Shown here piece after piece: positions 1-64,000 of a DNA stretch of 64,000 nucleotides. Source of the stretch: Bremerella volcania (GTDB lineage: Bacteria; Planctomycetota; Planctomycetia; Pirellulales; Pirellulaceae). The stretch covers positions 3,906,001-3,970,000 of the forward strand of contig NZ_CP036289.1 of the NCBI RefSeq assembly GCF_007748115.1. The letters are read 5' to 3'. The notes below the pieces were generated by a model, which did no database searches, was not told where the DNA came from, and saw only the letters and a program-made list of their open reading frames with translations. Both the position numbers and the translations under genes were made by a program. The number at the start of each line of letters is the position of its first letter. Position 1 is the first letter of the stretch.

Positions 1-480
1 GTGAACACCCTCAACTCGCTATCGACCGCGGATGCGTGGCTTGCCGTGATTTATTCCGCCGGGCTGATTGGCTACACGATCTGCTACCTGAGCATGGGCA
101 AGCTAATCCTTCAACTATTGAATATGATCTTCCGGGCAGATATTTTTGTCTCGGTAATTCTGCACCTGATCCTTTTGATGGGTGGTGTCATGCTGCCTCT
201 CGGCTTCCAGGTACTTACCAATCGGACGCTAGATCCTAATTTCAATCATTGGACCAACCCCTTCTGGTTTTTCTACGAAGGATTCGATGACCGCTCGTTC
301 GTGACGACGCCGCTGATTGGCATCTTTATCTTTTTTCTGATGATTATGGGCTCGTTCCTCTTCCTGTTGAACCTTCTCCTGGGATCTCGCAACTTCCTAC
401 CCAATCGAGAGAACGATCCCCGATTCCAGCCAGAGCTTCTCCCTCCCAAGGTCGACAACGCCGCCGATCCCTTGGCTTAG
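1..480 (+). CDS. Membrane protein, probably C-terminal part of a larger protein
   Basis: The frame is open from the first base, so the true start may lie outside the window; a GTG sits at position 1 but cannot be verified. About three hydrophobic segments (roughly residues 12-40, 45-72, 98-127) are followed by a polar, proline-rich tail ending at 480. The arrangement suits the last helices of a multi-pass inner-membrane protein such as an ABC-2-type permease, but no family-defining motif is visible. It points toward the PilP-like gene at 615 with 134 nt between them. The coding assignment is sound; function is unknown. Confidence 0.6.
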   Translation: MNTLNSLSTADAWLAVIYSAGLIGYTICYLSMGKLILQLLNMIFRADIFVSVILHLILLMGGVMLPLGFQVLTNRTLDPNFNHWTNPFWFFYEGFDDRSFVTTPLIGIFIFFLMIMGSFLFLLNLLLGSRNFLPNRENDPRFQPELLPPKVDNAADPLA

Positions 481-614
481 GTCAGGTTATGGCGATTGTG
501 ACGATCACTGCCGGGCGACTTGCCGTGTTGCTTCTGTGGCATCTTCGAAAGATGCCATGCCGCGACCTATTCTTGCGAAGAGATCTTTCGTCTTAGACTG
601 CAAGAAGCCTGACC

Positions 615-1097
615 ATGACTTTCCTATCCCGACATCCATCGGCCGCCATCGCCGCAAGCGTGCTGATTCTGGCGAGCCCAGGCTGTGGTTTTACCCCTGC
701 CGCGACCGCGCCGGAACCGGCACACCAGACGCAAGCGACGGCGCCGTCAATGGAGCATCTAGCGAGTGCCGAAGCAGCAACTTCCGCGGTGGCACCGACT
801 GCTAAACCGTCACCCGTTACGAGTCCACCTGAGTCAAATCAAACCTACCGCAATCCGTTTCGCCCACCGACGGTCAAGGCCCGAACATTAACGCCCGAGC
901 AAGCCGAGTCGGCTAACATCCGGCTGCTGGGCATCGCCAAACGAGATTCTCAGCACATTGCCCTGCTGGAGACGGCTGGTGACTTTCACAAAGCAGTCGT
1001 TGGCGACTTTATTGATCAATGGGAAGTCCTCAGCGTGACCGAATCGGAGGCCACCTTGCGTCGTGGCCTCGAACAGATATCCCTTCGCATCCGCTAG
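615..1097 (+). CDS. PilP/GspC-like pilus or secretion lipoprotein
   Basis: 160 aa. The N terminus has a hydrophobic stretch ending at a Cys (ASPGC, about residue 24), a weak lipobox, then an Ala/Pro/Thr-rich linker to about residue 75. The C-terminal 80 residues contain NPFRPP, then a small beta domain (IRLLGIAKRDSQHIALLE, VGDFIDQWEVLSV) as in PilP or the GspC HR domain. Such proteins link the inner-membrane PilN/PilO platform to the secretin. It converges on the secretin gene, overlapping its end by 4 nt, while the other partners lie on the minus strand. Assignment rests on fold pattern and context. Confidence 0.6.
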   Translation: MTFLSRHPSAAIAASVLILASPGCGFTPAATAPEPAHQTQATAPSMEHLASAEAATSAVAPTAKPSPVTSPPESNQTYRNPFRPPTVKARTLTPEQAESANIRLLGIAKRDSQHIALLETAGDFHKAVVGDFIDQWEVLSVTESEATLRRGLEQISLRIR

Positions 1098-2956
1098 CGA
1101 ACCATGGGGAATCGCCGGATCACGTGCGATTCTCGGATCATCGGTTCCGCCTGATTGGCAGGCGGTTGGATCGGTCCCTCGTCGAACCACTGGGGCGAAG
1201 ACTCAACCCCTGGCATATTTGCTTCGACAGACATTCCACGACGCGGATCAGGTCCAAAGGATGTTGGGCGTTTCCCCGGAGGCGGAGGGCTCATCTTCGG
1301 CCACGGGTACTGCGACGCCACCGGGATGGCGTCAAGTTTCGTGAACCCTTCCTCGTACGCATCGGTGTGCCGGCAATTCAAGCCCGTGGTCGGACAGGGC
1401 AAAATCTCCGTTCTTAGAAAGACCACCAGTTCGCTCTCACGAACCTGAGTTTGGCGATAGCGAAACAGCTTGCCGACGTACTTGATATCCTTCAGATAAG
1501 GAATTCCATTGTCGTTGCTGATGTCGACCCGTTGACGCAATCCACCGATGACCAGGACCTGTCCGTCGGCCACGCGAACAGTCGTGCTCGTCTCTCGCTT
1601 GTCGATAATTGGCTGGGGATTGGCGCCATCGCTGTAGCCTGTCAGACGGCTAAAGGATGGGACCACATCCATCTCGATGGTCCCATCCGCGGCAATTCGC
1701 GGCGTGACCGTCAGCATCACGCCGGCTTCCCGAAACGCGGTCGTACCGATGTTGCCACCAGCCGATGTTTGCGTGAGTTGTTGATAGGGAATCTCAGTGA
1801 CGATCTGAATCATGGCCTTTTCACGATTGACGACGACGACGTTTGGGTCGGCCAGCAGACGTGAGTCGTCCATTTGCCGCACCGCATCGACAACCGCTTT
1901 CAGGTCAAAACTGCTATTGAGAGTCTGGAAAGTCATGACGCCGGTCGGATCGCCGGCAGCCGCCGGTATGGCAATGGCAGACTCCAGGCCAAACAGGTTC
2001 TGAGGAACGCCATCGGCATCGGGACGTCCCTTAAACACCGAACTCCAGTCGACCCCCAGGCTTTCCATGTCGTCCAGGTCGATATCGTAAATCAACGCAG
2101 TGATACGTACCTGAGGCTTGGGAACGTCGAGCCGATGCAGCATCCCTTCGATCATGCGCAGGTTTTCCGGACGATCAATCACCACGACCTGGTTTTCCGA
2201 TTCGACGATGGCAGCACGACCGTCGGCGCTGATTAGCGACTGGATCGCTTCCAGCAGGCTTTTGGCGTTGATGTATTCTGGACGGTAATTCAAAACGTCG
2301 GTGATGACCCGCGTACCGGGCGCGGCCCCTGACTCGGCTGCGACCTGATCGATGTTCTTGACGGCACTTCGAATCATTTCCAGGTGATCGGGATAGTCCA
2401 CGACGGTTAAGCTGTTGGCCGAAGCAATCGCCTGAATCGAACCACCTCGCGATTTCAGCGATTCAACGGCCGGGATGATCTCGACGGCGCTAGCATGCTC
2501 GAGCGGGATCGTCTCGGATCGAAACATAGGATTCGACGTGCCCAGTTCGGTCAGGGGGACAATGACCAGGCTATCACCGACCGGCCGATATCCGTACCCG
2601 TTCAGTAGCAAAAGCGAATCGAGAATGTCGTATAGCGGAGCATCGCGAAACGTACCGTTGATGGTTCCTTCGACCTTGCTACCGAGAACGACGTTGATGT
2701 TCCAGATCTCGCTGATCGTCTGCAATGCATGAGGCAAGCTGGTGTCGCGAAGCGTGAGATCGCCCCGCTGCTTCAAAGCGGCTTCGATTCGCGGACTGAT
2801 ACCTTCTGCCCGCAAGACGGTCGGGGCCATGACAAGAAACAGGCCAAGAACAAACGACAACATCCCCTTGCGCAGCGCAGAGTAAAAGCCGCGGCAATGC
2901 GCGGTACGTAAGCTGTGTGTTTTGGCGTGTCTTATGCCGTCCTGGCTTCTTGACAT
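1094..2956 (-). CDS. Secretin (PilQ/GspD family)
   Basis: 620 aa outer-membrane secretin for the minus-strand pilus/secretion operon. A positively charged N terminus precedes a hydrophobic signal segment (about residues 32-50, ending LRAEG). An STN/N0-like domain (about 55-130) is followed by N1-type repeats (about 140-290), including FRSETIPLEHASAVEI and DVLNYRPEYINAKSLLEAI. The secretin domain occupies about 285-525, with the typical VTPRI, GQVLVIGGL and ELVVFL motifs. The last 95 residues are Pro-rich. The ATG at 2956 has a poor ribosome site; an internal Met at 2863 just before the hydrophobic segment is an alternative start. It is last in the operon, 57 nt after the PilO-like gene. Confidence 0.88.
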   Translation of the reverse strand: MSRSQDGIRHAKTHSLRTAHCRGFYSALRKGMLSFVLGLFLVMAPTVLRAEGISPRIEAALKQRGDLTLRDTSLPHALQTISEIWNINVVLGSKVEGTINGTFRDAPLYDILDSLLLLNGYGYRPVGDSLVIVPLTELGTSNPMFRSETIPLEHASAVEIIPAVESLKSRGGSIQAIASANSLTVVDYPDHLEMIRSAVKNIDQVAAESGAAPGTRVITDVLNYRPEYINAKSLLEAIQSLISADGRAAIVESENQVVVIDRPENLRMIEGMLHRLDVPKPQVRITALIYDIDLDDMESLGVDWSSVFKGRPDADGVPQNLFGLESAIAIPAAAGDPTGVMTFQTLNSSFDLKAVVDAVRQMDDSRLLADPNVVVVNREKAMIQIVTEIPYQQLTQTSAGGNIGTTAFREAGVMLTVTPRIAADGTIEMDVVPSFSRLTGYSDGANPQPIIDKRETSTTVRVADGQVLVIGGLRQRVDISNDNGIPYLKDIKYVGKLFRYRQTQVRESELVVFLRTEILPCPTTGLNCRHTDAYEEGFTKLDAIPVASQYPWPKMSPPPPGKRPTSFGPDPRRGMSVEANMPGVESSPQWFDEGPIQPPANQAEPMIRESHVIRRFPMVR

Positions 2957-3013
2957 TCCGTTGCTTTCACCAAATCTTGCTGATGATATCCCAAGCTGAG
3001 CGGTGGCTCTTGC

Positions 3014-3658
3014 TTAGGACTTCATCGATTCTTCCTTGGTTGCCCGTCGAACACCGAAAAGTTGCAGAGCAAGTTCGAGTTGAATCTGATCACCTTCTGC
3101 ATCTAATGACTTCAGTTTCATATCCTGAAGGCTCAGATTCACATCGAGTGTCTCGAACTTCTCTAGAAAACTTTCAATCTCATCAATGCTGCCTGTCAAA
3201 GTCAGTCGAAGTTCCCGAACTTCCAGGCGGAAGTCAGTCTTCTTCCCACGCTCGGCGGTTGTCACCGTCTCAACGGGATGATCCTTTTCGTGCCACTGGC
3301 GAATTCGCACGGGCCCCAAGTCGACGCGTCGCAAATGGCAGTTGGATCCGCGAGCAAAATGAACGAGTGAAGAACGGATGGCATGTGCCGCATCTTCGTC
3401 GATCATACGCTCTTGATGAGTCTTGAGTGCCTCCTGAATTTCCGCGTGTTTGGTTTTGATCTGTGAAAGTTCGTCGCGATCGTTGGTTGCTGATTCCAAT
3501 CGACGCACCGCTTCCCCTGATCGTTCTCGTAATACCGAATATTCATCGGCGGCCGGAATAAGCGTCACAAGTGCTACCACAAAAGTTACGATTATGCCGA
3601 CCATAAACGCGGATGGATGCCTCAGAAGGCGGGTAAACGACTTTTTAAACGCTATCAT
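3014..3658 (-). CDS. PilO/GspM-like inner-membrane platform protein
   Basis: 214 aa from the ATG at 3658, which has AGGGAAAG seven nt upstream and overlaps the PilMN stop by 14 nt, a sign of translational coupling. One membrane helix (about residues 18-38) is followed by a coiled-coil-like stretch (about 45-90: RERSGEAVRRLESATND, IKTKHAEIQEAL). A ferredoxin-like periplasmic domain follows, with the PilO-type strand LRLTLTGSIDEIESFLEKFE (about 150-170). Such proteins form the inner-membrane ring with PilN and contact PilP. The family name is inferred from topology, that motif and position. Confidence 0.72.
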   Translation of the reverse strand: MIAFKKSFTRLLRHPSAFMVGIIVTFVVALVTLIPAADEYSVLRERSGEAVRRLESATNDRDELSQIKTKHAEIQEALKTHQERMIDEDAAHAIRSSLVHFARGSNCHLRRVDLGPVRIRQWHEKDHPVETVTTAERGKKTDFRLEVRELRLTLTGSIDEIESFLEKFETLDVNLSLQDMKLKSLDAEGDQIQLELALQLFGVRRATKEESMKS

Positions 3659-5162
3659 CGTTCTTTCCCTCCAAGTTTTCCCAGGCGTCAATATCGCAGT
3701 GAATCGTAAACTTGATAGCCGGTCCGGCCTTGGTTGCGCTGGGGATGGCTCCGTCCACCGTTGCTCGATTGACGAAGGGAAGGTGGCCGATCTCTTCGGA
3801 ATACGTGTAAATACTCGCTTCCGTCGTGGTGTTTCCTTCGATCGTCAGGTCACCTTCGTTGTCCAATGAAATACTGGTAAGCCATATGTTTTGGGGCACC
3901 TTGCTTCCCAGTGCATGCACCCACTCAGCGACATCGGGCTGCCGTAGTTGGCGACCAATCTGCTGGTGAACGTTTAGCGTCTCACGGCCTCGCCTCATGG
4001 CACCGCGTAACAACAGAGACTCGCGGTGGATGGGATCCAATTCGGCCGCTTGACTCTCCAACTGTTGCACGTGCCAGCGTTGTTCAATCAAGTACCCCCA
4101 CGCGATCACTGCACACAACATCACCGCCGCGATGGGTCCTAGGACTTTCGCGGCCCGCCGCAGCAAGTGCTCTTCGTGGTCCGACTTGAGCCGCTCCATC
4201 AGGTTGGGGCCTGGGGTGGCGTACTCGCGAATGGCCAATAACCCCATGCCTGCGGCTGGATAGTGTGAAATGGGGACACTTCTCAGCAGAGGTGTCAGTT
4301 CACTTTCCGCGGCGATGGTTTCCAGAATCTGAACCGGCATGTTCAAGCGATCGCCGAGTTGCTCACGAATCGACTCCGCTCGATACTGCTCGCCGGTCAA
4401 GTAGACCGAAGCAATCGAGTTTTTCAGAACTCGAGCATGGCGTCGACAATAACGTTGCAGACGCTCGAGATGATGAACGAGAATCTCTGCGATCTCCTCT
4501 TGCCGAGTAATCCCTGCGGGCCGGTAATCGAGGTAAAGCTGGCCCTGAAACGAGACAGCGATTTCCACGCCAGACTGACCGGGACAAACCAGAAGCGAGG
4601 GGGCTTCCCGGTCTAGCCCCATCGCCCCCATCAGGCGGCAGAGGGAAATAACCGTTGGCTCAACCGCGATCACCGAAAGCCCTGCGGACTTGGCCACATC
4701 GAGAATCGCCTCGATCGTCTGCCGGTGAACCACCGAGACCGTTGCGTGTTGATGGCGAGGGTCTTGCTGCACAATGCTCCCGGCAACAACCTTTGGACCG
4801 TGCCCCAATGAAAGATAAAGGCGGCTGCGCGATTCGATTTCACGTACTTCGTGCGAGACGTTGTCGTTGGTGTCACTCACCACTCGGGTAACGCAGAATT
4901 CACCAGAGAGGGCGACATAGGCTTTGTCGACGGTACGCGGAACGTTGGCAAGCAACGATCGTAGCGCTCTCCGCAGGCCTTGCATGCCCTCTTCGGTCGC
5001 AATCTTGATTCCACCTTCTTGCCACGCTTCTTCAAGCGACTCGCAAGCGATGGGCCTCCCTTCTCGTAATTGATAGAGAACGGCGCGAACCTTCGTGTGA
5101 CCAATCTGCAGGGCCAGCACGTGGCGGTTGTCGATTTTCTTGTTGTTGCGTTTTTCTGCCAT
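3645..5162 (-). CDS. Fused PilM-PilN-like pilus assembly protein
   Basis: 505 aa from the ATG at 5162, 5 nt after the upstream stop. Residues 1-320 form a PilM-like actin/FtsA-fold region: an early strand LALQIGHTKVRAVLYQL, YVALSGEF, a central VCPGQSGVEIAVSFQGQ and a late YPAAGMGLLA. A single membrane helix (about 345-365) leads to a PilN-like periplasmic part with a heptad-like stretch and QNIWLTSISLDNEGDLTIEG followed by an ASIYTYSEEIG helix. In most bacteria PilM (cytoplasmic) and PilN (membrane) are separate; here they form one chain, as in GspL. The plus-strand operon has the same fusion at 35041. Confidence 0.8.
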   Translation of the reverse strand: MAEKRNNKKIDNRHVLALQIGHTKVRAVLYQLREGRPIACESLEEAWQEGGIKIATEEGMQGLRRALRSLLANVPRTVDKAYVALSGEFCVTRVVSDTNDNVSHEVREIESRSRLYLSLGHGPKVVAGSIVQQDPRHQHATVSVVHRQTIEAILDVAKSAGLSVIAVEPTVISLCRLMGAMGLDREAPSLLVCPGQSGVEIAVSFQGQLYLDYRPAGITRQEEIAEILVHHLERLQRYCRRHARVLKNSIASVYLTGEQYRAESIREQLGDRLNMPVQILETIAAESELTPLLRSVPISHYPAAGMGLLAIREYATPGPNLMERLKSDHEEHLLRRAAKVLGPIAAVMLCAVIAWGYLIEQRWHVQQLESQAAELDPIHRESLLLRGAMRRGRETLNVHQQIGRQLRQPDVAEWVHALGSKVPQNIWLTSISLDNEGDLTIEGNTTTEASIYTYSEEIGHLPFVNRATVDGAIPSATKAGPAIKFTIHCDIDAWENLEGKNDDSV

Positions 5163-5167
5163 AGTTT

Positions 5168-5563
5168 TTAGCCGCTCGTACTGACGACACACTCTAAACG
5201 CCGCGTCACGTCACCAGCTTCCCCTGTCGCCGTGATGACGATTTCGCCCGGGTCACCGTCGGCTGCCGTAACGCTATATCGATTGCCGCTTCCCGCTGGC
5301 AGCTCAATGTTGCTGATGCTGCCGCGCCACGCGTTGTCCTCTTCCAGCATTGCTATGGCATGATGCGCCCCGGCTCCGGCGAGATACAGGGCCTGGTCGT
5401 AGTCCGCCGTGTTGCGATAGGCCGAGAACTGCGTCGTTAAACCATTGCCGATCCCCGCCAGGATGAGCGAAGTAAGCACCATCACCACCAGCACCAACAA
5501 CAGCGCGAACCCGCGTTTCGGAGAACGCTTTGGCTGGTTCGGTTTGTGTTGATGTAAGGGCAT
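5168..5563 (-). CDS. PilX/GspK-like minor pseudopilin
   Basis: 131 aa. A basic leader ending in KRG precedes FALLLVLVVMVLTSLILAG, the pattern of PilX/GspK-type proteins: Gly -1 at the prepilin peptidase site, but no Glu at +5. The next segment (QALYLAGAGAHHAIAML) matches the helix of PilX-N domains. The protein is much shorter than GspK (about 300 aa) and lacks its large insert, so PilX-like is the better name. It sits 17 nt after the minor pilin at 5581 and 5 nt before pilMN. It probably belongs to the tip complex that primes pilus assembly. Confidence 0.7.
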   Translation of the reverse strand: MPLHQHKPNQPKRSPKRGFALLLVLVVMVLTSLILAGIGNGLTTQFSAYRNTADYDQALYLAGAGAHHAIAMLEEDNAWRGSISNIELPAGSGNRYSVTAADGDPGEIVITATGEAGDVTRRLECVVSTSG

Positions 5564-5580
5564 CGTATGACCGCGACTTG

Positions 5581-6096
5581 TTAAAAGGCTCGAATCCAGG
5601 CATACGCCGTCAGGGTACGACTGGCCGTTGCTCGGTCCGGAAGCGTATAACTCACGGTGATTCGTACGCAGTGCACGTCGCTGGCAACCGTTGTTGTGGT
5701 GGTGCCGTCCGCTTCATAGCCAACCAGCGTCAAGCCGGTGATATGGTTTCCCAGCAACTGATTTGCCGTAGTCGTGCCGTAGTAAACGTTGGTTCCGGTG
5801 TGATCCCAAACAACCGTTGAGCCATCCGACTTCAACGCCGACAGCGAACCGGAATGATCGCCGGCTGAACTAATCGCCGTGATCTCTTCGCATTGCCGAA
5901 CCTGGCGTACCATATGTCGCAAGACTCCAACGGCCGCTTCGTGCCGCAGGTTGTCTGTCTGATATTGCCGCCAGGTATCGTAATTCACACGCAACAGCAC
6001 CGAGACTGCGGTTACCGCGGACACCAAAAGGGTCACCGCCACCAGCAGTTCCAGCAGGCTAAAGCCGCGTCGAATTGTACGTGTCTTACGTGCCAT
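5581..6096 (-). CDS. Minor pseudopilin (GspJ/PilW-like)
   Basis: 171 aa with a class III signal: a short basic leader ending RRG, then FSLLELLVAVTLLVSAV with Glu at +5 of the mature protein. The remaining 130 residues look like a beta-rich globular domain with repeated Thr-rich strands. Its start overlaps the end of the preceding pilin gene (6086) by 11 nt. The GspJ/PilW label is inferred from order and size; only membership of the prepilin family is directly visible. Confidence 0.75.
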   Translation of the reverse strand: MARKTRTIRRGFSLLELLVAVTLLVSAVTAVSVLLRVNYDTWRQYQTDNLRHEAAVGVLRHMVRQVRQCEEITAISSAGDHSGSLSALKSDGSTVVWDHTGTNVYYGTTTANQLLGNHITGLTLVGYEADGTTTTTVASDVHCVRITVSYTLPDRATASRTLTAYAWIRAF

Positions 6097-6514
6097 CTTG
6101 ATAAAGCGTCATACTGGCCAGCTTGGTCGCATACGAGACCTGAGGCTCGCCACTGTCGACTGCCGAGTTTCCGTTTTCGTCGTCCCAAACCGTTACCGTC
6201 AGTACCATGAGCTGATCGGCAATGCCTCCATTGGCGGCCGAAGTCGATCGCGTGGCGGTGTAACGAATTCCTTCCAAACCAGGATCGGCAAACGTCCCGC
6301 TATCCGATCCTTCCAGAAAATCTGCCGCCGCGATCGATAGCTGTTCTTCCAGCTTGCTCACCGCTAGCAGATTCATCTGGTTCCATGTCTCCAATTCCTG
6401 GCCCGCATGAATGGCCGACGTCATGAAGTTCATCGCGGGAATGATCGCTAATCCCATCAGGAATGTGGCGATAACCACTTCCAACAGGCTGTAGGCGTTG
6501 TTCGACTTCTTCAT
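6086..6514 (-). CDS. Minor pseudopilin (GspI/PilV-like)
   Basis: 142 aa from the ATG at 6514. The leader is very short (MKKSNNA), followed by YSLLEVVIATFLMGLAIIP with Glu at +5. The residue before the presumed cleavage site is Ala rather than Gly, and +1 is Tyr rather than Phe; both are tolerated in some prepilins. The conserved helix continues (ETWNQMNLLAVSKLEEQL), the I/V-type pattern that supports the PilV/GspI label. The next pilin gene begins inside its 3' end. Confidence 0.72.
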   Translation of the reverse strand: MKKSNNAYSLLEVVIATFLMGLAIIPAMNFMTSAIHAGQELETWNQMNLLAVSKLEEQLSIAAADFLEGSDSGTFADPGLEGIRYTATRSTSAANGGIADQLMVLTVTVWDDENGNSAVDSGEPQVSYATKLASMTLYQDGT

Positions 6515-6625
6515 GGCGAGTTCGTCCAATTACGGTGCACCACGTGCGCATGGGGACGCGTAAGAATAGGTCACCCAGAATGGACGTCAAAAAGAAATGG
6601 ACGGAAGTCCAACGAGCTGGCCGGC

Positions 6626-7132
6626 TTATAGTTCTTCCAACAACCCCCAACCGGTCGCGGAGACCACGGTAATGCGGTCGGTTCGATCAGGGCCGGCGAA
6701 CGTCAGCACCGGCGTCACGGTGGCTTCCCCTTGGAAGTTGAAGGTCGCATGGCTGCCGGTCTGCAAAATGGTCGTTTCACCTGAGAACGCATGAGGACCT
6801 TCGACAATCGTGGTCGATCCGCCCACACGTTCGATTTGAAAGCCAGTAATGACACCACTAGTGGTGAGCATGCGGAGGCGATGATCGTCGCCGGTCGCGA
6901 TGGCCGAAGCACGGGCTTGTCGCAAAGCCATCAACGTGCGAAAGGAATCCGTTCCCCTGGCGACGTTTCCTTGAATTCCAGGAGCCAACCGAGCTGCGCC
7001 AATGGCTGCCAACAGTCCGAGAATGATGACCACGGCCAAGAGTTCCAACAGACTGAAACCTTGATGCCGACGTGCCAGTGACCGCAACTTGGTAGCAGCG
7101 CGGTCACTTCGAGATGCATCAAGACAGGTCAT
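6626..7132 (-). CDS. Minor pseudopilin (GspH/FimT-like)
   Basis: 168 aa. The leader is unusually long (about 25 residues, ending HQG), then FSLLELLAVVIILGLLAAIG with Glu at +5. Downstream, DSFRTLMALRQARASAIATG is the helix typical of GspH/FimT, followed by a beta-rich region. The ATG at 7132 has TAGGA upstream, overlapping the stop of the major pilin-like gene, so translation is probably coupled. A 111-nt gap separates it from the next pilin. Confidence 0.76.
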   Translation of the reverse strand: MTCLDASRSDRAATKLRSLARRHQGFSLLELLAVVIILGLLAAIGAARLAPGIQGNVARGTDSFRTLMALRQARASAIATGDDHRLRMLTTSGVITGFQIERVGGSTTIVEGPHAFSGETTILQTGSHATFNFQGEATVTPVLTFAGPDRTDRITVVSATGWGLLEEL

Positions 7133-7137
7133 CGATC

Positions 7138-7464
7138 CTACAGTGCGCTAACGCGATGCGTCGTGCCGTCGAGCGTGTAGGTCAAGGAGTTATCGGTAGG
7201 AACGGCAGGAACGCCATCAGGCAAGTAGTCCGTTCCCAAGTCGGTCAATGCCGATGGCCAGCTACCTTCGTTCACGTAGTAGCGTTCAACAGCTGCATTG
7301 AGCGTCGCAATGTTATGCTCGTTGACGCGTTGTTTTGCCAACGCACTCGAGGTGCTCACGCGGGGAACAACAATCGCTGCGATGATGCCCAGAATGACGA
7401 CCACAGCCAACAGTTCTAGCAGGGAGAACCCACGACGCTTACGATTCAACTTGGATTGGTACAT
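7138..7464 (-). CDS. Type IV pilin / major pseudopilin-like protein
   Basis: 108 aa. Basic leader ending KRRG, then FSLLELLAVVVILGIIAAIVVPR with Glu at +5, the strongest prepilin match in this operon. The short C-terminal domain carries the class II pseudopilin helix (NEHNIATLNAAVERYYVNEGSWP) and a PDGVPAVPTDN loop, as in small PilA/GspG-like subunits. It lies between the platform gene (123 nt upstream) and the minor pilins, and is the best candidate for the filament's main subunit. Confidence 0.8.
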   Translation of the reverse strand: MYQSKLNRKRRGFSLLELLAVVVILGIIAAIVVPRVSTSSALAKQRVNEHNIATLNAAVERYYVNEGSWPSALTDLGTDYLPDGVPAVPTDNSLTYTLDGTTHRVSAL

Positions 7465-7587
7465 TGTCTTTACTATCTAACGGGTTGAAAACATTCTGTC
7501 CAAGCTGCCCACTCCAGTTTTGACGTTGGCGACAAACTCAGTTGGTCTGTCACTTCCGCCAAAAAACTGTAGGTTGCAAGAGCGAGC

Positions 7588-8730
7588 TTACTTTTCGACA
7601 AGATCTAACATTCCAAACATTGGCATATAAATCGCAAGTAAAATCCCTCCCACCAGCAAAGCCATCATAATGGTTGTGATCGGCTCGACGACGCGAACGA
7701 AGTTGTCCGTCTTGCGTTCGACATCCTTCTTCAGGTGGTCGCGAATTTGACGACTTGCCGGCCCAAGGTTGCCTGTCTGTTCGCCGACGATAACAAGTTG
7801 GCTGACCACCGGAGGAAACAGGTGTTGATGGCGATCCATTTCGCGACTTAGCCGTTCTCCGCGACGCACTGCCTTACCCAGCGATCCGATGGCCTGATCG
7901 ACGGCTCGATTGCTGACCGTTCCCTGGCATTGAGCCAATGCATCGGCCAGGTGAAATCCACTTTCCAGCATCGTTCCCAGGGCATCCATAAACTGAAGCA
8001 TGGCCATGTCCACCAGCCAAGGTCCTACTAGCGGCAAGCGAAGCATCCTCCGGTCCATGGAGATCGCAAAGGCTTGCTTCTTCCGCAACTGGCGGATAAC
8101 AATCGCCAGGCCAATGACGGCCAGCAGAATGATCCATCCGTACGATGTGGCGAAGTGTCCGACATTCACCAGCACCTGCGTCGGCAATGGGAGCGGAATC
8201 TTTGACTTGCGATAGGTCTCCTCGAAGACTGGCAGGATGAACAAGATCATGAAAGTACAAACGCCACTGCCAGCGAGCGTAACGATCGCCGGATAGCTGA
8301 GCTTTTTCATGATGCGACCGCGAAGGTCGTTATCGGTTTCCAACTTGTCCGAGATTCGGCGAAGTACCTGCGGCACGTTGCCAGAACGTTCGCCGATGCG
8401 AATCTGTTGAATGAGGATTTCGTCGAAGACACCCTCTTGGCTCGCTAGTGCTTTGGAAAAGCTGTCGCCGCGTTCAATGGCCGTATGCAGCGACATCAGC
8501 AAGCTTCGTCCCCAACGCATCGTCGATTCGTTGGCGATCGTCAAGATTGCCTTGGGCAGCGTGACGCCGTTTTCCAGCAGCGTTGCCAGGTGCGAGAACA
8601 CCTCACCCAGACGGCGCGGCGAAACCCCCTTACGTCGACGCCCCGGCGTCAACTGAATCGAATGCAGCCAGTGAAAAAAGCCGCCAATTCCTGAGCTTGC
8701 TGTGCCTGATCGAACTGTGGTTGCTTTCAT
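7588..8730 (-). CDS. PilC/GspF inner-membrane platform protein
   Basis: 380 aa with two GspF domains (about residues 45-170 and 250-375) and three membrane helices (about 150-170, 195-220, 350-372). Typical motifs include LATLLENGVTLPKAI with IERGDSFSKAL in the first domain and LGTMLESGFHLADAL with GEQTGNL in the second. GspF/PilC proteins sit in the centre of the assembly ATPase ring. The ATG at 8730 lies 9 nt past the pilB stop, so the two genes are co-transcribed. It is slightly shorter than typical PilC (about 400 aa). Confidence 0.9.
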   Translation of the reverse strand: MKATTVRSGTASSGIGGFFHWLHSIQLTPGRRRKGVSPRRLGEVFSHLATLLENGVTLPKAILTIANESTMRWGRSLLMSLHTAIERGDSFSKALASQEGVFDEILIQQIRIGERSGNVPQVLRRISDKLETDNDLRGRIMKKLSYPAIVTLAGSGVCTFMILFILPVFEETYRKSKIPLPLPTQVLVNVGHFATSYGWIILLAVIGLAIVIRQLRKKQAFAISMDRRMLRLPLVGPWLVDMAMLQFMDALGTMLESGFHLADALAQCQGTVSNRAVDQAIGSLGKAVRRGERLSREMDRHQHLFPPVVSQLVIVGEQTGNLGPASRQIRDHLKKDVERKTDNFVRVVEPITTIMMALLVGGILLAIYMPMFGMLDLVEK

Positions 8731-8739
8731 GGCTTTGGC

Positions 8740-10431
8740 CTAACCCATCGTCTTGAAGTACGCTTCTTCCAGCGTGGTACGACCAGCAACGGCCATCCGG
8801 ATACCGGCCGTCAGAAGATCGGTCATTCCTTCCTCGACAGCCATCTCGCGCAATTTTGCCTGAGGCATTCCCTGATCGATCGCCTCAGCCATCCGCATGG
8901 TGTTGACCATGATCTCGAAGACCGGCACGCGTCCCTGGTAACCGCTGCCAAGACATTTGTTACAGCCACGTCCGTGGTAGAACACCGCATCTGCGGGAAT
9001 GGTACAGCGTCGAGCGATGGTCTCGAGCATCGTCTGATTCGGCTTGGCTGGCTCTTTACAGAAAGGACAAATCGTACGCAGCAGACGCTGCGCAACGCTT
9101 CCCAACAGCGATCCACCAATCCGGAAGTGATCGATTCCCAAGTCATTCAATCGCGCGACCGAGCCGACCGCATCGTTGGTATGCAGCGTACTGATCAGCA
9201 AGTGCCCGGTAAGTGCGGCTTGAACGGCAGTGGTCGCCGTTTCGTGATCGCGGATTTCACCCACCATGATCACGTCCGGGTCTTGCCGCATGATGTATTT
9301 GAGCGCGTTGGCAAAACCGAGCCCAAATTCGTTGTCGGAGTGAACCTGGGTGATTCCTGGCAATCGGTATTCAACCGGGTCTTCCACGGTGACGATATTG
9401 CGGTGGACCTGGTTCAGTTCGGTGAGCATTGCATAAAGCGTCGTCGACTTACCGGAACCCGTCGGCCCGGTGACCACGAGCATTCCGTGCGGCTTGTCGA
9501 TCAATTCCTGCAGGCGTCCCCGATCGACGTCACTGAAGCCCAGTTGGTCCATGCGGAAGACCTTCGAGCTTTCGTCAATCAGACGCATCACGACCTTCTC
9601 GCCCAGCACGGTAGGGATGGTGCTGATACGAAAGTTCACGCTCTTGCCACCATCCTCGATGCTGATGTGGCCGTCTTGAGGCCGGCGTGTTTCGGTTGTA
9701 TCCATGTCTCCCATCACCTTGATACGGGCAATCACCGCCTCTTCAATGTGATTGGGAATCGTCATCACTTGCTGCAACTGACCATCCACGCGGTAGCGAA
9801 CTCGCATTTCAGGCTTGTGCGGCTCTAGGTGAATATCGCTAGAGCCCGAGTTGATCGCGCCCGACAAGATCGACTTCACCAAGCGAACCACCGGGGCCGA
9901 CTCTTCTTCATTGAGTGCGGCGATTTCCTCGGCCTGGTCGTCTTGATCTTCGTGCTGTTCGAGCTCCTGCAGCTTCATATCAACGATCGTCTGGCGGGCG
10001 ACGATCTTGTCGTCAAACCCACGATCGAGCGTATCTTGGATGTCGGCGGTAAAACTCACGATCGGATCGATCGGGTAGCCGGTGATCAGTTCGGCTTCGG
10101 AAATCGTTTCGATGTCGTCCGGAGCGGCCATTGCCAATTGCAAACGTCGCTTCACCAAGCCGACTGGAACGGTCGTACGGCTGCGTGAGAACTCTTCCGG
10201 CAACAGGCGAACCAGTTGCGGATTCACGGCCTCGGCGACGATCGTCTCGAAGGGGACTTCAAACTGTTCCGATAGCGCCGAACCGACTTGTTCACGCGTG
10301 ACGAGTCCTCGGCGCAGCAGAATGGCCCCCAGCATACCTCGCTCGGAACCCTGACTGCGGAGTGCCGATTCGAGTTGTTCCTGAGTGATGTGCCCGCGGG
10401 CTACCAGAATGTCACCTAGTCTTCCTGCCAT
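8740..10431 (-). CDS. pilB: PilB/GspE-family assembly ATPase
   Basis: 563 aa. An N-terminal MshE-type domain (1-150) with two tandem repeats (LGDILVARGHITQEQLESAL, MLGAILLRRGLVTREQ) suggests possible cyclic-di-GMP or partner binding. The ATPase core has Walker A GPTGSGKST (322-330), Asp box EDPVEYR, Walker B VGEIRD (about 389-394) and the His box TGHLLISTLHTNDA. A zinc-binding tetracysteine CPFC...CNKC (455/458, 490/493) marks assembly ATPases rather than PilT retraction motors. It starts the structural part of the operon, 30 nt after the response regulator. No pilT is seen nearby. Confidence 0.93.
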   Translation of the reverse strand: MAGRLGDILVARGHITQEQLESALRSQGSERGMLGAILLRRGLVTREQVGSALSEQFEVPFETIVAEAVNPQLVRLLPEEFSRSRTTVPVGLVKRRLQLAMAAPDDIETISEAELITGYPIDPIVSFTADIQDTLDRGFDDKIVARQTIVDMKLQELEQHEDQDDQAEEIAALNEEESAPVVRLVKSILSGAINSGSSDIHLEPHKPEMRVRYRVDGQLQQVMTIPNHIEEAVIARIKVMGDMDTTETRRPQDGHISIEDGGKSVNFRISTIPTVLGEKVVMRLIDESSKVFRMDQLGFSDVDRGRLQELIDKPHGMLVVTGPTGSGKSTTLYAMLTELNQVHRNIVTVEDPVEYRLPGITQVHSDNEFGLGFANALKYIMRQDPDVIMVGEIRDHETATTAVQAALTGHLLISTLHTNDAVGSVARLNDLGIDHFRIGGSLLGSVAQRLLRTICPFCKEPAKPNQTMLETIARRCTIPADAVFYHGRGCNKCLGSGYQGRVPVFEIMVNTMRMAEAIDQGMPQAKLREMAVEEGMTDLLTAGIRMAVAGRTTLEEAYFKTMG

Positions 10432-10460
10432 CGTGAATCTCTGTCTATGCGTCCGTCAGA

Positions 10461-10850
10461 CTAGCTTACCGCCTGAGGCGATAAGAGCAGTTCGATCTTG
10501 TGCTCTAAGACGGCCGGATCATACGGGGTCACCAGGTAATCCTTGGCCCCTGCTTTGAATGCCTTTTGAACGACGTCGAGGCTGGGATCGGTCGAGAAAA
10601 CCAAGACCGGAGTCTGAAAACTCTTTTCGTGGACTTGAAGCTGATGGATCAGGTCCAAGCCCTTCATGCCGGCTAATTCCAGATCGACGATCACCAAGTC
10701 GACTTGCTTCTCTTCAACCTGCGCAAGTGCCGCTTCGGAGTTTTCAACCGTATGCACCTCGAAACCCAGCAGTTCCAAGCGGAAAGCCGTGATGTCCGCC
10801 AAAAGCGGATCGTCTTCGACGACGAGAATGAAGTGCTTGTTTTTACGCAT
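10461..10850 (-). CDS. Single-domain response regulator (CheY-like)
   Basis: 129 aa, only a receiver domain: acidic pocket VVEDDPLL (about residues 10-17), phospho-acceptor Asp in LVIVDLELAGMKG, the Ser of VLVFSTDP and the Lys-position segment DYLVTPYD, where the usual Lys-Pro is Thr-Pro. Loss of that Lys may alter phosphorylation-dependent switching. AAGGA lies 7-8 nt upstream of the ATG at 10850. It is 30 nt upstream of pilB on the same strand, which suggests a CheY/PilG-like role in controlling this machine; that is inference from position. Confidence 0.85.
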   Translation of the reverse strand: MRKNKHFILVVEDDPLLADITAFRLELLGFEVHTVENSEAALAQVEEKQVDLVIVDLELAGMKGLDLIHQLQVHEKSFQTPVLVFSTDPSLDVVQKAFKAGAKDYLVTPYDPAVLEHKIELLLSPQAVS

Positions 10851-10957
10851 GGTCGCGTCCTTCGAAATGAAGCTTCGGATGTCGCTATGGGACGCACAAC
10901 CTTAGCTTTCCCTCGAAGGCAAGCAAATCCATGGAGATTGAAAAGGGAGACGAGCCC

Positions 10958-10983
10958 GCATAACCGCTATAAACGGTTCATGC
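10958..10983. terminator. Possible hairpin after the glycosyltransferase gene
   Basis: GCAT-AACCG pairs with CGGTT-ATGC around a 7-nt loop, with one bulged base, just past the minus-strand stop at 10995. No T-run follows, so a rho-independent terminator is only possible. It separates the glycosyltransferase from the response regulator/pilB operon. Confidence 0.3.
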
Positions 10984-10994
10984 GAAACGGCTGA

Positions 10995-12752
10995 TCATCG
11001 CTGGCTGGGGGCCTGCTTCTTCGCAGCCAATTCAGCAAACGGAGGCGTAGGCCGCAGCGCGATCAGCGGATAATCCTTCAAGAAATACGGGGCCTGAGCG
11101 ACTTCCGTCAGTTGCCCCCGTAGCTCTGGCGGCAATTCGGCGAGCTTCTCAGGCGTCGTTAACACGACGGTATTGGGTGCCTCGGCAAATTCGGCCTGAA
11201 GATCGCCTTGGTCTTCGGGAATAAACTTCACCGGCTGCCGGGCATAGAAGACCCAACTCGCCTCGCTCACCCCAAACGAACAGAGGCGAGCACCAGGTTC
11301 GGCTGCCTGGATCTCGGCCAGCAACCGGCTGATCTCTTGTTGATCCGATACACGCTGGGCGATTACCGAGAACAATCCGACGACAAACAGCATCGAAGTG
11401 ACCGCGAACACACGGAATGCTTGCTGATAGTTCTGCTGCGATTTTCGCCACCAGGCCAGACCTCCGCCGACGACCAGAAGCAAACCGACCAGCGCGACCA
11501 GTTCTTCCCCGGGCATGAACTTCGCCGCCAGAATCGCTAGTGCGACCACGAGAACGACGCCGACCACCGTCGTCAGGCCGAACCCGAGGTCCAACCAACG
11601 GGCCGACAACTGCGTCCGCTTCTCAGTCACACGCGAAACAAACACACCAGTGATCAATGCCAAAGCAGGGTAGAGCGGCGTGATATAGCTGGGAAGTTTC
11701 GTCTGAGCGATCGAAAACGCGCCCATCCACACGGCAACCCAACAGCAACAGAAGATCAATGCGGCCTTCGACTTCGTACCGGTTCGCAGTTGCTGGCTCA
11801 AGTCCCACAGCATCGGTGCGAAAAAGACCGACCAGGGAAAAAAGCCAACACAAATCGCAACCAGGTAGTAAACCGGCGGCCCGGAGTGTCCTTCAAACGA
11901 GGTCACCGCGCGATTAAGGTTGTGGTCGAAAAAGAAACCTTCGATCCAACGAAAGTCACGAGCCGCAACCCAGAGATACCAAGGTAGCGCTACGCCCAAA
12001 CAGGCCACGATCGCCAGGATTGGGCGCATGAACCAAACGGTCTTCAAAAAGTGGATCGGAAAGAATGGCCGCAAGAGGGAAACGCCCCATTGCCGCCACG
12101 TTGTCGCCGGTTGGGCAGGCGGCAATCGCATGATCAGCAGAAACATGCCGATAATCGCCGTCGGTAGGATCAGTCCGACCGGGCCCTTCGACAAGACTGC
12201 CAGGCCCAACGCTCCATACAGCAGTGCCACTTGCCACCACTGGGTCGGATAGTAACCAGGATTAGCGTTCGCACTCTCCTCGTCTGCCGAGAAGCTGAAG
12301 AGGACGTAGATCCAAAGCCCCAACGTGACAAAGAAGATCAACGGTGCATCGGGGGTCGCCGCGCGCGAAGCGACCGTAAACATCAGTGTGGTTGCCAGAC
12401 AAACGCCGGCCCATAGACCTGCGGTGGAGTTGAACAGGCGTCGGCCCATGTCGTAAGTCAGCAGAACGGTCAGCATTCCGAGAAACGCGGAGAAGAAGCG
12501 GGCACTAAACTCGCTGATTCCGAACACGGAGTAGGACGCGATCATCAACCAGTAAAGCAGCACCGGTTTGTGCGTGCGGAGTTCGTCATTGAATCGCGGA
12601 ACGACCCAATCCGCGGCCTCGATCATCTCCATAGCGCAACCTGCATTGCGCGGCTCATCGCGATCCCACAATTTGGGACCACCGAGATTGGTGAAGAATA
12701 CGATCAGGCAGAGGGCAATCAGCAGCCCCAGGTTTTTGTTCGCGGAGAACAT
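10995..12752 (-). CDS. GT39-type (ArnT/PMT-like) membrane glycosyltransferase
   Basis: 585 aa from the ATG at 12752 (AAGGA 9 nt upstream). An N-terminal helix is followed by WDRDEPR with the acidic pair D32/E33 and HKPVLLYWLM, the signature of the first extracytoplasmic loop of PMT_2/ArnT enzymes. About a dozen hydrophobic segments extend to about residue 490, then a soluble C-terminal domain of about 100 residues. These enzymes transfer a sugar from a polyprenyl-phosphate donor to lipid A, protein or other acceptors on the outer face of the membrane. The acceptor cannot be told. It diverges from the PAP2 phosphatase at 13009, which could recycle the lipid carrier. Confidence 0.85.
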   Translation of the reverse strand: MFSANKNLGLLIALCLIVFFTNLGGPKLWDRDEPRNAGCAMEMIEAADWVVPRFNDELRTHKPVLLYWLMIASYSVFGISEFSARFFSAFLGMLTVLLTYDMGRRLFNSTAGLWAGVCLATTLMFTVASRAATPDAPLIFFVTLGLWIYVLFSFSADEESANANPGYYPTQWWQVALLYGALGLAVLSKGPVGLILPTAIIGMFLLIMRLPPAQPATTWRQWGVSLLRPFFPIHFLKTVWFMRPILAIVACLGVALPWYLWVAARDFRWIEGFFFDHNLNRAVTSFEGHSGPPVYYLVAICVGFFPWSVFFAPMLWDLSQQLRTGTKSKAALIFCCCWVAVWMGAFSIAQTKLPSYITPLYPALALITGVFVSRVTEKRTQLSARWLDLGFGLTTVVGVVLVVALAILAAKFMPGEELVALVGLLLVVGGGLAWWRKSQQNYQQAFRVFAVTSMLFVVGLFSVIAQRVSDQQEISRLLAEIQAAEPGARLCSFGVSEASWVFYARQPVKFIPEDQGDLQAEFAEAPNTVVLTTPEKLAELPPELRGQLTEVAQAPYFLKDYPLIALRPTPPFAELAAKKQAPSQR

Positions 12753-13008
12753 GGCAGCATTCCTTTGCTTGCACACGGGTCAAGCGGGCAGTTTACCTGA
12801 AGCCAAGCCCCGCAGCCAATGGCACTTCGCCGTCGTGAGTCTGCCATTGGTGATTAGGACAAAAAGCGTTAATTTGGCGATAGCACGATATTTGCCATCG
12901 GATCGGAATACATACAGAACTGTGACCGCATACCACCTAAAAGCAGAACTGGAGTCCCCGCAGGAGGAAGAAAGCTCCTACGCTCGCCCAGCGCCTTCCC
13001 CTAGCTTG

Positions 13009-13716
13009 ATGGACTCAAAGAAAGCGTTGTTTCCCGCTCGATTCTTCTTCGTTCTATCGGGAGCACTGGTCACCTGTGGCATGCTTTCCTTCTTCATCGA
13101 TCATGCGGTCAGCGGTCAATTAGCAGCTCCCCCACACGAATTTCGTTTCATTGAGGGTGACTTAAAGAAGTTGGTCGCACTGTCGGAAGTCTTCGGGCAT
13201 GGAACCGGTGTGATTATGGTGGTCCTGGCCGTATTTGCGCTCGATTTGGCAAACCGATGGAAAGTTGGCCTGCTATTGGGAACGGCCTTCGGTGCTGGTC
13301 TGATGGCGAATGTTGCCAAGTTCTTTGGAATTGCCCGATATCGCCCACATGCATTCGATTTTTCACTGTCGATCTGGGACAGCTTTTACCAATGGTTCCC
13401 TTTCCTGGGTTGGCTGTCCCAGGAAGAACTCCGCCAGTCGGCCCTGCAGAGCTTCCCCTCAGGGCACTCGGCAACCGCCGCCGGACTTTGCGTCGGACTT
13501 TGTTTCCTTTATCCCCATGCCCGCTGGTATTTCCTTCTGGTTGCAGCGTTGGCCTGTTTTCAACGTGTGGCGTTCCGCATGCATTTTCCCAGTGACGTCT
13601 TCCTGGGGGCCGCTTTAGGGATGGCTACCGCGACGATCCTGCTGACTTATGGACGCCTGCCCGAACTCGTTGCCTGGGCCGAATCAAAGATTAGGAAAAC
13701 TAAGGCGACTGGATAA
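13009..13716 (+). CDS. PAP2-family membrane phosphatase
   Basis: 235 aa from the ATG at 13009; earlier in-frame starts would run back into the divergent glycosyltransferase gene and lack PAP2 features. Motif 1 is a K104...RYRP (112-113) variant with seven instead of six residues between Lys and Arg-Pro. Motif 2 is FPSGHSATA (149-157). Motif 3 is R186...H192..D196. About five or six membrane helices surround these, with the active site on the periplasmic face. Likely substrates are lipid phosphates such as undecaprenyl or phosphatidylglycerol phosphates; the sequence does not distinguish them. Confidence 0.85.
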   Translation: MDSKKALFPARFFFVLSGALVTCGMLSFFIDHAVSGQLAAPPHEFRFIEGDLKKLVALSEVFGHGTGVIMVVLAVFALDLANRWKVGLLLGTAFGAGLMANVAKFFGIARYRPHAFDFSLSIWDSFYQWFPFLGWLSQEELRQSALQSFPSGHSATAAGLCVGLCFLYPHARWYFLLVAALACFQRVAFRMHFPSDVFLGAALGMATATILLTYGRLPELVAWAESKIRKTKATG

Positions 13717-13814
13717 ACACCGATATTCCGGTTTCTTCAACAGCGATTCGCCAAAGCTGCGGGAATTTGTCAAACTCGACACAGTGTGTTGTTCCCATTT
13801 CGAAGGAGTTTCTC

Positions 13815-14381
13815 ATGACCTCCCTGCTCTTCCTGTTAGCCGTTATCTCCGCGCCCCCTTCTCTCGAGTCAAACTCTTCGGCAAGCGAGTTCAATCCAGC
13901 TAAGATCGAACACCAGGAACCGCTCGAGCCGCATGAAATCCGAAAAGCCATAAGGATTGCCCTACGAGATGAAGCCACGAGCGATTCGTTCAAGGATCGC
14001 CGCAATGCGATCGTTCGCATTTATGCCCTCTACGCCGAGATGATGCTCAACGAGGAGTTCGCGGAATTCGAGAAGGAAAAATGGCAGGCCAAGCTAGGCT
14101 CTCGCCTTCGGAGCGTTCGTGATGATCTAGAGAAGCTTCGCTCCACCGAGCCTGCACCGAGTCTGTCGGAAGTGAAGTCAGCCAATGGTGGCGGAGCGAT
14201 CGACGAGCGAGGAGCCGACGAGCTTATTGAATTGATCACCACGACGATCGATCCCGAGACATGGGAAGTTCATGGCGGCAAGGGAAGTATCTTCTACTTC
14301 AGCAATCTTCGCGTTCTGGTCGTGCGACAAACGCAAGATGTGCACGCAAAGCTGGGAGGCATTCTCGGCATACGACCATAA
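13815..14381 (+). CDS. Secreted protein with STN/secretin-like C-terminal motif
   Basis: 188 aa from the ATG at 13815, which has AAGGAG six nt upstream. A short hydrophobic N terminus (LLFLLAVISAPP) looks like a signal sequence. The middle (about 30-110) is helical and charged. The C-terminal 50 residues, LIELITTTIDPETWE then GSIFYFSNLRVLVVRQT and VHAKLGGIL, resemble the beta-alpha-beta unit repeated in many planctomycete secretin-associated proteins. No specific function can be assigned. A strong hairpin terminator follows its stop. Confidence 0.7.
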   Translation: MTSLLFLLAVISAPPSLESNSSASEFNPAKIEHQEPLEPHEIRKAIRIALRDEATSDSFKDRRNAIVRIYALYAEMMLNEEFAEFEKEKWQAKLGSRLRSVRDDLEKLRSTEPAPSLSEVKSANGGGAIDERGADELIELITTTIDPETWEVHGGKGSIFYFSNLRVLVVRQTQDVHAKLGGILGIRP

Positions 14382-14383
14382 AA

Positions 14384-14409
14384 AAGCCTGCCACAATAGC
14401 GGCAGGCTT
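14384..14409. terminator. Bidirectional rho-independent terminator
   Basis: AAGCCTGCC (14384-14392) pairs with GGCAGGCTT (14401-14409) around an 8-nt loop, with A-rich sequence on the left and a short T/A-rich stretch on the right. It sits between converging genes ending at 14381 and 14440, so it can serve both. Confidence 0.8.
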
Positions 14410-14439
14410 ATATTTACGACGCGTCGACAATCGCGATGA

Positions 14440-15111
14440 CTACTTGGCGATGTCGAGCAGTTCGATATCGAACAGCAGAACGGCATTTGGCGGAATGCCT
14501 GGGCGGCCTTGAGGACCGTAAGCCAGGTTGGCAGGAATGTACAACTTCCACTTGCCGCCGACCTTCATCATCTGCAGGGCTTCCGTCCAGCCTTCGATAA
14601 CGCCATTAACGGGAAACTGAGCTGGTTCGCCACGCTTGTACGAGCTATCGAACTCGGTGCCGTCGATCAGGGTGCCCTTGTAGTGGCAGACCACCGTGTC
14701 GGTCAGCTTTGGCGTTGCTCCGGTACCTGGCTTGACCACTTCGTATTGCAGACCGCTCTTGGTGGTTTTGACACCTTCCTTCTTGGCGTTATCAGCCAGA
14801 TATTCCGTCCCAGCTTTGGCGGCCATTTCGGCCTTCTTCTGCATATGGTTCTGAACCAGAGTCTGGAATGCCTGGAGAGCGGCGCTAACCTGTTCTTCAG
14901 AGAGCTTCGACTCGGCACCGGTCAGGCCGTCGCGGAAGCCGGCAACCAGGGCTTCAACGTCGAAGGGAACATCGGGGTTAGCAACTTCGTTCGCTATATT
15001 GCGGCCAATGGCGTAGGAAGCTTTTTGTTCGGTCGACTCCAATTTGATCTCCTGGGCGAAAGCCGCGTGAGCGACCAGCACCATCGCGATGGCGCAAAGT
15101 GAACGGATCAT
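14440..15111 (-). CDS. FKBP-type peptidyl-prolyl isomerase (FkpA/Mip-like)
   Basis: 223 aa from the ATG at 15111, with AGGAAA 5 nt upstream. A signal peptide ends at AHAAFAQ. The N-terminal helical region (about 25-115, including ASYAIGRNIANEV and FRDGLTG) is the dimerisation domain of FkpA/Mip proteins. The FKBP domain follows (about 125-223): VVCHYKGTLIDGTEFDSS, VIEGWTEALQMMKVGGKWKLYIP, AYGPQG and a final LLFDIELLDI. It catalyses cis-trans isomerisation of prolyl bonds and likely acts as a periplasmic folding helper. Confidence 0.93.
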   Translation of the reverse strand: MIRSLCAIAMVLVAHAAFAQEIKLESTEQKASYAIGRNIANEVANPDVPFDVEALVAGFRDGLTGAESKLSEEQVSAALQAFQTLVQNHMQKKAEMAAKAGTEYLADNAKKEGVKTTKSGLQYEVVKPGTGATPKLTDTVVCHYKGTLIDGTEFDSSYKRGEPAQFPVNGVIEGWTEALQMMKVGGKWKLYIPANLAYGPQGRPGIPPNAVLLFDIELLDIAK

Positions 15112-15233
15112 GAATTTCCTTTCGGGCATTTAGGTGGGGTCCCGGGATGGGTCAGTACCAAGACCGATTCCAGGTACTTCCGCCAATTATCGGGGTTTTT
15201 GGTGGTTGGGAAAAGAGAGGGGGGCCAAAATCG

Positions 15234-16643
15234 TCAGTTGTTGGCACGCAGCCACTGCGTTGCAAAGCGTTCAGCAGCCGAGCGATTGGGGAAAATCTGC
15301 ATGCCAACCTGGGCACTTTGCTGCTGGGTGGCATCCAGCTTGCGGACCTGTTCTTGCTGCCACTTGGCTGCCAACTGTTGGCTATGGAAGACATTGGCCC
15401 GGCCGTAGGACCGATTGTTGATCGTGACTTGAACCGACGCCACCACATGGGGGAACTCTTTCAGCGGGTGGTCGTAGGGCTGATTTTTTAGATGGTCAAC
15501 GACTTCACGTTCGATTCCGGCAAAGTCGTCTCCGAAATACTCCTTGAACACTTCCTGGTTGCTGGAAACCTTGCCATCGTTGCCGCGGTCAATCGCACCT
15601 TCCAAGGGACGAAGTTCGCTGACCTTCTTCATGAACTTGTCGAATTCGATCTTCTTTCGGGACGCCAGGTAATGCGTCAGAGCCCATGCCGAGGCATAAC
15701 CGGTCGAGGTCAAACTGCCGGCCCCGACCGTATCGTCAACCATCGTCCCGTCGGCCTGGGTCGCGTCGCGGGCTTTAAGATACGACTCGAGTTCAAACAT
15801 GCGCATATCGTTGATATCCCCTGCCCCTTTCCAACGCATGCGTTTCCCGAATTCGGTCGGTGCGTAGTACTCGGCTATTCCCTCGGATATCCACATCGGC
15901 CAGCGCGACAAACGCTGCTGAACTCCGATATTGTGCAGGATTTGATGAGCCCCCTCGTGCGAAATCGTGGAGATGGCCTGACGGATGTAGAGATCCCACT
16001 TAAAGGGCGTTTGCGTCGGCTTTTCGTACATCACCACGTGATTTTCGATCGTGTCGTAGTAGGCAACCACACCGTCAGGAAGTTGGGCAAAGTCTTTGTA
16101 TTCCCGCTCGGTGGCAAACATGATCACGACCAGGGGAACCTCCGGATCGTGAACGTCGATCTTCTGCCGCTTGGCATGAGCCATCACGCCTGGCAGCATC
16201 GATTCCATGATTCGCATCGTGCCTTGGGCGAACTCGTTGGACGTGTTGTAAACGAAAATGAAGTGGCGAGAGGTAAACGTGCGAAAACCAGGGTGTTCGT
16301 CCTGAAGACGCTTTTCGAGTTCCTTTCGATCCATTCCCTCGAATGGCTGATCCGTCTTCTTGACCTCGCTAATCGGGCGAGTCACCAGGCGACCATCAGG
16401 CTGCAGGATGACCAGGCTTGATCCGATGGCGATTTGAATCTTTCCGATCGCTTGCTCGCCATCTTCGGTGCGGAACTCGACGTTCCCGGTAACGTTGTAA
16501 AGAACCAGTCCTGGCTTGATATCCAGTCCGAAGGCCCGCGGATCAGGTACCGTCACTCGCTTCTGAGCGGTTGCACTCGAACTTGCCAATGCCCAAGCGA
16601 CAATCACAAGACCTAAGCAAATACAAGAGCGACGATACGGCAT
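15234..16643 (-). CDS. DUF1570 putative secreted metalloprotease
   Basis: 469 aa with a signal peptide (cleavage near SATAQ, about residue 27). A small beta domain (30-95) precedes the DUF1570 region. Residues 229-233 are HEGAH, a gluzincin-type HExxH zinc motif, and E254 in WISEGIAEYY is well placed as third ligand, so peptidase activity is plausible though unproven for the family. The C terminus is glutamine-rich and helical. AGGAAG lies 9 nt before the ATG at 16643. DUF1570 proteins are numerous in planctomycetes. Confidence 0.82.
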   Translation of the reverse strand: MPYRRSCICLGLVIVAWALASSSATAQKRVTVPDPRAFGLDIKPGLVLYNVTGNVEFRTEDGEQAIGKIQIAIGSSLVILQPDGRLVTRPISEVKKTDQPFEGMDRKELEKRLQDEHPGFRTFTSRHFIFVYNTSNEFAQGTMRIMESMLPGVMAHAKRQKIDVHDPEVPLVVIMFATEREYKDFAQLPDGVVAYYDTIENHVVMYEKPTQTPFKWDLYIRQAISTISHEGAHQILHNIGVQQRLSRWPMWISEGIAEYYAPTEFGKRMRWKGAGDINDMRMFELESYLKARDATQADGTMVDDTVGAGSLTSTGYASAWALTHYLASRKKIEFDKFMKKVSELRPLEGAIDRGNDGKVSSNQEVFKEYFGDDFAGIEREVVDHLKNQPYDHPLKEFPHVVASVQVTINNRSYGRANVFHSQQLAAKWQQEQVRKLDATQQQSAQVGMQIFPNRSAAERFATQWLRANN

Positions 16644-16955
16644 TCGTGCTACTTCCTACGGCGAAACAGAATTCTGGATGAGTTGGTGGCGGGAGAAATG
16701 GCGTGACCAAGTATGTGGAAATGCCTCCCTGCAAATTTATTGTCGCGACCAAATCTAATCCAGCAAGCAAATTTCATGGCGAATAGTCGCTGGCACAGCT
16801 GGAATATCAAAAAGTTTCCCGAATTCTGACACTTAGGGCGGTTAGTGGGGTTTAGATTAGATTGAGAGCATTCCTTATATCACTGCCTATGCCCAAGCAC
16901 TTGGCAGGCAAAAACTAGGCAAACCATTCGCTAACCCCTTAAACTGCAATATTTT
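16644..16955. other. Divergent intergenic region, no gene seen
   Basis: 312 nt between the divergent genes starting at 16643 and 16956. It is AT-richer than its surroundings and presumably holds both promoters. No convincing -35/-10 pair, RNA gene or hairpin was identified. Confidence 0.5.
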
Positions 16956-19900
16956 ATGCGTACGATGCTTTGCTGGTTGAATCATCCATACCGGGCATTG
17001 GCTTTTGCCTTTTCGTTAGCTGTTCTGACGGCCAGTTTTCATTTTGCCAATCTAAACGCCGCAGACCCCACGTTTGTGGGATCCCTTGCGATTGCCTTGG
17101 AAGACGAGGCAGCGAGCGAACTTCAGCTAAGTGATGAAGTTCGCATGAAGCTGAAAACGCTGGCCTACGAACGCGAAAAACAAGCGCTCGATCTGGCTTT
17201 GGAACTCAAAGGGGCCACCCCCGAAGAGAAGCAAGCCAAGCTGGATGCGTATGTCGCCGAATCCGAAAAGCAGGCAATGGCCCTGCTCACTCCAGAGCAG
17301 CAAGAGAAGCTTAAGAAGTTGAAGGTCAAGCAAGCCGGACTTACTTCGATCCTGGAACCAGCGATCGCTGGTCAGTTGAATCTGGCCGATTGGCAAGCCG
17401 AGGAATTATCGCGGCGGCTAGAGGCCACTTTGAAGCCGGATGCAGGTCCGCGTGAACTGGGCGAATTTGAACGATTCGCCAACCGTCTTTTGAGTCCTTC
17501 GCAACGAGCAAAATGGGAAGAACTGGCCGGCATCTCGAACAACCCGGAAACCATTCCAGCTGACCAGGTCGTGCCTCCGAACCGCGAAGAGATGGCAGCA
17601 TCACCGGTTGCCGCTGGTGGTCCAGCGGGTTCCCAGCCATCGGCGACGTCTCCGTCGGATGCCGACGGCACTCCGCGCGACAACACGATGAAGTTCAGCT
17701 TTCGCTATCAGCCGTGGGGAGATGTGCTCGACTGGTTTGCCGAGCAATCGGACCTGTCGCTGGTCATGGACTCCCCTCCCCCAGGCACATTCAATTACAC
17801 CGACGGGAAACCCTATACGCCGTCTGAAGCCATCGACCTGCTCAATAGCATCTTGCTGACCAAGGGCTACACGCTGGTACGCCGCGAAAAGATGCTGATC
17901 GTTGTGAATCTGGAAGACGGCATTCCACCGAATCTCGTGACGACGGTCTCGATGGACGAGCTTGATAATCGCGGCGAATACGAACTAGTCAGTTGCCTGT
18001 TCGACCTGAAGAAGATGACCGCAGAGGAAGCGGAAGCCGAAATCACCAAGCTGATTGGCCCTCAAGGTGCCGTGGTGGCTTTGACGCATTCGCAGCAAGT
18101 GTTCGTTACAGAGACGGCTGGTCGCCTGCGTACCATTCGTGACATGATTCAAGCGGTCGAAAACCCGTTCGGCAGCGACGTCACCGTTGTCGAGACCAAG
18201 AACCTGATGGCCGAAGAGATCTTGGCCGTCGTTCGCCAACTGATGGGAATGGAAGCAGGATCCAACACCGCCTCGGACGGTTCGATTCGCCTGGCAACCG
18301 ATACGCTCGGAACCAAGATCTTCCTTACCGGAAAGAAGGATGCGGTCGAGAAAGTTCAAAAGCTGATCACGCAGGTCGATGTACCTGGCGGCGGCCTGGG
18401 AAGTTCTCCCGCCGATCAGTTGCAGTTGGAAGTCTATCCCCTTGGCACGCTCGATCCAACAACGACCTTGCAGGTCATGCAGACGCTTCTGGCCGGTAAC
18501 CCAGACGTTCGTCTGGCGATCGATGAGAATACCGGCAACCTGATTGCTTTGGCTCGTGGCAGCGAACACTCCACCGTCAAGGCAACGCTTTCTCAGATGC
18601 AGCGCGACTCGAAGCAAGTTGAAGTGATTCAGCTGATGGTCGTCGACCCACAAATGGCGGTCTTGTCGATCAACAAGCTCTTCGGTGGTGCTGGAGAAAA
18701 GCCGAACCCAAATGCCCCCGTGATTGATGCCGACCCACTGACGTCGCAGCTTTTGGTGCGTGGTACCAGCGAGCAAGTTCATCAGATCAAAGACTTACTC
18801 ATGAAGATGGGCGAAGATCCGGAAGCTGCCCTCGCGATGAAAGCAGAACGTGGAAACATCCGTTCGATTCCCCTTTCGGGAACGGCAGCCGAGCGCGTCC
18901 TGAATGAACTCGAAATGCTGTGGCCAACGGTAAGCACCAGCCGGATCCGCGTCGTGCGTCCTTCGTCAACTCCGGCCGTTCGAGGTTACAATCCCGGCAC
19001 GCCTCCGGCAGAATCTCCGGCAACGACCGGGAATTCATCTGGTGACGAGGCCCGTAACGTTAAGCCAATGCTCGATTCCGAAGCGAGCCACAGGCAACAC
19101 AGCACGTTTCAATTCGTCGCCTTCGAGGATGACGAAACCCCAGGACTTCAATCCAAGCAGGCTCCGGTCATCACGACCGCCCAGGCACCCATTCCATCGA
19201 ATGGGCCCAGCCCTTCCAATTTCAAACCAGCCCCTGAGGCCAGTGGAGCCAATCGGCCAGGCGAGATTGTCGTCATGATGGGGCCCAATGGCCTGGTGAT
19301 CGCCTCGGAAGACCAGGAAGCACTCGACAAGCTTGAGGCACTGATCGAAACCCTGAGTTCACGCTACTCCTCGTCGGCAGAGTACTCGGTCTATTATCTC
19401 CGTTACGTGAAAGCGGACGTCGCGGCCCAGATGCTGCAAAGCATTTTGACGGGCGTAACTCCCAGCGACGATGGGAGCGGCTCGCTCATGGGTGACATCG
19501 CCTCGGAAATGCTCGGTGGTGGCGGTGGCTTGATGGGTTCGCTCATGGGTTTGGGGTCCAGCAGTTCCAGCACTTCCCTCTCTGGCAGTTCATTGAGCAT
19601 CATTCCTGACATGCGGCTCAATGCCCTGGTGATTCAGGCAAGCGTGCAAGATCTGGACAAGATCGATCAGCTACTCAAAATCATGGACCAGCCGCACAGT
19701 CCTGAGCAGGTCGAAACCAAGCGTACCCCGCGGATGATCCCCGTTCTGTTTACCAATGCCCAAGATATTGCCAGCATCGTTCAAACGGTTTATGCCGACC
19801 GAATCGCCAGCACCGCCTCCGGCCAGCAGCAGCGACAGCCGTCGCCGGAAGATTTCATCCGAGCCTTGCGTGGTGGTCGTGGAGGCCGCGAAGGGGGCGG

Positions 19901-20384
19901 TGGCGGCGCCCAAAGCGAACCGGAAAAGATGACCATCGGTGTCGATACTCGCAGCAACTCGTTGGTTGTGTCTGCTCCTGACCCGCTTTTTGAAGAAGTG
20001 AAAGCATTGGTTGAAGAGCTGGATCAGGCCGGGGATGACACCAACCAAACGATGCAAGTCGTCAAGGTTCGCAGCTCGAATCCGGAGACGATTCAAAAAG
20101 CTCTTTCATCGCTAACCGGACAGGCAATCACCGTGAATTCGACCGCTGCGAGCAGTGGCAACACGAATGGTTCCAGCAACAACAATAACGCCGCACCAGC
20201 ACCTAATCCGGATGAAATGCGTCAGCGAATGGAAATGTTCCAGCGAATTCGCGAACAGATGCAGCGTTCTGGGGGGGACGGAGGCCAACGCGGTGACTCC
20301 GATCGGGGTGGTCGCGGCGGTGCCCCGACTGGTGGCAGCGGGCGCGGCGGCTTTGGCGGAGGAGGTGGCCGCGGTGGCCGCTAA
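16956..20384 (+). CDS. Large periplasmic protein of secretin N-domain-like repeats, no pore domain
   Basis: 1142 aa. Signal segment (about 13-35). Residues 45-200 are helical with LTPEQQEKL (111-119) and LSPSQRAKWEEL, an LTXXQ-like region. An STN/N0-like domain follows (about 240-325: LDWFAEQSDLSLVMDS). Then eight or nine secretin N1-type units run to about 1070, each ending in a pattern such as SNSLVVSAPDPLFEEVKALVEELD. The secretin beta-barrel domain (VTPRI/GGL motifs) is absent. The last 75 residues are Asn/Ser- then Arg/Gly-rich. It might be a periplasmic scaffold or partner of a secretin; this is inference. It is monocistronic, convergent with the hybrid kinase gene. Confidence 0.85.
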   Translation: MRTMLCWLNHPYRALAFAFSLAVLTASFHFANLNAADPTFVGSLAIALEDEAASELQLSDEVRMKLKTLAYEREKQALDLALELKGATPEEKQAKLDAYVAESEKQAMALLTPEQQEKLKKLKVKQAGLTSILEPAIAGQLNLADWQAEELSRRLEATLKPDAGPRELGEFERFANRLLSPSQRAKWEELAGISNNPETIPADQVVPPNREEMAASPVAAGGPAGSQPSATSPSDADGTPRDNTMKFSFRYQPWGDVLDWFAEQSDLSLVMDSPPPGTFNYTDGKPYTPSEAIDLLNSILLTKGYTLVRREKMLIVVNLEDGIPPNLVTTVSMDELDNRGEYELVSCLFDLKKMTAEEAEAEITKLIGPQGAVVALTHSQQVFVTETAGRLRTIRDMIQAVENPFGSDVTVVETKNLMAEEILAVVRQLMGMEAGSNTASDGSIRLATDTLGTKIFLTGKKDAVEKVQKLITQVDVPGGGLGSSPADQLQLEVYPLGTLDPTTTLQVMQTLLAGNPDVRLAIDENTGNLIALARGSEHSTVKATLSQMQRDSKQVEVIQLMVVDPQMAVLSINKLFGGAGEKPNPNAPVIDADPLTSQLLVRGTSEQVHQIKDLLMKMGEDPEAALAMKAERGNIRSIPLSGTAAERVLNELEMLWPTVSTSRIRVVRPSSTPAVRGYNPGTPPAESPATTGNSSGDEARNVKPMLDSEASHRQHSTFQFVAFEDDETPGLQSKQAPVITTAQAPIPSNGPSPSNFKPAPEASGANRPGEIVVMMGPNGLVIASEDQEALDKLEALIETLSSRYSSSAEYSVYYLRYVKADVAAQMLQSILTGVTPSDDGSGSLMGDIASEMLGGGGGLMGSLMGLGSSSSSTSLSGSSLSIIPDMRLNALVIQASVQDLDKIDQLLKIMDQPHSPEQVETKRTPRMIPVLFTNAQDIASIVQTVYADRIASTASGQQQRQPSPEDFIRALRGGRGGREGGGGGAQSEPEKMTIGVDTRSNSLVVSAPDPLFEEVKALVEELDQAGDDTNQTMQVVKVRSSNPETIQKALSSLTGQAITVNSTAASSGNTNGSSNNNNAAPAPNPDEMRQRMEMFQRIREQMQRSGGDGGQRGDSDRGGRGGAPTGGSGRGGFGGGGGRGGR

Positions 20385-20386
20385 AC

Positions 20387-22966
20387 CTAAGTCGCAACCA
20401 TGCCCCGAGTGATCAAATCAAGTTCGGGGCTGATCGCCTCGAATTGTTCGAGGAGGATCTTCAGATCCGACTTGGCCGCTTCGAAGTTCTCATCACGGCC
20501 GTGATCTTCCATGCGTTTCGCAGCTTCGATACCTTTCTCGGCTGCGAAGTAGCCAAACGAGCCTTTCATGCTGTGGGCACTCCGCTGTAGCTTCGGTCCG
20601 TCTAAACTTTCAAGCGCGTCTCGCATGTCTTGCAAGAGACGCTGGCTATCTTGCTTGAAGACACCAATCAGCGTGACCAGCAAATCGTGGTCGCCACCAA
20701 CGTTTGCCAGAGCGCCGGCATAATTTACCAGCTTTAGTTCAACAGTCGCCTCTTCTTCGGCCTCGACCGGTTCAGGCAAGGTCTCGACTTCAGCGACTTC
20801 TTCCATCTCGATAGGTTCTTCGGAAATCGGATTGAACTGAGGCTGGCTTGGGGAATCTTTCTGCGTGAGTACACGCTCGATCACCTCGTAGAGGACGTTC
20901 GCGTTGATCGGCTTGGTGACGTAATCGTCCATGCCGGCTTCCAAGCAGCGTTCTCTGTCCCCCTTCATCGCATGAGCCGTCATGGCAACGATTGGAATTT
21001 TTCTCCCGGTCTCCGCTTGGATTCTGCGTATTTCCGCCGTGGCTTCAAAACCGTCCATGATGGGCATCTGGACGTCCATCAAAATCAAATCGAACTCGCC
21101 AGACGACCAGGCTTCGACGGCCAACTTGCCATCCCCGACGACGTGTACCTCGTGACCACACTTCTCCAAAAGGAGTGCTGCCAGCTTTTGATTCACCAAG
21201 TTATCTTCGGCCAGAAGGATCTTCGCGCGAATCGTGACGGACAATCCGTCGGTAGTTGAATGACGTTCCTGACGGCGAGCAAGTTCCTCGTAACCTAACA
21301 CCGTAACCAAGGCATCAAACAAATCGGATTGTTTAACGGGCTTGGTCACCACGGCGTCAATCCGGCACGGAAGCTCCTGGATGGTCTTTTCGCTCATGAC
21401 GCCGTGCGTCAGCAGAATTGCCTTGGCATCTTGTCCGCCCATGTCCGACTGCAGCCGTCGCAGGAATTCAATTCCTTCGATGTTCGGCATATCATCATCA
21501 ACGATCACCACCCGCTGCGAAGTCCTGCGATCTGCCGCTGAACTCCACTGCGCCAAGGCTACCCCTCCGTCGTGGAACGGATTGAGAGACAGGCCCCAGT
21601 TCCCCAGCATTTCGGCAATCACACCCAAGGCCGAATCGTTGTCATCAATTAGCGTCACATGATTCTTGAGGGCCTCTCGAGGGAACTGCGCGAGTCGTGC
21701 GTCGGTCGCATACCCTTTTTTCATCACCGTCGTAAAGTGAAATGCCGTCCCCTTATCGACTTCGCTTTCCACCCAGATCTGACCTCCCATGAGATCGACC
21801 AGGCGCGAACAGATGGAAAGTCCCAGGCCAGTACCACCAAACTTACGCGTGGTCGAACCATCGGCTTGTTCGAACGCGGCGAATATCTTCTGAAGCGCCG
21901 ACTCCGGAATTCCCACCCCGGTATCGATGACGCTGAATTGAAGTTTGACAAACCCTTCGTCATCGGTGTCGTGACTCTCGACGCGCAGAACCACCTCGCC
22001 CGACTCGGTGAACTTGATCGCGTTGCCGACCAGGTTCACGATGATCTGCCGTAAACGCACAGGATCGCCCAGCACTTCCGCGGGCACATCAGGCCGAATG
22101 TGGCAGACCAGTTCCAAGCCCTTACCGTGGGCGCGGAAGGCCATCGTTTTCATCAAGTCGCCCAACGCCTCGCGCAGTTGGAATGGGATCTCTTCCAACA
22201 TGAGTTTGCCGGCTTCGATCTTCGAGAAATCGAGAATATCGTTGATCACCCCGACCAGTGCGTCGGCTGAGGTCTTGATCATCTGAAGATATTCCCGCTG
22301 CGAATCGGTCAACTGCGTTTCCAGCAGAATATCCGCCATACCAATGATGCCGTTCATTGGAGTGCGAATCTCGTGGCTCATGTTCGCCAGGAACTGTCCC
22401 TTGGCCTGGTTCGCAGCATCGGCGACCTCCTTTTGCTGCTGAATCATGTCGTTCGCCAAAGCCAGCAAATGCGACTGGGCTTGAATCAGCATATGGACCG
22501 ACATCAAGCGGTAGGCTTTTTCGGCGCAGCGAATCGCTATCGGTTCGTAGGCAATGTCACGGGGGCGACTCAATGCGGCCCGTGCCGCCTCGTGAATGCC
22601 AATTTCGTTGGTCAACTCCAATGGTTTGATATTGATCGCTTCGTACAAAAGTCGCACGGGACGCTGCGAATACAGATCGCGTGAGAAGAGACGACTCATG
22701 TACTCAAGGAACTTCTCACGCGAGACCACCCCCAGCAGTTGATCTTCGACCAGAATCAGAATTCCGGGAAGATCATGATTGGCGTTGAAGATCTCTTCAA
22801 CTTCCTTAGTATGGGTAGAAGCGTCGACTGCGATGTCGTATGCCGGAAGTTCGGCGACAGTCGAATTGCTTAACAGTTTAGACAGATCAGAATATATCAT
22901 CAGGTCGTCGCAGCGACGGTTCTCGGTTCGGGAAACGAATTTTTTATCCCAGGTCTTAGGAGGCAT
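20387..22966 (-). CDS. Hybrid histidine kinase (CBS-HisKA-HATPase-REC-REC-Hpt)
   Basis: 859 aa from the ATG at 22966, overlapping the upstream gene's stop by 11 nt; an internal ATG at 22900 is an alternative. Domain order: N-terminal CBS-like sensor region (about 25-160, [18 protein letters not shown]), HisKA with phospho-acceptor in [13 protein letters not shown] (about 197), HATPase (N, G1 DTGVGIP, G2 GGTGLGLSI), REC1 ([13 protein letters not shown]), REC2 (LAEDN, LMDVQMP, TKPIN) and an Hpt domain (AHSMKGSFG). No transmembrane helix is apparent, so it is probably cytoplasmic. It likely runs a phosphorelay with the neighbouring receiver protein, or others. Confidence 0.9.
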
Positions 22967-23867
22967 CCGTTCGAACTTTGGCGAATTTGATGGTCTTCGA
23001 CGCCTCATCAAATTCGAATTCGTCCATGAATGCCTGCATCAAAACCAAACCACGATTACCGATGCGATCCAAGGCGTTGGCCGCATTGGGATCAGGGATC
23101 GTAGCCGGATCGATGCCAGGTCCATCAAAGGCGACTTCAAATTGTGCTCGGGTCGACGACATCTTGGCCGCAACGCGAACCGTACGCTCTTTGTACGGCT
23201 CGGCCATCCGGCGAGACTCGACCAAAGCCAAGGCCTCGGGCTTTCCTAGCTGAAGTTGATCAATTTCGTCGAGTGTCAATTCAAGGTTTCCGCGATAGCA
23301 GGCACTGAACAACGCACCTTCCAGCGCCATGCCCAGCCGGACCTGGCCGCTGTCCTCGCAGACTCCCAGGCTTCCGCAGATTTGCTGAAGCATTTCAACA
23401 AGACGTTCAAATAACGCGGGCTCGTTATGCAGTTCGAAAGTGAACTCGGCGGTCCGCATGCAGTCGGTCAGACGCTCGTAATTCTTTTCGGCGATACCCA
23501 GAGCACGAACCTGCTGGACGGTCGGCACCAATCGTTCGGCAATTAGCGCCTTGGGAACGTAGCACGCGGCTCCCTGTTCCAGGGCCTGGACGGCAAGTTG
23601 CTCGCTTCCGTGAGCGGTTGTCAGAATCACCGGGATTTCTGGATAGATGGTCTGCATGCGCATCACCAACTCCAGACCATTCATTTCTGGCATATTCAGG
23701 TCAGTGACGACCAGATCGACCTCTTCGCTGATCGCATGCAGCTTTTCCAAAGCTTCCATGCCATGCCCCGCTTTGACGATCGAGTCGTTCGCAGGGTCCT
23801 TCTTCAGAATGGCCTCAATCAAATGCAAATCGACCGGCGTATCATCGACGATCAGGATGGTGGGCAT
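22956..23867 (-). CDS. Response regulator with C-terminal anti-sigma-type HATPase domain
   Basis: 303 aa from the ATG at 23867 (AGGAG 8 nt upstream). The receiver domain (1-120) has LIVDDTP, phospho-Asp in [12 protein letters not shown], Thr in ILTTAHG and Lys in YVPKA. After a linker, residues 165-300 show an RsbW/SpoIIAB-like ATPase fold: [23 protein letters not shown] and [14 protein letters not shown]. Such domains act as serine kinases or anti-sigma factors in partner-switching systems. It overlaps the hybrid kinase downstream by 11 nt, so the pair is probably co-expressed and functionally linked. Confidence 0.85.
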
Positions 23868-24251
23868 GCAGAACTCTCCTACGATCCCGAAAAATGAGAA
23901 AGGGAACAATCGTCGTGTACCACCTTCGCGTTGCCCGAAGAAAAATCGGGACAAGCGAGGACACACTTCGAACAACTATGGCATCGGGTATCGCATTACG
24001 TTCAATGATCTCCAGCGTGGAGAATTCCGATTGGGAAGTCGACCACCTGGCTCATCGGATCACGATACCATCGAATTGTTAGCATAGCGTTTACTGAACA
24101 TTCGAATTACAGGTATACCCGCGTCTGAGAACCTCTCAGCATGACATCGTTTCAAATTCACGAAATTTTCACGATGCACGACAGCCCAGCGGGGTGTCCC
24201 ATCAAGCAACTTGCGAAGTTGGCAATTGGGTAAATGGATTCGGTTCTGGCG
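23868..24251. other. Intergenic region, no gene seen
   Basis: 384 nt between the receiver-HATPase gene (start 23867) and the end of the pentapeptide gene (24252), both on the minus strand. It presumably carries the promoter of the signalling pair. No RNA gene, repeat or clear terminator hairpin was found. Confidence 0.45.
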
Positions 24252-24944
24252 TTAGCTCCAAACATTCCACCATGACTTGGAAGTCGGTTTGCTCTTTTTC
24301 GCCATGGCACCACTTCCCACGCGGACATCCATCTCGGAATCTTCCAGGATGGTCCCTCGCAGGATGGCATTGAAAAACTTGGCCCCCGTCAACTTGGCCC
24401 CTTCCAGGTTCGCGTCGGTGAGATCAGCCCCAATAAAGATCGCTCCTTCCAGACAGGCGTTTTTCAGAGTTGCCCGGCGCAGGTTGGCCCCCTTCAGATC
24501 CGAGGCCCGCAAGTCAGAGCGATTCAAGTTCGCCCGCGAGAAGTTGGCACGGAGTTTCGCCATGCTCAGGTCGCAATCCGAAAGCTTGGCCCCTTCGCAG
24601 CTGGCACCGTTCATATCGGCGTAGCGAAAACTACACCCATTGAAATCACCCTCGGTCAGTGCGGCCGCGCGAAGCTTCGAGTTGGAAAAGTCAGCCCCAT
24701 GGGCAGCCGCGTGAGCCAAGTTCGCACCCGCCAGACACGCATCCTGAAAACTCGCTTTCTCCAGAATCGAACGGCTCAAGTCGGCTTCGCGCAGATCCGC
24801 GATGTCCAGAATCGCTTCGGTCAAGTTTTGCTCAACCAGCCACGCCCCGCACAATGGAAGGCTCGAAAGCTTCGCTCCTGCCAAGGTTTTGAGTTTGATT
24901 TGGCGAAGCACCTCTCCGGATGACTTATGGCGTATTTCGATCAT
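24252..24944 (-). CDS. Pentapeptide-repeat protein
   Basis: 230 aa. After a short N-terminal strand region (IEIRHKSSGEVL), nearly the whole protein is A(D/N)L-type pentapeptide repeats, for example ADLREADLSRS, CDLSMAKLRAN, ADLTDANLEGAKL, predicted to form a right-handed quadrilateral beta helix. About 30 repeat units lie between residues 35 and 205. There is no signal peptide. The C terminus is basic with Trp residues (KSWWNVW). Some pentapeptide proteins protect DNA gyrase; many have no known role, and none can be given here. Confidence 0.85.
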   Translation of the reverse strand: MIEIRHKSSGEVLRQIKLKTLAGAKLSSLPLCGAWLVEQNLTEAILDIADLREADLSRSILEKASFQDACLAGANLAHAAAHGADFSNSKLRAAALTEGDFNGCSFRYADMNGASCEGAKLSDCDLSMAKLRANFSRANLNRSDLRASDLKGANLRRATLKNACLEGAIFIGADLTDANLEGAKLTGAKFFNAILRGTILEDSEMDVRVGSGAMAKKSKPTSKSWWNVWS

Positions 24945-25140
24945 ACCCACGACGATTAGTGAAAGTATCTATCGCCGAAAAAACACCAACCTCATGCGTC
25001 AGGTGCTTGGACGATAGAAATGGGGTTTGCTTTCATCGAATCTGAACGTAGCGGTCGTGCGAAAAGCTGTAAATCAAATTATTTACCTTGTCCAGAATAA
25101 TTGACGAACCTTAACAAACGCACGATATCCGGGGATTTTA

Positions 25141-26397
25141 CTAGCCTTTCCCCGAATCAAGAGCTTCCTTGGGGGTAATCACCCCATCGCCGTTGAGGTC
25201 GTATTGGTTGAATTCGCTTACTTTAGAGGAACTCCAAGAGGTTGAAAATTCATGCATCATGATCTGGCCGTCCGCATCCTGATCGTTACGCAGAAACCAG
25301 TCTGGCAGCCCCTTGGGAAGGCGTTCGGTCGCGGTGAGAAACCGGTAAGTTTCCTGCTTTGACTGTTCGCTCGATGCACTGCGTGAGGAACGCCCACGCC
25401 CGTAGCTTTCCGACCTCTGCGTTAACTCTTCCACGGTGATTTTGCCGTCATTGTTCTTGTCATAGTCGGCCGGATTGCCGCGAAGCCGAGACCATTCGTC
25501 CTTTTCCAAAACGCCGTTCTTATTGCGATCATTCTGGCGAAGCAAGCTCTCTGCGTATTGCCGGAAACGGTCGTCTCCTCCACGATCTCCGCTCTCTCGG
25601 TTCTCCGCACGGCTATCATCCCGGTCGCTGCTTCGGCCCCCGTTACTGCGAACTACCCGCTGGCAAAGTTCCTCGATCGAAAGACGTCCATCCTTGTTCG
25701 TATCATCTTGAGTCGGATCATCTCTCCAGCGAACTTCCGACCACTCGGGACCATCCAGATAGTGGTTCTTGTTCTTGTCGTAACGCGACATGATGCCCAT
25801 CACCTGATCAACGACGGTCTTGCCGAAACGCTCTTCGAGTGATTTGCCATTCACCGGCGGTGGTGCGTCAAAACCCGCAGCAGGCTTCGCGTCGGAAGAG
25901 GCACCAAAACTCATGCTTGCCGATTCCACGCCGGCTTCGCGTTGTTCGCGGGCCTTTTGAATTGCCTTCGAGGCATCCTCGATATTGATGCTGTTGCTGT
26001 TCTCCATTCCTGTTCCGTTGAGCATCCGTCGGACGAACTCGCCACCGCGTCCTTCAAGCTCGCTCCCTTCGATCTTGCCATTGCGATCTTGATCCATGCG
26101 GCGCAGCATCTCGGCTGGGTCGAATCCTCCCCGACTGCGATCGCCACGGTCACTGCCACGGTCTCGGTCTCGGTCACTTTCCTCCCGTCCACGGTCTCGG
26201 TCGCTGTCGTCTCCACCACGATCACGTCGAAAGTCACCACCAGGACCGCCTGGACCACCGAAGCCGCCGCCTGGTCGGCCACTAAAGCCACCACGTGGTG
26301 GGCCTTGCGCAAAGAGAGCATCGACAGCCAAAATGGCCAATGCCAGGGAAGCAACCAACAAGCCAAGGCGAAATGAAGACCTAGCGATCATGGGCAT
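25141..26397 (-). CDS. Secreted EF-hand protein with Gly/Arg/Asp-rich segment
   Basis: 418 aa. Signal peptide to about residue 31 (ALFAQG), then a Gly-rich stretch (32-55) and an Arg/Asp-rich stretch with repeated DRDR/RGDR (56-90). Seven EF-hand loops follow: DQDRNGKIEGSE, DKNKNHYLDGPE, DTNKDGRLSIEE, DRNKNGVLEKDE, DKNNDGKITVEE, DQDADGQIMMHE and DLNGDGVITPKE. Most have intact calcium ligands at positions 1, 3, 5 and 12. It is probably exported and calcium binding; a matrix or regulatory role is a guess. An internal ATG six nt downstream is an equal start candidate. Confidence 0.85.
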   Translation of the reverse strand: MPMIARSSFRLGLLVASLALAILAVDALFAQGPPRGGFSGRPGGGFGGPGGPGGDFRRDRGGDDSDRDRGREESDRDRDRGSDRGDRSRGGFDPAEMLRRMDQDRNGKIEGSELEGRGGEFVRRMLNGTGMENSNSINIEDASKAIQKAREQREAGVESASMSFGASSDAKPAAGFDAPPPVNGKSLEERFGKTVVDQVMGIMSRYDKNKNHYLDGPEWSEVRWRDDPTQDDTNKDGRLSIEELCQRVVRSNGGRSSDRDDSRAENRESGDRGGDDRFRQYAESLLRQNDRNKNGVLEKDEWSRLRGNPADYDKNNDGKITVEELTQRSESYGRGRSSRSASSEQSKQETYRFLTATERLPKGLPDWFLRNDQDADGQIMMHEFSTSWSSSKVSEFNQYDLNGDGVITPKEALDSGKG

Positions 26398-26700
26398 GAT
26401 CCAGTTTCCGCACCAGAGTGAAATCGAAATGAGGCTGACCTATCAGTGTACTTACTGTGAGGCCATAGCGTTAAACCCCACTGGCCGTGGAAGAGTTGTG
26501 CCATAGGTAGTGAATCTGATCAAAAATCAAGAATTTGAGCCGTAATTTCGAAATAGACCGGAACCTTGAATGATCGTGATGGTTGACCTTTCTTATGTAG
26601 ATTCCCCCTGTCGGCAGTACGCTTTCGCGAGACACGACAGACTCCATACAACCACCCCACTCCGGGGGAGAGACTCATTCCTATTCTGAAAGGTGCTTCG
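26398..26700. other. Divergent intergenic region, no gene seen
   Basis: 303 nt between the divergent EF-hand and LTXXQ-like genes, both exported Gly-rich proteins. It must hold two promoters. No RNA gene or convincing operator repeat was recognised. Confidence 0.45.
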
Positions 26701-27408
26701 ATGAAATTCTTAGTGGCTTTGGTTTGCACTGCGGCTGTTGTTCTCGCTGCCAATTCGGCCATGGCTCAAGGTCCTGGTGGACGCGGTCCTGGAGGTGGTT
26801 TCGGTGGCCCAGGTGGTGGTGGCGACCTGTTCGGCCTATTGAACAACGAATCGGTTCAAAAGGAACTCGAGATCGTTCCTTCCCAGTTGGAAGACATTCG
26901 CGAACTAGGCCAGGAAATGCGTGAGAGCATGCGAGACATGTTCCAAGGCATGCGTAACGCCAGCGAAGACGAACGCCGTGAGATGTTCGACAAGCTGCGT
27001 ACCGCTCGTGAAGACATGGAAAAAGACCTCGAAAAGGTCCTGATGCCTGCCCAATTGCAGCGTTTGAAGCAGATCCAGGTTCAACAGCAGTCACGCGGCC
27101 GTGGTGGTGTTTCGTTCGCGAATCCAAACATCTCGGAAGCTTTGGGGCTTTCCGAAACCCAGTTGGCTGACCTTCGCGACAAGGCCGAAGAGTTGCAGAA
27201 CGAAATGCGAGAAAAGATCGAAGAACTTCGCAAGCAGGCCGATGCCGAACTGCTGCAGATGCTAACCCCAGAGCAGCAAAAGAAGTGGAAAGAGTTGGTC
27301 GGCGAACCGTTTGATCTGCAACAAGATCGCGGTGGCTTCCAAGGGGGCGGCCGCGGTGGTCAACGGGGTCCTGGCGGTCGCGGCGGAAATGACGACGGCG
27401 AGATCTAA
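26701..27408 (+). CDS. Periplasmic LTXXQ/Spy-like helical protein
   Basis: 235 aa. Signal peptide (cleavage after NSAMAQ, about residue 22), then a Gly-rich segment (23-42). The body (45-200) is all-helical with highly charged heptads (EMRESMRDMFQGMRN, KAEELQNEMREKIEELRKQ) and ends in LTPEQQKKWKELVGEP, an LTXXQ motif as in Spy/CpxP-like proteins. The tail is Gly/Arg-rich. Spy/CpxP proteins act as periplasmic stress chaperones or metal sensors, but planctomycete versions are uncharacterised. The same LTPEQQ helix occurs in the 1142-aa protein at 16956. A strong terminator follows. Confidence 0.78.
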   Translation: MKFLVALVCTAAVVLAANSAMAQGPGGRGPGGGFGGPGGGGDLFGLLNNESVQKELEIVPSQLEDIRELGQEMRESMRDMFQGMRNASEDERREMFDKLRTAREDMEKDLEKVLMPAQLQRLKQIQVQQQSRGRGGVSFANPNISEALGLSETQLADLRDKAEELQNEMREKIEELRKQADAELLQMLTPEQQKKWKELVGEPFDLQQDRGGFQGGGRGGQRGPGGRGGNDDGEI

Positions 27409-27456
27409 CTCGTTGCTGCACAGCCTCTTACAATAGAGCTTGCCCATTCAAAACAG

Positions 27457-27485
27457 ACCCCTCGCCAGAACTACTGGCGAGGGGT
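27457..27485 (+). terminator. Rho-independent terminator
   Basis: A perfect 12-bp stem, ACCCCTCGCCAG (27457-27468) with CTGGCGAGGGGT (27474-27485), and a 5-nt loop, 49 nt after the stop of the LTXXQ-like gene. Only a short T stretch follows. It insulates this gene from the gsp operon downstream. Confidence 0.8.
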
Positions 27486-27688
27486 TAACCGTTAAGATCG
27501 GAATCCTGGAGCACGGATTCGGGAATTCGCGAAACAAATAGTGGTTGTAAAACGTTTAATACTTAGCAAGCTAAAGCCTAATCCCCCGTTCTCCTCGAAT
27601 GGTCCGCCCCTAAACTGGTGGCTGGCAATCGGTCAGGCGCGGTAACCTGATTTCCATCCTCTCCCTCCTATCTGTGCGATAAGACTTC

Positions 27689-29413
<1,725 letters not shown>

Positions 29414-29454
29414 TACAATACAGGTCCTTCCTTACCCCGAGCCTACCCAAGATC

Positions 29455-30660
29455 ATGCCAGACTTCGCTTATGTCGCACGTAACATGCAGGGCCAAAAGG
29501 TCTCTGGCAAGTTGACTGCGCAGTCGGAAGGCGAGGTCATCAATTCGCTCAATGCGAAAAGCCTCTTCCCGATTGAAGTCAAACTGGAGAAGCAAGGTAC
29601 CCGTTTCCGCATCGGTGGCAAGCGAGTCAGCCCGCAGCAAGCGGCGACCTTTTACGCCCAGTTGGCTTCGCTGGTTCGCAGTGGCGTTCCGCTGATGCGA
29701 TCGCTCAACGTGCTGAACGAACAGGCCTCGAATCCGGCCCTCAAAGCCGTGCTGGAAGACGTACGCGGCCGGGTCGAGGAAGGGGAACCGCTCGACGCGG
29801 CGATGGCGAGGCACCCCCGTGCTTTCAGCGACATGGCCATCAACATGGTTCGTGCCGGCGCGGAGGGTGGCTTCCTGGAAGACGCCCTGGAACGTGTCGC
29901 CGCGTTCACCGAAGAGCAGGAAGACCTCAAAGGTCGCACGCTGAGTGCGTTGGCTTATCCGATCTTTCTGGCCGTTGTGGGCTCGGTCATTTTGACGTTC
30001 CTGATCGTATTCTTCGTGCCCAGCTTTGAAGAGATGTTCGCTCGCTTACGAGAACGCGGCCAACTGCCGGCAATCACCGACTGGCTGCTGTGGTTCAGCG
30101 GAACCTTGAACAGCTACGGACTGTTTATCTTAATAGGGATCATTGGCTTGTTCGTTTACTTTCGGACGGCCTTGAAATCTGAAATCGGCAAACGCCGACT
30201 CGACTATTTCAAGATTAAAGTACCACTACTTGGCTCGATCATGCTCGATTTGTCCGTCGCCAGGTTCTGCCGCGTGCTGGGTACCATGCTGAAGAACGGG
30301 GTTCCCATTCTTCGGGCATTGGAGATAAGCCGCGAAGCAGCCGGTAATCGCATTCTGGCCTCGGCCATTGAAGAGGCATCCGAGAATATTTCGTCCGGGG
30401 AATCGCTTGCCTCGCCACTAAGCAGTTCAGGCTATTTCCCCAAGACGGTCGTGGAAATGATCAGCGTCGCGGAAGAATCCAATTCGCTCGATCGCGTTTT
30501 GGTCGAAATAGCCGACGGCCTGGAACGAAGAACTACGCGTCGGCTCGATTTGGCCGTTCGCTTGTTGGAGCCCATTATGTTGCTGGTCATGGCGTTCATC
30601 GTTTTGATCGTCGTGATCGCATTGCTGCTGCCTGTCTTCCGGATGAGCAGTGCGTTGTAA
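29455..30660 (+). CDS. gspF: GspF inner-membrane platform protein
   Basis: 401 aa, the usual length for GspF. The N terminus DFAYVARNMQGQKVSGKLTA is the standard GspF opening that the PilC-like protein at 7588 lacks. Two GspF domains (about 65-190 and 270-395) each carry LASLVRSGVPLMRSL / LGTMLKNGVPILRAL motifs, and three membrane helices lie near 170-195, 220-240 and 370-395. It begins 41 nt after gspE and anchors the ATPase to the inner-membrane platform. Confidence 0.93.
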   Translation: MPDFAYVARNMQGQKVSGKLTAQSEGEVINSLNAKSLFPIEVKLEKQGTRFRIGGKRVSPQQAATFYAQLASLVRSGVPLMRSLNVLNEQASNPALKAVLEDVRGRVEEGEPLDAAMARHPRAFSDMAINMVRAGAEGGFLEDALERVAAFTEEQEDLKGRTLSALAYPIFLAVVGSVILTFLIVFFVPSFEEMFARLRERGQLPAITDWLLWFSGTLNSYGLFILIGIIGLFVYFRTALKSEIGKRRLDYFKIKVPLLGSIMLDLSVARFCRVLGTMLKNGVPILRALEISREAAGNRILASAIEEASENISSGESLASPLSSSGYFPKTVVEMISVAEESNSLDRVLVEIADGLERRTTRRLDLAVRLLEPIMLLVMAFIVLIVVIALLLPVFRMSSAL

Positions 30661-30721
30661 GTCAAACAATCAATTGCGCTTTCGTTAGCAAACACACCCA
30701 ATTTGTAAGGAGATAATATTC

Positions 30722-31132
30722 ATGACCCTTTCTCGACGTCGCCGTCGTGCGACAGCCGGTTTTACGCTCATTGAAGTTTTGTTGGTGCTCGTGATCCTGG
30801 TGATTCTCGGCTCGATCGTGGGTGTTTCCGTGTTTGGTGTCCAAAAGCAAGCCCTGGAAAAGGCCGCCAAAACCCAGGTCGAAAGCATCGAGAGCGCCAT
30901 CAAGTTCTACAAGTTGAACATGAACAAGGCCCCCGAATCGCTCGACAACCTGATCACCCAGCCTTCGGACGACAAAGGCAACAAGTGGAAAGGTCCTTAC
31001 TGGGAAGAGGACACCATTCCGCTCGACCCATGGGAAAACGAATACCAGTACGAAGTCAACGGCGCAGATTATAAGGTCTGGTCGATGGGTCCTGACGGGG
31101 CCAGCGGCACCGAAGACGACATCAACGGCTAA
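30722..31132 (+). CDS. gspG: GspG major pseudopilin
   Basis: 136 aa. Leader ending ATAG, then FTLIEVLLVLVILVILGSIV with Glu +5. The C-terminal half shows GspG hallmarks: the helix VESIESAIKFYKLNMNKAPE, WKGPYW, PLDPWENEYQY and the calcium-loop region SMGPDGASGTEDDI with its Asp residues. AAGGAG lies 9-10 nt before the ATG. It forms the main pseudopilus shaft of this type II system. Confidence 0.95.
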   Translation: MTLSRRRRRATAGFTLIEVLLVLVILVILGSIVGVSVFGVQKQALEKAAKTQVESIESAIKFYKLNMNKAPESLDNLITQPSDDKGNKWKGPYWEEDTIPLDPWENEYQYEVNGADYKVWSMGPDGASGTEDDING

Positions 31133-31256
31133 CGTCCCAATTTGTTGAGAGCCATGGTGGGTGCCATGCCCACGTCCGCGTGAGCATGCATCCAGCTGAT
31201 CGTGCCGCGCCGATGTGGACATGGCATCTGCCGTATAAAGAATCAGGCAAATCCCC

Positions 31257-31916
31257 TTGATCCGATTTCCAGCAACTCGAAACGCCAGGCGAACACCGCA
31301 GTCCGTCACTGCCGGTGGCCACCGAGCGTTTACCTTGCTGGAACTGCTATTAGTACTAGCCATCCTGGTCGTCCTTGTGGGCCTGGGCACGCCGGCGGTT
31401 TACAACTCGCTGCAAGGCCATCGCTTGACGGTCTCGGCGGAAAAGATCCAGACCGAGTTTATGCGGGCCCGCGTCGAAGCGATGGAATCAGGCCGTATTC
31501 GCATGTTTCGCTTTCAGCAAGAGACCGGCAATTTCGCCGTTGCCCCCTTCGTGCGTAGCAGCGACGAACTGGAAAACAGCCTGGCCGGAACAAGCCAAGG
31601 GATCGGCGTTTCGAGCGTCGTTCTCGATTCGGTCGAAGCCGAAACGATCCATGGAATGCTGGAAGAAGGAGTCGTCTTTGCCGGTGACAACATCGAAGCC
31701 GATATTCGCAGCTATACGCTCGAGCAGGAACAAGGAGGAGATATGGACATCAGCGGATGGTCTCGTCCCATCTTGTTCTACCCGGACGGTACCGCCTCGG
31801 ACGCCACGGTATTTCTTCGCGGCGATGGCGGGACGATTACCTCCATCAAGCTACGAAGCCTGACTGGGATCGCGCGTATCCAAGACCCTGACCTCGATGA
31901 TGGGGGTGTTGATTAA
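31257..31916 (+). CDS. gspH: GspH-like minor pseudopilin, apparent TTG start
   Basis: 219 aa if TTG at 31257 is the start; no in-frame ATG or GTG occurs between the upstream in-frame stop (31236) and the prepilin motif. The leader is about 23 residues, ending HRA, then FTLLELLLVLAILVVLVGLG with Glu +5; Ala replaces the usual Gly at -1. The helix EKIQTEFMRARVEAMESG is GspH/FimT-like. It lies 124 nt after gspG and abuts gspI exactly (stop 31914-31916, next ATG 31917). Confidence 0.85.
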   Translation: MIRFPATRNARRTPQSVTAGGHRAFTLLELLLVLAILVVLVGLGTPAVYNSLQGHRLTVSAEKIQTEFMRARVEAMESGRIRMFRFQQETGNFAVAPFVRSSDELENSLAGTSQGIGVSSVVLDSVEAETIHGMLEEGVVFAGDNIEADIRSYTLEQEQGGDMDISGWSRPILFYPDGTASDATVFLRGDGGTITSIKLRSLTGIARIQDPDLDDGGVD

Positions 31917-32399
31917 ATGCTGGCAACCAACCCCAATCGCAAACAAGGCTTCACCCTCATTGAGGTCATCTTGGCCCTGACCATTCTGGCCGTATCGCTC
32001 ACACTTCTTGGGCAATTGGTTGGTCTCGGTTTTCAGAATGCCCAGCAGGCGCAAGGACTGACCGAAGCGCAAATGATCGCCGAGACGATCATGGAAGAGA
32101 TTGCGCTCGGGCTGATTCCACCAGATCCGGTGACTGACATGAACGTCACCATGACGAGCGATCTTTCCACGCTCACGGTCGAACAGGATACGCCGTGGGT
32201 CTACAGCATCAATTGGGAGCCAGCTCCGGTCGATGGCCTGATCATGGTCGCCGTACAAGTCCGTCGCGCCGGGGCCCAGTCGACGGCCGAAAACGATTCG
32301 TTTCAAATCGTTCGCTGGATGCGCGACCCCGAATTAGCCCTGGAAGAGATCCCCGAATCCAGTGATGGAGCTCCACTCGAAGTCGGGGGAGCCATCTAA
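31917..32399 (+). CDS. gspI: GspI-like minor pseudopilin
   Basis: 160 aa. Leader ending KQG, then FTLIEVILALTILAVSLTLL with Glu +5, followed by GLTEAQMIAETIMEEIALG, the GspI/PilV-type helix containing paired Glu. A compact beta domain completes it (WVYSINWEP, LIMVAVQVRR). It starts at the base after the gspH stop and its own stop overlaps the gspJ ATG by one nt, so H-I-J-K are translationally coupled. Confidence 0.88.
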   Translation: MLATNPNRKQGFTLIEVILALTILAVSLTLLGQLVGLGFQNAQQAQGLTEAQMIAETIMEEIALGLIPPDPVTDMNVTMTSDLSTLTVEQDTPWVYSINWEPAPVDGLIMVAVQVRRAGAQSTAENDSFQIVRWMRDPELALEEIPESSDGAPLEVGGAI

Positions 32400-33382
32400 T
32401 GAAGCGCCGAATGCAAGACGGTTTCACGCTGCTGGAAGTGCTCCTCGCTTCGTCCCTTTCCGTGCTGGTTCTGCTGGCACTGGGGGGCGCTATTCGGTTT
32501 TATCTGTTTCAGGTGACCGAGAGCCAAACGAGCATCGAGCAAGCCCAGTTGGCCCGGGCGGTCATGCGCCGAATGGAGACGGACCTGCGCAGTGCCATCT
32601 GGAAGAATGAAATCGACTTTGAATCCGTCGAAGCCCTCGCGGCCGATTCACTTGCCGGCGGCGCCGGCGACCTGGCCGCAAGTGCAGGCCTCGATCCGAC
32701 CCTGGCCGAAGATGCCTTGGCTGGTTCGAATACTCAGGAACTCGCGACGTCAGGCGTTCTGCCGACGACGATTGGTCTTTACGGCAATGCCTACGAACTG
32801 CAGGTCGATATCAGCCGCATTCCGCGGATCGACGAGTACGATCCGCAGTACACCAGTTTTCGCTCCCGTGAGATCGGCGATATCCCCAGCGATATCAAGA
32901 CCGTCACTTATTTTCTATTGCAGCCAGGCGTTTCCTCGCTGGGGCGCGGGACGGTTGGCGACGCAGGCATCACGGAAACACAGTTTGGCCTGGTAAGACG
33001 TGAACTTGACCGAGCGGTGACCCAGTACGCACTGGACAACGGAGATTCGGCCGGTTTGGATGCCTCCGCCGAGATTCTCGCTCCCGAGGTTTCCCTTCTG
33101 CAGTTTCGTTACTTCGACGGCTTCGAGTGGGTCGAGGAATGGGACTCCGAAGCGATGGGCGGATTGCCGATGGCGGTCGACGTCATCATCGCGATTCGCG
33201 ATCACGACATGACCCAGGCACTGTTGGCTGACGGCGCGATTGGGGTACCGGTAGAGGATGCCGCGAACCCCGTCGGCCAGGTTTTCCGGCGACTCATACG
33301 TATCCCCACCGCCAAGCCATATGAAGAGCCGGAAGAAGAACTCGATTCGACCGATACGATGAGCGAGGATGCCGCCCTATGA
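32399..33382 (+). CDS. gspJ: GspJ-like minor pseudopilin
   Basis: 327 aa, longer than typical GspJ (about 200 aa). Leader ending QDG, then FTLLEVLLASSLSVLVLLAL with Glu +5 and the helix QAQLARAVMRRMETDLRSAIW. A middle Ala/Gly/Asp-rich insert (about 75-120) and a C-terminal acidic extension (EEPEEELDSTDTMSED) account for the extra length. The beta core includes LLQFRYFDGFEWVEEWDSE, typical of GspJ. It overlaps gspK by 4 nt. Confidence 0.87.
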   Translation: MKRRMQDGFTLLEVLLASSLSVLVLLALGGAIRFYLFQVTESQTSIEQAQLARAVMRRMETDLRSAIWKNEIDFESVEALAADSLAGGAGDLAASAGLDPTLAEDALAGSNTQELATSGVLPTTIGLYGNAYELQVDISRIPRIDEYDPQYTSFRSREIGDIPSDIKTVTYFLLQPGVSSLGRGTVGDAGITETQFGLVRRELDRAVTQYALDNGDSAGLDASAEILAPEVSLLQFRYFDGFEWVEEWDSEAMGGLPMAVDVIIAIRDHDMTQALLADGAIGVPVEDAANPVGQVFRRLIRIPTAKPYEEPEEELDSTDTMSEDAAL

Positions 33383-34977
33383 GCACTCCGCGAAAACGCC
33401 TTCGATCGAAACGTGGCGTAGTACTGTTCGTCGTGCTGGTGGTCGTGATGATGATCACCCTCTCGGCTTACGCCTATACCGAACTGATGTTCATCGAGAA
33501 TAAAGCCACGCATCTGACCGGTCGTCAGATTCAGGCCCGCAACGTTGCCGAGAGTGGCATCGCCATGCTGAGCGTCTTTCTGGAACAAGAGCAGGAATTA
33601 ATCGACGAGCAAGGCGGCATCTACGACAACCCTGACATCATGCGCGGGATTCTCGTCTATCCGGATGAATCGGCCGAATCCCGCGGCCGTTTTTCGGTCC
33701 TCGCTCCGGCCCTCAATGCAGACGGCTCGATCGAAGGCATTCGCTTCGGTCTGGAAGATGAATCAAGCCGCGTCAATTTGAATGCCTTGCTGATGCTGGA
33801 AGGGCAAACCGAAGGATCGGGGCGTGCGCTATTAATGGCGTTGCCCGGCATGAATGAGGAGATCGCTGATTGCATTCTCGACTACATCGACGAGGACGAC
33901 GAACCACGTGATCTCGGGGCCGAGTTCGACTACTACAACACGCTCGATCCTCCCTACAATCCCAAGAACGGCCCGCTGGAAACTGTCGAAGAACTTCTGC
34001 TGGTACGCGGCGTTACACCAGAGCTTCTGTTCGGTCGCGATACCAACCGCAACGGTCTGGTCGATGACCACGAGTGGGCTCCCCCAGCCGATGGCGATCA
34101 GCAGGCCATGGAGATGCTTGAACTGGTTCCCGACCTCGGGTGGTCATCGTATCTCACGCTGGTGAGCATGGAGAAAAACTATTCCGATTCCGGTCAGCCG
34201 AAGATCTACTTGAACGAAGAAAACCTGCAAACCCTGCACGATAACATCACAGCGATCTTTCCGGTTGAGTACGCCGATTTCATTTGTGCCTATCGCTTGT
34301 ATGGGGGCAGCGGAAGTCAGAACAGCGGCGGCAATAGTAGTGGCGGCAGTAGTGGAGCGAGTGGCGGCGGCGGTTCCGTCAGTCTCGATCTCTCGCAGCA
34401 GGGTCAAACGAAGATCAACAACGTGCTGGAACTGATCGGTGCGTCCGTACAAGTGCAGCAAGGCAATCGCACCGTGACCATGCAGTCCCCGTTCGAGGAC
34501 GGCATCATAGCCATGAACGTCTACCTGCCGAGTATGATGGACAAAATGACGATCAACCCATCTCCGATCATTCCCGGGCGCATCAATATCAACCAGGCCC
34601 CTTATGAGGTCCTGTTGGGAATCCCCGGGATGGATGAAGAGATTGCTGGACAGATTCTCGAGCAACGTCTACCGGTTCCTGACCCGGAGGACCCCGTAAC
34701 GCGTCACGAGACCTGGATCCTACTGCGTGGCATCGTTACGACCCAGCAGATGATTTCGCTCTCGCCGTTTGTCTGCGGCGGTGGTGACGTCTATCGAGCC
34801 CAAGTGGTCGGCTACTTCGAGGATGGAAGTGCGTTTAGCCGCCAGGAAGTCGTGATCGACGCCACGCAGCCCCAGCCCAAGGTCATGTTGTGGCGTGATA
34901 TTTCCGAACTCGGTCGAGGACATCCCCTGGAAGTTTTAGGAGTAGAACTGGGGCTCGACGACGGACAAATCAACTGA
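33379..34977 (+). CDS. gspK: GspK-like tip pseudopilin
   Basis: 532 aa, far longer than usual GspK (about 330 aa). Leader ending KRG, then VVLFVVLVVVMMITLSAYAY without Glu +5, normal for GspK. The helix IQARNVAESGIAMLSVFL and the SAM-like repeats (LLMALPGMNEEIADCILDYID, YNPKNGPLETVEELLLVRGV, ILGQ-type GIPGMDEEIAGQILEQR) are GspK hallmarks. A Gly/Ser linker (about 314-332) and a further domain explain the size. It caps the pseudopilus with GspI and GspJ. It starts on the ATGAG overlap with gspJ. Confidence 0.88.
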   Translation: MSTPRKRLRSKRGVVLFVVLVVVMMITLSAYAYTELMFIENKATHLTGRQIQARNVAESGIAMLSVFLEQEQELIDEQGGIYDNPDIMRGILVYPDESAESRGRFSVLAPALNADGSIEGIRFGLEDESSRVNLNALLMLEGQTEGSGRALLMALPGMNEEIADCILDYIDEDDEPRDLGAEFDYYNTLDPPYNPKNGPLETVEELLLVRGVTPELLFGRDTNRNGLVDDHEWAPPADGDQQAMEMLELVPDLGWSSYLTLVSMEKNYSDSGQPKIYLNEENLQTLHDNITAIFPVEYADFICAYRLYGGSGSQNSGGNSSGGSSGASGGGGSVSLDLSQQGQTKINNVLELIGASVQVQQGNRTVTMQSPFEDGIIAMNVYLPSMMDKMTINPSPIIPGRININQAPYEVLLGIPGMDEEIAGQILEQRLPVPDPEDPVTRHETWILLRGIVTTQQMISLSPFVCGGGDVYRAQVVGYFEDGSAFSRQEVVIDATQPQPKVMLWRDISELGRGHPLEVLGVELGLDDGQIN

Positions 34978-35040
34978 TTTCCATGGTCTGCCGAGCATTT
35001 TTCGGCACGCACCGATAAGCCTGCGAAATACAATAGAACT

Positions 35041-36645
35041 ATGGCTAAGAAACTCGCAATAGAATGGGACTCGCGATCTCTCCGCATGGTGGTTGCCCGC
35101 CAGCGCGGATCGAGTATCGTCGTCGATCAGGCCCTACACTTCCCCCTGCCCCTCCCTCCTGAAGGGACCGAACCGCCCTCGGTCGAAAGTCGGGTTGGGC
35201 GGCTGCTTACCGATCAAGTCGCCGCGCATGGGCTGAGCAAACTCCCGGCGATCGTGGGAGTAAACCGGTCGTCGATCGAACTCCAGGTCGTCGCCGTTCC
35301 GCCGGTCCCCGATGACGAACTCCCGGACATCGTTCGCTATCAGGCAATTCGCGAATGTACCAATCTGGGTGACGATGGCGTCGTTGACTTTATCAAGATG
35401 CCGCCGGCCGAGGACGGCAAGTTACGCGTGCACGCCGCCGCGATTTCCGCGAAGAATCTGAAAAGCTGCCAGAAGATCTGCGTTCAGGTGCAGATCCAGC
35501 CGCAAAGTTTTTACGTTCGTTCGTTCGGGGCAGCTCACCTGGTGGCCAGCCAATCTCGTCTGGCCGGGCAGACATTCCTGATCGTCGAGATCCTGGAAGA
35601 TCGCGTCGAACTTACCGTGGTCAGCCAGGGTGACGTCATTCTGACGCGTTCGACCCGTCTACCCGGCGAGCCCAATACCGAGCATTACGTTCATGCTCTG
35701 CAAGGTGAAATCCGCCGTACGATGCTTGCCGCCCAGTCGAAGAGCAACTCCGAGTCAATCACGCAAATTGTGATTCTCGGACAACCCTCCTCGCCAGAAA
35801 CATGGCGTACGCTGGGCAATGAACTCAAAGCGACGGTCGAGTTTCTCGATCCACTCACTGCGGAACACGTATCGAGTAACGTCGAACTTTCGCCGGAAAT
35901 CGCCAGTCAGTTTGGCGCACTCATCGGAACTCTGTTGGCCGATGGATCGTCGCATCACGCCACGATCGACTTCCTCAATCCCAGACGAAAACCAGATCCG
36001 CCGGATCGCAAACGCATCTTCGCGTTATCTGGTCTCGCGGCGGCTTCCGTCGTGTTGCTGGTGACCTACCTGATGTACAGTGGCATTTCCTCGCGCGACG
36101 CTGAGATCGCCCAATTGAAGGAAGACATCGCCAAGCTGCAACAGTCGAACAAGCCTTTGGTGGAATTGGAGGAAGAGGTCATCGAGATCGACAACTGGGT
36201 GGCTGCCGACGCGCAGTGGCTCGACGAAATCTACCGCATGTCGAAGAAACTCCCCTCCGCCGATGAAATGATCACAACGCGTATCCATATGCAGCCCAGC
36301 AACAACGAAGGGGGCACGACGACATTGGAAGGTTACGTTGCCGATCAGTCCGTGATTCGCAAGATCGAAACGAGCTTGATGGATGAACACCACGCCGTTC
36401 TCGGCAAAGGGTCTCAAGAACGCGTCTACGGCGACAACTATACGATCAGTTTCCAAGAGTACGTAACCATTACCCCGGACGGGACCGATCGCTTTGCCCC
36501 TCGCGAAGAAACAAGCAAGACCGAATCGGCGGCAGAAGAGGAAACGAGTGAATCGTCCGAAGTTTCGACGGAAGCCACGGAAGAAGCGGTCGAACAGGCA
36601 GAACCAACTACCGACGCGGCTAGCAGCACAGGAGACCAGTCATGA
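35041..36645 (+). CDS. GspL-like protein (PilM-type domain fused to PilN-type domain)
   Basis: 534 aa. The N-terminal 310 residues are an actin-fold PilM/GspL cytoplasmic domain (LAIEWDSRSLRMVVARQRG, VPPVPDDELPDIVRYQAIRE, QTFLIVEILEDRVELTVV). A membrane helix lies at about 322-345, then a coiled-coil segment (EIAQLKEDIAKLQQ) and a PilN-like periplasmic domain (TTLEGYVADQSVIRKIETSLMDE). The last 40 residues are Glu/Ser/Thr-rich and likely disordered. The layout parallels the PilMN fusion at 3645. It couples GspE to the periplasmic assembly; 63 nt separate it from gspK. Confidence 0.85.
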   Translation: MAKKLAIEWDSRSLRMVVARQRGSSIVVDQALHFPLPLPPEGTEPPSVESRVGRLLTDQVAAHGLSKLPAIVGVNRSSIELQVVAVPPVPDDELPDIVRYQAIRECTNLGDDGVVDFIKMPPAEDGKLRVHAAAISAKNLKSCQKICVQVQIQPQSFYVRSFGAAHLVASQSRLAGQTFLIVEILEDRVELTVVSQGDVILTRSTRLPGEPNTEHYVHALQGEIRRTMLAAQSKSNSESITQIVILGQPSSPETWRTLGNELKATVEFLDPLTAEHVSSNVELSPEIASQFGALIGTLLADGSSHHATIDFLNPRRKPDPPDRKRIFALSGLAAASVVLLVTYLMYSGISSRDAEIAQLKEDIAKLQQSNKPLVELEEEVIEIDNWVAADAQWLDEIYRMSKKLPSADEMITTRIHMQPSNNEGGTTTLEGYVADQSVIRKIETSLMDEHHAVLGKGSQERVYGDNYTISFQEYVTITPDGTDRFAPREETSKTESAAEEETSESSEVSTEATEEAVEQAEPTTDAASSTGDQS

Positions 36646-37838
36646 CCCAGCGCGAACGTGTCTTGGCCATCCTGGTAGGCGTCTGCTTGCTGACGGTGGG
36701 TGGCTATTACTTCATGAACCAGTATTCCTCGGCGCTCAGTAGTCGCGATCGCCAGATTGAAACCCTCTCGAAACGCCTGAAAGACGAAGAGTTCGTCGAG
36801 GCAAAAGCGGAAATGGCCATGGACCGCATGGTCACGTACCGACGGCACGCGCTACCGGAAAGCATCCGTGCCAGCCAGTCCTTCTATCAGGAACGACTTC
36901 GCGAAACGCTTGAGTCAACAGGCTTCGACGATATCGTCATCAAGCCGCTCAACGGACGCCGTGGTGGAAACCACTACCAGCATATGTTCACCATCAATGG
37001 CCAGGCCACGATGGAACAGTTCGTCCAGTTCAGCTACGAGTTCTACTCGTTCAATATTCTGCACAAGTTCAGCAAGCTGACGATGGTTCCGGTCAAGGAT
37101 TCCGAGCTTCTCGACATCTCGATGAACGTTTCCGTACTCAGCCTGGACGGAACCGAGGAAGTTCCTCAAGCCGATGACGTGCGTCTTCCTGAACTAGCCC
37201 ACGGCAACCTGAAGGATTACGTCGACGTCATTCTCCAGCGAAATCTGTTTGCCCCTGCCAACAAGCCGCCGCTGTTTACGTCGAAGACCGAAGTCGAAGC
37301 GGAGCTAGAACGGCCCCTCCGGTTTCGCCTGAGTGCCAGCGACCCTGACCGCAAGGACCGTGTGACCTTCTATCTTGGCAAAGACCCACCACCAGGCGTC
37401 GAGCTTTCCGAGAGCGGGTCGCTTCAATGGACTCCGGATGCCTTGGGGGAATACAAAATCACGGTCGAAGCCCGCGACAGTCGCCTTCCACCCAAGAGCA
37501 CCACCCAAGAGTTGTTGGTCAAGGTCGTTGAGCCTAAGCCGGAACCGATGCCCGACCCATCGCCGCGGCGGCCGGAATTTGATGAAGCGAAGTTCACTTT
37601 CCTCACCGGCACGGTTGCCGTCGGCGGTCAGCCAAAAGCCTGGCTTAACAACCGCCCGAAGAATCAGCAGCTGCGATTAGGCCCTGGCGATACGTTCTCG
37701 GTCGGTACCCTCAAGGGAAAAGTCGTCGACGTGAAAGACCGGGAGGTAATCATCGAGATCGAAGGGGACCTGCGCGTTCTCTCGATTGGCCAGCCGCTGG
37801 CAGAAGCCACGCCGATGGGCCCGGCGGGAGAACTTTAG
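36642..37838 (+). CDS. GspM-like PilO-Ig-PilP fusion protein
   Basis: 398 aa. Residues 1-175: a membrane helix (about 8-26), coiled coil (SSRDRQIETLSKRLKDEEF) and a PilO/GspM-type ferredoxin-like domain (HMFTINGQATMEQFVQFSYEFYS). Residues 220-305 are a cadherin/He_PIG-type Ig domain (RFRLSASDPD, VELSESGSLQWTPDALGEYKITVEARDS). Residues 320-390 resemble PilP/GspC (FLTGTVAVGGQPKAWL, LGPGDTFSVGTLKGKVVDV, LRVLSIGQPL), preceded by RNLFAP, the usual PilP entry motif, at about residue 202. No separate gspC is present, so this chain could replace GspM and GspC together. It overlaps the gspL-like stop by 4 nt, with AGGAG upstream. Confidence 0.8.
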   Translation: MTQRERVLAILVGVCLLTVGGYYFMNQYSSALSSRDRQIETLSKRLKDEEFVEAKAEMAMDRMVTYRRHALPESIRASQSFYQERLRETLESTGFDDIVIKPLNGRRGGNHYQHMFTINGQATMEQFVQFSYEFYSFNILHKFSKLTMVPVKDSELLDISMNVSVLSLDGTEEVPQADDVRLPELAHGNLKDYVDVILQRNLFAPANKPPLFTSKTEVEAELERPLRFRLSASDPDRKDRVTFYLGKDPPPGVELSESGSLQWTPDALGEYKITVEARDSRLPPKSTTQELLVKVVEPKPEPMPDPSPRRPEFDEAKFTFLTGTVAVGGQPKAWLNNRPKNQQLRLGPGDTFSVGTLKGKVVDVKDREVIIEIEGDLRVLSIGQPLAEATPMGPAGEL

Positions 37839-37878
37839 GCGATTCCTTCTCGAATCAAAAAAACACGACAAAAACCGG

Positions 37879-37906
37879 ACATGCCGCCAGCTAGCTGGCG
37901 GCATGT
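37879..37906 (+). terminator. Rho-independent terminator ending the gspE-M operon
   Basis: A 13-bp inverted repeat, ACATGCCGCCAGC (37879-37891) with GCTGGCGGCATGT (37894-37906), followed by CTCTTTT. It lies 40 nt after the GspM-like stop and separates it from gspD, which must have its own promoter or depend on readthrough. Confidence 0.85.
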
Positions 37907-38079
37907 CTCTTTTAACGAGGGTTCGCCAGCCGTCAAAGTCTAACACGGTGCGAATATTTATCGCTTGTAACGGTTGAAATCGGTGTAGGGGTAATTCGTG
38001 TACTACCGAAAATTCCATGTAGTGCGAGGTGCGCGGTAATCCAGCTACATAGCTGCGCAAATGCAAGTGAGGACAACGG

Positions 38080-41000
38080 ATGGTCAGCCCCTTCGATCGA
38101 TTCAAAATGACACGTTTACTGGTCGGCGCTCTCGTCGTCGCTGTTAGTGGTGTTCTGTCTTACCCTGTCTACGCACAGGAACAGACGCCTGCTCGCCCTG
38201 TCTACGCACAGGAACAGACACCTGCTCGCAGTACCGAGTCGTATCCAATCAATCCAGAAAAGCTGGACGGCCTGACAAGCGTTATGAAACAGCTTTTCAA
38301 TGGCAACCCCGACGTGGTTATCCATGGGGATAAATCCTCAGGCAAGCTCGTCGTCAACGCGCCAAAAGCCGTTCAGACGCAAATTGCCGAGTTCGTGAAG
38401 CAATCCGGCTATCAGACCCAAGCTAGGCCTGTCGAACTGAACTCCTCGGAACTACGCGTTCGAACGGCCGAAGCCCAAACGAATGTCGCTCCACCCAAGC
38501 CGTTATTCCAGCGCAGCAAAGACCTAGGCGATGGCCTGGTCGAGCTAGAGATCAAGCTAAACAACCTCCGAGGGGAAACCCTGGAATCAGGCATCGCAAA
38601 ACTTGTCGGCAAGCGAATTCCCGTCAGCATCTCGGCCGAAGGAGCCATGACGATGATGACGCTGCCTACCAATTCGGAAAAGAAGGTCAGCCTTCAGGTT
38701 TATCGCAATGAAGGCACTGCCATCCTCCGAGGTGAATCGGATTCGGCTCGCAGCTGGGGCGAAGTCATTCGCGCTTTGGACACCCCATCCCACAGCGACG
38801 CCTACCGAACGACGCTCGTTTCTCTGCGCAACGCATCTCGTGACAACGTCGAAAAGGCGCTCGACCCGCTACGTGATGCCGAGAACAGCCTGGCCAAAAA
38901 GCAGGTCTTCGAAGCCTTGAAAGACGTTGCAGGCAAGAAGAAGCTCCGCTGGAGTGGCGACTTGGCTGCCATGATCTTCCAGCCAGAGCCAGAACAGCAG
39001 CCGGCCGCAGACAACGCAAACGACGACGACAATGCCGCCCAGATCATCGGTCAGCCGCAGGGTGGACAGCCGATCGAAATTCCTGATCAGCCGAACCCTA
39101 ACAACCCGCAATTCACCATCAGTCCCGAAGAAGATGGCGGGCTGATTGGCCCCGTTCAGATCGAATTCCTGGAAGGTCTGGACGTGATCGTCGTTCGTGG
39201 TCATCGCCGCGACGTCGAACGCATCACCAACATCATCAACGACATCGAACGGCTCAGCGTCGAGACGCAACCGGTCATCGAAGTACGCGAACTGCTGCAC
39301 GCCAATAGCGAAGCCGTCGCAACGATGGTCAATGAACTGTACGAAAACCTTCTGAACGCCCGCTATGGCCAAGTCAGCATCACGGCCCTCAACAAGCCCA
39401 ATGCCATCCTGGTCATTGGCCGCGCACAAAGCGTGGAGGGTATTCTGGAACTGATCGACAAACTGGATCAGCCTGTCGGCCCTGCCAAAACCCTGAAGGT
39501 CTTCCCTTTGCAGAATCTGGCTGCCGCCGAAGCACAAACCAAGCTGGGCGAGTTTTATGCCGAGCCGACGGCTCTGGGTACGCGAATTCGTATTACGTCC
39601 GACGTCCGCAGCAATTCCCTCATCGTCGCTGCCAGCCCGCGTGACATGGTGGAAATCGATTACCTGCTCAAGCAAATCGACGTTCCGACCAGCGAATCGA
39701 CGTTGAAGCTGGAGATCGTTCAGTTGCGAAACTCGGTGGCGGAAGAGCTCGCTCCAATCCTACAGGAAGCAATCACCGGTACGCCTGCCACCGGAGGCAA
39801 CCAACAACAGAATCAATCGACCGCTCAAGTTCGTGCTGCCATGCTCTCGTTCATGACGCTCGATACGGAAGGAAAGCAGATCCTGAAGTCCGGCATTTTG
39901 AACGAAGTCACGGTGACCGCCGACACGCGTTCCAATGCCCTCATCATCAAGGCACCCGAACACAGCATGGAGCTGGTCCTGGCCTTGGTAAAGCACCTCG
40001 ATTCACAGCCTTCGGCCGAATCGCAGATCAAAGTGTTCACGATCGTCAACGGCGATGCAACGCAGCTCTCGACGATGTTGAACGAACTGTTCCAGACGGT
40101 TCAATCGGCCAACAGCCAGGCCCGTCAAACGAACGCCTTCTTCACGCCGCAGGCTACCAGCACCGGCGAGTCGAGCCTGATTCCTTTGAACTTCACAGTC
40201 GACACCCGCACCAACAGCATTATCGCGTCTGGTTCCGCCACCGACCTGACCGTTGTCGAAGCCATTCTGCTTCGCTTGGATCAAGACGAAGTCACCGAAC
40301 GCAAGAGTACGGTGGTTCGCCTGCGTAATGCCCGGGCCGACCTGGTTGCGGAATCGCTGACCGCGCTGCTTTCCGAGGAAAGCCAGCTTCAAACGCTCGA
40401 CCCATCGGTCGTCAGCCCTTTCCAACAACTGGTCCGCGAAGTGATCGTGGTGCCTGAACTGTTCAGCAATAGCTTGATCATCAGCGCCACGCCACGGTAC
40501 TTCGATCAAGTCCTGGAAATCGTACGCGAATTGGACGAACGCCCTCCGATGGTCATGCTGCAGGTTCTCATCGCGGACGTCCGTCTGAACGACCTGGAAG
40601 AACTTGGTTTCGAGCTGGGTCTGCAAGACTCGGTACTCTTCGACCGAAGCGTCGTTTCCTCGGGATCGCTCGACCCAGGCTATAACTGGAATAACCAAAC
40701 GCTGGGCAATAGCTCGAGTGCCGCTAGTCTGGCGACTGCCAGCGCCGTTGGTAGTCAGGGTCTGACGAACTTTGCCCTGGGCCGGGTCAACAACGACCTG
40801 GGCTACGGTGGCTTTGTCTTCTCGGCCGCCAGCGAATCAGTCAACATTCTGGTCCGTGCTTTGGAACGGGAGAGCCGGCTTGAAGTGCTCGCTCGACCCC
40901 AGATCATGACGATGGACAACCAGCCTGGCTTTATCCAGGTGGGTGAACGCGTACCGTACATCACGTCAACGCAACAGACCGTCAACGGCACGATCAATAC

Positions 41001-41868
41001 GACGGAGCTGATCAACACCGGGATCATCCTTAGCGTGACCCCACGTATCAGCCCTGATGGGGTCGTCGTGATGGCACTGCAGGCCGAACGTTCGGCGGTT
41101 GGTTCGGAAGCCAACGGTATTCCAATTTCGATTAACCAGAACGGCGACGTCATTCGTTCACCGCGGATCGATACACAGACCGCCACGGCCGTGGTAAGTG
41201 CCCGCTCAGGCCAAACGATCGTCTTCGGTGGTTTGATCTCGAACTCGAGTGAAGTGGTGAATCGCCAGGTTCCACTTCTGGGTGACGTTCCGCTGCTCGG
41301 ACGCTTTTTCCGCTACGACAGCTACAACGCACAGCGTAGTGAATTGCTGATCATTATTACGCCCATCGTAGTGCGTTCCGATGAGGATGCCGCTTACCTG
41401 AAAGAACAGGAAATGTGCCGCATGAGCTGGTGCCTGGCCGACGTCGCCAAGGTGTACGGGCCAGAAGCACTTTACGGTATCGATCCTTCGATGCCGATGG
41501 ATGATGGCATCATTGCGATTCACCCGGATGAAAACCCGGCCGGCATACCGGAAGTGATTCCGCCGGGGTACAACGCTCCGATCCTGGATCCACCGCGAGG
41601 TCCACTGCCACCCCCGAACCAACAGCTGCCGCGGATGGGATCGCCAGGCTTCAAGCAGCCGCCTGGCGGTACGCCGCGGCCATCGGTGCTTCAGCCGGTC
41701 GAGGTTCGCCCGGTGAACTATCAACAGAATTACCAGGCGATGCCACCGCAAGTACAGCCAGGGCAAAGCTACCCCCAACAACCGCCGGCTCAGCAGCCGC
41801 AACAGGGGCAGTTCTCTCAGTATTCGCAGTACTCGCAACCGTCGATGCCGCAGCAGCCGGTTCGCTAA
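38080..41868 (+). CDS. gspD: GspD-like type II secretion secretin, extra-long
   Basis: 1262 aa, about twice the usual GspD length. Signal peptide to about residue 32 (VLSYPVYAQ); a 33-bp tandem duplication repeats PVYAQEQTPAR at the cleavage region. Numerous N0/N1-type repeats fill about 50-820, several with the EVRELLHANSEAVATMVNELY / RSNSLIVAASPRDMVEIDYLLKQID pattern. The secretin domain lies at about 825-1110 (LQVLIADVRLNDLEELGFELG, VGERVPYITS, LSVTPRISPDGVVVM, GQTIVFGGLI, LLIIITPIVV). The last 120 residues are Pro/Gln-rich, probably unstructured. GAGG lies 7 nt before the ATG. It forms the outer-membrane channel of the plus-strand system. Confidence 0.9.
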   Translation: MVSPFDRFKMTRLLVGALVVAVSGVLSYPVYAQEQTPARPVYAQEQTPARSTESYPINPEKLDGLTSVMKQLFNGNPDVVIHGDKSSGKLVVNAPKAVQTQIAEFVKQSGYQTQARPVELNSSELRVRTAEAQTNVAPPKPLFQRSKDLGDGLVELEIKLNNLRGETLESGIAKLVGKRIPVSISAEGAMTMMTLPTNSEKKVSLQVYRNEGTAILRGESDSARSWGEVIRALDTPSHSDAYRTTLVSLRNASRDNVEKALDPLRDAENSLAKKQVFEALKDVAGKKKLRWSGDLAAMIFQPEPEQQPAADNANDDDNAAQIIGQPQGGQPIEIPDQPNPNNPQFTISPEEDGGLIGPVQIEFLEGLDVIVVRGHRRDVERITNIINDIERLSVETQPVIEVRELLHANSEAVATMVNELYENLLNARYGQVSITALNKPNAILVIGRAQSVEGILELIDKLDQPVGPAKTLKVFPLQNLAAAEAQTKLGEFYAEPTALGTRIRITSDVRSNSLIVAASPRDMVEIDYLLKQIDVPTSESTLKLEIVQLRNSVAEELAPILQEAITGTPATGGNQQQNQSTAQVRAAMLSFMTLDTEGKQILKSGILNEVTVTADTRSNALIIKAPEHSMELVLALVKHLDSQPSAESQIKVFTIVNGDATQLSTMLNELFQTVQSANSQARQTNAFFTPQATSTGESSLIPLNFTVDTRTNSIIASGSATDLTVVEAILLRLDQDEVTERKSTVVRLRNARADLVAESLTALLSEESQLQTLDPSVVSPFQQLVREVIVVPELFSNSLIISATPRYFDQVLEIVRELDERPPMVMLQVLIADVRLNDLEELGFELGLQDSVLFDRSVVSSGSLDPGYNWNNQTLGNSSSAASLATASAVGSQGLTNFALGRVNNDLGYGGFVFSAASESVNILVRALERESRLEVLARPQIMTMDNQPGFIQVGERVPYITSTQQTVNGTINTTELINTGIILSVTPRISPDGVVVMALQAERSAVGSEANGIPISINQNGDVIRSPRIDTQTATAVVSARSGQTIVFGGLISNSSEVVNRQVPLLGDVPLLGRFFRYDSYNAQRSELLIIITPIVVRSDEDAAYLKEQEMCRMSWCLADVAKVYGPEALYGIDPSMPMDDGIIAIHPDENPAGIPEVIPPGYNAPILDPPRGPLPPPNQQLPRMGSPGFKQPPGGTPRPSVLQPVEVRPVNYQQNYQAMPPQVQPGQSYPQQPPAQQPQQGQFSQYSQYSQPSMPQQPVR
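38163..38228 (+). repeat. 33-bp tandem duplication in the gspD signal-peptide region
   Basis: Two adjacent 33-bp units (38163-38195 and 38196-38228) differ at one base (G/A). Each encodes PVYAQEQTPAR, so the signal-peptidase site motif VYAQ is present twice in frame. The near-identity points to a recent slippage duplication. Confidence 0.95.
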
Positions 41869-41900
41869 TCGCACGCACAGAACAACAAGGAATGTCAACC

Positions 41901-43046
41901 ATGCAACGTACTGCATTCGCGCTGAGTTTGATTTACCTGACAGTTCTCGCGGCGAGCGGTTGCTCTTCGCTGGGCAAGATGCCAAGCATGCCGTGGGAAG
42001 ATGAAGAACCAGAGTACAAAGTTCCACTGAAAATGGTCGTCACGTGGAAAGACGCCGTCCGTTACAACCCCAATGATCCTCCGACACGAGGCTTCGGCGG
42101 TCGTATTCACTTTTATGACGAAACGCAGAAGCCGGTTCGCGTTGAAGGTAGCTTGACGATCTACGGCTACGACGATGCACGTCAAGGCGACATCGACACC
42201 GAACGTCCTAACCGAAAGTTCGTGTTCGAAGCAGACAAGCTTCAGTCCCATTACAGCATGTCGAAGTTGGGGCACTCGTACAGCTTCTGGATCCCCTGGG
42301 ATCGTGCTGGTGGCGAACAGAAGGAGATCACGCTTGCCCCATTCTTCCACACGGCGACTGGCCAACTCATCATGAGTGAGCAAAGCAAGCATTTGCTGAT
42401 GGGCGTTGCCAAGAAGGATGAAAACCAATCCCCTTCGCCCCAGTATCAGCCAAGCCCCAGCGATCAGACCATGCCGGAAGTCGCTCAAGTCCACTTCCAA
42501 CGCAACATGGGTCCGGCGATGCCTCCAATGCAACAGCCTCAAGGGACACAGCAGCAAGGTTCCAAGCTAAACACAACGACGATCGAGCTTCCGTCAACGA
42601 TGAAAGAGCGGTTACGTTACGTGGCGCCCAGCATGCAGCAGCCGACTCCGCAGCAGATGATGCCTTCGCATTACCCGCACCAACCAGCCATGCCACAGTA
42701 TCCGGCTACGCAGCAGCAGCCAGCCCAGCCGCTGATGAATCAGGCATCGGCCCAGTACCAGGGGGGACCGTATCAGAGCCGGGCCCCACAATCGATGCAG
42801 TTGAAGCCGGGCGTCAACCTACAGACATTCCGGCCAGACTTTGCGGACTCCAAGGCCTACAGCAATTACCTGGCAAGCGGCCAGCAGCCTACTGGTCAGC
42901 CGGTGATGGCTCCTGCAATTCAAGCTGGTTCACCACCGATGACACCCCAACTTCCAGTGACACAAACCGGTCGATCAACCGCAAATCATCTTCAGACTCC
43001 ACAATCCCCGACACTGTGGCCACCCGGTCTTCCACAGACACGGTAA
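41901..43046 (+). CDS. Hypothetical lipoprotein after gspD
   Basis: 381 aa from the ATG at 41901; an upstream ATG at 41892 directly abuts AAGGA, so the later start fits the ribosome site better. A lipobox AASGC (about residue 20) marks a lipoprotein. Residues 40-170 form a conserved-looking beta-rich domain (LKMVVTWKDAVRYNPND, GSLTIYGYDD, HSYSFWIPWD). From about 180 it is Gln/Pro/Met-rich low complexity, like the gspD tail. Its last 158 bp overlap the convergent BON-domain gene. The position 32 nt after gspD suggests a pilotin or accessory role, by inference. Confidence 0.75.
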   Translation: MQRTAFALSLIYLTVLAASGCSSLGKMPSMPWEDEEPEYKVPLKMVVTWKDAVRYNPNDPPTRGFGGRIHFYDETQKPVRVEGSLTIYGYDDARQGDIDTERPNRKFVFEADKLQSHYSMSKLGHSYSFWIPWDRAGGEQKEITLAPFFHTATGQLIMSEQSKHLLMGVAKKDENQSPSPQYQPSPSDQTMPEVAQVHFQRNMGPAMPPMQQPQGTQQQGSKLNTTTIELPSTMKERLRYVAPSMQQPTPQQMMPSHYPHQPAMPQYPATQQQPAQPLMNQASAQYQGGPYQSRAPQSMQLKPGVNLQTFRPDFADSKAYSNYLASGQQPTGQPVMAPAIQAGSPPMTPQLPVTQTGRSTANHLQTPQSPTLWPPGLPQTR

Positions 43047-43638
43047 CGTTCGGGAAGCGACCGATCTTGCGAATGCGTCGTGTAATATCGGCACTCACTA
43101 GATTGGTTGGGATTTTAGGATGATCGAATTTCACGGTTAACTTGGTCGGCAAACGCGGTGTGTCGTTTTGTCCAAAGCCATTTTGGAATGCCTGGTTGTT
43201 GAACAGGTTTCCAAAAGCACCGAACCGGCCAAAGCTGCTGTTTCGGCCTGAGTTAAGCCCGCCTGAGCCAAGCTGTCCCGTTCCGGTCGCACCGCCGCCG
43301 AATGGATTGAGCTGATTCTGCTGCATCAACGCGGAAGCCGCACTGGCATCTCCGGTGCCGCCCAAACCGCTGGTACCCGTCGTTCCTCCAGATCCAGAGG
43401 ATCCAGAAGTGGAGCCATTGGCAAACGAAGGAGCCGGCAGCGGCGTCGAGAACATGTTCGTCCCGGGACTGCTGATTGACCCGCCGGTATTTGAGTTAAA
43501 GCCAGAACCGAAATTGCTATTGGGTTGCTGCAGGGTGTCGGAATTGATGGACTGCCCCTGCGCATGGACGAACGTTAGTCCGCAGGTCAGCGCACCGCAG
43601 ATTGCCAGGCAAACGGTAATAATTCGGCTAAATCGCAT
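42889..43638 (-). CDS. Secreted BON-domain protein
   Basis: 249 aa from the ATG at 43638. A signal peptide (cleavage near VHAQG) is followed by a long Gly/Ser/Asn-rich low-complexity stretch (about 25-150). The C-terminal 75 residues form a BON domain: VSADITRRIRKIGRFPNVTVSVEDRV..SGIVESEDDLRLIDRFVSLEVGVSSVVNQLEL (spaced motifs). BON domains usually bind membranes or polysaccharides in the periplasm. The BON-coding part overlaps the 3' end of the lipoprotein gene on the other strand. Confidence 0.8.
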   Translation of the reverse strand: MRFSRIITVCLAICGALTCGLTFVHAQGQSINSDTLQQPNSNFGSGFNSNTGGSISSPGTNMFSTPLPAPSFANGSTSGSSGSGGTTGTSGLGGTGDASAASALMQQNQLNPFGGGATGTGQLGSGGLNSGRNSSFGRFGAFGNLFNNQAFQNGFGQNDTPRLPTKLTVKFDHPKIPTNLVSADITRRIRKIGRFPNVTVSVEDRVATVSGIVESEDDLRLIDRFVSLEVGVSSVVNQLELQEPSPADQ

Positions 43639-43971
43639 GGTCTCTCTCGTCCTTGGCGAATATTTGGTCAATTAAACCGCGCCAGATAAAGTGCATCCTC
43701 ATTATCACGAAAATAGCGGCTATCACCAAGTGATTTTCGCCTTTTCGCGCGGGGATGGTTACATCTAATATCGTCGCCCCCCACCCGCAAGAGCTTGAAA
43801 GTCCGCATCTGTCCGCACAATGCGTGCCGTCGCCAAGGGCATGGCATGCGGAACCGATTTCCCAGAAGAAGATTCCAGAACAATCTTGAAACTTTGCCTG
43901 ACCGGTACGGGTATTCCAAATGAGTTCCCCAGGACACAAACGGTTAAGCCTTCACCACTTAAGGTGCCTCA
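43639..43971. other. Divergent intergenic region, no gene seen
   Basis: 333 nt between the BON-domain gene and the DUF3352-like gene, which diverge. It presumably contains both promoters. CCGCAT (43803) and ATGCGG (43846) could pair weakly, but no functional element is supported. Confidence 0.45.
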
Positions 43972-45768
43972 ATGAAATTTCGCCTCACCCCACTTCTTGG
44001 CCTTCTGCTATCAGTGCTGCTTGTTTCGAGTGCTTGCGCTGAACGCCCCAATGCGGCGCGAATCATTTCTGATCAGACGTTCGCTTTCCTCCGGGTAGCC
44101 AACACGCCTGATTTTATCGCCAAAATGGAACAAACGGCCATTGGCAAGGCCGCCAACGACCCTCAGATGCAGCCGTTCGTCAGCGGGATCTGGCAGACTC
44201 TTAAGCAGTCGGCCGCCAATGCTGAAGAACGCAGTGGAATCACCCTTGAGGAACTGCTGAGCATCCCGCAAGGCGAACTGGCTGCCGGAGTGGTAGCCAT
44301 GCAGGAAGGACAACCAGGCGTCGTGATCTTCTGTGACCTCGGCGAAGATACCCGCGTCATCGAACGCGTCGTCAGCTTGCTGGAAACGGTCGCGGGGAAC
44401 GATGGTGCCCTGATCGAGCGAAGCGAATTCAAAGGTGCCGAGATCACCTTGATTCGCGGCAATAACGGCCCACTGGCCATCTCCATCCATGAAAACGTAC
44501 TACTGCTTTCCAACCGAATTGAAGTCCTTGAGGACACCCTCGAACATTGGTCAGGCGACCGGGAAGACAGCCTTGCATCGGACGATCGCTTCAGCACGAT
44601 CGTCTCGTCGTCACGTGGAACCAAGGACGAGCCAGCCCAACTGATCTGGTACGTCAATCCAATCGACGGACTTCGCGCCATCACCAAAAACCAACCGGGC
44701 GGTAGCTACGTCATGGGTTTCTTGCCGGTGCTGGGTTTGGATGGGGTGAAAGCTATTGGCGGAAGCTACATCGCCGCCACGGAAGACTTCGATACGATCG
44801 GTCACCTGCACGTCATGCTGGAACGCCCGCGAACCGGCGTGATCGAAATGATCGCCCTGAAGAATGCGTCGACCGAGCCAGAAGGCTGGGTCCCTGAAGA
44901 TGTTACCAACTACATGACCAGTAACTGGGACGTCGAGAAGAGCTACGGCGCCCTGGAAAACCTCTACGACAGCATCTTTGGTGACGGCAAACTAGCCGAA
45001 GACATCGATCGCCGAATCAACCAGCGAACGGGCATCGATTTCAAAACCGAGATCATCGATAACCTGGAAGGCAAATTCACCCTGGTCCAGTGGTACGAAC
45101 CCCCGGCACGTATCAACAGTCAAGCCACTTTCGTCGCCGCGAAGATCAAGGATCGAGCGATGATGCAGAAGACGCTTGACCGGATTGTGGAATCGTTGCC
45201 GCGGCTGAATGACGTTGTCGAGAAACGCAACTTTGGTGACGCAACCTTCTACCAGGCGAATGTCGCCGATGCCCCGATTCCGGAAGATGTCCCTGAAGAT
45301 CGACGTCGCCGGATGGAAACTCGCAGGGCACTTCGACCGGAACCTTGCTTTGGTTTGATTGGCGACTACCTCTTCTTTGCCGACCGCCCAGGCATCGTCG
45401 AGCATGTCACAATGACCTTCGGTGGTGACTCGCCGCGACTCGCCGAGGATCTGAGTTTCAAGCTCGTCTTGAATAAGCTTCAAGAACACGCTGGCGAACG
45501 TAAGGTTGCGATGGTCAGCTTTGCTCGACCGGAAGAGAGTCTAAGAATGGTTTATGAATTGGTCCAAGCCGAATCGACCAAAGATTTCATCGGCCAGCGT
45601 GCCGAGCAGAATGACTTCTTCAAGAACCTACAGGGCAACCTCGATGCCAATCCGCTGCCGGATTTCAACGTCATCAGCCAATACCTGGCTCCCAGTGGGG
45701 CGATCATGGTCGACGATGAAACGGGGCTGCACTGGATCGGATTCTCGCTGAAACGCGATACCGAATAG
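43972..45768 (+). CDS. Secreted protein, DUF3352-like
   Basis: 598 aa with a signal peptide (cleavage near SSACAE, about residue 24). The sequence alternates helices and strands without catalytic motifs; segments such as ARIISDQTFAFLRVANTPDFIAKMEQT, LLSIPQGELAAGVVAM and the C-terminal PSGAIMVDDETGLHWIGFSLKR resemble DUF3352-type envelope proteins. Function is unknown. It is monocistronic, with a strong terminator 30 nt after the stop. Confidence 0.7.
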   Translation: MKFRLTPLLGLLLSVLLVSSACAERPNAARIISDQTFAFLRVANTPDFIAKMEQTAIGKAANDPQMQPFVSGIWQTLKQSAANAEERSGITLEELLSIPQGELAAGVVAMQEGQPGVVIFCDLGEDTRVIERVVSLLETVAGNDGALIERSEFKGAEITLIRGNNGPLAISIHENVLLLSNRIEVLEDTLEHWSGDREDSLASDDRFSTIVSSSRGTKDEPAQLIWYVNPIDGLRAITKNQPGGSYVMGFLPVLGLDGVKAIGGSYIAATEDFDTIGHLHVMLERPRTGVIEMIALKNASTEPEGWVPEDVTNYMTSNWDVEKSYGALENLYDSIFGDGKLAEDIDRRINQRTGIDFKTEIIDNLEGKFTLVQWYEPPARINSQATFVAAKIKDRAMMQKTLDRIVESLPRLNDVVEKRNFGDATFYQANVADAPIPEDVPEDRRRRMETRRALRPEPCFGLIGDYLFFADRPGIVEHVTMTFGGDSPRLAEDLSFKLVLNKLQEHAGERKVAMVSFARPEESLRMVYELVQAESTKDFIGQRAEQNDFFKNLQGNLDANPLPDFNVISQYLAPSGAIMVDDETGLHWIGFSLKRDTE

Positions 45769-45797
45769 TCACCTCAACTCCACTAAGAATCATCTCC

Positions 45798-45822
45798 ACG
45801 CCCCTGGTAATCTCAGGGGCGT
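45798..45822 (+). terminator. Rho-independent terminator
   Basis: ACGCCCCTG (45798-45806) pairs with CAGGGGCGT (45814-45822) around a 7-nt loop, followed by TTTTCTTT. It ends transcription of the DUF3352-like gene. Confidence 0.9.
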
Positions 45823-45979
45823 TTTTCTTTGCGCGATGCTTGACGAGGCCTGATTGTAAAACAGTTCACGGAACCATCACGACTTGATCTACCGAATACA
45901 GCCAGTAGTTGAGTAACACCTCGATGCACGGTTATTCTAGATGCATTCACCCGAGAACCACCTCTTTGGATCCTCTCTC

Positions 45980-46660
45980 ATGACCGCGTTTGGCATCACT
46001 CCGAAATCGTTCAAGCTCCTCGATGAACTATCAGCCAACAACAATCGTGAGTGGTATCACGCCCACAAAGCGGAACTCAGCGAGCAGTTACTCGATCCGT
46101 TCGCCGGAATCCTGGAAGCCGTATCCGCAAAGCTGAAAAACGCGAAACGCCCTTTCTCCGGCAGCAAGCAGACGATGTTTCGCTTGTACCGAGACACCCG
46201 CTTTTCTAAGGATAAACGCCCCTACAAAGAGCACATTGGCGGTCTTCTGACGCCATCGGGCAACAAGAAGGAAGATACGGCGCTCATGTATGCCCACCTG
46301 GCAACGGATGGAGGCTTCATCGCGTCCGGCTTCTACCGTCTCGAAACGAAAGACCTCAACAAGATCCGCGATCGGATGATCGAGGACGCCAAGACTTTCC
46401 GCACGATCACCCGCAAGATCACCAAAGCCGGCTACGAATTCTCGGAGATCGAACCACTGAAATCAATGCCGCGTGGCTACGCGCAGTATGCCGACCACGA
46501 ACATGCCGGCTTCTTGAAGATGAAGTCCTTGATTGTCTCACTGAACCAGTCGAAGAAGGCATGGATCGACGGGTCCGTTGTGAAGGAACTTGTGAAACTC
46601 CACAAGGCAACCGTCGATCTGATGCTGTTCGGGCTGGAAGCGCTCGGCAAACGGTCTTGA
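45980..46660 (+). CDS. DUF2461 family protein (TIGR02453)
   Basis: 226 aa from the ATG at 45980; an ATG at 45941 would add 13 residues that lie outside the family pattern. Hallmarks are FKLLDELSANNNREWYHAHKAE near the N terminus, TMFRLYRDTRFSKDKRPYKEHIG in the middle and GYEFSEIEPLKSMPRGY later. The size matches the family (about 220 aa). No biochemical role is established for DUF2461. It ends 19 nt from the convergent gene at 46680. Confidence 0.88.
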   Translation: MTAFGITPKSFKLLDELSANNNREWYHAHKAELSEQLLDPFAGILEAVSAKLKNAKRPFSGSKQTMFRLYRDTRFSKDKRPYKEHIGGLLTPSGNKKEDTALMYAHLATDGGFIASGFYRLETKDLNKIRDRMIEDAKTFRTITRKITKAGYEFSEIEPLKSMPRGYAQYADHEHAGFLKMKSLIVSLNQSKKAWIDGSVVKELVKLHKATVDLMLFGLEALGKRS

Positions 46661-46679
46661 CTTGGCCACTCAGATCGGG

Positions 46680-48017
46680 CTACTTCGATTTCAACCCTAC
46701 CGTATTCTCGGCAATCACCTCGTATTTGTACGACTTGCCTGCTTCCGCGGACTTATCGACGTACTTCATTTCGACCAGTGGCTGAATCGGCGTATCGCTG
46801 TATTGCAGTCCCTGGAACAGTGAGCGGCCAAAAGGATTACGAGGCTTCTCTGGCAATGTGGCAATTGGTTTACCGTCGCGCAGGATGGTGAAGCCGGCGA
46901 GCCCGCTTTCCAGGTCGGCGTCGGCATCCCAAGTAATTACGTTGCCGTCGACTTTCACACTAGTGGGTGCTGGCGGCGGGGTCTTGTCGGTGACATTGGT
47001 ATCCTGCATGTATTGCACCCAGTCCCGGGCAATCTCATGGGTTGGAAACCAAATGGTTTCATCTTTTTCGCCGGCAAACTGTTTTGCGGGAACCGGCGAG
47101 TCGATTTCCGCGCCAGGCATTGGCAAAGTAACCAATAGCCCTTCCGATACGTCCAGTGGACTGAGCGGCTGGCCATTTTCTTTCGGCAAACGAAGCGTAA
47201 GGCAGGCATCCAGCCAGGGAATGGCCAGGTAACGCTGGTTGCCACATTGGTGACTGGTGAGAGGATCGACGGAAACCGCCACAAGTCCCCCTTGCTGACG
47301 CATCTTACCGAAGAACATCTGAACGCCAGGCCAGACGCCGGAGAAGCGTCCCTCTTTCACCGAGTATCCTTCTTGCGTACCGAGATTGCACATCACAGGA
47401 ACACCGAGTGCCGCGGTGGGAACGGTTTCGTAAGGGACGATGTTACGGCCTTCCTTTTTCTCAAACAGTGGCACGCCACTGCGCAGCCAGGCTGCGGCCA
47501 CGCGCTGGGGATGCAGGAGAACCATGCCTCCGCACCAATGACCACCACCGCTATGTCCCCAGATCGCCCAAGGAACGGTCGCTAGTTCCGCATGCCCGGT
47601 TTGCTTCGCGAAGTCCGCCAGCCCCTTTTGAAACGCATCGGACGAACCGTTGCGAGGGTCGCACCAAAGCTGGCAGTTGGCCGCCTCCGGCTGCTCATAA
47701 ACCGGCGACAGTAGCGCGCAGTCGTGCTTCTTGGCTAACGCCTGCCAATGCAAGTCGAATGCCCCGGTCTGCCCCGAACGGCACGATCCGACGCCACACC
47801 CATGCTGATGCACCACCACGCCCCGTAGCGTCTTGACCCCTTCAGGCAGCCACAATGTGTAGGTGACCGGGAATTGAAGCTCTCCTTCTTTCGTCGAAGC
47901 CTCGTACCGAACGCGGTAGTAAGGGGGCGCGACCGGAACGGGATTGTCGTAGGGATTCTCGTTTCCCTGGGCCATGGCGATCGAGGCAAACAAGAACAGC
48001 AGCAGAAGGGAACGCAT
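46680..48017 (-). CDS. Secreted alpha/beta-hydrolase-like protein with Fn3-like C terminus
   Basis: 445 aa, signal peptide to about residue 16 (SIAMAQG). Residues 30-300 look like an alpha/beta hydrolase: [13 protein letters not shown] near the oxyanion region, nucleophile elbow GHSGGG (about 165-170), and a late [20 protein letters not shown] segment that could supply the His. Residues about 350-445 form a fibronectin-III-like domain ([37 protein letters not shown]). AGGA lies 8 nt before the ATG. Substrate unknown; carbohydrate-ester or polysaccharide work is possible. Confidence 0.72.
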
Positions 48018-48180
48018 GAGGAATTCCTGAGTCGAGAGGATAACTTACGGTGGGAAGAATAAGTTTGACTCATCCGCCGCATGATTTCCAGCCACCGGCG
48101 ACGCATAATTGCAATCGTTCTGAAATTGATTACCTTTAATTTGCGCCCTCCTTTCCTGCCCCTCTCACTGAGGCCTGATC

Positions 48181-48942
48181 ATGCCGAAACGAAATCTCCT
48201 GCTTGCCCTTCTCGCCTTTGCGGCACTCACCAACGTAATTCTCGCCGACGATTTCCAGCCCAATCAAAGCGAGCTGCAGTTGCCGCCTCCAGAAGGCGCC
48301 ATCGTTCTACTTGGCAGCGATACGAACGAGTTTTTGAGCAAAAACGGCCAAGAGATTAACTGGCCGCTGGAAGATGGCGTACTTACTTCAACCCGCGGAG
48401 AAGGCCGGTCGAACCACATCGTATCGAAGCTGCACTTCCGTGATGCTGACATCCACGTTGAGTTCAAATTGCCCAAGAAAGGGAGCGGCAATAGCGGCGT
48501 CTACATTCACGGCAACTACGAACTGCAAATCATCAATTCGACCGGCAAGAAGAAGCTTGACCAGGGAGACATCGGCGCGGTTTACGGCTTCGCCCCGGCG
48601 CTGGTCAACGCCGGCAAAGGCCCCGACGAGTGGCAAGTATACGACATCCGCTACACGGCCCCACGCCGCGACGATTCCGGCAAGATCATCGAGGAAGGCA
48701 CGATTACTGCTTGGCTTAATGGCCAAAAAGTGCAAGAGGGAACCAAGCTCGGAGAGCCCCGTTCCAAGTACCACCCCTTTCGCTACAACACCACTGACTA
48801 CCTGAAGACGATCTGGGAAAAGCAAAAGCAAAGCAGTGTCGGCCCCGTGTTTCTACAAGACCACGATAACGCCGTGCAGTTCCGCAATGTCTGGGTCAAA
48901 CCGCTGGACGACCAAGCACGTGAATACCAGCCAGAAAACTAG
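48181..48942 (+). CDS. DUF1080 (3-keto-disaccharide hydrolase-like) secreted protein
   Basis: 253 aa with signal peptide (to about residue 22, VILAD). The rest is a single concanavalin-like jelly-roll domain with family motifs: FRDADIHVEFKLPKKGSGNSGVYIHGNYELQI, GDIGAVYGFAPALVNAGKGPDEWQVYDI and a final VGPVFLQDHDNAVQFRNVWVKPL. Some DUF1080 proteins hydrolyse 3-keto-glycosides; the family is greatly expanded in planctomycetes. GAGG lies 8 nt before the ATG. Confidence 0.9.
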   Translation: MPKRNLLLALLAFAALTNVILADDFQPNQSELQLPPPEGAIVLLGSDTNEFLSKNGQEINWPLEDGVLTSTRGEGRSNHIVSKLHFRDADIHVEFKLPKKGSGNSGVYIHGNYELQIINSTGKKKLDQGDIGAVYGFAPALVNAGKGPDEWQVYDIRYTAPRRDDSGKIIEEGTITAWLNGQKVQEGTKLGEPRSKYHPFRYNTTDYLKTIWEKQKQSSVGPVFLQDHDNAVQFRNVWVKPLDDQAREYQPEN

Positions 48943-48975
48943 CGGCTAGGACCAACGACGTTCTCGCAATTTGCA

Positions 48976-49941
48976 TCAATTGCCGATCTGCAGACTCTCA
49001 CCGCCAGCGATCGTGGCCATCGCGCGGTAGGTTGCTAAATCGACGGTTTCCGAAACGAAGTGAACCGAACCATCGGCGTAGCCCATCATGACGCCGCCCG
49101 GGTGTTGGCTGCGGAAGCCGTTTTGGCCTTCGAAGTCGTCGAGCGCGAACTCGGTTCCATCCGGCTGTCGGGCATTTGGCGGCAGAGCAGCCCCGGCGGT
49201 CGCTTCGATCGTGTGAGCATATGCGAAGCCGAGTCCATAACAGGTGCTACAGTTGGCGGCTTCTTCGTTCCACACTTGTTCGCCGACCAGAAAGGTGTTG
49301 CTCGTACCGTCGACCAAGCTGCCTGCCTTTTTCTTTTGATGCCAGGCCAGGGGAACCATGATTCCGTCCCCCCATCCCCATGGCTCGCAGTTACCTGTGG
49401 GACCAGTATTTGCATACGGCCCCCAACAGAAGTTGGACCCCAGAACGCCTTTGTAGTTGGTCAGTCCTGCCGAGATTCCATTCATGTAAATGGTCTTTTG
49501 CACGTAAGGACTGTTCGACTGCATCGTGTCGCTGGGACAGAAAAATCCCGCAATCGACTGAGCCACGGCAGAGCTATTACCAAACGTCTGATTGGGAATC
49601 TGGCCCTGATCGTAAACGGCCGATTGCTCAAGGTACGGCAGCAATGCCGTTAGCCAACTCCAGCCGCGGGAATCGGCCCCGCCATAGTCTCCCCATTGAT
49701 CCCAACCGTTGAACCAACTGTAGCCTGGGTCGCTATAGCGGTTAAAAACGATCTCCTGGTGGGCCGACTCAAAGTTGTGGGTGGCCAGCACGATCTGTTT
49801 CAAATGGTTAGAACACTGCATCCGCCGGGCCGCTTCTCTGGCAGCTTGAACCGCCGGAAGCAGCAGCGCGATCAGGATTCCAATGATCGCGATCACGACT
49901 AACAACTCCACTAGCGTGAAGGCCCGGCGTGCTGGGATCAT
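48976..49941 (-). CDS. DUF1559 protein with prepilin-type N terminus
   Basis: 321 aa from the ATG at 49941, with AAGGAG six nt upstream. The start RRAFTLVELLVVIAIIGIL is a prepilin/pseudopilin signal with Glu +5, followed by LLPAVQAAREAARRMQCSNHLKQI, the planctomycete DUF1559 signature. The C terminus has the family motif H-x9-DG (HPGGVMMGYADGSVHF). These are pilin-like but form a separate, highly expanded planctomycete family of unknown role. The next gene upstream stops 2 nt before this start, so the two are co-transcribed. Confidence 0.95.
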   Translation of the reverse strand: MIPARRAFTLVELLVVIAIIGILIALLLPAVQAAREAARRMQCSNHLKQIVLATHNFESAHQEIVFNRYSDPGYSWFNGWDQWGDYGGADSRGWSWLTALLPYLEQSAVYDQGQIPNQTFGNSSAVAQSIAGFFCPSDTMQSNSPYVQKTIYMNGISAGLTNYKGVLGSNFCWGPYANTGPTGNCEPWGWGDGIMVPLAWHQKKKAGSLVDGTSNTFLVGEQVWNEEAANCSTCYGLGFAYAHTIEATAGAALPPNARQPDGTEFALDDFEGQNGFRSQHPGGVMMGYADGSVHFVSETVDLATYRAMATIAGGESLQIGN

Positions 49942-49943
49942 CG

Positions 49944-50384
49944 TCAACTCCTTGATTTTGTGACGATTTTCAAATCGTAATGCCCTGGCCCAGCATCACG
50001 GCGTACATCAATCGACAGCGGCGTTGTCTGACGTGCATTATAGCGGCGATCAATCATGCTTTTCGGGAGACCTGCGTGCCCAGCCTTCCCAGATGACTTT
50101 TCATGCATGAAAACGGTAACTCGATAGGTTCCTTCCGGTGCGCCAGGCTTTCCGTGAACGTAAACCTCATACGTTCCATCGGCCTCGATACTTCCTACGG
50201 GAAGGACGCCGCTCGCCTGGTCGTCGGGATGAAAACAGACCGATCCGCCAGACGCAGGGCGATCGTCCATCCGTACGGTTCCATGAACCGGTAGAAGCCC
50301 AGGTTCCGCCGGGGCCAAACCACATCCCAGACCGGTTGTCATCGACACGGCAATGATTCCACAGAAGGCCCAAGAGGCATTCAT
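49944..50384 (-). CDS. Transthyretin-like lipoprotein paired with DUF1559
   Basis: 146 aa from the ATG at 50384. A hydrophobic N terminus ends in GLGCG (Cys about 21), a likely lipobox. The remainder is one beta-sandwich of the carboxypeptidase-regulatory/transthyretin type: VHGTVRMDDRPASGGSVCFHPDD, IEADGTYEVYVHGKPGAPEGTYRVTVFM. Such small lipoproteins commonly sit beside DUF1559 genes in planctomycetes. Two nt separate its stop from the DUF1559 ATG. Confidence 0.8.
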   Translation of the reverse strand: MNASWAFCGIIAVSMTTGLGCGLAPAEPGLLPVHGTVRMDDRPASGGSVCFHPDDQASGVLPVGSIEADGTYEVYVHGKPGAPEGTYRVTVFMHEKSSGKAGHAGLPKSMIDRRYNARQTTPLSIDVRRDAGPGHYDLKIVTKSRS

Positions 50385-50663
50385 CGACAGACTCGTCTTC
50401 TCGACGTGTTCAAATTCCCCTGAAAGCTCGATTGTCCTGTTTCTTATCACGGCAGGAAAGCCGAAAAATGGGTCACCACAGACAACTCTCCCCTTCTATC
50501 TAGGTAGACCGTACGCATTAGGAAAGCCTTGTCGCGGTAAAAGGTAGCCCCTAAATCGCCTGCCTACCGTTGCGATTTGGTGCTAAATCGAGTAGTTGTA
50601 TTAAATTACCGATGAACGATTTACCCCCTTCGATAACTCTCCATTCACAAAGCAGCCGCCCGC

Positions 50664-51053
50664 ATGAGCGAACAGGAAGCCAAGAAGGCCGAGGATAAGA
50701 CCATCCTGCTGGTGGACGACGATACCGAAATCGTGGAAACGATGCGTTTCGCCCTCGAATCGAAAGGGTATCGCGTGTTGGTCGCCCGAGACGGCAACCA
50801 AGGTCTGGCCCTTGCCGAACGGGACGATCCCGATTTGATCGTGCTGGACATGATGATGCCCAAACGGAGCGGTTTTCTGGTACTGGAAAAATTGCGCCAG
50901 ACGCACAAGGTCCCAACCAAGGTCATCATGGTCACCGGCAACGAAGGGAACCGTCACAAGGCCTACGCCGAAATGCTGGGCGTTGACGACTACATCCGCA
51001 AGCCATTCGCGATGGATCGTCTGCTAGGGGCGGTGGAGAAGTTGATTGGGTAG
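50664..51053 (+). CDS. Single-domain response regulator
   Basis: 129 aa. A short charged N terminus leads to a receiver domain with LVDDDTE, phospho-Asp in LIVLDMMMPKRSG, Thr in MVTGNEG and conserved Lys-Pro in YIRKPFAMD. There is no output domain. A 9-bp hairpin (C50551-C50559 with G50572-G50580) precedes it by about 80 nt. It faces the prkA leader region but is separated by more than 700 nt; its partner kinase is not visible. Confidence 0.9.
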   Translation: MSEQEAKKAEDKTILLVDDDTEIVETMRFALESKGYRVLVARDGNQGLALAERDDPDLIVLDMMMPKRSGFLVLEKLRQTHKVPTKVIMVTGNEGNRHKAYAEMLGVDDYIRKPFAMDRLLGAVEKLIG

Positions 51054-51825
51054 ATTGCTCAAGCAGCGCGTGTCACGCAGCCTCTTTTCGTCGTGACTTC
51101 GGGCACTGAAATACTGCTCACGTTATCCCGGGTTGGGTGAGTCTTTTTTGCTCACCGCGATGCAGTTCGTGGCGATCGTTTTATCTATCTTAACCTACTT
51201 TAATTTGTTTAAAAAAATTACGGGTGACCGTTTGACAGCCATCAATCGGGCGGAACTTTAGATAATTTCGGACGTTGCAATTCGTACCATTTTTCACAAG
51301 TGCTAACCTCACCAAAAACACCGTAATCTTTCTATTGCTTATATCCAGAGTTCGGTCGATACTTCAATAAAGGGAAGGCAAAGTGATCTTGTAGCCGATC
51401 CGACTCGCATTCTTCCCATTTGTTCTTTCTTCGCGACATTCTTTCTCAATCGCGCTCGGCGTTTGGCAGCCTTTTTCCGAGAAGCTGTATGCGCCTGCGC
51501 GGTCCGACAGAATAAGCAGGAAAGATACGACATGGCAAGAATCGCAGAATGCGTCATACAAGTCACCATCGCCCCATCCCCAAAGATTTCGTAGCCCGAG
51601 ATTGGCTCACGATCTGGGCTGCGGACTGTGTCCAACCACAGGTTCACCGAGTGGGACTCGGTTCCTAATTGCAGGAGAGAAATGCTTATGCTCCGCCATC
51701 GAAGTGAAGATTCTTAGCAGCACCCAGGTCTTCCTGGGCCAAATTCTAACGACAAACTTTTAAACGCTTTTTCGCAAATTGCGTTTTAAACATTGGCTTG
51801 TTTCTGCGCTTGAGGTACGCGCCAT
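51054..51825 (+). promoter_or_regulatory. Long intergenic region holding leader copy A
   Basis: 772 nt without an established gene. Near the start is a hairpin GGTGAG/CTCACC (51136-51156) with a T-rich loop after the response regulator. The leader copy A follows (51211-51680), then the 11-codon ORF, a hairpin CCCAGG/CCTGGG (51723-51738), and AAACGC/GCGTTT further down, before the small membrane ORF. A promoter is likely in 51211-51320 but no convincing -35/-10 pair conserved in both copies was found. Confidence 0.5.
51211..51680 (+). repeat. Upstream copy (A) of duplicated prkA leader
   Basis: About 470 bp repeated at 52309-52779, offset 1098-1099 nt. From about 51318 the copies are about 95% identical; the first 100 bp are more diverged. 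The last part, 51599-51669, is identical over 71 nt to 52698-52768 and contains hairpins CTGTG/CACAG (51626-51641) and ACCGAGT/ACTCGGT (51646-51662). It ends in GCAGGAGAG followed by an 11-codon ORF (51682-51717, MLMLRHRSEDS then stop) instead of prkA. There is no transposase or terminal inverted repeat. Confidence 0.92.
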
Positions 51826-52194
51826 ATGAGCTCAAACAGAGCACTACGTGGTCCAACACCTCAGGCAACAAACATTGGGTCAATGCTTTCTCCCTCCTTT
51901 AAGAACGGACGACTTAAGAACACAGAATCTGGAGCCCGGTCAATGTTGGACTATATGGTACTTGCCTTCCTCATTATTTTAGGCACGCTGTTTACTTCCA
52001 TTGTGGTGGGGACGACGTTTGCCGCTGCTATTTTGCTCGTCACGTTTAACCCTGTAGACGTTGAAGTAGACATGCGGAGTCCAAAATTCAAGATTTCACG
52101 CAACTCACGGCACCCACATGGTAACGAGGCACGATCTGAAATCATCCCATTTCCGGATCCTCAAGATAAGAACGACAAGCCTGGAGGAAGGTAA
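51826..52194 (+). CDS. Small membrane protein between the leader copies
   Basis: 122 aa from ATG 51826 (GAGG about 8 nt upstream) or 83 aa from ATG 51943 (GGAG upstream). One strong membrane segment (MLDYMVLAFLIILGTLFT onward, about residues 40-75) is followed by a charged, Pro-rich tail (IIPFPDPQDKNDKPGG). No family is recognised. Its codon use looks less biased than neighbouring genes. It lies exactly between the two leader repeats, so it is expressed, if at all, from copy A. It may be a real accessory gene or a chance ORF. Confidence 0.45.
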   Translation: MSSNRALRGPTPQATNIGSMLSPSFKNGRLKNTESGARSMLDYMVLAFLIILGTLFTSIVVGTTFAAAILLVTFNPVDVEVDMRSPKFKISRNSRHPHGNEARSEIIPFPDPQDKNDKPGGR

Positions 52195-52308
52195 CTTAAG
52201 GAGCTTAACCGCATCGTGATTTCGAGCGTGGTTCGCATGTTTTCTGGCTATTCCGAGCTCACCAGCACCATTTTTGGTGCATCACGATCTGTCGATCTTA
52301 TCTATTTT

Positions 52309-52779
52309 AAAAAAATTACGGGTCACCGTTTCTTGGTAATCGACAGTACCGAACTTCAATTAATTTGGGACGTTACAATTCGTACTATTTTTCACAAGTG
52401 ATAGTGTCCCCCAAAACACCGTAATCTTTCTATTGCTTATATCCGGAGTTCGGTCGATACTTCAATGAAGGGAAGGCAAAGTGATCTTGTAGCCGATCCG
52501 ACTCGCATTCTTCCCATTTGTTCTTTCTTCGCGACGTTCTTTCTCAATCGCGCTCGGCGTTTGGCAGTCTTTTTTCCGAGAAGCTGTGTGCGCCTGCGCG
52601 GTCTGACAGAATAAGCAGGAAAGATACGACTTGGCAAGAATCACAGAATTCGTCATACAAGACCCCATCGCCCCATCCCCAAACGTTTCGTAGCCGTAGA
52701 TTGGCTCACGATCTGGGCTGCGGACTGTGTCCAACCACAGGTTCACCGAGTGGGACTCGGTTCCTAATCGCAGGAGGGA
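52309..52779 (+). repeat. Downstream copy (B) of duplicated leader, 5' region of prkA
   Basis: Second copy of the ~470-bp repeat. Its 3' end carries CTGTG/CACAG and ACCGAGT/ACTCGGT (52745-52761) hairpins and then AGGAGG directly before the prkA ATG. Within 592 nt (52195-52786) no gene is supported. The placement shows the repeat is the promoter and/or untranslated leader of prkA rather than a random insertion. Confidence 0.92.
52698..52768 (+). promoter_or_regulatory. Candidate structured leader RNA element before prkA
   Basis: 71 nt identical to 51599-51669, although flanking sequence differs by about 5%. It can fold into two adjacent hairpins, CTGTG-6 nt-CACAG and ACCGAGT-GGG-ACTCGGT, ending 7 nt before the AGGAGG ribosome site. 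The position suggests control of translation or transcript stability, by inference only. Confidence 0.45.
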
Positions 52780-52786
52780 TCAACAT

Positions 52787-54841
52787 ATGGCCGGCGGTCG
52801 TCAAATCGTTTCTTTTCTGGCAGAGCGCCAGAACCTGGAACAGTTCCGAAAGAAGAACTGGCAAGGAACCTTCGAACAGTACCTCGATCTGGTCGCGCAG
52901 AATCCCTCTGTCACACGTAACGCGTTCCAGCGTTGCTACGACATGATTCTTTCGTATGGGGTGGATACCTACGAAGTCTCCCGCGAAAAGAAAGTTCACT
53001 ACCGCTTCTTCGACGATCCACTCGACCACGGCAAAGACGCAATCTTCGGCCTGGAAGACTCCCAGGTTCAATTGGTCAACGCACTCAAGAGTGCCGCTCA
53101 CGGCTATGGCATCGAGAAACGCGTGCTGCTACTGCATGGACCGGTCGGTAGCAGCAAAAGCACCATGGCCCGATTGCTCAAGAAGGGGATCGAACGTTAT
53201 TCGGCCAAAGACGAAGGTGCCTTGTACTCGCTAGGCTGGAACGATCCCGAAAATCCAGGCGACACGTCGGCCATCCACTGGTGCCCGATGAATGAAGAGC
53301 CGCTGCACCTCATTCCCGAAGATTTCCGCCGAGATGTCGCGGCCCAGTTTCAAGAGGCCAGTGCCTTGGCTGACTATCCACTCAGCATCAGTGGCGAACT
53401 GTGCCCCTTCTGCCGCTACCACTATATGGACAGCCTCACGCGTCATGGGGGCGATTGGACGAAAGTCATCGAAGACGTTCATGTTCGCCGGGTGATCCTG
53501 AGCGAAAAGGATCGCATTGGGATCGGGACCTTCCAGCCCAAGGACGAAAAGAACCAGGACTCGACCGAACTGACCGGCGACATCAACTACCGCAAGATTG
53601 CCGAGTACGGGACTGACAGCGATCCGCGTGCGTTCAATTTTGACGGCGAGTTCAACGTCGCCAATCGCGGCATTATCGAGTTTGTCGAAGTGCTGAAGCT
53701 CGACGTCGCGTTCCTGTACGACCTGCTGGGTGCCAGCCAGGAACATAAGGTCAAGCCGAAGAAATTCGCCCAGACCGACATCGACGAAGTGATTCTCGGC
53801 CATACGAACGAGCCGGAATATCGCCGGCTGCAAAACAACGAGTTCATGGAAGCCCTTCGTGATCGTACGGTCAAAATCGACGTCCCGTACGTCACGCGGC
53901 TTTCTAATGAAGTGAAGATCTACGAGAAGGATTACAACAACGACAAGATCAAAGGCAAGCACATCGCCCCGCATACCATCGAGATGGCGGCCATGTGGGC
54001 GGTATTGACCCGGCTGGAAGAACCGAAAAACGCCAGCCTGACGCTCTTGCAGAAACTCAAGCTATACGACGGAAAGTCGCTGCCTGGCTTTACGGAAGAG
54101 AACATCAAAGAGCTCAAGTCACAAGCTAAACGTGAAGGGATGCTGGGCATCTCGCCACGTTATGTGCAAGACAAGATTTCTAATGCATTAGTCGCACACC
54201 CCGACGCGACTTCGATCAACCCATTCATGGTGTTGAACGAGCTCGAGTCGGGTCTCGGCAACCATTCCTTGATCACCAGCGAAGAGCAGCGAGATCACTA
54301 TCGCCAGCTTCTCGAAGTGGTCAAGGAAGAGTACGAGAACATCGTCAAGAACGAAGTTCAGCGAGCGATTGCCGCCGACGAAGATGCGATGGCTCGCCTG
54401 TGTGCCAACTACATCGACAACGTCAAGGCCTACACCCAGCGCGAGCGAGTCAAGAACAAGTTCACCGGCCAATATGAAGAGCCGGACGACCGTTTGATGC
54501 GGTCGATCGAAGAAAAGATCGATATCCCAGACAGTCGTAAAGACGATTTCCGCCGCGAGATCATGAACTACATCGGTGCCTTGTCGATCGACGGTAAGAA
54601 ATTCGACTACAAGACGAATGAACGTCTCTACAAAGCACTCCAACTGAAGTTGTTTGAAGACCAGAAGGACTCGATCAAGTTGACGAGCCTTGTTTCCAGC
54701 GTCATCGATCAAGAAACGCAGGAAAAGATTGACGTCGTCAAGCAGAGACTCATCCGCGATCACGGTTACGACGACGAAAGCGCTACGGACGTGCTTAGCT
54801 TCGTCGCCAGCATCTTCGCTCGCGGGGATGTGACCGACTAA
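52787..54841 (+). CDS. prkA: PrkA/YeaG-family serine protein kinase
   Basis: 684 aa from the ATG at 52787, with AGGAGG 8 nt upstream; an earlier in-frame start would lie inside the repeated leader. The N-terminal AAA+-like PrkA domain includes [40 protein letters not shown] (Walker A 118-126), and the C-terminal half is the PrkA kinase-like domain. Slightly longer than E. coli YeaG (644 aa). YeaG/PrkA acts with YeaH and YcgB in nutrient-limitation stress and sporulation-related pathways. First gene of the conserved stress operon. Confidence 0.95.
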
Positions 54842-54877
54842 GCAGACACTTCAAGCGAGACAACGTGGTGTGGATTA

Positions 54878-54925
54878 CCCAGTCTGGTCCTCTCCTTCCC
54901 TCGGGAGCTAGGGGGGCAGACTGGG
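54878..54925 (+). promoter_or_regulatory. Intercistronic hairpin between prkA and yeaH
   Basis: CCCAGTCTG (54878-54886) pairs perfectly with CAGACTGGG (54917-54925) across a 30-nt GC-rich loop. It lies in the 172-nt gap between prkA and yeaH without a T-run. It may stabilise or attenuate the transcript between the two genes. Confidence 0.45.
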
Positions 54926-55013
54926 GATCCCGCCCGTTATCGGCCACGGGAATGATCCCTGGCGGCACCCACGAACACACCTTCACCCGCCGGCATACGC
55001 AAGGAGAAATACC

Positions 55014-56117
<1,104 letters not shown>

Positions 56118-56139
56118 AGTTTTCCCTGAGGTAGCTTTT

Positions 56140-56340
56140 ATGTCGACAGCCGATTTGAATCCCGAAACGCCCCATACGTACCTCGTACGCGTGGGGCACA
56201 ACCAGATCACCGTCGTTTGCCAAACGGCAGCCGAGGCGATTGAGCGAGCCAAGAAGCAGCTTCGCCGCGACTTTCCCCGTATGTGGGACGTGATCAGTTC
56301 CCTTTCGGAAAGCAAGTTCGAGGTTCAGGAACTCGATTGA
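56140..56340 (+). CDS. Small hypothetical protein in the prkA operon
   Basis: 66 aa from the ATG at 56140 (GAGG upstream); a longer reading from 56059 overlaps yeaH. Compact alpha/beta pattern: PHTYLVRVGHNQITVVCQTAAEAIERAKKQLRRDFPRMWDVI split over strands and a helix, with a conserved-looking FEVQELD end. No family recognised and no counterpart in the E. coli operon. It lies 22 nt after yeaH and 25 nt before spoVR, so it is very likely co-transcribed and may be a small regulator or adaptor of the complex. Confidence 0.75.
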   Translation: MSTADLNPETPHTYLVRVGHNQITVVCQTAAEAIERAKKQLRRDFPRMWDVISSLSESKFEVQELD

Positions 56341-56365
56341 ACGTCGAGACCAAGGAGGATATCCC

Positions 56366-57892
56366 ATGCCCATTACGCATCGCAGCTTCGCCAATCTGCC
56401 GGAAGAGCTGGCCGAAGTGCAGGTCGAAATCGAGCAACATGCGCTCGATTACGGCTTGGACTTCTTCCCGACGATCTTCGAGTTGGTCGACGTCGAGCAA
56501 CTCAATGCGATCGCCGCGATGGGTGGGTTTCCAACGCGTTACCCGCACTGGCGTTTCGGCATGGAGTTCGAGCGGTTATCCAAAGGATACCACTACGGGC
56601 TGCAGAAGATCTACGAACTGGTCATCAACAACGACCCCTGCTACGCCTACCTGCTTGCCAGTAATCATTACGCCGACCATAAGCTGGTCATGGCACACGT
56701 GTACGGGCACTGCGATTTCTTCAAGTGCAATCAATGGTTCAGCAAGACCGATCGCAAGATGATCGATCAGATGGCCAATCACGGCAATCGCATTCGCCGC
56801 TACATGAATCGGTTCGGCGTTAGTGAAGTCGAAAACTTCATTGATGCCTGCCTGAGCATTGAAGACCTGATCGACATCCATTCTCCCTTCATTCAGCGAT
56901 CTCGCGGCGAGGACCGCTACAAGTTCGAGTACAACACCGACGGGGACGATGCTGGCCAACCTGCCCGTGACTACAAACTGCCAGCCAAAGGGTACATGGA
57001 CAACTTCATCAACCCGAGAAAGAAACCATCGGACGATGAAGAAGCACCGCGACCAGCCATGGCGATTCCAGTCCCGGACGAGCCCACGAAGGACGTGATG
57101 TTGTTCCTGCTAAAGTATGCCCCACTGCGTCCTTGGCAATTGGACGTGCTGTCGATGATTCGGGACGAAGCTTATTACTTCGCTCCCCAGGGGCAGACGA
57201 AAATCATGAACGAAGGGTGGGCCACCTACTGGCATTCGACCATCATGACGCGGCACGGCCTGCATGCCTCGGAGGTGATCAACTACGCCGATCATACCTC
57301 CGGCACCCTGGCCAGCAGTCCGACACGATTGAATCCTTACAAGTTGGGCCTGGAACTGCTCCGAGACATCGAAGACCGCTGGAATCGCGGCTGCTATGGC
57401 CAGGACTACGACGACTGCGATGATTTCATCGAGCGGCAAAACTGGAACACGGAAGTGGGCCTGGGACGTGGTAAGATCTTCGAGGTACGTCGCATCCACA
57501 ATGATCTGACGTTCATCGACGAGTTTTTGACGCTCGATTTCTGCCGACGGTACAAGATGTTCCAGTTTGGCTACAACGAGTCAACCGAATACTACGAAAT
57601 CGAAAGCCGCGAATTCCCCAAGGTCAAACAGCAGTTGCTGTTCAGTTTGACCAACATGGGTCGGCCCGAGATTTTCGTCACCGACGGCAACTACAAAAAC
57701 CGGGGCGAGTTGTTGCTTTCACATCGGCATCACGGAATCGAACTGAAGATGGACTATGCCCGTGATACGTTGACCAACTTGTACACGCTCTGGAAACGCC
57801 CCGTGCATATTCAATCGACCCTGGACGAGCAGGAAGTACTGCTCAGTTGGGACGGAACGCATCATGAATGCGTGAAACTAGAAACAAAGTAG
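56366..57892 (+). CDS. spoVR: SpoVR/YcgB family protein
   Basis: 508 aa, close to E. coli YcgB (510 aa). AAGGAGG is 7 nt upstream of the ATG. SpoVR-family signatures include HWRFGMEFERLSKGYHYGLQKIYELVINNDPCYAYLL, VYGHCDFFKCNQWF, and NEGWATYWHSTIMTRHGL. In Bacillus SpoVR is needed for spore cortex formation; in E. coli it works with YeaG/YeaH in stress. Clustering of PrkA, YeaH and SpoVR matches the widely conserved operon. Confidence 0.95.
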   Translation: MPITHRSFANLPEELAEVQVEIEQHALDYGLDFFPTIFELVDVEQLNAIAAMGGFPTRYPHWRFGMEFERLSKGYHYGLQKIYELVINNDPCYAYLLASNHYADHKLVMAHVYGHCDFFKCNQWFSKTDRKMIDQMANHGNRIRRYMNRFGVSEVENFIDACLSIEDLIDIHSPFIQRSRGEDRYKFEYNTDGDDAGQPARDYKLPAKGYMDNFINPRKKPSDDEEAPRPAMAIPVPDEPTKDVMLFLLKYAPLRPWQLDVLSMIRDEAYYFAPQGQTKIMNEGWATYWHSTIMTRHGLHASEVINYADHTSGTLASSPTRLNPYKLGLELLRDIEDRWNRGCYGQDYDDCDDFIERQNWNTEVGLGRGKIFEVRRIHNDLTFIDEFLTLDFCRRYKMFQFGYNESTEYYEIESREFPKVKQQLLFSLTNMGRPEIFVTDGNYKNRGELLLSHRHHGIELKMDYARDTLTNLYTLWKRPVHIQSTLDEQEVLLSWDGTHHECVKLETK

Positions 57893-57934
57893 CAATTCGT
57901 TAAGAAAGGAATTCATCGGAAGGAGGGCACAATC

Positions 57935-58402
57935 ATGACCCAAGACATAAGACAACGCCTGGATAACCACCCGGCGCCGAACAGGAAGTTCGAAACGGCG
58001 CTAAACCAGGGAAAGGTTACGGCTACCGACCTGACGGTCGAAAAAGTGGGCGTGTCGACACGCCACATCGATTACCGATTCAACGAGGCCAAGAGCCATG
58101 AAGCGGCAAGTGACGTTGCGGAAAACCTGGTTCGCCGTGTCGACTACCTGCTGGAACCTCTGGCGATCATTGAACGCGATCCAAGTGAGAGCAAAATTCA
58201 AATCCGCTCGCAGAAACCATCCGCCGATGGGCCGACGCGGCGCTATTATGAGGTAAACGTCGACGGCCAAGGTGTCTCGATCGACCGCTATCAGGCCTCC
58301 GGCAACGCTCGCGAAAACGACGACATCAACCTCACGCGGGAATCATTTGAACGATTGTGCCGCGATCTGGATGAAGCCGCTGTGCCGAAAAGTCGGAAGT
58401 AA
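57935..58402 (+). CDS. Hypothetical protein at the end of the prkA operon
   Basis: 155 aa with AAGGAGG 7-9 nt upstream of the ATG. No signal peptide or membrane helix; an N-terminal helical/charged part (QDIRQRLDNHP, FETALNQGK) and a beta-rich middle (YLLEPLAIIERDPSESKIQIRSQKP). A related architecture was not recognised. It begins 42 nt after spoVR on the same strand and is probably the last gene of the stress operon. Confidence 0.72.
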   Translation: MTQDIRQRLDNHPAPNRKFETALNQGKVTATDLTVEKVGVSTRHIDYRFNEAKSHEAASDVAENLVRRVDYLLEPLAIIERDPSESKIQIRSQKPSADGPTRRYYEVNVDGQGVSIDRYQASGNARENDDINLTRESFERLCRDLDEAAVPKSRK

Positions 58403-58527
58403 GTGGTCAATTCCCCAAGGCCCTGTGGCAATACCCTGCCCTTTCGCACCACTTCGATGAGACGAAGGGATTTGATAGACTAATCGCTTGGTGAGACACA
58501 ACTGGTCCCTTGCGAGAAGTCCGATTC

Positions 58528-59382
58528 ATGAGCCACGGCCGCCCCGGTTCCGCCCCGCTTCCTGAGCCCTCGATCATTCCTACCGAAGGTTGGCATTGCA
58601 GCCACTTTTATTACACCTTCGACCGAGCCCTGCTGACCGGGTACTCGCCCGAGGAACTCGCGGCTGGCTCGAAAGAGATCATCGACATCCTAGACCCGGA
58701 CTCGGAGGCCAGCCCTAAGCGTCTGCAAGTATCGATCGTCAACGGTCATAAGGCCGACTTTGCCCTGATGCTGATGGACCCCAACCCGCTTGTAATCGAC
58801 TCGGTCCACCAGCGTTTGATGGCGAGTTCGCTTGGTGCTGCCCTGCAGCCGACTTATTCGTTTGTTTCGGTGACCGAGATCTCCGAGTACGTACCTTCGA
58901 TTGAACAATATGCCGAGCGTCTGATTCGCGAAGGAGAAGAGAAAGACTCTCCATCGTACGAAGCTAAAGTCAACGCCTACGCCAAGCGTCTGCCGATGAT
59001 GAATAATCAGCGGCTTACGCCAGACTTCCCCCCCTACCCTGCTACGTGCTTCTATCCGATGAACAAGAAGCGAAAGGTGGGTGAGAACTGGTTCTTGCTC
59101 CCCTTCTCGGCTCGAAATGCCTTGATGGCCGAGCACGCTCAAAGCGGCATGCAGTTCGCGGGCAAAGTTTCGCAGCTGATCACGGTCAGCGTAGGGCTGG
59201 ACGACTGGGAATGGGGAGTCACCCTCTGGGCCCGCAATCCTGAATATCTGAAAGACATCGTCTACAAGATGCGATTCGACGAGGCGAGTGCCCGATATGC
59301 TGAATTCGGCCCCTTCTACACCAGTTACATCAGCAAGGCCGAAGAGATGCTGAAGCATTGCCGAATTGGAAATGTCTACTAA
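58528..59382 (+). CDS. hemQ: Coproheme decarboxylase HemQ (chlorite dismutase family)
   Basis: 284 aa from the ATG at 58528; an in-frame TTG at 58510 is possible. The C-terminal half has clear HemQ motifs: CFYPMNKKR with catalytic Tyr Y176, NWFLLPFSARNALMAEHAQSG with proximal His H203, and GLDDWEWGVTLWARNPEYLKDIVYKMRFDE then ARYAEFGPFY. HemQ oxidatively decarboxylates coproheme to heme b in the coproporphyrin-dependent pathway. Length fits the family (about 250-280 aa). The other genes of that pathway are not in the window. Confidence 0.92.
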   Translation: MSHGRPGSAPLPEPSIIPTEGWHCSHFYYTFDRALLTGYSPEELAAGSKEIIDILDPDSEASPKRLQVSIVNGHKADFALMLMDPNPLVIDSVHQRLMASSLGAALQPTYSFVSVTEISEYVPSIEQYAERLIREGEEKDSPSYEAKVNAYAKRLPMMNNQRLTPDFPPYPATCFYPMNKKRKVGENWFLLPFSARNALMAEHAQSGMQFAGKVSQLITVSVGLDDWEWGVTLWARNPEYLKDIVYKMRFDEASARYAEFGPFYTSYISKAEEMLKHCRIGNVY

Positions 59383-59398
59383 GCAGAAGGTTTGCCCC

Positions 59399-59851
59399 AT
59401 GAGTTCCAATCGCCCCCTCAAGATCGATGACATCAAGAAGCCGGAATTAGCGGAGGGGGCGCATCCGTTTGCCGAAGAAGAACCCGAAGGCAAACAGGCC
59501 GATGCCCACGCGCCGGTCGACTACCGTGGAGCCTACGAGACCGCAGGCAAGTCGAATGGGGTGCTACTTCTCAGCATGGCACTCACGGGGTTCGTAGCCA
59601 GTGCGTTGCCACTTTCCCGGTATGGCTGGCCGGAAATGGGTTGGCAGTTGGGCCTGTTCGGCTGGCTCGTCTCGTGGATCATCGCGCTGCCGGCGCTCGT
59701 TTTTGCCGTAAATGACCTGAAAGCCATTCGTCTGGGTCGATACACCGACCAAGGCAAGTGGATGGTCACGCTCGCTTTCTGGTTGACGCTACTAACCGTC
59801 GTAAACTCGATCGCCACGGTTGTTGTCGTATTAGTTTTCGGCGCCGGGTGA
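59399..59851 (+). CDS. Small integral membrane protein
   Basis: 150 aa from the ATG at 59399; AGAAGG lies upstream. A polar, acidic N terminus of about 50 residues is followed by three membrane helices (about 58-78, 88-112, 128-149). No family recognised. It starts 16 nt after hemQ and may be co-transcribed with it. Its last 21 bp overlap the convergent YdjY-type gene. Confidence 0.75.
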   Translation: MSSNRPLKIDDIKKPELAEGAHPFAEEEPEGKQADAHAPVDYRGAYETAGKSNGVLLLSMALTGFVASALPLSRYGWPEMGWQLGLFGWLVSWIIALPALVFAVNDLKAIRLGRYTDQGKWMVTLAFWLTLLTVVNSIATVVVVLVFGAG

Positions 59852-60775
59852 GAAGTCAGGCAGTTCCAACATCGGATCGGTTAACTCGGCCGGGCTGCCC
59901 TCTTTCTCGTCCCTAGCGTTGGTGGCCTCATCGGTCTTTTTCTTATCCTTGTCCTTTCGCGGAATCAGAAAGAGACGCACCTTGGTTCCCTCCGCGGGGA
60001 TATTCTCCGTAAATGCTTCAAACCAGAGATCGTTATTAACGTCGGTGCTGGGAACAGGCAAATCCATCATCGATGACTTGAAATTGCTAACGCAGATCAA
60101 CTCCCCTCCTTCGGCCGCATATACCATTTTGCCTGGTAATGTGTCGGGATCGACCCCTTCTTCTTTCGCCTTCATCACGGCTTCGATCGAAACGTCTTTC
60201 CAGAAGTAGCTGCCTGGAAAGACCCAATCGTAGGTCATGACCTTCTTGGTCCTTGCGTCACGCACCCAGTCCTGGGCCTTACGAGTTTGCAGCTTGCCGT
60301 CGGTATCCTTCCATTGAACCAGGACGTCGATCCTTTGCCCCGATGGTGGTTGATACTCGGGATCGAATTGGACGGGGCGTCCCTGTTCGGCCCCAATTGC
60401 TAATAGCCCTGCATGAACGACATAGGCATCCGTAGCAACAGCGACGACCGACTCGTGTTCTTTAGTTCGTCGCAAACACGCGAACATTTCAAGCGAGCCT
60501 TTCCGCAGGCAAATCTCACCATCCATGATGACCATCTTCCGCTTCGTGTCGATCCACACCGGCATGTTGGGCATCAGCTTGCGGATCGCCGGCTTTTCTG
60601 GCTTCTTTTCGTCGTCCGACTTCGCACCTTCTGTTTCTGTCTCGGCAGGCTTAGGCGATTCATCCGCGGAGGTATCTTCCTGTGCCAATAACATCGAGCA
60701 CGGCAGCAGTCCTGAAATCAGCAAAGCCAGAAGGACCCAGGTTACGTTGCGTTGATTGCGGTATGTCGTACCCAT
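59831..60775 (-). CDS. Secreted YdjY-type protein
   Basis: 314 aa with a signal peptide (about residues 13-31, MLLAQE) and an acidic linker (32-65). The middle (about 80-215) matches the YdjY domain pattern: VWIDTKRKMVIMDGEICLRKGSLEMFACLRRTKEHESVVAV, then DAYVVHAGLLAIGAEQGRPV. YdjY-type domains occur in many planctomycete proteins without known function. The C terminus is Lys/Asp/Glu-rich. Confidence 0.8.
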   Translation of the reverse strand: MGTTYRNQRNVTWVLLALLISGLLPCSMLLAQEDTSADESPKPAETETEGAKSDDEKKPEKPAIRKLMPNMPVWIDTKRKMVIMDGEICLRKGSLEMFACLRRTKEHESVVAVATDAYVVHAGLLAIGAEQGRPVQFDPEYQPPSGQRIDVLVQWKDTDGKLQTRKAQDWVRDARTKKVMTYDWVFPGSYFWKDVSIEAVMKAKEEGVDPDTLPGKMVYAAEGGELICVSNFKSSMMDLPVPSTDVNNDLWFEAFTENIPAEGTKVRLFLIPRKDKDKKKTDEATNARDEKEGSPAELTDPMLELPDFSPGAEN

Positions 60776-60907
60776 GGCAAAACTCGGTAGAAAAGGGGTT
60801 CAGGGGGGCGTCAAACTTCGCCCACATTGCTAAGATGGTCTATCCCACGTGGAAGTCAAAGCCGCGTGAACAGACCGGTAAAGTTTATTCTAACAAACTC
60901 TCGCTTG

Positions 60908-62719
60908 ATGGAAGCCATGGCCACGGACATTAGCCCCCGCAGCAAGGACGACCAAGCCACGACGCCAACTGCTATTCCTGCCTGGGCCAAACTCGCCAAG
61001 GGTACGGCCTCAGGGGTCGATCTCAAGGACTGGGAGTCGTGGAAAACCTATCTGAAGAAGCGAGATAATGTCTCTCCGCTCCAATCGCTGGTCTCAGGCA
61101 AGAAAACATCGCCGCTGGCATGGGCTCTGTTCGCGGACGAGACCCTAGATTCGCGGACGCTCCCCCTTTTGGAAACCTTAGGCGAAATCGCCTCGGGCCG
61201 AACGCGGCCCAATGCGGATACCGTCAAACAGCTCGAAAGCTGGTTGAACGACCTGGAACGACGCATTGCCGAACGCAATCTAGTGTTAGAACTGTTGGCC
61301 GTTACCCATGCCCTGCCCAACCTGGCCGTGGTCACCAGTGCCCAGTTGTGGTGGCATCTGCTGGATAAGATCGTCAGTCATACCAACGACGCGGTGGCCA
61401 CCAGTTTTGAAAACAAAGTCTTCGAGCAAGGACTGGCAGGGGAGCTTCCGTTGGCCCTCGCGTTCGTCTTCCCCGAATTGAAAGCCTGTCGCCAAATGGG
61501 CAAGCCGGCAGTTCGCGTACTCGACGAAGGCATGCAAGCCCTGACCGACGGTGAAGGACTGCCCAAAGTCGATCAGCTTCTGCACCTCCGAGCGATTCTT
61601 GCCTGCTGGACGCGGTCGATCGTCATGATCAAAAACGCCGACGGGCTGCGTCTCTCGAAAGATGCATTTACTCAGTATCAATGGCTCGTTCGTCATGCAT
61701 TACGACTGACGCGCAGCGATGGCACGCTAACGCTTTCCCAGGGCATCTCCAGTGCCTACAGCCGACACTTGCTGCAATCAGCCCTTGCCCAGGGAGAAGA
61801 TGAAGACGACAACGAGATCGCCGAACTCACTCTGCCGAAGATGAAAGGCAAAGGAAACGCGCTTCATTTGCCGACGCCCAGCTACGAATCAGCCTGGAGC
61901 CAGTTTGCCTACCTGCGCTGCGATTGGAGCCGCACGAGCCCGCGGCTGGCTGTCCGTCACGATTTGGAGCCGCTGATTGTCGAACTGGAATCTCGCGAAG
62001 AGATCGTCATGAGCGGCACTTGGGATACCACCATCCTGATCGACAGCGTTGCCATCTCGCCAGCGGGGAACTGGGAACAGGTCGGCTGGCAGTCGGACGA
62101 TGATGGCGATTACCTGGAACTGGAACAAGAGTGGACCGACGGCGTGAAGCTGCAGCGGCTCATCTTCCTGGCTCGCGAAGACAAGTTCCTGTGGGTGATG
62201 GATACCGTTCTACTCGATAGTCCGGTGGGCAAGATTCAATACCAATCGCAGCCCCCGATCGTCTCGCATGCCAAGCTTGGTACCTCCGCGGAAACGAATG
62301 AGGTCTTCGTGGAACTTCCCGGCTCGAAGGTCACGCTGCTGCCGGTGGGCATCAACGAATGGCAAAGCGATACGACCCTTGGCAAGATCGGCGTGGTCGA
62401 CGACGAGCTTTCCTTGCAACAAACCAGCGGCGGCCGTGGATTAGTTGTCCCCATCTTCTTTGACTTGACGAGAAAAGGACAAGGCAAACCTCTGACCTGG
62501 CGTCAGTTGACGGTCGCGGAAAAGCTGGTCATTCAGCCACGAGACCGAGCCGTTGCTTACCGAGTTCAGACCGGCACGGGTCATTGGGCTTTTTACCGGT
62601 CGTTGACCGACAAAGCGAGCCGAACGTTCCTCGGCGTCAACTTGATTGCGGAAACGCTCGTCGCACGGTTTGACGAAAATGGCGATATCGAGAAACTCTT
62701 GGAAGTGGAAGCTTCCTAA
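60908..62719 (+). CDS. Hypothetical protein, 603 aa
   Basis: 603 aa from the ATG at 60908 (MEAMATDIS) or three residues later at 60917; the ribosome site is unclear. There is no signal peptide. The N-terminal 350 residues are mostly helical (VLELLAVTHALPNLAVV, LRAILACWTRSIVM); the C-terminal 250 are strand-rich (LILIDSVAISPAGNW-type patterns, FLWVMDTVLLD). An alpha-toroid plus beta-sandwich layout is reminiscent of heparinase-like proteins, but no catalytic motif is visible and I do not assign that name. YggS follows 19 nt downstream. Confidence 0.75.
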   Translation: MEAMATDISPRSKDDQATTPTAIPAWAKLAKGTASGVDLKDWESWKTYLKKRDNVSPLQSLVSGKKTSPLAWALFADETLDSRTLPLLETLGEIASGRTRPNADTVKQLESWLNDLERRIAERNLVLELLAVTHALPNLAVVTSAQLWWHLLDKIVSHTNDAVATSFENKVFEQGLAGELPLALAFVFPELKACRQMGKPAVRVLDEGMQALTDGEGLPKVDQLLHLRAILACWTRSIVMIKNADGLRLSKDAFTQYQWLVRHALRLTRSDGTLTLSQGISSAYSRHLLQSALAQGEDEDDNEIAELTLPKMKGKGNALHLPTPSYESAWSQFAYLRCDWSRTSPRLAVRHDLEPLIVELESREEIVMSGTWDTTILIDSVAISPAGNWEQVGWQSDDDGDYLELEQEWTDGVKLQRLIFLAREDKFLWVMDTVLLDSPVGKIQYQSQPPIVSHAKLGTSAETNEVFVELPGSKVTLLPVGINEWQSDTTLGKIGVVDDELSLQQTSGGRGLVVPIFFDLTRKGQGKPLTWRQLTVAEKLVIQPRDRAVAYRVQTGTGHWAFYRSLTDKASRTFLGVNLIAETLVARFDENGDIEKLLEVEAS

Positions 62720-62738
62720 CTCTTTCCTCCGCAACCTC

Positions 62739-63440
62739 ATGCACATGCAACTTCGCGAAAATTTGGACCGCGTTCGTGAAAAGATCGCTGAGGCGGCCAA
62801 GGCGTCTGGCCGAGTTGCCGATGATGTCTGCTTGATCGGCGTCACCAAGTATGTCGATGTCGAGACCACCAGGACCCTATACGAACTAGGCTGCCACGAC
62901 CTGGGCGAGAGCCGCCCGCAGCAATTGTGGAGCAAGTCGGAAGCCATGGCGGACTTGTCACCCCGCTGGCACATGATCGGGCATCTGCAGCGGAATAAGA
63001 CCAAACGGACCATTCCCCTTCTTTCCTTCCTGCACTCAGGCGACAGTCTGCGTCTTTTAGAAGCTGCCAAAGAAGACTGGCCGCATGCAGAGCCACTGCC
63101 GGCGTTGATCGAAGTGAATATTTCTGGCGATAAGGCCAAGCACGGCTTTCCGCCCGCTGAAATCGCCCCGGCCCTGCGACAAATTGCCGCGTTGAGTCAC
63201 TTGAAAATTGTTGGTTTGATGGGAATGGCTTCGCTGGAGGGAGGTCGAGATCAGGCCCAAAGGGACTTCGCCGCCTTGCGTCAGTTACGCGATACGCTGC
63301 GAAATGAATGCCCCGATGAGATTTCGCTCGATGAACTCTCAATGGGCATGAGCCACGACTTCGACCTAGCGATCCTGGAAGGAGCGACGATGGTTCGTGT
63401 GGGGTCGACCCTGTTCGAGGGAATCGACGGTGGACATTAA
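62739..63440 (+). CDS. yggS: YggS/PROSC family PLP-binding protein
   Basis: 233 aa from the ATG at 62739 or 62745; earlier frames would overlap the preceding gene. PLP-lysine K37 in [10 protein letters not shown], then LGESRPQQL (variant of GENYVQE), [63 protein letters not shown]-type end. The family maintains PLP homeostasis. The downstream DUF167 gene overlaps by 11 nt, a common yggS-yggU pairing. Confidence 0.93.
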   Translation: [233 protein letters not shown]

Positions 63441-63738
63441 CGTCACGCCTCATCCCGAGGGTTGCCTTCTCGACTTGAAAGCTCAGCCAGGTGCCCGAAA
63501 AACCGAATTTCGGGGCATTCAAAACGGTGCCCTGAAGGTCTGTGTGACCGAAGTGGCCGAAAAAGGAAAAGCCAACAAGGCGATCCTGTCGTTCCTCCGA
63601 AAAACTTGGAGACTGAAAGGCTCGCAGTTGGAGATCATTTCCGGCCAGACGGCTTCGCACAAACGGCTGTTGATTCGTGATCTTTCTCCCCAAAAAGTAT
63701 TGCAACTTTTGAAAGATTGCGGCTTAGAGGACGAATAA
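63430..63738 (+). CDS. yggU: DUF167/YggU family protein
   Basis: 102 aa from the GTG at 63430, with GAGGG seven nt upstream; this start overlaps yggS by 11 nt. DUF167 pattern: LDLKAQPGARKTEF, GALKVCVTEVAEKGKANKAILSFL, QLEIISGQTASHKRLLI. The family is about 90-110 aa. Function is not established; the link with yggS is widespread. A hairpin follows three nt after its stop. Confidence 0.9.
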   Translation: MDINVTPHPEGCLLDLKAQPGARKTEFRGIQNGALKVCVTEVAEKGKANKAILSFLRKTWRLKGSQLEIISGQTASHKRLLIRDLSPQKVLQLLKDCGLEDE

Positions 63739-63740
63739 TG

Positions 63741-63776
63741 GACATTCCGTCCATTTCACCTTGATGACGGAATGTC
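63741..63776 (+). terminator. Hairpin after yggU, probable terminator
   Basis: GACATTCCGTC (63741-63751) pairs perfectly with GACGGAATGTC (63766-63776) around a 14-nt loop, just past the yggU stop. No T-run follows, so termination is likely but not certain. A 12-bp palindrome TTAGCATGCTAA lies at 63794-63805. Confidence 0.6.
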
Positions 63777-63889
63777 ATTGAAATAGCATGTGCTTAGCAT
63801 GCTAAATTTCATGAAACTCCGAGCTTAAGTAGGCGGTAAGCTTGCGAGTTGATCCCCTATCCTAGTCTTTGTCTTTTCGCGGAAATCTC

Positions 63890-64000
63890 ATGAAGCGGCG
63901 GGTCGGAAAATTTGTCGGACTGTTCGTCGTCACTCTCTTTGCACTCGCCGTGATGTACGTCAGTGGCGGGCGGAATGATTTTGGTGCCCAGCAAAAGGAA
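63890..64000 (+). CDS. Start of a membrane-anchored or secreted protein, cut by window edge
   Basis: The frame is open from the ATG at 63890 to the last base (37 codons). The N terminus MKRRVGKFVGLFVVTLFALAVMY is a basic/hydrophobic signal sequence or anchor, followed by the polar GGRNDFGAQQKE. Too little is visible to name a family. Confidence 0.6.
   Translation, partial: MKRRVGKFVGLFVVTLFALAVMYVSGGRNDFGAQQKE

Follow-up and report, generated by a model that had tools for sequence, protein, structure and literature searches.

A duplicated prkA promoter and leader in Bremerella volcania and a boxA-like element in prkA leaders across its order

The boxA element of rRNA leaders supports transcription. 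The signals of rRNA operons are arranged in the order boxB-boxA-boxC, as given in PMC10250234. Control by boxA on mRNA is known, going by what PMC5725501 presents, chiefly from suhB and from a near-start survey in gamma-proteobacteria. The mRNA leader of Escherichia coli suhB carries a functional boxA, with the consensus GYTCTTTAANA; this box sits near the start codon, and its effect is to repress translation (PMC5725501). Boxes farther than 50 bp from a start codon were left out of the accompanying survey, and Nus regulation was proposed to reach many genes (PMC5725501); the main text of that paper mentions neither prkA nor any word beginning with planctomyc. The E. coli prkA-DUF444 stress operon, yeaG-yeaH, is the other described system closest to the locus reported here, and according to PMC4664914 yeaG expression occurs in stress conditions, nitrogen starvation among them.

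We analysed a window of 64,000 nucleotides from Bremerella volcania (contig NZ_CP036289.1, positions 3,906,001 to 3,970,000), the features of which are listed in Table 1. Its prkA gene, encoding a PrkA-family serine protein kinase, matched the Pfam profiles AAA_PrkA and PrkA (PF08298 and PF06798) well over their cut-offs and NCBIfam NF011999 below its cut-off. DUF444 and SpoVR-family genes follow, the kinase and DUF444 genes being neighbours as in yeaG-yeaH, and the response regulator gene found upstream was likewise upstream of prkA in the seven genus relatives examined.

The prkA promoter and leader are present twice in the window. A preliminary description had placed the two copies 1098-1099 nt apart, and two aligned segments were found at exactly these spacings: 51208-51476 versus 52306-52574 (spacing 1098, 89% identity) and 51472-51701 versus 52571-52800 (spacing 1099, 90% identity). 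Overall identity was 87.3% over 511 aligned columns. When copy B was used as a blastn query against the whole genome, copy A was recovered at E 2.7e-189, and the remaining ten matches were short (17-26 bases) and no better than E 0.43. The copies have diverged at about 13% of positions and lie on a single contig of an assembly that is 99.49% complete, which makes a simple assembly artefact unlikely; the duplication is confirmed as real. Copy B leads directly into prkA (ATG at 52787), and copy A ends in an 11-codon ORF followed by a membrane-type ORF, both as previously described. The identity of about 95% given earlier for the last 350 bp was slightly high: identity there is indeed high, and differences in three segments within 52463-52789 (2/105, 12/200, and 7/21) put it at about 94%. 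A 22-nt leader match at seven other places in the genome was rejected as chance; the three places inspected (L004, L007, and L008) fall in near-identical 346-aa transposase-like genes, which occur at several places in this genome.

Table 1. Features of the duplicated prkA leader and its neighbourhood (positions in the window).
Feature	Position	Strand	Basis
Single-domain response regulator gene, upstream	50664-51053	+	profile match
Copy A, duplicate of prkA promoter/leader	51208-51701	+	repeat alignment, blastn
Copy A predicted promoter, TTTCTATTGCT...CGATACTT	51329-51364	+	genus conservation, PWM
Copy A probable P1 hairpin, AAGGGAAGGC...TTCTTCCC	51370-51417	+	folding, order-wide pairing test
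Copy A degenerate boxA, ATTCTTTCTCAA (first G to A at 51438)	51438-51449	+	pattern scan
Copy A putative hairpin CTCGG...CCGAG after boxA	51455-51481	+	genus alignment by eye
11-codon ORF at end of copy A	51682-51717	+	sequence; near weakened ribosome-binding site AGGAG, 51673-51677
Orphan 122-aa ORF, putative coding	51826-52194	+	hydrophobic stretch at about residues 41-75, by eye
Copy B, apparently ancestral prkA leader	52306-52800	+	repeat alignment, relatives
Conserved upstream box CAATTCGTACTATTTTTCACAAG before copy B promoter	52376-52398	+	genus alignment
Copy B predicted promoter	52427-52462	+	PWM
Copy B probable P1 hairpin	52468-52515	+	folding, order-wide pairing test
Copy B boxA-like element, GTTCTTTCTCAA	52536-52547	+	pattern scan; sole exact GHTCTTTNNCAA in the 64-kb window
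Copy B putative hairpin CTCGG...CCGAG after boxA	52553-52580	+	genus alignment by eye
prkA, PrkA-family serine protein kinase	52787-54841	+	PF08298, PF06798
DUF444 (YeaH/YhbH-like) gene	55014-56117	+	profile match
SpoVR-family gene	56366-57892	+	profile match

Sixty relatives were searched for the leader. It was single-copy in seven of the eight same-genus genomes, matching in two pieces in one of them (G004); the eighth (G003, 68% complete) contained neither the leader nor prkA, and three further genomes, outside the genus, aligned over only 26-90 bases. Two copies were detected only in B. volcania. The 65 bp directly upstream of copy B match three close relatives (83-85%), and this shared flank indicates that copy B occupies the ancestral place. 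Judged from these sequences, copy B is the ancestral leader and copy A with the orphan ORF is an addition; both were absent from all close relatives searched (the seven leader-bearing genus genomes). According to the preliminary description, a copy A that was missing from relatives and gave no transcripts would speak against its reading, and the absence was found in these seven genomes. In the leader tree, the branch of copy A was longer than that of copy B (0.098 versus 0.024 changes per site). None of three clade tests was rejected (p 0.19-0.30), and the tree thus leaves the duplication undated. The leader branches of B. volcania and its closest kin (0.009-0.066) were shorter than the branches of their prkA coding sequences (0.061-0.11). 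Extra leader segments of about 60 nt in G004 (L015) and about 14 nt in G008 (L012) were missing from the other genus members.

The duplicated segment would comprise the promoter and the long untranslated leader of a prkA-DUF444-SpoVR operon, with transcription predicted to start just after a conserved TATTGCC-N17-GATACT promoter. A PWM built from nine family promoters scored above its threshold of 10 in 56 of 68 genera, compared with 4 of 68 after shuffling, and 37 of the 41 other-family genera passed. The conserved box upstream of the promoter is a possible activator or UP site, and a similar stretch was found in another genus (L017).

The first 90 nt or so of the transcript probably form a hairpin, P1, located between the start and the boxA-like element described below. 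Across 58 genera, the P1 arms scored -14.04 with their own partner and -12.72 with partners permuted across genera (p 1.5e-4). Pairing of the 5' arm with the sequence after the box gave no signal (p 0.86); pairing of upstream DNA with the 3' arm deviated too (p 0.017), implying that part of the P1 signal may be composition. When sequences were shuffled genus by genus, just 5 of 26 genera gave p<0.05, RNAalifold returned no structure from a MAFFT alignment of 26 leaders, and no order-wide pairing enclosing boxA (p 0.92) or after it (p 0.27) was detected. The partner-swap result, the one deviating control, and the alifold result apply equally to P1 as a boxB-like part ahead of boxA. These helix tests replaced an earlier wide-arm duplex test, in which P1 gave p 0.006 but a control gave p 0.045. 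Small GGA-loop hairpins were seen between the start and boxA in several prkA leaders (e.g., GGCAAGGAUCGCC), which we take to be reminiscent of CsrA sites. Three further readings, judged by eye, were set aside: remains of prkA, ORFs on the minus strand, and an upstream ORF at ATG 52465, whose ATG is not kept in copy A, G005, G006, or G008.

The main feature of the leader, overlooked in the preliminary description, is a boxA-like element that recurs throughout the order. Of the 103 regions examined upstream of prkA, 96 contained the pattern GHTCTTTNNCAA exactly and all contained it with at most one mismatch (45/45 from the family and 58/58 from other families), whereas shuffled upstream regions contained it at 0.05% and 3.2%, respectively. 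The 103 genomes represent 68 genera and 18 families; Blastopirellula marina DSM 3645 (Pirellulales) has the element too (L022). The 103 were drawn from 241 family genomes, in which prkA is patchy (a match in 45), and from an order sample of 296 genomes with prkA in 99; 78 of these 99 belong to other families, of which 58 were examined. Family sequences were used to derive the pattern, and the other families then gave 18/18 and subsequently 40/40 within one mismatch (1.4% for shuffled versions of these 40); position 8 was relaxed after these 58 had been viewed, and only then were all 58 exact. Exact matches numbered 97 on the sense strand and 0 on the antisense strand. G at position 1, TCTTT at positions 3-7, and A at position 11 were kept in 103/103 leaders, C at position 10 in 98, and A at position 12 in 102; positions 8-9 were A in none. 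A pyrimidine-rich tail directly follows the box. Between the box and the start of the prkA match there are 188-660 nt, and the distance of the box from the predicted -10 box is nearly constant (median 108.5 nt, IQR 102-116), which places it at about +100, a fixed position in the predicted transcript. By eye, a looser CTGCGCG-like stretch also recurs about 80-100 nt after boxA in many prkA leaders of the order.

Outside the order, exact GHTCTTTNNCAA was found in 0 of 27 planctomycete prkA upstream regions (15 from the same class and 12 from others). Eight of the 27 contained it within one mismatch in the sense direction, compared with 4.2% in shuffles and 1/27 on the other strand, suggesting that weaker boxes may exist beyond the order and that its limit may not be sharp. 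Unlike the leaders of the order, E. coli K-12 yeaG had no box within one mismatch in the 800 nt preceding it, and nor did nine further prkA loci (one with only 40 nt of upstream sequence). The idea that boxA is unique to prkA in its own genome was rejected, as CGHTCTTTYNCAA gave 13 matches versus 3 for a reversed control; 9 of the 12 sites besides prkA lie in frames of 399-893 codons. The other three lie in frames of 136, 232, and 263 codons, which are not long frames. No description of the prkA leader or of a boxA on prkA was found in the open-access literature, and the order-wide element is apparently undescribed so far.

The reading that we favour, with moderate confidence, is that the prkA-DUF444-SpoVR leader is a boxA (NusB/NusE) antitermination leader, of which copy B would be the working, ancestral version and copy A a damaged older duplicate. 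Once P1 has been transcribed, the nascent RNA would expose GNTCTTTNNCAA, which would bring NusB/NusE(S10) and further Nus factors to RNA polymerase. Most likely, polymerase would then withstand Rho along the whole of the long untranslated leader. Rho protection of the leader is favoured by the distance of the box from the start codon. If polymerase gains Rho resistance in this way, prkA expression would depend on the supply of Nus factors and S10, that is, on the state of ribosome synthesis. The effect may also have the opposite sign, with the prkA boxA repressing, as the suhB boxA does. A wider proposal, plausible but tentative, is that the entire order controls the PrkA operon by a dedicated variant boxA (GNTCTTT, two positions other than A, then CAA) on a long leader, with kinase expression tied to the supply of Nus factors and free S10 and through it to ribosome synthesis, and that in B. 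volcania this module was copied and its boxA broken, so that prkA would have two promoters that differ in processivity.

The state of copy A was assessed by counting the changes specific to it at positions where copy B, G001, G002, and G005 agree. In the core (52376-52567), 2 of 175 positions had changed, compared with 12/38 upstream and 13/197 downstream (25/235 in total). The core differed from the rest at p 6.5e-5 and from the downstream part alone at p 0.0077, its bounds having been chosen after the changes were seen. The counts support the view that the promoter and early leader of copy A are far better preserved than the sequence on either side, and with this core kept copy A may still start transcripts. 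In contrast, its box has lost the first G, which is invariant in 103/103 prkA leaders, and of the 18 genus-invariant sites near the SD and the start, 6 have changed; its 11-codon ORF opens at an ATG 6 nt earlier. The duplication of promoter and leader claimed in the preliminary description stands, and the prkA-type control ascribed to copy A would extend to the promoter and hairpin, which are kept, but not to the boxA G or the start region. On this evidence, copy A is best read as an upstream promoter that has survived although its signals for antitermination and translation are damaged. With such damage it would be at most an extra promoter, the transcripts of which would run across the orphan ORF with less protection. 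Nearly as likely is a dead relic whose core was kept by chance or by past gene conversion with copy B, an explanation that we regard as possible though on the doubtful side. The altered boxA and ribosome-binding site and the absence of copy A from the seven relatives would fit it; the avoidance of the core by the changes, subject to the post hoc bounds, does not. Copy B also carries changes at 52445, 52604, and 52643 that are not present in copy A, which disfavours recent conversion across these positions.

The antitermination reading draws on the resemblance of the prkA box to the boxA found in rRNA leaders of its order. Seventeen loci with full-length 16S matches were scanned, and the start of 16S could be placed for 16 of them; GHTCTTTGA was present in 16/16 of these leaders, 160-335 nt before 16S, and exact GHTCTTTGACAA in 12. 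As in the rRNA leaders, where boxA serves NusB/NusE antitermination, GNTCTTTnnCAA occurs in the sense orientation and early in the leader, on a transcript with a long untranslated stretch, and the nine positions that are nearly invariant are the same (G, T, C, T, T, T, C, A, A). NusB is encoded in the genome (PF01029, E 2.4e-33). The prkA box differs in sitting on the mRNA of a kinase operon and at positions 8-9, which are never A, compared with GA in 16/16 rRNA leaders and AA in the E. coli consensus; its reader may therefore differ. The suhB boxA likewise sits on an mRNA leader, but the prkA box is much farther from its gene and belongs to another phylum. The departure at positions 8-9 in every leader, the pyrimidine-rich tail, and the length of the leader (188-660 nt) could also be explained by an RNA element that is read by a factor other than NusB/NusE, such as a small RNA or another RNA-binding protein, and acts after initiation, its likeness to boxA being convergent. 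We consider this unlikely, given that all nine near-invariant positions coincide with the rRNA boxA of the order and that neither the leader in the window nor the loci of 15 relatives matched any Rfam family at gathering score.

The preliminary description held that the leader duplication had captured or created a small membrane-protein gene under prkA-type control. For the orphan ORF, a length of 122 aa was reached in only 0.5% of shuffles, its frame exceeded its five other frames in codon score, GAGG precedes its ATG, and the promoter and early leader of copy A are preserved. However, its codon score (-0.14 bits/codon) was below that of all sampled pieces of the long genes in the window (mean 0.30, minimum -0.04), and its GC3 was 47% compared with 66% in those genes. 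No relative was found in 241 family genomes beyond five weak matches (E 9.9e-4 to 0.0099), which were partial, with 30-36% identity and in frames of 184 to 1122 codons, and were rejected as chance likeness of membrane segments. None was found in viral contigs, plasmids, or phages, and the best protein-family matches were at E 0.054 in Pfam (below cut-off) and E 0.073 in PHROGs, with none in NCBIfam. The ORF may be de novo, foreign, or spurious. The lack of relatives and the codon score speak against a captured or newly created gene, and with the boxA and start region of copy A altered as well, its capture under prkA-type control, while possible, appears quite improbable.

The weakest alternative, that the prkA box is a DNA site for an activator bound downstream of the promoter, would suit the nearly fixed distance to the promoter and is very improbable in view of the single orientation, the location about 100 nt inside the transcript, and the identity with rRNA boxA.

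The duplication is modest by itself; its value lies in exposing the order-wide boxA-like prkA leader, and the diverged copy A provides a natural boxA variant adjoining the wild type. If the antitermination reading is true, the leader would be a deep non-ribosomal case of boxA in planctomycetes, held on one kinase operon in 103/103 genomes from 18 families, with the element located far from the start codon and outside the range of the published survey (PMC5725501). It would also link a stress kinase to ribosome assembly.
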